A stretch of DNA of 13,462 nucleotides from positions 1 through 13,462 of the forward strand of contig JAIOTG010000044.1 in the NCBI GenBank assembly GCA_021106995.1. Reading direction: 5' to 3'. Numbering within the stretch: position 1 is the first letter of the stretch; the number at the start of each line of letters is the position of its first letter. Source of the stretch: a bacterium. Its GTDB lineage: Bacteria; Patescibacteriota; Patescibacteriia; Patescibacteriales; JAGXOH01. Positions 1-13,462 of the stretch are shown here, piece by piece. The translations under genes were made by a program, and so were the position numbers. The notes beneath the pieces are model-generated. The model was not told the origin of the DNA. It saw only the letters and a list, made by a program, of their open reading frames with translations, and searched no databases.

Positions 1-109
1 TATTTTATGAGAAGTCAACAATAGGGGGTATTTTTTAGAGGATTAAGAGTGTAAGGTTTGTGTTAGTAATAGTAATTTAATTATGTTAGGTAGTTTTTTG
101 TTAAAATGC
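1..109. other. AT-rich intergenic leader, no gene seen
   Basis: No reading frame here can be supported. Each plus-strand frame closes within a few dozen bases of the window edge, so at most a few C-terminal codons of an upstream gene could be present. A G5 run lies at 24-28. No hairpin terminator was recognised. Confidence 0.5.
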
Positions 110-138
110 TTGACTTTTTTTTGATATTATTTTATAAT
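110..138 (+). promoter_or_regulatory. Sigma-70-type promoter of the response regulator
   Basis: The -35 box TTGACT (110-115) and the perfect -10 box TATAAT (133-138) are separated by exactly 17 bp. Predicted transcription start is near 145, giving a leader of about 58 nt before the ATG at 203. Part of the spacer is an 8-base T tract (115-122). Confidence 0.8.
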
Positions 139-159
139 AACTTTAAGTTGTTTTAATAC

Positions 160-182
160 TATTGTTTTAAAAAGTAACAATA
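160..182. promoter_or_regulatory. Small inverted repeat in the response-regulator leader
   Basis: TATTGTT (160-166) and AACAATA (176-182) are perfect 7-bp complementary arms around a 9-nt centre. They lie between the predicted transcription start and the Shine-Dalgarno sequence. It could be an operator or a weak leader hairpin; in DNA this AT-rich it may also be chance. Confidence 0.25.
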
Positions 183-187
183 ATAAA

Positions 188-195
188 AAGGGGGG
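188..195 (+). promoter_or_regulatory. Strong Shine-Dalgarno sequence (AAGGGGGG)
   Basis: AAGGGGGG sits 7 nt before the ATG at 203 and decides that start. It is the only strong ribosome binding site in the window; nearly all other genes have A/T-rich sequence here instead. Confidence 0.75.
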
Positions 196-202
196 TTTGT
201 AA

Positions 203-568
203 ATGAAGAGGATTTTAGTGGTGGATGACGAGCAAGCTATTTTAGACATTTTAAAAGAGTTTTTAGAGGGCCAGGGACAAGAAGTTTTTATTGCGAAAAA
301 CACAACGGATGCGATTAATTCTTTTTTAGAAAATGATATTGATTTAGTCATAAGCGATTATGTCATAGACGAAAAAAATGGCTTAGAATTGAGTCAAGAG
401 ATGTTATTTTTTAATAAAGACTTACCTATTATCATCATGAGTGGAAATGTTGATTTTGAAACAGAAAAAAAATTACTTAAGGAAGGGGTTCGGTATGTTG
501 TTAAAAAACCGTTTAATTTAAGCAGATTAAGAGGTTTTATAAAATTGTGCTTTCTCCCCGATCCCTAG
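203..568 (+). CDS. Single-domain (CheY-like) response regulator receiver protein
   Basis: The 121 residues form one receiver domain with no DNA-binding or enzymatic output domain. Visible landmarks are the acidic pair D8-D9 after the first strand (ILVVDDE), the phosphoacceptor D52 (VISDY), the switch S80 (IIIMSGN) and the conserved K102-P103. All residues needed for Mg2+ binding and phosphorylation are therefore present. By family knowledge such proteins are phosphorylated by a histidine kinase and signal by protein-protein contact; none of the other genes in the window is a kinase, so the partner is unknown. The gene has its own promoter, a strong Shine-Dalgarno and its own terminator, so it looks monocistronic. 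The C-terminus (CFLPDP) ends soon after the last helix. Receiver identity is firm; the role (motility/pili, stress or stand-alone phosphorelay) is not shown. Confidence 0.92.
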   Translation: MKRILVVDDEQAILDILKEFLEGQGQEVFIAKNTTDAINSFLENDIDLVISDYVIDEKNGLELSQEMLFFNKDLPIIIMSGNVDFETEKKLLKEGVRYVVKKPFNLSRLRGFIKLCFLPDP

Positions 569-579
569 AAGCTGTTTTG

Positions 580-609
580 GGCCCGTTTGTTTTTTAAAAC
601 GGGCCTTTT
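580..609 (+). terminator. Rho-independent terminator after the response regulator
   Basis: GGCCCGTTT (580-588) pairs perfectly with AAACGGGCC (597-605) around an 8-nt loop, and TTTT follows (606-609). It is one of the few GC-rich stretches in this AT-rich DNA and begins 11 bp after the stop codon. Confidence 0.85.
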
Positions 610-619
610 AAATTTTCTA

Positions 620-648
620 TTGACTTTTTAGTTTTATTAAGTTATTGT
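620..648 (+). promoter_or_regulatory. Probable promoter of rpsP-khpA
   Basis: TTGACT (620-625) is followed after 17 bp by TATTGT (643-648), a 4/6 match to the -10 consensus. It lies just after the preceding terminator and about 95 bp before rpsP, as expected for the start of a new unit with a leader near 87 nt. Confidence 0.5.
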
Positions 649-692
649 AGATATTAATTGAAATTAAAAAATAAGTATAAGTTTAGATTCCA

Positions 693-721
693 ATTACTTT
701 TTTACAAAAAAAAACAGTAAT
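693..721 (+). promoter_or_regulatory. Possible leader hairpin upstream of rpsP
   Basis: ATTACT (693-698) can pair with AGTAAT (716-721). A short T tract and A tract inside can extend the stem past one unpaired C. It ends 20 nt before the rpsP start. Ribosomal protein operons are often autoregulated through leader structure, but this AU-only helix is weak evidence for that. Confidence 0.25.
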
Positions 722-741
722 GTTATTTAAATTAAAGAAAA

Positions 742-1161
742 ATGTTGACTATTAGATTATCTAGAACCGGAAAAAGAAATAAACCTATGTACAGAATGAT
801 TATTTCTGAAAAAGCCAGAACCCCCCAAGGTCGTGCTTTGGAAATTTTTGGTTTTTATAATCCTCATGATAAAATTTTGGAAGTTAAAGAGGATAGAATA
901 AAATATTGGATAAGCAAGGGTGCACAAATGTCTCCAACAGTAAATAATTTATTGATAGATAAAAAAATAATAGAAGGGGAAAAGGTAAAGGCTAGCAAGG
1001 TTGGAAAAAAGAAGAAAGAAGAAAAAGGAGAAACAGGTAATAAGGATAGTATTAAAGAAGAAGTGAAAGAGGAAAAGAAGGGGGAAGTTAGCAGTAAAGA
1101 CTCTGCTAAGGCAGAGGTAAAAGAAGAAATTAAAGAAGAAGAAAAAAAAGGGAATAAATAA
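742..1161 (+). CDS. rpsP: 30S ribosomal protein S16 with long K/E-rich tail
   Basis: S16 is a small-subunit protein that binds 16S rRNA and helps assembly. The N-terminal ~80 residues carry the family pattern: MLTIRLSRTGKRNKPMYRM, then the R-A-L-E-x-x-G-F-Y-N-P element (ALEIFGFYNPH, about 32-42) and a helix ending in SPTVNNLL. A normal S16 is about 80-90 residues; this one is 139. The extra ~55 residues are almost entirely Lys, Glu, Ser and Gly with two imperfect repeats (KDSIKEEVKEEKKGEV and KDSAKAEVKEEIKEEEKKG), so the tail should be disordered or helical and highly charged. The start has no Shine-Dalgarno, only A-rich sequence, but begins exactly where the family does. khpA follows 98 bp downstream with no terminator between, matching the common rpsP-khpA order. 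Confidence 0.96.
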   Translation: MLTIRLSRTGKRNKPMYRMIISEKARTPQGRALEIFGFYNPHDKILEVKEDRIKYWISKGAQMSPTVNNLLIDKKIIEGEKVKASKVGKKKKEEKGETGNKDSIKEEVKEEKKGEVSSKDSAKAEVKEEIKEEEKKGNK

Positions 1162-1220
1162 GTTAGCAACTGCGTAAGAGATTATGTAGATTGAATAATA
1201 ATTTAATTAAGAAATTTTCT

Positions 1221-1244
1221 GGTTTTGACTAAGGAGTCAAAGTT
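1221..1244 (+). promoter_or_regulatory. Hairpin between rpsP and khpA presenting AAGGAG
   Basis: TTTGACT (1224-1230) pairs perfectly with AGTCAAA (1235-1241) around the tetraloop AAGG. G-U pairs could extend the stem by up to 3 bp outward. The best Shine-Dalgarno match near khpA, AAGGAG (1231-1236), lies in the loop and first stem bases, 23 nt before the khpA ATG and too far for normal use. No T tract follows, so it is not a terminator. It could be a translational control element or a processing site. Confidence 0.45.
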
Positions 1245-1259
1245 GGAAGAAAAAAAACT

Positions 1260-1607
1260 ATGGTAGATTCAGTAAAAGACAAAGATTTTCTTGAAACAAT
1301 CGTAAGGTCCATCGTTGCTAAACCGGAAGGAGTTTCGGTTGAAAGAAGTGTGGACGAGATGGGTGTTCTTTTAACATTAAAAGTAGACCCAGAAGACATG
1401 GGTAATGTTATTGGCCGAAGAGGTCAGACTGCCCAAGCTATCAGAACTTTATTAAAGATTGTGGGTGCTAAGAACAATGCTAGGGTAAACCTAAAAATTT
1501 ATGATCCAAATCAAGGTCAAGGAGGTTCAGTTAGTAACAGAAGCGAAGAGGTTGACACTTCAAACGAAGAGGTTGACACTTCATCTGTAGAAGATCTAAA
1601 AATATAA
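1260..1607 (+). CDS. khpA: KH-domain RNA-binding protein KhpA
   Basis: A single type II KH domain occupies residues ~8-82. Its signature loop is VIGRRGQTAQAIRTLL, with GRRG at 52-55, the GxxG loop that contacts RNA. By family knowledge KhpA (YlqC) is a small KH protein, often partnered with KhpB/Jag, that binds RNA and affects cell division and envelope homeostasis; its usual length is about 75-80 residues. Here a C-terminal extension of ~30 residues is added, acidic and Ser/Thr-rich, with a perfect internal DNA repeat. Upstream the frame is closed at 1230-1232 and holds no other start codon, so the ATG at 1260 is fixed; GGAAGA 9 nt before it is a weak ribosome site. Position after rpsP is the conserved arrangement. 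Two terminators follow. Confidence 0.9.
   Translation: MVDSVKDKDFLETIVRSIVAKPEGVSVERSVDEMGVLLTLKVDPEDMGNVIGRRGQTAQAIRTLLKIVGAKNNARVNLKIYDPNQGQGGSVSNRSEEVDTSNEEVDTSSVEDLKI
1544..1583 (+). repeat. Tandem direct repeat in the khpA 3' end
   Basis: A 19-bp unit at 1544-1562 recurs identically at 1565-1583, with a 21-bp period. In protein it gives EEVDTSN then EEVDTSS. The identity at synonymous positions points to a recent duplication by slippage, not independent selection for the residues. Confidence 0.85.
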
Positions 1608-1614
1608 AATTTTT

Positions 1615-1658
1615 ATAAATAAAATCTCGGGTTGATCCGGGATTTTATTTATCTTTTT
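1615..1658 (+). terminator. Rho-independent terminator of the rpsP-khpA unit
   Basis: A 16-bp stem (1615-1630 with 1637-1652), containing one U-G pair, encloses the 6-nt loop GTTGAT. The inner stem end is GC-rich (CTCGG/CCGGG). A T run follows at 1654-1658. The stem starts 8 bp after the khpA stop. Confidence 0.88.
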
Positions 1659-1669
1659 AAATATTTTTG

Positions 1670-1712
1670 AAAAACAAATAAGTGCTTTTAAAATAAGCAC
1701 TTTTTTGTTTTT
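1670..1712. terminator. Second, bidirectional-looking terminator hairpin
   Basis: AAGTGCTT (1680-1687) pairs with AAGCACTT (1695-1702). Past one T-T mismatch the stem continues for about 9 more A/T-rich pairs out to 1670 and 1712. An A tract on the left and T tracts on the right would let it stop transcription in either direction. It is a backup to the terminator just upstream. Confidence 0.75.
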
Positions 1713-1720
1713 AAAAAATA

Positions 1721-1729
1721 TGTTATAAT
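1721..1729 (+). promoter_or_regulatory. Extended -10 promoter for the membrane protein-pilB unit
   Basis: TGTTATAAT contains a perfect TATAAT (1724-1729) with the TG extension one base upstream. No good -35 is present at 17 bp (only a T run), which is acceptable for an extended -10 promoter. It lies immediately after the two terminators. The leader would be about 125 nt and include the inverted repeat at 1802-1851. Confidence 0.5.
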
Positions 1730-1801
1730 AATAAAAAATATAATAAAACAATAAACACAAACAGTAAAAGTTTTTATTTGTAATTTTTATAATATAATAA
1801 T

Positions 1802-1851
1802 TTTATTTTACTAAAGCAATTTTTATTATTTTATTGGTTTAGTAAAATAAA
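1802..1851. repeat. Perfect 14-bp inverted repeat before the membrane protein gene
   Basis: TTTATTTTACTAAA (1802-1815) and TTTAGTAAAATAAA (1838-1851) are exact reverse complements. Past a G-G mismatch, CAAT/ATTG adds four more pairs, leaving a 12-nt loop. The right arm ends 9 bp before the ATG at 1861. It has no terminator-type GC core. It may be a leader hairpin that occludes the start region, or an operator for a dimeric regulator. Confidence 0.6.
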
Positions 1852-1860
1852 TAATCAAAT

Positions 1861-2859
1861 ATGTATTTATATCGAACAATTTTAAAAAAAAGCGCACAGA
1901 TTATTTGGAAATTTAAACATTTATGGTTTTTTGGTTTTTTTGCTGCTTTTTTAGGTAGTTTTTTAGAATTTGAAATTATTTTTAACAGAATGGGCCCTGA
2001 TTTTGGTCACAGATTTTTGAACAATATTGGTAGTATTAAGAGTGCAGGAATCTTTAGTAAAAGTTTTTTGTTTAATTTTGGAAATTTGTTTAAGAATGAT
2101 CCAATTTCAATGATTATACTTTTGACCATCACCTTAATTGTATTAGTTTTGCTTGGTTTTTTGATTTGGTTATCCATGGTATCTCAAGGAGGCTTAGTAA
2201 ATAATACAGCTAATATTGTTAATAATAAGGGTGAAACAAATATTCAGGTGGGGGTTGAATCGGGTGTGAAGAATTTTTGGAAAATATTTGGTATAAATTT
2301 GGTAGTTAAATTTTTTGTTTATTTTATACTTTTGATTTTAAGTTTGTTGATATTTTTCACATCTTATAGCTCCAGTCTTCTTTCTAGTATGTTTTTGGTT
2401 AATGCGTTGTTATTTATTGTTTTCATTCCTTTGGCCCTAATTTTAGCTTTTATTGCAAAATATGCTATTTGTTATGCTGTTATAGAGGGAGATAGTTTTA
2501 TTCTTTCTATTAAGAAAGCTTTTAACTTGTTTATAAGAAATTGGCTCGTGAGTATCGAAATGGCTTTTATATTGTTTTTTCTTTCATTTATAGTCGGTTT
2601 GGTTATATTAATTGGATTGACCTTGGCGTTTATTCCAATATTACTTCTCTTTAATTTAGCAGTTTATTTTTCCTGGATTATGTTAAGTTTTTGGATTTTT
2701 ATTGTTGGAATAATTATACTGGCTGTCTTGATGGCTTTGGCCGGATCAGCCTTCAGTGCTTTTCGTATTACCGCTTGGACAGAATTTTTTATAAGATTAA
2801 ATTCTTCTAAGGGTAGTGTTAGTAAATTAGCTAGACTGGTGGCTAAAGTAAAAAAATAA
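1861..2859 (+). CDS. Polytopic integral membrane protein, function unknown
   Basis: This 332-residue protein has no motif that identifies it. It opens with a basic amphipathic stretch (about 1-20), then hydrophobic segments near 21-41, 82-107, 145-167, 177-207, 229-265 (long enough for two passes) and 268-300, and ends in a basic cytoplasmic-type tail. A polar region at ~108-144 (GGLVNNTANIVNNKGE) separates the second and third segments. The pattern recalls bacterial membrane proteins related to the DUF975 or GDPD membrane-domain type, but that is only an impression. There is no signal peptide cleavage site and no Cys/His cluster suggesting an enzyme. The ATG follows an inverted repeat with no Shine-Dalgarno. 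It ends 12 bp before the double PilB ATPase gene, so the two are probably co-transcribed; a link to the pilus machinery is possible but not shown. Confidence 0.75.
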   Translation: MYLYRTILKKSAQIIWKFKHLWFFGFFAAFLGSFLEFEIIFNRMGPDFGHRFLNNIGSIKSAGIFSKSFLFNFGNLFKNDPISMIILLTITLIVLVLLGFLIWLSMVSQGGLVNNTANIVNNKGETNIQVGVESGVKNFWKIFGINLVVKFFVYFILLILSLLIFFTSYSSSLLSSMFLVNALLFIVFIPLALILAFIAKYAICYAVIEGDSFILSIKKAFNLFIRNWLVSIEMAFILFFLSFIVGLVILIGLTLAFIPILLLFNLAVYFSWIMLSFWIFIVGIIILAVLMALAGSAFSAFRITAWTEFFIRLNSSKGSVSKLARLVAKVKK

Positions 2860-2871
2860 AAATAATAAACT

Positions 2872-5800
2872 ATGTCAGACGACAAAGGTTTTGGATCGCT
2901 TGAGAATTTGATTAGAGCTTCTCATGGAGAAGAACTTGAGGAAGAGACTATTCAGGGTCAATTCCAAAAAAAACAAAAAGAGCTTGAATTAAAACAAAAA
3001 GAAGAAAAGGCTAAGGCAGTGGCTAGTTCTTTAGGTGTTCCTTATATAAATCTTTTTGGATTTCCTTTGAGTCCAGAGGCTTTAACTTTAATAAACGAAC
3101 AAGAAGCTAATGATTTAAGAGTGGTTTGTTTTTTTTATGATGGAATGAGAATTCGTATAGCTACTACTAATCCTGAAAGGGAAGAAATAACAGAATTAGC
3201 TAAAATTTTAAGTAAAAAACATCACTCTGAAGTGAAGGTGTATTTTGTTTCTGAATATAGTTTGGAATATGCACTTAAAGTTTACAATAGTCTTCCTAGA
3301 ATAAAACATGTTGTTAGAGGGGTTAAAATAGAAGAAAAAGACATAAAGAGATTTGAAAATGAAATTACTGATTATAAGCATTTAAATGAGAAAATTAACG
3401 ATGTAAATATTTCGGATGTGGTGGTTTTAATATTGGCAACGGCCATTAAAACTAATTCTAGCGATGTTCATATTGAGGCTGAAGAAGAGGGAATTAAGGT
3501 TCGTCTTAGAATAGACGGGGTTTTACAGGATGCCGCCATTGTAAACAAGGGTAAGTGGCACAAAATAGTATCGAGAATGAAATTACTTGCTGGTGTAAAA
3601 ATTAATATAACTGATAAACCTCAAGATGGAAGATATACTATATTTTTAGATAATGAAAAAATAGAAGTAAGATCATCTTTTTTACCAACTAACTATGGTG
3701 AGAGTGTGGTAATGAGAATTTTAAAATCAGAATCTATAAGTTTACCTTTTGAAAAACTAGGATTAATGCCTCAGGCTCAGGAAATTTTAAAAAGAGAAAT
3801 GAAAAAACCTAACGGACTTCTTTTAACCACTGGTCCGACTGGTTCTGGAAAGACAACAACTCTTTATGCGGTTTTAAAAAAATTAAACAGTCCAGAGACA
3901 AAAATTGTTACTTTGGAAAATCCGATTGAGTACCATCTTGAGGGTGTTAATCAGAGTCAGGTTGATAAAAGCAAAGGCTATACTTTCGCTAATGGTCTTA
4001 GGTCTATATTAAGACAAGATCCAGATATCGTGATGGTGGGGGAAATAAGGGATTTAGAAACAGCCGATATTGCTATTCAGGCTAGTTTGACTGGTCATTT
4101 AGTTTTATCTACTCTTCATACCAATGATTCTTCTGGAGTTATTCCTCGTCTAGTAGATATGGGAGTAAAACCATATTTTTTAACACCTTCCATAAATGCT
4201 ATAATCGGACAGAGATTAATAAGAAAACTTTGTGAACACTGTAGAGAAAAAGATGAATTAGAAGAAGATCGGAAGGAGAAAGTTGAAAAAATATTAGCGG
4301 TAATATCGCCTAAATCAGAAGTAGAGGTTTCTAAAAAGTTAGATACATTTTATAGGGTCGGTAAAGGATGTGAATATTGTAATGGAATTGGTTATAAAGG
4401 AAGAATTGGAATATATGAGATATTTACTATGTCTGATAATATTAAAGCTTTAGCTTCTGAAAACGCTCCTGCTTTTAGAATATTACAACAAGCAATAGAG
4501 AATGGAATGGTAACGATGTTACAAGACGGAATTTTAAAAGCTTTAGAAGGCACAACGAGTGTAGATGAAGTATTTAGAGTTATTGGGAAGACTGATTATG
4601 TAGATACTTTATATGACATAGTAATATCAAAGACTTTTGGTAGAGGAATAAAGTTAACCGAAGGAGAAATAGCTCAGGGATGGGAGATGGCTATGAATAT
4701 AAACGATGTTGATAAAGACAGGATAGAAAATATACCAAATAAAGAAATGGTTAATATTGTTTTAGCTACTGCTATAAAAAGTAATGCTGGTGATATTCAT
4801 ATTGAACCAGAGGCAGATGGAGTAAAAATAAGATTGAGAATAGATGGTATTCTCCATGATTTTTTAAAATTAACTAAAGATCATTATTTATCCTCTTTGT
4901 CCAGAATTAAAATATTGGCTGGATTTCCAACTAATATTAAAAAGGCAACTTGGGACGGTAGATTTAGTATTTTCTTAAAAGAAGAAAAGATGGATTGTCG
5001 TGTTTCTATTATATCAGGTGGATATGGAGAGACTGTGGTTATTAGGTTGTTAGCCAATCAAGCGGCTTCTTTAGATATGAAAGAATTAGGAATGAGACCT
5101 TATGCATTAGGGATTATAAATAAAGCTTTAGAAAAAACTAGAGGAATTATTATAAATACTGGTCCAACTGGTTCTGGTAAGACTACCACTCTTTATAGTA
5201 TGTTAAATAAATTAAATAAACCTGATATTAAAATTATAACGGTTGAAGACCCTATTGAATACCATTTAGAGGGAGTTATGCAGACTCAGATTGATGAAGA
5301 GCAAGAATACACTTTTTCCAAGGCTATGAAGTCTCTGCTTAGACAAAATCCAAATATAATGATGATAGGAGAAATTAGAGATGAAGATACAGCTAAAATT
5401 TCTATAGAGGCTAGTCAAACCGGTCATTTAGTATTATCAACTGTTCATGCTAATAGTGCAGCAGGGGCTCTTTATAGATTTGCGGGCCTTGGTGTGGAAA
5501 AAAGCATGTTGGCCGCTTCTTTAAATTGTAGCATCGGTCAAAGATTGGTTAGAAGAATTTGCCCTAATTGTAAAAAAGAGGTGGATATTTCTGAGGAAAA
5601 GCTTGCGGAGGTAAAGCAGAATTTAAATAACCTTAACCTTGATTTGGGAGTTGAGCTTCCGGAAAAACTAAAATTTTATAAGGGGCAGGGCTGTTTGGAG
5701 TGTAATAATTTGGGCTATAAAGGAAGGATAGGTCTTTATGAGGTTTTAGATATAAGCCCTACCATTCAGAAATTAATTCAAAAAAATGGAATGACTACTT

Positions 5801-5916
5801 ATGATATAGAGCAGGCCGCTGTAGAGGAGGGGGCAGTTTTAATGATCCAAGATGGGATTATAAAAGCCCTGGAAGGCTTAACTACTATCGAGGAAGTATT
5901 TAGAGTGGTTAAGTAG
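2872..5916 (+). CDS. pilB: Tandem-fused type IV pilus assembly ATPase (PilB/GspE x2)
   Basis: PilB/GspE ATPases are cytoplasmic hexamers that power pilin extension or type II secretion. This 1014-residue protein is about twice the usual 550-600. Residues ~22-48 look coiled-coil, ~49-150 resemble the GspE/MshE N-terminal domain, and two full N2 plus ATPase units follow. Unit 1 has Walker A GPTGSGKTTT (321-330), Asp box ENPIE (349-353), Walker B with DIVMVGEIRD (385-394), His box (409-416) and a zinc site C454/C457/C500/C503. Unit 2 has the same order: Walker A 764-773, EDPIE 792-796, Walker B ending GEIRD (833-837), His box 852-859, C897/C900/C941/C944. Each unit ends in the same QDGI(L/I)KALEG...EVFRV sequence, so this is an intact duplication and not a broken copy. 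Unit 2 lacks the N1 domain. The frame is continuous. There is no Shine-Dalgarno; the gene begins 12 bp after the membrane protein gene. Confidence 0.93.
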   Translation: MSDDKGFGSLENLIRASHGEELEEETIQGQFQKKQKELELKQKEEKAKAVASSLGVPYINLFGFPLSPEALTLINEQEANDLRVVCFFYDGMRIRIATTNPEREEITELAKILSKKHHSEVKVYFVSEYSLEYALKVYNSLPRIKHVVRGVKIEEKDIKRFENEITDYKHLNEKINDVNISDVVVLILATAIKTNSSDVHIEAEEEGIKVRLRIDGVLQDAAIVNKGKWHKIVSRMKLLAGVKINITDKPQDGRYTIFLDNEKIEVRSSFLPTNYGESVVMRILKSESISLPFEKLGLMPQAQEILKREMKKPNGLLLTTGPTGSGKTTTLYAVLKKLNSPETKIVTLENPIEYHLEGVNQSQVDKSKGYTFANGLRSILRQDPDIVMVGEIRDLETADIAIQASLTGHLVLSTLHTNDSSGVIPRLVDMGVKPYFLTPSINAIIGQRLIRKLCEHCREKDELEEDRKEKVEKILAVISPKSEVEVSKKLDTFYRVGKGCEYCNGIGYKGRIGIYEIFTMSDNIKALASENAPAFRILQQAIENGMVTMLQDGILKALEGTTSVDEVFRVIGKTDYVDTLYDIVISKTFGRGIKLTEGEIAQGWEMAMNINDVDKDRIENIPNKEMVNIVLATAIKSNAGDIHIEPEADGVKIRLRIDGILHDFLKLTKDHYLSSLSRIKILAGFPTNIKKATWDGRFSIFLKEEKMDCRVSIISGGYGETVVIRLLANQAASLDMKELGMRPYALGIINKALEKTRGIIINTGPTGSGKTTTLYSMLNKLNKPDIKIITVEDPIEYHLEGVMQTQIDEEQEYTFSKAMKSLLRQNPNIMMIGEIRDEDTAKISIEASQTGHLVLSTVHANSAAGALYRFAGLGVEKSMLAASLNCSIGQRLVRRICPNCKKEVDISEEKLAEVKQNLNNLNLDLGVELPEKLKFYKGQGCLECNNLGYKGRIGLYEVLDISPTIQKLIQKNGMTTYDIEQAAVEEGAVLMIQDGIIKALEGLTTIEEVFRVVK

Positions 5917-5959
5917 CTTTAGTTTGTTTATAAAATAAATTTATACGAGAGACAAATTA

Positions 5960-5993
5960 GCGTTATGCGTTAGGCGTTTCACGTTACGTGAAA
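5960..5993. repeat. Heptamer array and palindrome abutting a start codon
   Basis: Four 7-bp units in register, GCGTTAT, GCGTTAG, GCGTTTC, ACGTTAC (5960-5987), are followed by GTGAAA. The last part forms the near-perfect palindrome TTTCACGT-T-ACGTGAAA (5977-5993). The palindrome ends one base before the ATG at 5995. The element is much richer in CG dinucleotides than its surroundings. It may be a repeat-element remnant, an operator or a translational switch. Confidence 0.6.
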
Positions 5994-5994
5994 A

Positions 5995-6564
5995 ATGATT
6001 AATAAAAATTTTATCAAGAAGCTTAAAAAGGACTATATTGCTTCAAATAGCGAAAGAAGGCAAATTATAAGTCTTTCTAATATAATATTACACGATTCTA
6101 AGCGAATTATTTTTACTCTTCACAGAGGAGATATGAAGAAGGCAGAAGATATGTTTGTAAGTGTAGAAAATATTTTAAAAAAACTCGAGAAAAAATTTAG
6201 TTTTAAAAGAATTTCTGATGAGGGTTCATATAGGGCGGGCGTAGAAGAATATGTCGAAGCTAAGATGTTTTATTTTTTAATGATGGGTAAAAAAATTGAT
6301 TCTATAAAAGGTATAAAAATAAATTATGATAGTTATATTGGAGGGATTTGTGATTGTTTAGGTGAGTTGGTGCGTTTAGCTGTAAATAAGGCCTCAAATA
6401 GAGAGTTGGAAGATGTTGTTAAATTAAAAAATACAGTTAATAATGTTATGGCTGAATTGGTTGAGTTTGATATGACGGGTTATCTCCGCACTAAATATGA
6501 TCAAGCTAGAGGTCATCTTCGTAAGATCGAACAAATTAATTATGATGTTAATATTAGAAAATAA
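5995..6564 (+). CDS. Translin/TRAX-family (COG2178-type) nucleic-acid-binding protein
   Basis: This 189-residue, mainly helical protein fits the translin family in length and in the order of its landmarks. These are an N-terminal basic helix with RRQIISLS (21-28), the LHRGD element (42-46), EEYVEAK (84-90), GGICDCLGELVR (116-127) and a C-terminal FDMTGYLRTK...R segment ending in a basic tail. In TRAX, the catalytic partner in the eukaryotic C3PO RNase, the QEYVEA and GxxDLTGELMR segments carry the acidic residues of the active site; the matching residues here are E85, E88 and D120, so nuclease activity is plausible. Family members bind RNA or ssDNA as ring-like octamers. The family is typical of eukaryotes and archaea, so a bacterial copy is notable. 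No export signal or membrane segment is seen. The start has no Shine-Dalgarno and abuts a palindrome. The identification comes from motif recall, not from an alignment search. Confidence 0.72.
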   Translation: MINKNFIKKLKKDYIASNSERRQIISLSNIILHDSKRIIFTLHRGDMKKAEDMFVSVENILKKLEKKFSFKRISDEGSYRAGVEEYVEAKMFYFLMMGKKIDSIKGIKINYDSYIGGICDCLGELVRLAVNKASNRELEDVVKLKNTVNNVMAELVEFDMTGYLRTKYDQARGHLRKIEQINYDVNIRK

Positions 6565-6611
6565 TAAATATATTATATTAAAAATTTTTTGAACGTTGCT
6601 TGAACATTCAC

Positions 6612-7670
6612 TTACTTTATTTTGTCTATTTCTTTTTTAAATTCTTTTAAAATATCTTTTTTCTCTATTAGTCTTTTCTTATCCCCCTTAGTTATAATCA
6701 TGGCTTTTTTCCCAGCTCCCACTACTGCTAAATCTACTTCTCCAGCTTCTCCCGGGCCATTTACGATACACCCCATAACCGCTATTTTAAGCGGTTTTTT
6801 TATATTTTCAGTCATTTTTTCTACTTGAGGAGCAAGTTTAGTTACATTAATAGTAGCGCGAGCACAAGTTGGACAACTAACCATTTTTATACCCCTGTTT
6901 CTTAGGTCTAGGGCTTTTAATATTTCCCAAGCAACTCTTACTTCCTTAACCGGATCGGCGCTTAAAGATATTCTTATAGTGTCTCCAATTCCGTTTAAAA
7001 GTAAATAGCCTAGTCCGATAGATGATTTGATAGTTCCGGAAAATTCAGTACCAGCTTCTGTTATCCCCAGGTGGAGAGGGTAGTCCACTTTTTTTGATAA
7101 TATTTCATAAGCGTCTATAGTTCTGTTTATGTCTGATGCTTTAAGGGCAATTACTAAATTTTTAAAATTATGATTTTCCATTTTTTTAATACTTTTCATA
7201 GCTGATTCCACCATTGCTTGGGCATTAGGAGAGCCGTATTTTTTTAATATTTTTTGATCTAAAGACCCAGCGTTAACACCTACTCTTATAGGTATTTTTT
7301 TTCTTTTTGACAGTTTAATTATTTGCCCTAATTCTTTCTCTGGAAAATTTCCTGGATTTATTCTTAGTTTATCAACTCCTTGGTTTATTGACTCTATTGC
7401 TATTTTAGCTGAGAAATGGATATCAGCTACAAGTGGTATGTTTATGCTTTTTTTAATCTTCCTCAATACTTGGCTTGAAGCGATGTCTGGAACTGCTACC
7501 CTAATAATTTCACACCCAGCTTTCTCTAGTTTTTTTATTTGTTCAATGGTTTTTTTTATGTTTTTAGTGGGAGTATTAGTCATTGATTGTATAGCAACAG
7601 GATTGTTCCCGCCAACTTCTATATTGCCAATTTTTATGATTTTAGTTTTTTTTCTTTTAATTTTTTTCAT
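6612..7670 (-). CDS. ispG: 4-hydroxy-3-methylbut-2-enyl diphosphate synthase (IspG/GcpE)
   Basis: IspG converts MEcPP to HMBPP, the penultimate step of the MEP isoprenoid pathway, using a [4Fe-4S] cluster in the cytosol. The N-terminal TIM-barrel half begins with the family pattern (IGNIEVGGNNPVAIQSMTNT) and includes VADIHF and KLRINPGN. The C-terminal half carries the cluster ligands C266 and C269 (SCPTCAR), C301 (GCIVNGPGE) and E308, spaced as in the short bacterial form. At 352 residues it is that short form, without the extra insertion domain of plant and some other enzymes. It lies directly after ispH on the minus strand, its ATG inside the ispH end (14-bp overlap), so translation is probably coupled; no independent Shine-Dalgarno is visible. 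The two enzymes act consecutively. It converges on the translin-family gene with 47 bp between and no clear terminator. Confidence 0.96.
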   Translation of the reverse strand: MKKIKRKKTKIIKIGNIEVGGNNPVAIQSMTNTPTKNIKKTIEQIKKLEKAGCEIIRVAVPDIASSQVLRKIKKSINIPLVADIHFSAKIAIESINQGVDKLRINPGNFPEKELGQIIKLSKRKKIPIRVGVNAGSLDQKILKKYGSPNAQAMVESAMKSIKKMENHNFKNLVIALKASDINRTIDAYEILSKKVDYPLHLGITEAGTEFSGTIKSSIGLGYLLLNGIGDTIRISLSADPVKEVRVAWEILKALDLRNRGIKMVSCPTCARATINVTKLAPQVEKMTENIKKPLKIAVMGCIVNGPGEAGEVDLAVVGAGKKAMIITKGDKKRLIEKKDILKEFKKEIDKIK

Positions 7671-8505
7671 TTTCGATTGTTTTTAAAAAATTTTTAATTT
7701 TTTCAATTTCCCAATCTGGGGCTGATGTTCCTGAAACAAGGCCGATCGAATTTAATTTTTTTATTTCTTCCACTTTTATTTCCTCTAAAGAATCAACCCA
7801 AAATAATTTTTTATTATTTTTTTCTGTTATTTCTGCTAGACGAGTAGTGTTAGCTGATTTTTTAGAACCAACTACAATAACTCCCTCCACTTCTTTTAAA
7901 ATTTCTCTAAGCTCTCTTTGTCTTTCTGAGACCTCGTTGCAAATAGTATCCAGCCATTTTAGTTTCTTACATTTTTTTTCTAACAATTTTAATAACCTTT
8001 CAACCTTCTCTCTCTTTTTAGTAGTTTGGGCAATTACACCTAGTTTTTCATAAAAGGGTAGATTGTTTATTTCTGTTTCATCCTCTGTTATTATTGCTTT
8101 TTTTCCCGCACATTCTTTTATAACCTTTGTTTCTGGATGCTCTTTTTCTCCAATAATGATAACTTGATAATTATCACGATAAAGTTCCTCTGCTTTTTTT
8201 TGAGCCTTTCTTACTATGGGGCAGGTGGTTATTTTTATGTTTAGATTTCTTTTTTTTCCTTCATCTAATATTTTTTTAGAGACACCGTGGGCCTTTGTTA
8301 TTAGAGTTCCTCCATTCATCTCATCTAAGCTTGAAATAAAATTTACCCCCCTTTTTTTAAATTTATCTATTACTTTTTCATTATGAACAATATAACCCAA
8401 GAAATTCACAGGTAGCTCATCTCCTTTGAGGGCTTTCTGGGCAATTTCGATAGATCTTTTTACTCCAAAACAAAATCCAAGTTTTTTAGAAATTATGATT
8501 TTCAT
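7657..8505 (-). CDS. ispH: 4-hydroxy-3-methylbut-2-enyl diphosphate reductase (IspH/LytB)
   Basis: IspH reduces HMBPP to IPP and DMAPP, the final MEP pathway step, with a [4Fe-4S] cluster. All expected active-site residues are visible: cluster cysteines C12 (GFCFGV), C95 (TTCPIV) and C189 (DTICNE); substrate-binding H41 (VHN), H73 (KAHGV) and H123 with catalytic E125 (EHPE). The C-terminal phosphate-binding elements are SANTTRL and SGTSAPDW. Its 282 residues match a minimal bacterial IspH. The start ATG has a weak AAGAG two bases upstream, and the likely promoter gives almost no leader, so initiation may be near-leaderless. It is the first gene of the minus-strand pair with ispG and is divergent from the transporter gene, sharing a 97-bp intergenic region when the corrected transporter start is used. 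Confidence 0.96.
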   Translation of the reverse strand: MKIIISKKLGFCFGVKRSIEIAQKALKGDELPVNFLGYIVHNEKVIDKFKKRGVNFISSLDEMNGGTLITKAHGVSKKILDEGKKRNLNIKITTCPIVRKAQKKAEELYRDNYQVIIIGEKEHPETKVIKECAGKKAIITEDETEINNLPFYEKLGVIAQTTKKREKVERLLKLLEKKCKKLKWLDTICNEVSERQRELREILKEVEGVIVVGSKKSANTTRLAEITEKNNKKLFWVDSLEEIKVEEIKKLNSIGLVSGTSAPDWEIEKIKNFLKTIENEKN

Positions 8506-8519
8506 ACTCTTAAAATAGC

Positions 8520-8549
8520 AAAATAATACGTTTTTGTAAATTGAGACAA
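8520..8549 (-). promoter_or_regulatory. Possible ispH-ispG promoter
   Basis: Read on the minus strand, TTGTCT (8549-8544) is followed after 18 bp by TATTTT (8525-8520), each a 4/6 match. TATTAT at 8528-8523 is an alternative -10 with a poor spacing of 15 bp. Transcription would start about 8 nt before the ispH ATG. The -35 overlaps that of the divergent transporter promoter. Confidence 0.3.
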
Positions 8550-8569
8550 TGTTTTATATCTGTTATAAT
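8541..8569 (+). promoter_or_regulatory. Consensus promoter of the transporter operon
   Basis: TTGAGA (8541-8546) and a perfect TATAAT (8564-8569) are 17 bp apart, with an additional TG extension at 8561-8562. Transcription should start near 8576. This lies downstream of an in-frame ATG at 8549, which therefore cannot be the transporter start on this transcript. Confidence 0.8.
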
Positions 8570-8602
8570 ATATTTAGGATTAATAAAATCTCTTTTCTTT
8601 GT

Positions 8603-9754
8603 ATGCGTAATTACTTTTTATCAATATCTATTTTATCCGGAACAATTATCGGAGGTGGAATGTTTGCAATCCCATATGTTATAAGCAAGGCCGGAATACT
8701 ATCCCTCTTTATTTATTTACCTTTCTTGGTTTTTGTTCAATTTGTGCTCCACTCTCTTTATGCTGAGATAATATTATCAACAAAACAAAAGCATAGAATG
8801 CCAGGGTATGTTGGCCTTTATTGTAAAAATAAAGCAGTTAAAGATATAACTCTTTTTATTTCTATTGTAGGAAAACACGGCGCGTTACTTGCTTATATTT
8901 TATTGGGAGGAGAATTTTTATACGCCCTATTAAATCCTTATTGGGGAGGTAGTATTTTTCTTTATTCAATAACACTTTTTTTATTAGAATCTATAGTAGT
9001 GCTTTTTGGATTGAAATTAATAGCCAGAGTGGAATTATTCCTCAGTTTTTTTTTGGTTTTTTTGGTTGCTATAATTGGATTTAAGAGTTTCGGATATTTT
9101 TCTGTAAATAATTTTATTATTTTTGATAAAAATTATGCTTTTCTTCCTTACGGAGTTATATTTTTTGCCGTTGGTGGGCAGGCCGCTATCCCTGAAGTTT
9201 GCCGACTCCTTAATAGGCGTAAAGAAAAAATAAAAAGTGCGATATTTTGGGGCACTTTTCTTCCAGCCATTTTAATGACAATATTTGTAATTATAGTAGT
9301 GGGAGTAACAGGCAATGTTACTTCCCCCGAGTCATTAGTTGGATTAAAACTTTTTTTTAATAGTGGCGTTGTAATGTTTTCTTTAATTTTGGGTCTTTTA
9401 ACAATAATAACTTCTTTTTTAGTAATAAGCCAATCACTCAGAGAAGTTTATTGGTGGGATCTTAAAATGAACAGAAAGTTTTCATGGTTAGTAGCCTGCG
9501 GAGTTCCCCTTTTAATATATTTATGTTTACATTTTATAGGAGTTAATAATTTAATTACTAAAGTAATGAGCTTAACGGGCGCAGTTACTGGTGGGATTTT
9601 TGGTTTCATTTTAATTCTTTTATTGTTTAGAGTTAGAAAGGTAAGAGAAATTACCCCCCCCTTAAACACTGGTTTAAGTAGAGGGGTGGCTATCTTATTT
9701 TCTTCAATGTTTATTTTGGGATTAATTTATGAACTTTGGTTTTTTTTCAACTAA
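8603..9754 (+). CDS. Amino-acid permease-like transporter (APC superfamily)
   Basis: A membrane protein of 383 residues with about 11 hydrophobic segments. The first has the unwound glycine motif GTIIGGGMFAIP (13-24), followed by YVISKAG. This is characteristic of APC-superfamily transporters of the aromatic amino acid/AAAP type, so sodium- or proton-coupled amino acid uptake is the likely role; the substrate cannot be told. Another family-like element is the GGQAAIPEV segment in a later helix. The ATG at 8603 is chosen over an in-frame ATG at 8549 because a consensus promoter overlaps 8549 and because 8603 starts right before the first membrane segment. No Shine-Dalgarno is seen. An 8-base C run at 9654-9661 encodes T-P-P before the last helix, which is still in frame. 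The next gene starts 10 bases after the stop, so it probably leads an operon. Confidence 0.85.
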   Translation: MRNYFLSISILSGTIIGGGMFAIPYVISKAGILSLFIYLPFLVFVQFVLHSLYAEIILSTKQKHRMPGYVGLYCKNKAVKDITLFISIVGKHGALLAYILLGGEFLYALLNPYWGGSIFLYSITLFLLESIVVLFGLKLIARVELFLSFFLVFLVAIIGFKSFGYFSVNNFIIFDKNYAFLPYGVIFFAVGGQAAIPEVCRLLNRRKEKIKSAIFWGTFLPAILMTIFVIIVVGVTGNVTSPESLVGLKLFFNSGVVMFSLILGLLTIITSFLVISQSLREVYWWDLKMNRKFSWLVACGVPLLIYLCLHFIGVNNLITKVMSLTGAVTGGIFGFILILLLFRVRKVREITPPLNTGLSRGVAILFSSMFILGLIYELWFFFN

Positions 9755-9763
9755 TATAAGACA

Positions 9764-10261
9764 ATGCGATTTGTTATAATTTCCGATATACACGATAATT
9801 TGGTTAATTTAAAGAAATGCCTAGATTGGTGTATAAAAAATAATATTCAAGAAACTCTTTGTTGTGGTGATGTTACCAACAAGGAGACCTTGGATTTTTT
9901 AATTAAAAAATTTCCCAATCCTATATATTTAGTAGAGGGGAATGTTGAAATTTTTAAAAAAGAGGAAATAGATAAATACAGTGTCGAGGTTTTAAAGTTT
10001 AGTGGAAAATTTAATATTTGGAATATAGGTGGAAAATTAGTCGGGGCTTGCCATGAGCCCTATTTAGTTGATAAGGTCTTAGAAAAGGGAAGTTGTGACA
10101 TAATTTTTTACGGTCATACTCATAGGCCTTGGGAGGAAAAAAAACAAGGAGTTAGGGTGGTAAATCCCGGTACTTTAGGAGGAATGTTTAGCCAGGCTAC
10201 TTTTGCAGTTTATGATACAGATAATGATAAGTTAGAATTAAAAATTTTAAATAATATTTAA
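9764..10261 (+). CDS. YfcE/MJ0936-type metallophosphoesterase
   Basis: This 165-residue protein is a minimal calcineurin-like phosphoesterase. The metal ligands are all visible: D8 and H10 (SDIHDN), D36 (CCGDV), N60 (GNVE), H97 (ACHEP) and H118/H120 (GHTH), followed by the usual NPGTLGG turn. By family knowledge YfcE/MJ0936 proteins are cytosolic, manganese- or nickel-dependent phosphodiesterases that act on model substrates, with the physiological substrate usually unknown. Two sites differ from the commonest form: GNVE replaces GNCD/GNHD and CHEP replaces the HG(H) motif, but the metal ligands are kept. The gene starts 9 bp after the transporter stop without a Shine-Dalgarno and is followed 14 bp later by the IMPase-family gene, so it is an operon member. 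Confidence 0.88.
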   Translation: MRFVIISDIHDNLVNLKKCLDWCIKNNIQETLCCGDVTNKETLDFLIKKFPNPIYLVEGNVEIFKKEEIDKYSVEVLKFSGKFNIWNIGGKLVGACHEPYLVDKVLEKGSCDIIFYGHTHRPWEEKKQGVRVVNPGTLGGMFSQATFAVYDTDNDKLELKILNNI

Positions 10262-10275
10262 AAATTAAAAAATTT

Positions 10276-11073
10276 ATGTTAAATGATTCAATTAGAAAAA
10301 TAGCAATAAAGACAGCGGTTAAAGCCGGAAGGATGCTAGAAAAAAGATTTTTGAATTTTGACAGAAAAGGTGTTAAATTTAAATCTGGTCATGAAATTTT
10401 AACTCTAGCTGATTTAGAGTCTGAGAAAATAATATTAGGAATAATTAAAAAGGAATTTTCTGATCACAGAATTCTTTCCGAGGAATCAGGTGAAAATAAA
10501 AAGGATTCTGACTATTTATGGATAGTCGATCCTTTAGACGGCACCACTAATTTTTCAATGCATAATCCTTTATTTTCTGTGTCTATAGGGATTTGTTATA
10601 AAAATGATATTATTTTAGGGGTTATTTACTTTCCAGTACTTAATGAGCTTTATGTAGCTGAGAGGAATAAGGGTGCTAAAATTTATTGTCCATATAATTC
10701 TAGTCGTGGAAAAAAGATGAAGGTGTCTAATATAAAAGAAGGGAATATTATCAATACTTTTTGTCATGGTAGAAAGATAAGTGATATAAAAAGAGCCAGT
10801 GATTATCACAAAAGGCAAAAACTTGATAATTTTGATTGCCGTCAATTAGGGAGCGCTGCAATTGAGCTTGCTTATGTGGCTTGTGGTCGAGTAGAATCTA
10901 TATTTATTCCGGGAGCTCATTCTTGGGATGTGGCGGCCGGAGTTACTCTAGTTAGAGAAGCGGGTGGACGAGTGAGTGACGCAAATGGAAAAGATTGGAC
11001 CCTTCAGAGTAATGATATTTTAGCAAGCAACGGCTTGGTCCACGATCAAATTTTAAAGAAAATTAAAAAATAA
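10276..11073 (+). CDS. Inositol monophosphatase family phosphatase
   Basis: A Mg2+-dependent sugar-phosphate phosphatase of the IMPase/FIG superfamily, 265 residues as is usual. Motifs are ADLESE (45-50), LSEES with metal ligand E69, WIVDPLDGTTNF (82-93) with D85 and D88, and SWDVAAG (216-222) with ligand D218, so the active site is complete. Substrate cannot be assigned: family members hydrolyse inositol-1-phosphate, fructose-1,6-bisphosphate, histidinol phosphate or PAP. The PLDGTTNF form with the GAHSWD motif is the classic IMPase/SuhB arrangement. In minimal genomes such proteins may serve in NAD(P) or sugar metabolism. It sits between the phosphoesterase gene and the MEMO gene with 14-bp and 3-bp gaps, without Shine-Dalgarno sequences. 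Confidence 0.9.
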   Translation: MLNDSIRKIAIKTAVKAGRMLEKRFLNFDRKGVKFKSGHEILTLADLESEKIILGIIKKEFSDHRILSEESGENKKDSDYLWIVDPLDGTTNFSMHNPLFSVSIGICYKNDIILGVIYFPVLNELYVAERNKGAKIYCPYNSSRGKKMKVSNIKEGNIINTFCHGRKISDIKRASDYHKRQKLDNFDCRQLGSAAIELAYVACGRVESIFIPGAHSWDVAAGVTLVREAGGRVSDANGKDWTLQSNDILASNGLVHDQILKKIKK

Positions 11074-11076
11074 TAT

Positions 11077-12030
11077 ATGGAAGATAAAATTAGAAAACCT
11101 GTGGCGGTAGACAAGTTCTATCCAGGAAAAAAAGAAGAGTTAAAAGATAATATTAAATATTTTTTAGAAAGAGTTGAGAGTGAAAAAATTTTAAATCAAG
11201 TAAGAGCCTTGATGTTGCCTCATGCTTCTTATCTTTTTTGTGGAGAAGTTTTAGGGGAAGGCTACAGTCAAATAGCAGGAGAGTCTCGAAATACTGTTAT
11301 ATTAATATGTAATTCTCATAAAAAATATTTTAAAGGAATAGCCTTAAGTGATAGTAGTCTTTGGGAGACACCTTTGGGTCAAGTCGAAGTAGATCAAGAG
11401 TTGGGAGAAAAATTAAAAAGCGAAGTAGACGATCTTTTTTATAATGATGAAGCCTTTGATGACGATCACACCTTGGAAGTTCATATTCCTTTTTTGCAAG
11501 AATGTTTAATAGAAGGTTTTAGAATATTACCAATTATTTTTGGAGAAGTTAATTTAAAAAGTTATAAAAATTTTTCTGAAAAATTATGTGAATATTTAAC
11601 ACCGGGAGATTTAATAATAGCTTCTAGTGACATGTCGCATTTTCCGCCCTATGAAGAGGCGAATAGGATAGACTTGGAAACCCTAGATATTATTACTAGC
11701 TTAGATTCAGATGATCTGGAAAATTATGTAATAGATATTGAAGAGAAAAATATAACAGGAGAAGAAACTTTATTATGCGGAATAGACGGAGTTAAGACAG
11801 TTATGAAAATAGCCGAGACATTAGAATGGAATAAAGGTAAGGTGCTTAGATATTTAAATAGTGGAGATACGCCAGATGGTGACAAAGATAGAGTTGTTGG
11901 TTATGGTTCGGTCGTTTTTACTGATAAAAATGAAAGAACAATTTTAAACGATAGCGTTTATAATGACATGTCTCGAATTTTAAATTTTAAACAAAGAGCA
12001 ACACTTTTAGAAATAGCTAAAAACTGTTGA
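11077..12030 (+). CDS. amrB: MEMO family protein (AmmeMemoRadiSam protein B-like)
   Basis: Residues 1 to ~300 form a MEMO domain. The family landmarks are KPVAVDKFYPG (7-17), LPHASY (47-52), DDHTLEVHIPFLQ, IIASSDMSHFPP and LLCGIDG. The candidate metal ligands H49, H81 and C234 correspond to the two His and one Cys site of human MEMO1; MEMO relates to extradiol dioxygenases, and its bacterial reaction is not settled. In many prokaryotes MEMO is encoded with an AMMECR1 protein and a radical SAM enzyme (AmmeMemoRadiSam system). The last 10 or so residues (ATLLEIAK) are not MEMO but the start of an AMMECR1 domain, whose remainder continues in the +1 frame. So this frame ends prematurely at the TGA at 12028, inside what looks like a MEMO-AMMECR1 fusion spanning 11077-12529. 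The start, 3 bp after the IMPase stop, lacks a Shine-Dalgarno. Confidence 0.9.
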   Translation: MEDKIRKPVAVDKFYPGKKEELKDNIKYFLERVESEKILNQVRALMLPHASYLFCGEVLGEGYSQIAGESRNTVILICNSHKKYFKGIALSDSSLWETPLGQVEVDQELGEKLKSEVDDLFYNDEAFDDDHTLEVHIPFLQECLIEGFRILPIIFGEVNLKSYKNFSEKLCEYLTPGDLIIASSDMSHFPPYEEANRIDLETLDIITSLDSDDLENYVIDIEEKNITGEETLLCGIDGVKTVMKIAETLEWNKGKVLRYLNSGDTPDGDKDRVVGYGSVVFTDKNERTILNDSVYNDMSRILNFKQRATLLEIAKNC

Positions 12031-12529
12031 GAATTTTATTTCTCTTGGTGATGTTTCAGATTTTAATATAGAAGACGATGTTTTAAATGAAGCAATGGGA
12101 GCTTTTGTTACTTTGAAAAATGATGGAAAATTACGAGGTTGTATTGGTCAAATAGTTCAGACCAAGGATCCTTTATGGAGAGTAACACAGAGCATGGCTA
12201 TTGCAGCCTCTACTCAGGATGATAGGTTTCCCCCTGTAAACGAAAAAGAACTCCCTTTCCTAGAGTATGAAATAAGTGTTCTATCTGTTCCGGAAAGAAT
12301 AGATGATTGGCATGATTTTGAATTAGGTTTACATGGGGTGGTTATAAAGAAAGGAAACAAAAGTGGTGTTTTTCTTCCCAGTGTGGCAAAAGAAACTCTT
12401 TGGAATAAAGAGGAATTTCTTTCTAAACTTTGTTCTATGAAGGCCGGGCTTTCTCCTAACGCTTATAGGAAAGACCCTGAAATAGAAATATATATTTTTA
12501 CTACCGAAACTTTTAGCAGTGAAGACTAG
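12023..12529 (+). CDS. amrA: AMMECR1 domain, frame-shifted from the MEMO gene
   Basis: The +1 frame from the A5 run (12019-12023) reads [14 protein letters not shown], then a good AMMECR1 domain with the invariant LRGCIG motif, DDRFPPV, the HGVVIKKG turn and FLPSVA. The N-terminal helix of the domain (TLLEIAK) is in the MEMO frame, so the two frames together make one domain. No ATG, GTG or TTG lies between 12017 and the ATG at 12095, and starting there would delete the first helix and strand. The +1 frame is closed by TAG at 12014-12016 and the MEMO frame by TGA at 12028-12030, so any switch must occur in that 11-base window. Options are a real one-base insertion, a sequencing or assembly error, or +1 slippage on A-AAA. 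AMMECR1 is a small conserved protein of uncertain biochemical function. The stop overlaps the uvrA stop. Confidence 0.85.
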
Positions 12530-13462
12530 TTTTTTTTAAAAGATTTTTTTAGATATTGTCCGGTATAACTTTTTTTTATTTCAGCTACCTCTTTCGGAGT
12601 TCCCTCGGCTATAATACTTCCACCCTTGTCTCCTCCTTCGGGACCAAGATCAATAATCCAATCTGTTGATTTTATAACATCCAAATTGTGCTCAATAATT
12701 AAAACAGTATTTCCTCTGTCTATAAGTTTGTTTAATACTTTTAGTAGTTTTCTTATATCTTCAAAATGAAGTCCAGTAGTTGGTTCATCTAATATGTAAA
12801 AAGTTCTTCCAGTTGATTTTTTAGCAAGTTCTGTGGCCAATTTTATTCTTTGGGCTTCTCCTCCTGAAAGGGTGGTAGCAGGTTGACCTAGTTTAATATA
12901 ACCCAGACCTACCTCAACTAGCATTTTCATTTTTTGATGTACTGACGGAATATTTTTGAAAAATTTCATTGCTTCTTCAACTGTCATTTCAAGAATTTCT
13001 GCTATATTTTTTTCTTTATAATGAATTTCTAAAGCTTCTTTATTGTATCTTTTCCCGTGACAAACCTCACATTCAACATAAACATCAGGCAAAAATTGCA
13101 TTTCTATTTTTATCATCCCATCTCCTTTACAAGCTTCACATCTGCCACCCACTACATTAAAGGAAAATCTTCCTGGTTTATAACCTCTTATTTTAGCTTC
13201 AGGTAAAGAGGTAAATAATTCTCTAATAGGGGTAAAGGATCCAGTGTAGGTGGCTGGATTGGATCTTGGGGTTCTCCCTATTGGTGATTGATCTATGTTT
13301 ATTATTTTATCTATATATCTTAAGCCTTCTATTCTGTCATGAGCTCCGGGTTCGTTTTTAGCTCGATAAAATTTTTGAGCTAGAGCTTTGGCTAGGATAT
13401 CGGTCATTAAAGTAGATTTTCCAGAACCAGACACTCCTGTTAGAGCCACTAATTTTCCTAAA
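12526..13462 (-). CDS. uvrA: Excinuclease ABC subunit A, C-terminal third (partial)
   Basis: UvrA is the damage-sensing ABC-type ATPase of nucleotide excision repair, acting as a dimer with UvrB. This window holds the second ATPase module, about 311 residues of a protein usually near 940. Visible are Walker [10 protein letters not shown], the zinc module with CEAC and CEVC pairs flanking the [12 protein letters not shown] segment, the ABC signature LSGGEAQR, Walker B with [11 protein letters not shown] and the H-loop in IIEHNLDV, ending in SFKKN. The frame is open to the window edge ([14 protein letters not shown]), so the GTG at 13449 is an internal Val and not a start. Its stop is the reverse complement of CTA at 12526-12528, overlapping the AMMECR1 stop. 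It converges on the plus-strand operon with no terminator between. Confidence 0.96.

Follow-up and report, generated by a model that had tools for sequence, protein, structure and literature searches.

Why would a bacterium carry two complete motor ATPases of the PilB/GspE kind in one polypeptide, and what sort of motor would such a chain build? The question is raised by a 13,462-nucleotide stretch of patescibacterial DNA (contig JAIOTG010000044.1; hereafter the window), in which positions 2872–5916 form a single open frame of 1014 residues with two full N2 + ATPase units of the PilB/GspE kind (Table 1). The original prediction of two such ATPases in one chain was borne out, with the domains and motifs found in both units of the one frame. 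An MshEN-type N1 domain, as found in the PilB/GspE branch, precedes unit 1 only, again as predicted, and unit 2 retains a remnant of one in the linker that joins the two units.

Table 1 Features of the tandem ATPase gene and its neighbours (positions are those of the window)
Feature	Position	Strand	Remarks
Polytopic membrane protein, 332 aa, DUF7544-like	1861..2859	+	12 bases upstream of the ATPase
Tandem PilB/GspE-type ATPase, 1014 aa	2872..5916	+	Layout N1-N2-CTD-linker-N2-CTD
N1 (MshEN) domain, residues 54–135	3031..3276	+	
Unit 1 (N2 + ATPase domain), residues 179–569	3406..4578	+	
Unit 1 Walker A, residues 321–329	3832..3858	+	
Unit 1 Asp383, RQD motif ahead of Walker B	4018..4020	+	Asn in unit 2
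Unit 1 four-Cys zinc site, C454, C457, C500, C503	4231..4380	+	Invariant in 119 aligned proteins
Linker, residues 574–622	4591..4737	+	Leftover of the second N1's last helix and the N1–N2 connector
Unit 2 (N2 + ATPase domain), residues 623–1013	4738..5910	+	
Unit 2 Walker A, residues 764–772	5161..5187	+	
Unit 2 Asn826	5347..5349	+	Fixed Asp-to-Asn change preceding Walker B
Unit 2 four-Cys zinc site, C897, C900, C941, C944	5560..5703	+	Invariant in 119 aligned proteins
Translin-family protein, next gene downstream	5995..6564	+	PF01997, E 1.8e-20

A search with the window's protein gave at least 8000 matches, of which the best 120 were taken; these share 60–92% identity with the query, except one protein (P0077) at 43%. 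With P0077 as the query, a second large clade of tandem proteins was retrieved, whose named members are mostly Moranbacteria. Two units are present in 239 of the 240 proteins from both match lists (the window's protein counted), and P0077, a chain of 1460 residues, is the only one of the 240 with three, all PilB-like and joined by two linkers that are alike. Across the phylum, a search with the linker gave a full-length match of more than 100 bits in 8 of the 379 genomes drawn: four of the window's order (its own genome included), three distant ones and G232. The tandem gene of G232 (locus L067) is nearly identical to that of G203, though the genome is from another family, and probably lies on a misbinned contig. 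A scan of named genomes, which was no census, found two units in one frame at 2 of the 80 loci listed. Loci from other phyla (L140, L144, L163 and L175) hold two full-length PilB-type genes that adjoin each other in separate frames. The fused form is real, old and common to many species.

Both units look active by their residue content. The structural study of PilB (PMC5424180) places the ATP site between packing units, with N2 contributed by one chain and the CTD by the next, and names roles there for R271, R286, T327, E357, E395, T411, H413, H420 and R455. These nine positions were mapped by hand through alignments to 6olj, taking the chain number as the residue number plus 20. Residue types agree at nine of nine positions both in unit 1 (R267, R282, T323, E353, E391, T407, H409, H416 and R451) and in unit 2 (R710, R725, T766, E796, E834, T850, H852, H859 and R894). 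The mapped catalytic residues are invariant in both units of 119 aligned proteins, save T323 of unit 1, which is nearly invariant; residues 323–325 of the unit 1 Walker A motif are likewise nearly invariant, and the remaining family motifs are invariant. Each unit thus has the hallmarks of the PilT-like family, namely Walker A, an atypical Walker B with the catalytic Glu, the Asp box, the His box and the two N2 arginine fingers, and each carries in its CTD a four-Cys zinc site, a feature of the PilB/GspE branch that the same study also gives for the solved PilB (PMC5424180).

The linker records how the chain was made. In a linker-only profile comparison, residues 574–622 match residues 131–179 of the same proteins (P 2.7e-6), with five control stretches at P 0.013–0.1. 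The offset between the linker and the end of N1 is 443 residues, equal to the spacing of the two Walker lysines that had been read from the sequence at the outset. The linker sequence is conserved among the tandem proteins; its predicted structure is a helix (575–588), a short strand and two more helices, and helices are also predicted at the end of N1 (128–140, 155–160 and 170–174). The profile match identifies the linker as the remnant of the last N1 helix and the N1–N2 connector of the second copy. Because it matches the N1 end at the 443-residue offset, the second copy began as N1-N2-CTD, and its N1 domain was then nearly all deleted.

The distribution of the tandem gene was followed in the window's order and in its class. 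With the N1 region of the subfamily as the query and a frame of at least 851 aa counted as tandem, a subfamily member scoring at least 161 bits was found in 56 of 60 genomes of the order, with the next hits at no more than 65 bits. The tandem form was present in 24 genomes and the single form in 32 (one of which, G404, has two single-form genes), and no genome had both; the N1-region search found no subfamily member in G390, G399, G421 and G428. A linker search of the order picked the identical 24 tandem genomes. Both forms occur within each of three families (f164, f167 and f2), and in this order the tandem gene stands in place of its single-unit relative. In a sample of the class, the subfamily is present in 137 of 144 genomes, one copy each; the members from the order are all tandem (six of six), and outside it a tandem-length frame occurs in 1 of 131. 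This genome, G516, belongs to another order, and both of its units group in the tandem clades, whereas its family relatives G330, G489 and G539 have the single form, which groups in the single clade. Such a pattern is as expected if the whole tandem gene moved, with a misbinned contig as an alternative: the tetranucleotide profile of the tandem contig is nearest to those of six other G516 contigs (r 0.90), yet the G+C content of those six is 31%, against 42% for the tandem contig. Three genomes of the order (L071, L072 and L073) also have a PilB-like ATPase that lacks N1 and is about 400 residues long, beside genes for a tRNA synthetase, LemA and an M48 peptidase, these neighbours being named with Pfam in L071 and by similarity in L072 and L073.

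In a 75-row tree with other PilBs from these bacteria and from other phyla, all tandem units cluster with the single homologues (100/99), to the exclusion of the other PilBs sampled. Within it, the 21 second units, including units 2 and 3 of P0077, form a clade of their own (97/97). Unit 1 of the window's order joins the single forms of its class (98/94), and unit 1 of the Moran-type clade branches elsewhere, closer to the unit 2 clade. Tree tests, whose p values are lenient, the groups having been named after the tree was seen, rejected the grouping of every unit 1 in one clade (p 1.3e-4), and likewise a local duplication that took place independently within the window's order (p 0.0145); an early duplication, basal to the subfamily and followed by loss of unit 2 from the single forms, was not rejected (p 0.125). 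Since the second units form one clade and a local duplication is rejected, the second unit probably arose once, and, as the basal duplication was not rejected, either loss of unit 2 in the single forms or transfer of the tandem gene is possible. In an earlier, quicker tree of 99 rows, two tandems with long branches (L066 and L102) had unit 2s that stood apart from the remaining ones; both tandems were left out of the 75-row tree. Trees of three flanking genes intermix single and tandem loci (4 to 6 changes) on poorly resolved branches. By these sequence relationships, the protein is an old and conserved two-unit member of the PilB/GspE motor family, with its two units as separate lineages.

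Gene order around the ATPase is largely shared between the two forms. In the loci read of the order, tandem and single forms occupy the same locus, mostly behind the same membrane protein, which precedes the ATPase gene in 22 of 26 loci (12 of 15 tandem and 10 of 11 single), with small ORFs between the two genes in three loci of the order. In the rest of the class it lies upstream of the single form in 22 of 22 loci, these being the best-scoring ones rather than a random draw. It has no counterpart next to the ATPase at the tandem loci L066, L095, L100–L103 and L184 or in G516. PF24400 (DUF7544) is matched by 33 of 118 homologues of the membrane protein; the window's own protein is without this match and has only a weak one, to the choline transporter family. 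A disguised PilC was considered for this neighbour and rejected, the profile comparison giving a probability of 0.2%. From gene order, the membrane protein is likely to be the membrane partner of the ATPase. In 21 of the 26 loci of the order the translin gene follows the ATPase, though not always directly; it was seen within the order only, with no hit in about 1,500 flanking bases of each of the loci L014–L035. Three distant tandem loci (L102, L103 and L066) lie near a DNA polymerase I-like gene (named by eye), with a DHH-family protein just upstream in L102 and L103 and a short TsaE-like gene (also by eye) in L103 and L066.

The neighbours that mark a dedicated pilus-operon PilB are missing from this picture: no pilC, pilM, pilN or pilT neighbour, and no other secretion gene, was recognised in the window, and no PilC domain was found near the tandem gene in eight tandem genomes searched. 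In five tandem genomes (G430, G425, G338, G356 and G203) the only PilC adjoins one ordinary PilB, and the tandem gene is present besides; in G413 and G418, each with three PilC genes, every PilC has an ordinary PilB next to it. The window's own genome encodes, in addition to the tandem, three further PilB-type ATPases and two PilC genes.

We rate as slightly better than even the joint reading that the protein is an old two-unit PilB/GspE motor, assembled as a three-chain ring of order 1-2-1-2-1-2 and serving as an orphan motor of the extension type. One tandem chain would fill two consecutive ring positions, and three chains would close the six-unit ring in place of six single chains, giving it three N1 domains rather than six. 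This arrangement follows from the PilB ATP site, to which one chain supplies N2 and its neighbour the CTD (PMC5424180). That no genome of the order holds both forms is in keeping with such a like-for-like swap, six chains for three, and the three-chain pseudo-hexamer is plausible. The original prediction of a pseudo-hexamer survives to this extent, in that two complete units could in principle alternate in a three-chain ring; its further suggestion of merged functions does not (see below). Across such a ring, every unit 1 site would face a unit 2 site. Two-fold firing would therefore engage one site of each kind at a time, and in a three-fold state the unit 1s as a group would be opposed to the unit 2s. 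The tandem would be an orphan motor rather than the main pilus PilB, since none of the eight tandem genomes searched has a PilC in the vicinity of the tandem gene and five of them have a single PilC, next to an ordinary PilB; it would act together with the membrane protein encoded upstream or be on loan to the PilC of the cell.

Six chains might instead form a stacked double ring, a unit 1 ring atop a unit 2 ring with twelve ATPase sites, on the model of KaiC or p97. Like the tandem, KaiC and p97 have two P-loop ATPase domains per chain, and they form stacked rings; they lie outside the PilT-like family, and their structural match to the tandem is weak (rmsd near 18). Two weak arguments speak against stacking: the single form, which occupies this locus in other genomes, would then build one ring for the partner that the tandem also has, and a doubled ring height is a larger change than a halved chain number. 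In addition, apart from two, the sole repeat number encountered is three (1 of 240 proteins), which is a divisor of six as well. A structure model of the tandem chain (pTM 0.49) is silent on an alternating versus a stacked ring. Mutual information over 254 chains gave top pairs that are concentrated in a few shared columns and are probably subclade effects, and a two-sided covariation test found a small cross-unit excess at the lowest threshold only (63, the null reaching at most 60) and no excess at higher ones. We regard the stacked ring as a serious but rather unlikely alternative.

A division of labour between the units is doubtful to a similar degree. Catalysis would be left to one unit and regulation or structure to the other: unit 2 would bind ATP but hardly hydrolyse it, and would set the ring geometry, in either ring order. 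In its favour, the Asp of the RQD motif (D383) is D at a printed frequency of 1.00 in the unit 1s of both tandem clades (136 + 123 rows), as it is in 32 single homologues, 9 other PilBs and 3 PilTs, whereas its unit 2 counterpart (N826) is Asn at 1.00 of 136 and 0.99 of 123. Two further pairs, S197/G640 and G375/A818, also differ between the units in both clades. Against this, no variation is seen in either unit of the 119 aligned proteins at the Walker lysine, at the residues of the Asp box, Walker B and the His box, or at the two arginine fingers, and the related VirB11/TadA-type ATPases lack the RQD Asp and are nevertheless active.

A bolder form of the three-chain ring, which we put forward only tentatively, is an obligately alternating motor. 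Its three two-headed chains would impose a chemical three-fold symmetry, with unit 1 and unit 2 sites in opposite phases, so that all unit 1 interfaces would be closed while all unit 2 interfaces were open; the proposed PilB cycle, by contrast, is two-fold.

The other part of the original prediction, that the fusion merges two separate motors in a reduced genome (two PilB-like paralogues, or extension and retraction) and so saves genes, is very improbable. The genome is small (799,289 bases in an 84%-complete assembly), and the whole chain passes the PilT-family cut-off of TIGR01420 (330 versus 319 bits), but it does so by summing two units of 172 and 160 bits; the real PilTs of seven tandem genomes score 392–431 bits. 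A PilT would pass with one unit, lack the zinc site and measure about 350 aa, whereas here neither unit passes and both zinc sites are present. Unit 2 as a fused PilT was accordingly rejected, each unit scoring far better as GspE or PilB. With TIGR02533 (GspE), unit 1 scores 481 and unit 2 427 bits, neither reaching the cut-off of 630.25 alone, and the whole chain (897 bits) exceeds it only as the sum of the units; with TIGR02538 (PilB), the units score 479 and 407 bits against a cut-off of 675.65, and the chain (875 bits) again exceeds it only as a sum. Missing the TIGR02538 cut-off does not set the tandem apart, because a single homologue (L085, 489 bits) and the genome's three other PilBs (510–575 bits) miss it too. 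PilB or GspE names assigned by score to such chains are thus inflated through the counting of two units. A count of PilB and PilT genes also speaks against a merger: besides its three other PilB-type ATPases, the window's genome holds the first 73 residues of a PilT-family gene (L070, 3876–4095; TIGR01420, 30 bits, E 2.5e-7), cut by the end of contig C32, and a PilT above the NCBIfam cut-off is present in seven of seven other tandem genomes searched. In 32 of the 60 genomes of the order, moreover, the single-unit form manages without unit 2. An assembly or annotation artefact, with neighbouring genes joined through a missed stop, can be dismissed almost entirely: nothing was found in its favour, the two units share a frame in 239 of the 240 related proteins, which come from many contigs, and the linker sequence is conserved.

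The closest known system is PilB (5tsg, 5tsh and 6olj), which is 42–44% identical to each tandem unit over about 380 residues and shares with the tandem N1, N2, the CTD, Walker A, the Asp box, Walker B, the His box, the arginine fingers and the zinc site. The tandem differs in having two units per chain, where enzymes of the PilB/GspE branch are homohexamers of chains with one unit, a second N1 eroded to a linker and no PilC or PilM in the window, in forming a separate branch (100/99), and in that neither unit reaches the NCBIfam cut-off for PilB or GspE. GspE has the same domain plan, and its model TIGR02533 matches both units; the tandem differs in reaching the 630-bit cut-off only by the sum of its units and in having no other secretion gene in the window. 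PilU, an accessory retraction ATPase, is an extra motor beside the main one, as the tandem is; in contrast to the tandem, it belongs to the PilT branch and forms homohexamers of one-unit chains. In the literature searched, which included few subscription papers, so that absence is not proven, we found no description of a tandem, fused or duplicated PilB or T2SSE, nor one for PilB in Patescibacteria, CPR, Parcubacteria or Falkowbacteria. In related papers, two pilus systems with separate pilB genes are described in a Saccharibacterium (PMC12206443), CPR PilB and PilT are placed in one protein family (PMC6744442), and PilB and PilT are listed for one genus (PMC11809585). One caveat attached to the original prediction, that the fused length might be the common form of a described family, therefore holds in its first half: the form is common, and no description of it was found. 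The tandem is a widespread two-unit variant of a known motor family, for which an earlier description was not found in the literature searched.

For the class, the subfamily represents a further PilB-type motor, present in 137 of the 144 genomes sampled and with its membrane neighbour kept at 22 of 22 single loci read outside the order. For the motor family, the interest lies in how the ring fires. The firing of PilB-type motors, by opposite pairs, in alternation or sequentially, is argued from two- and three-fold structures of homohexamers (PMC5424180). Two genetically separable units would fix which sites are neighbours and which are opposite, so that single-site mutants could be made without mixed assemblies. 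If the three-chain reading is right, the two-headed and one-headed forms that swap at one locus would be a natural experiment in tying six motor subunits into three.
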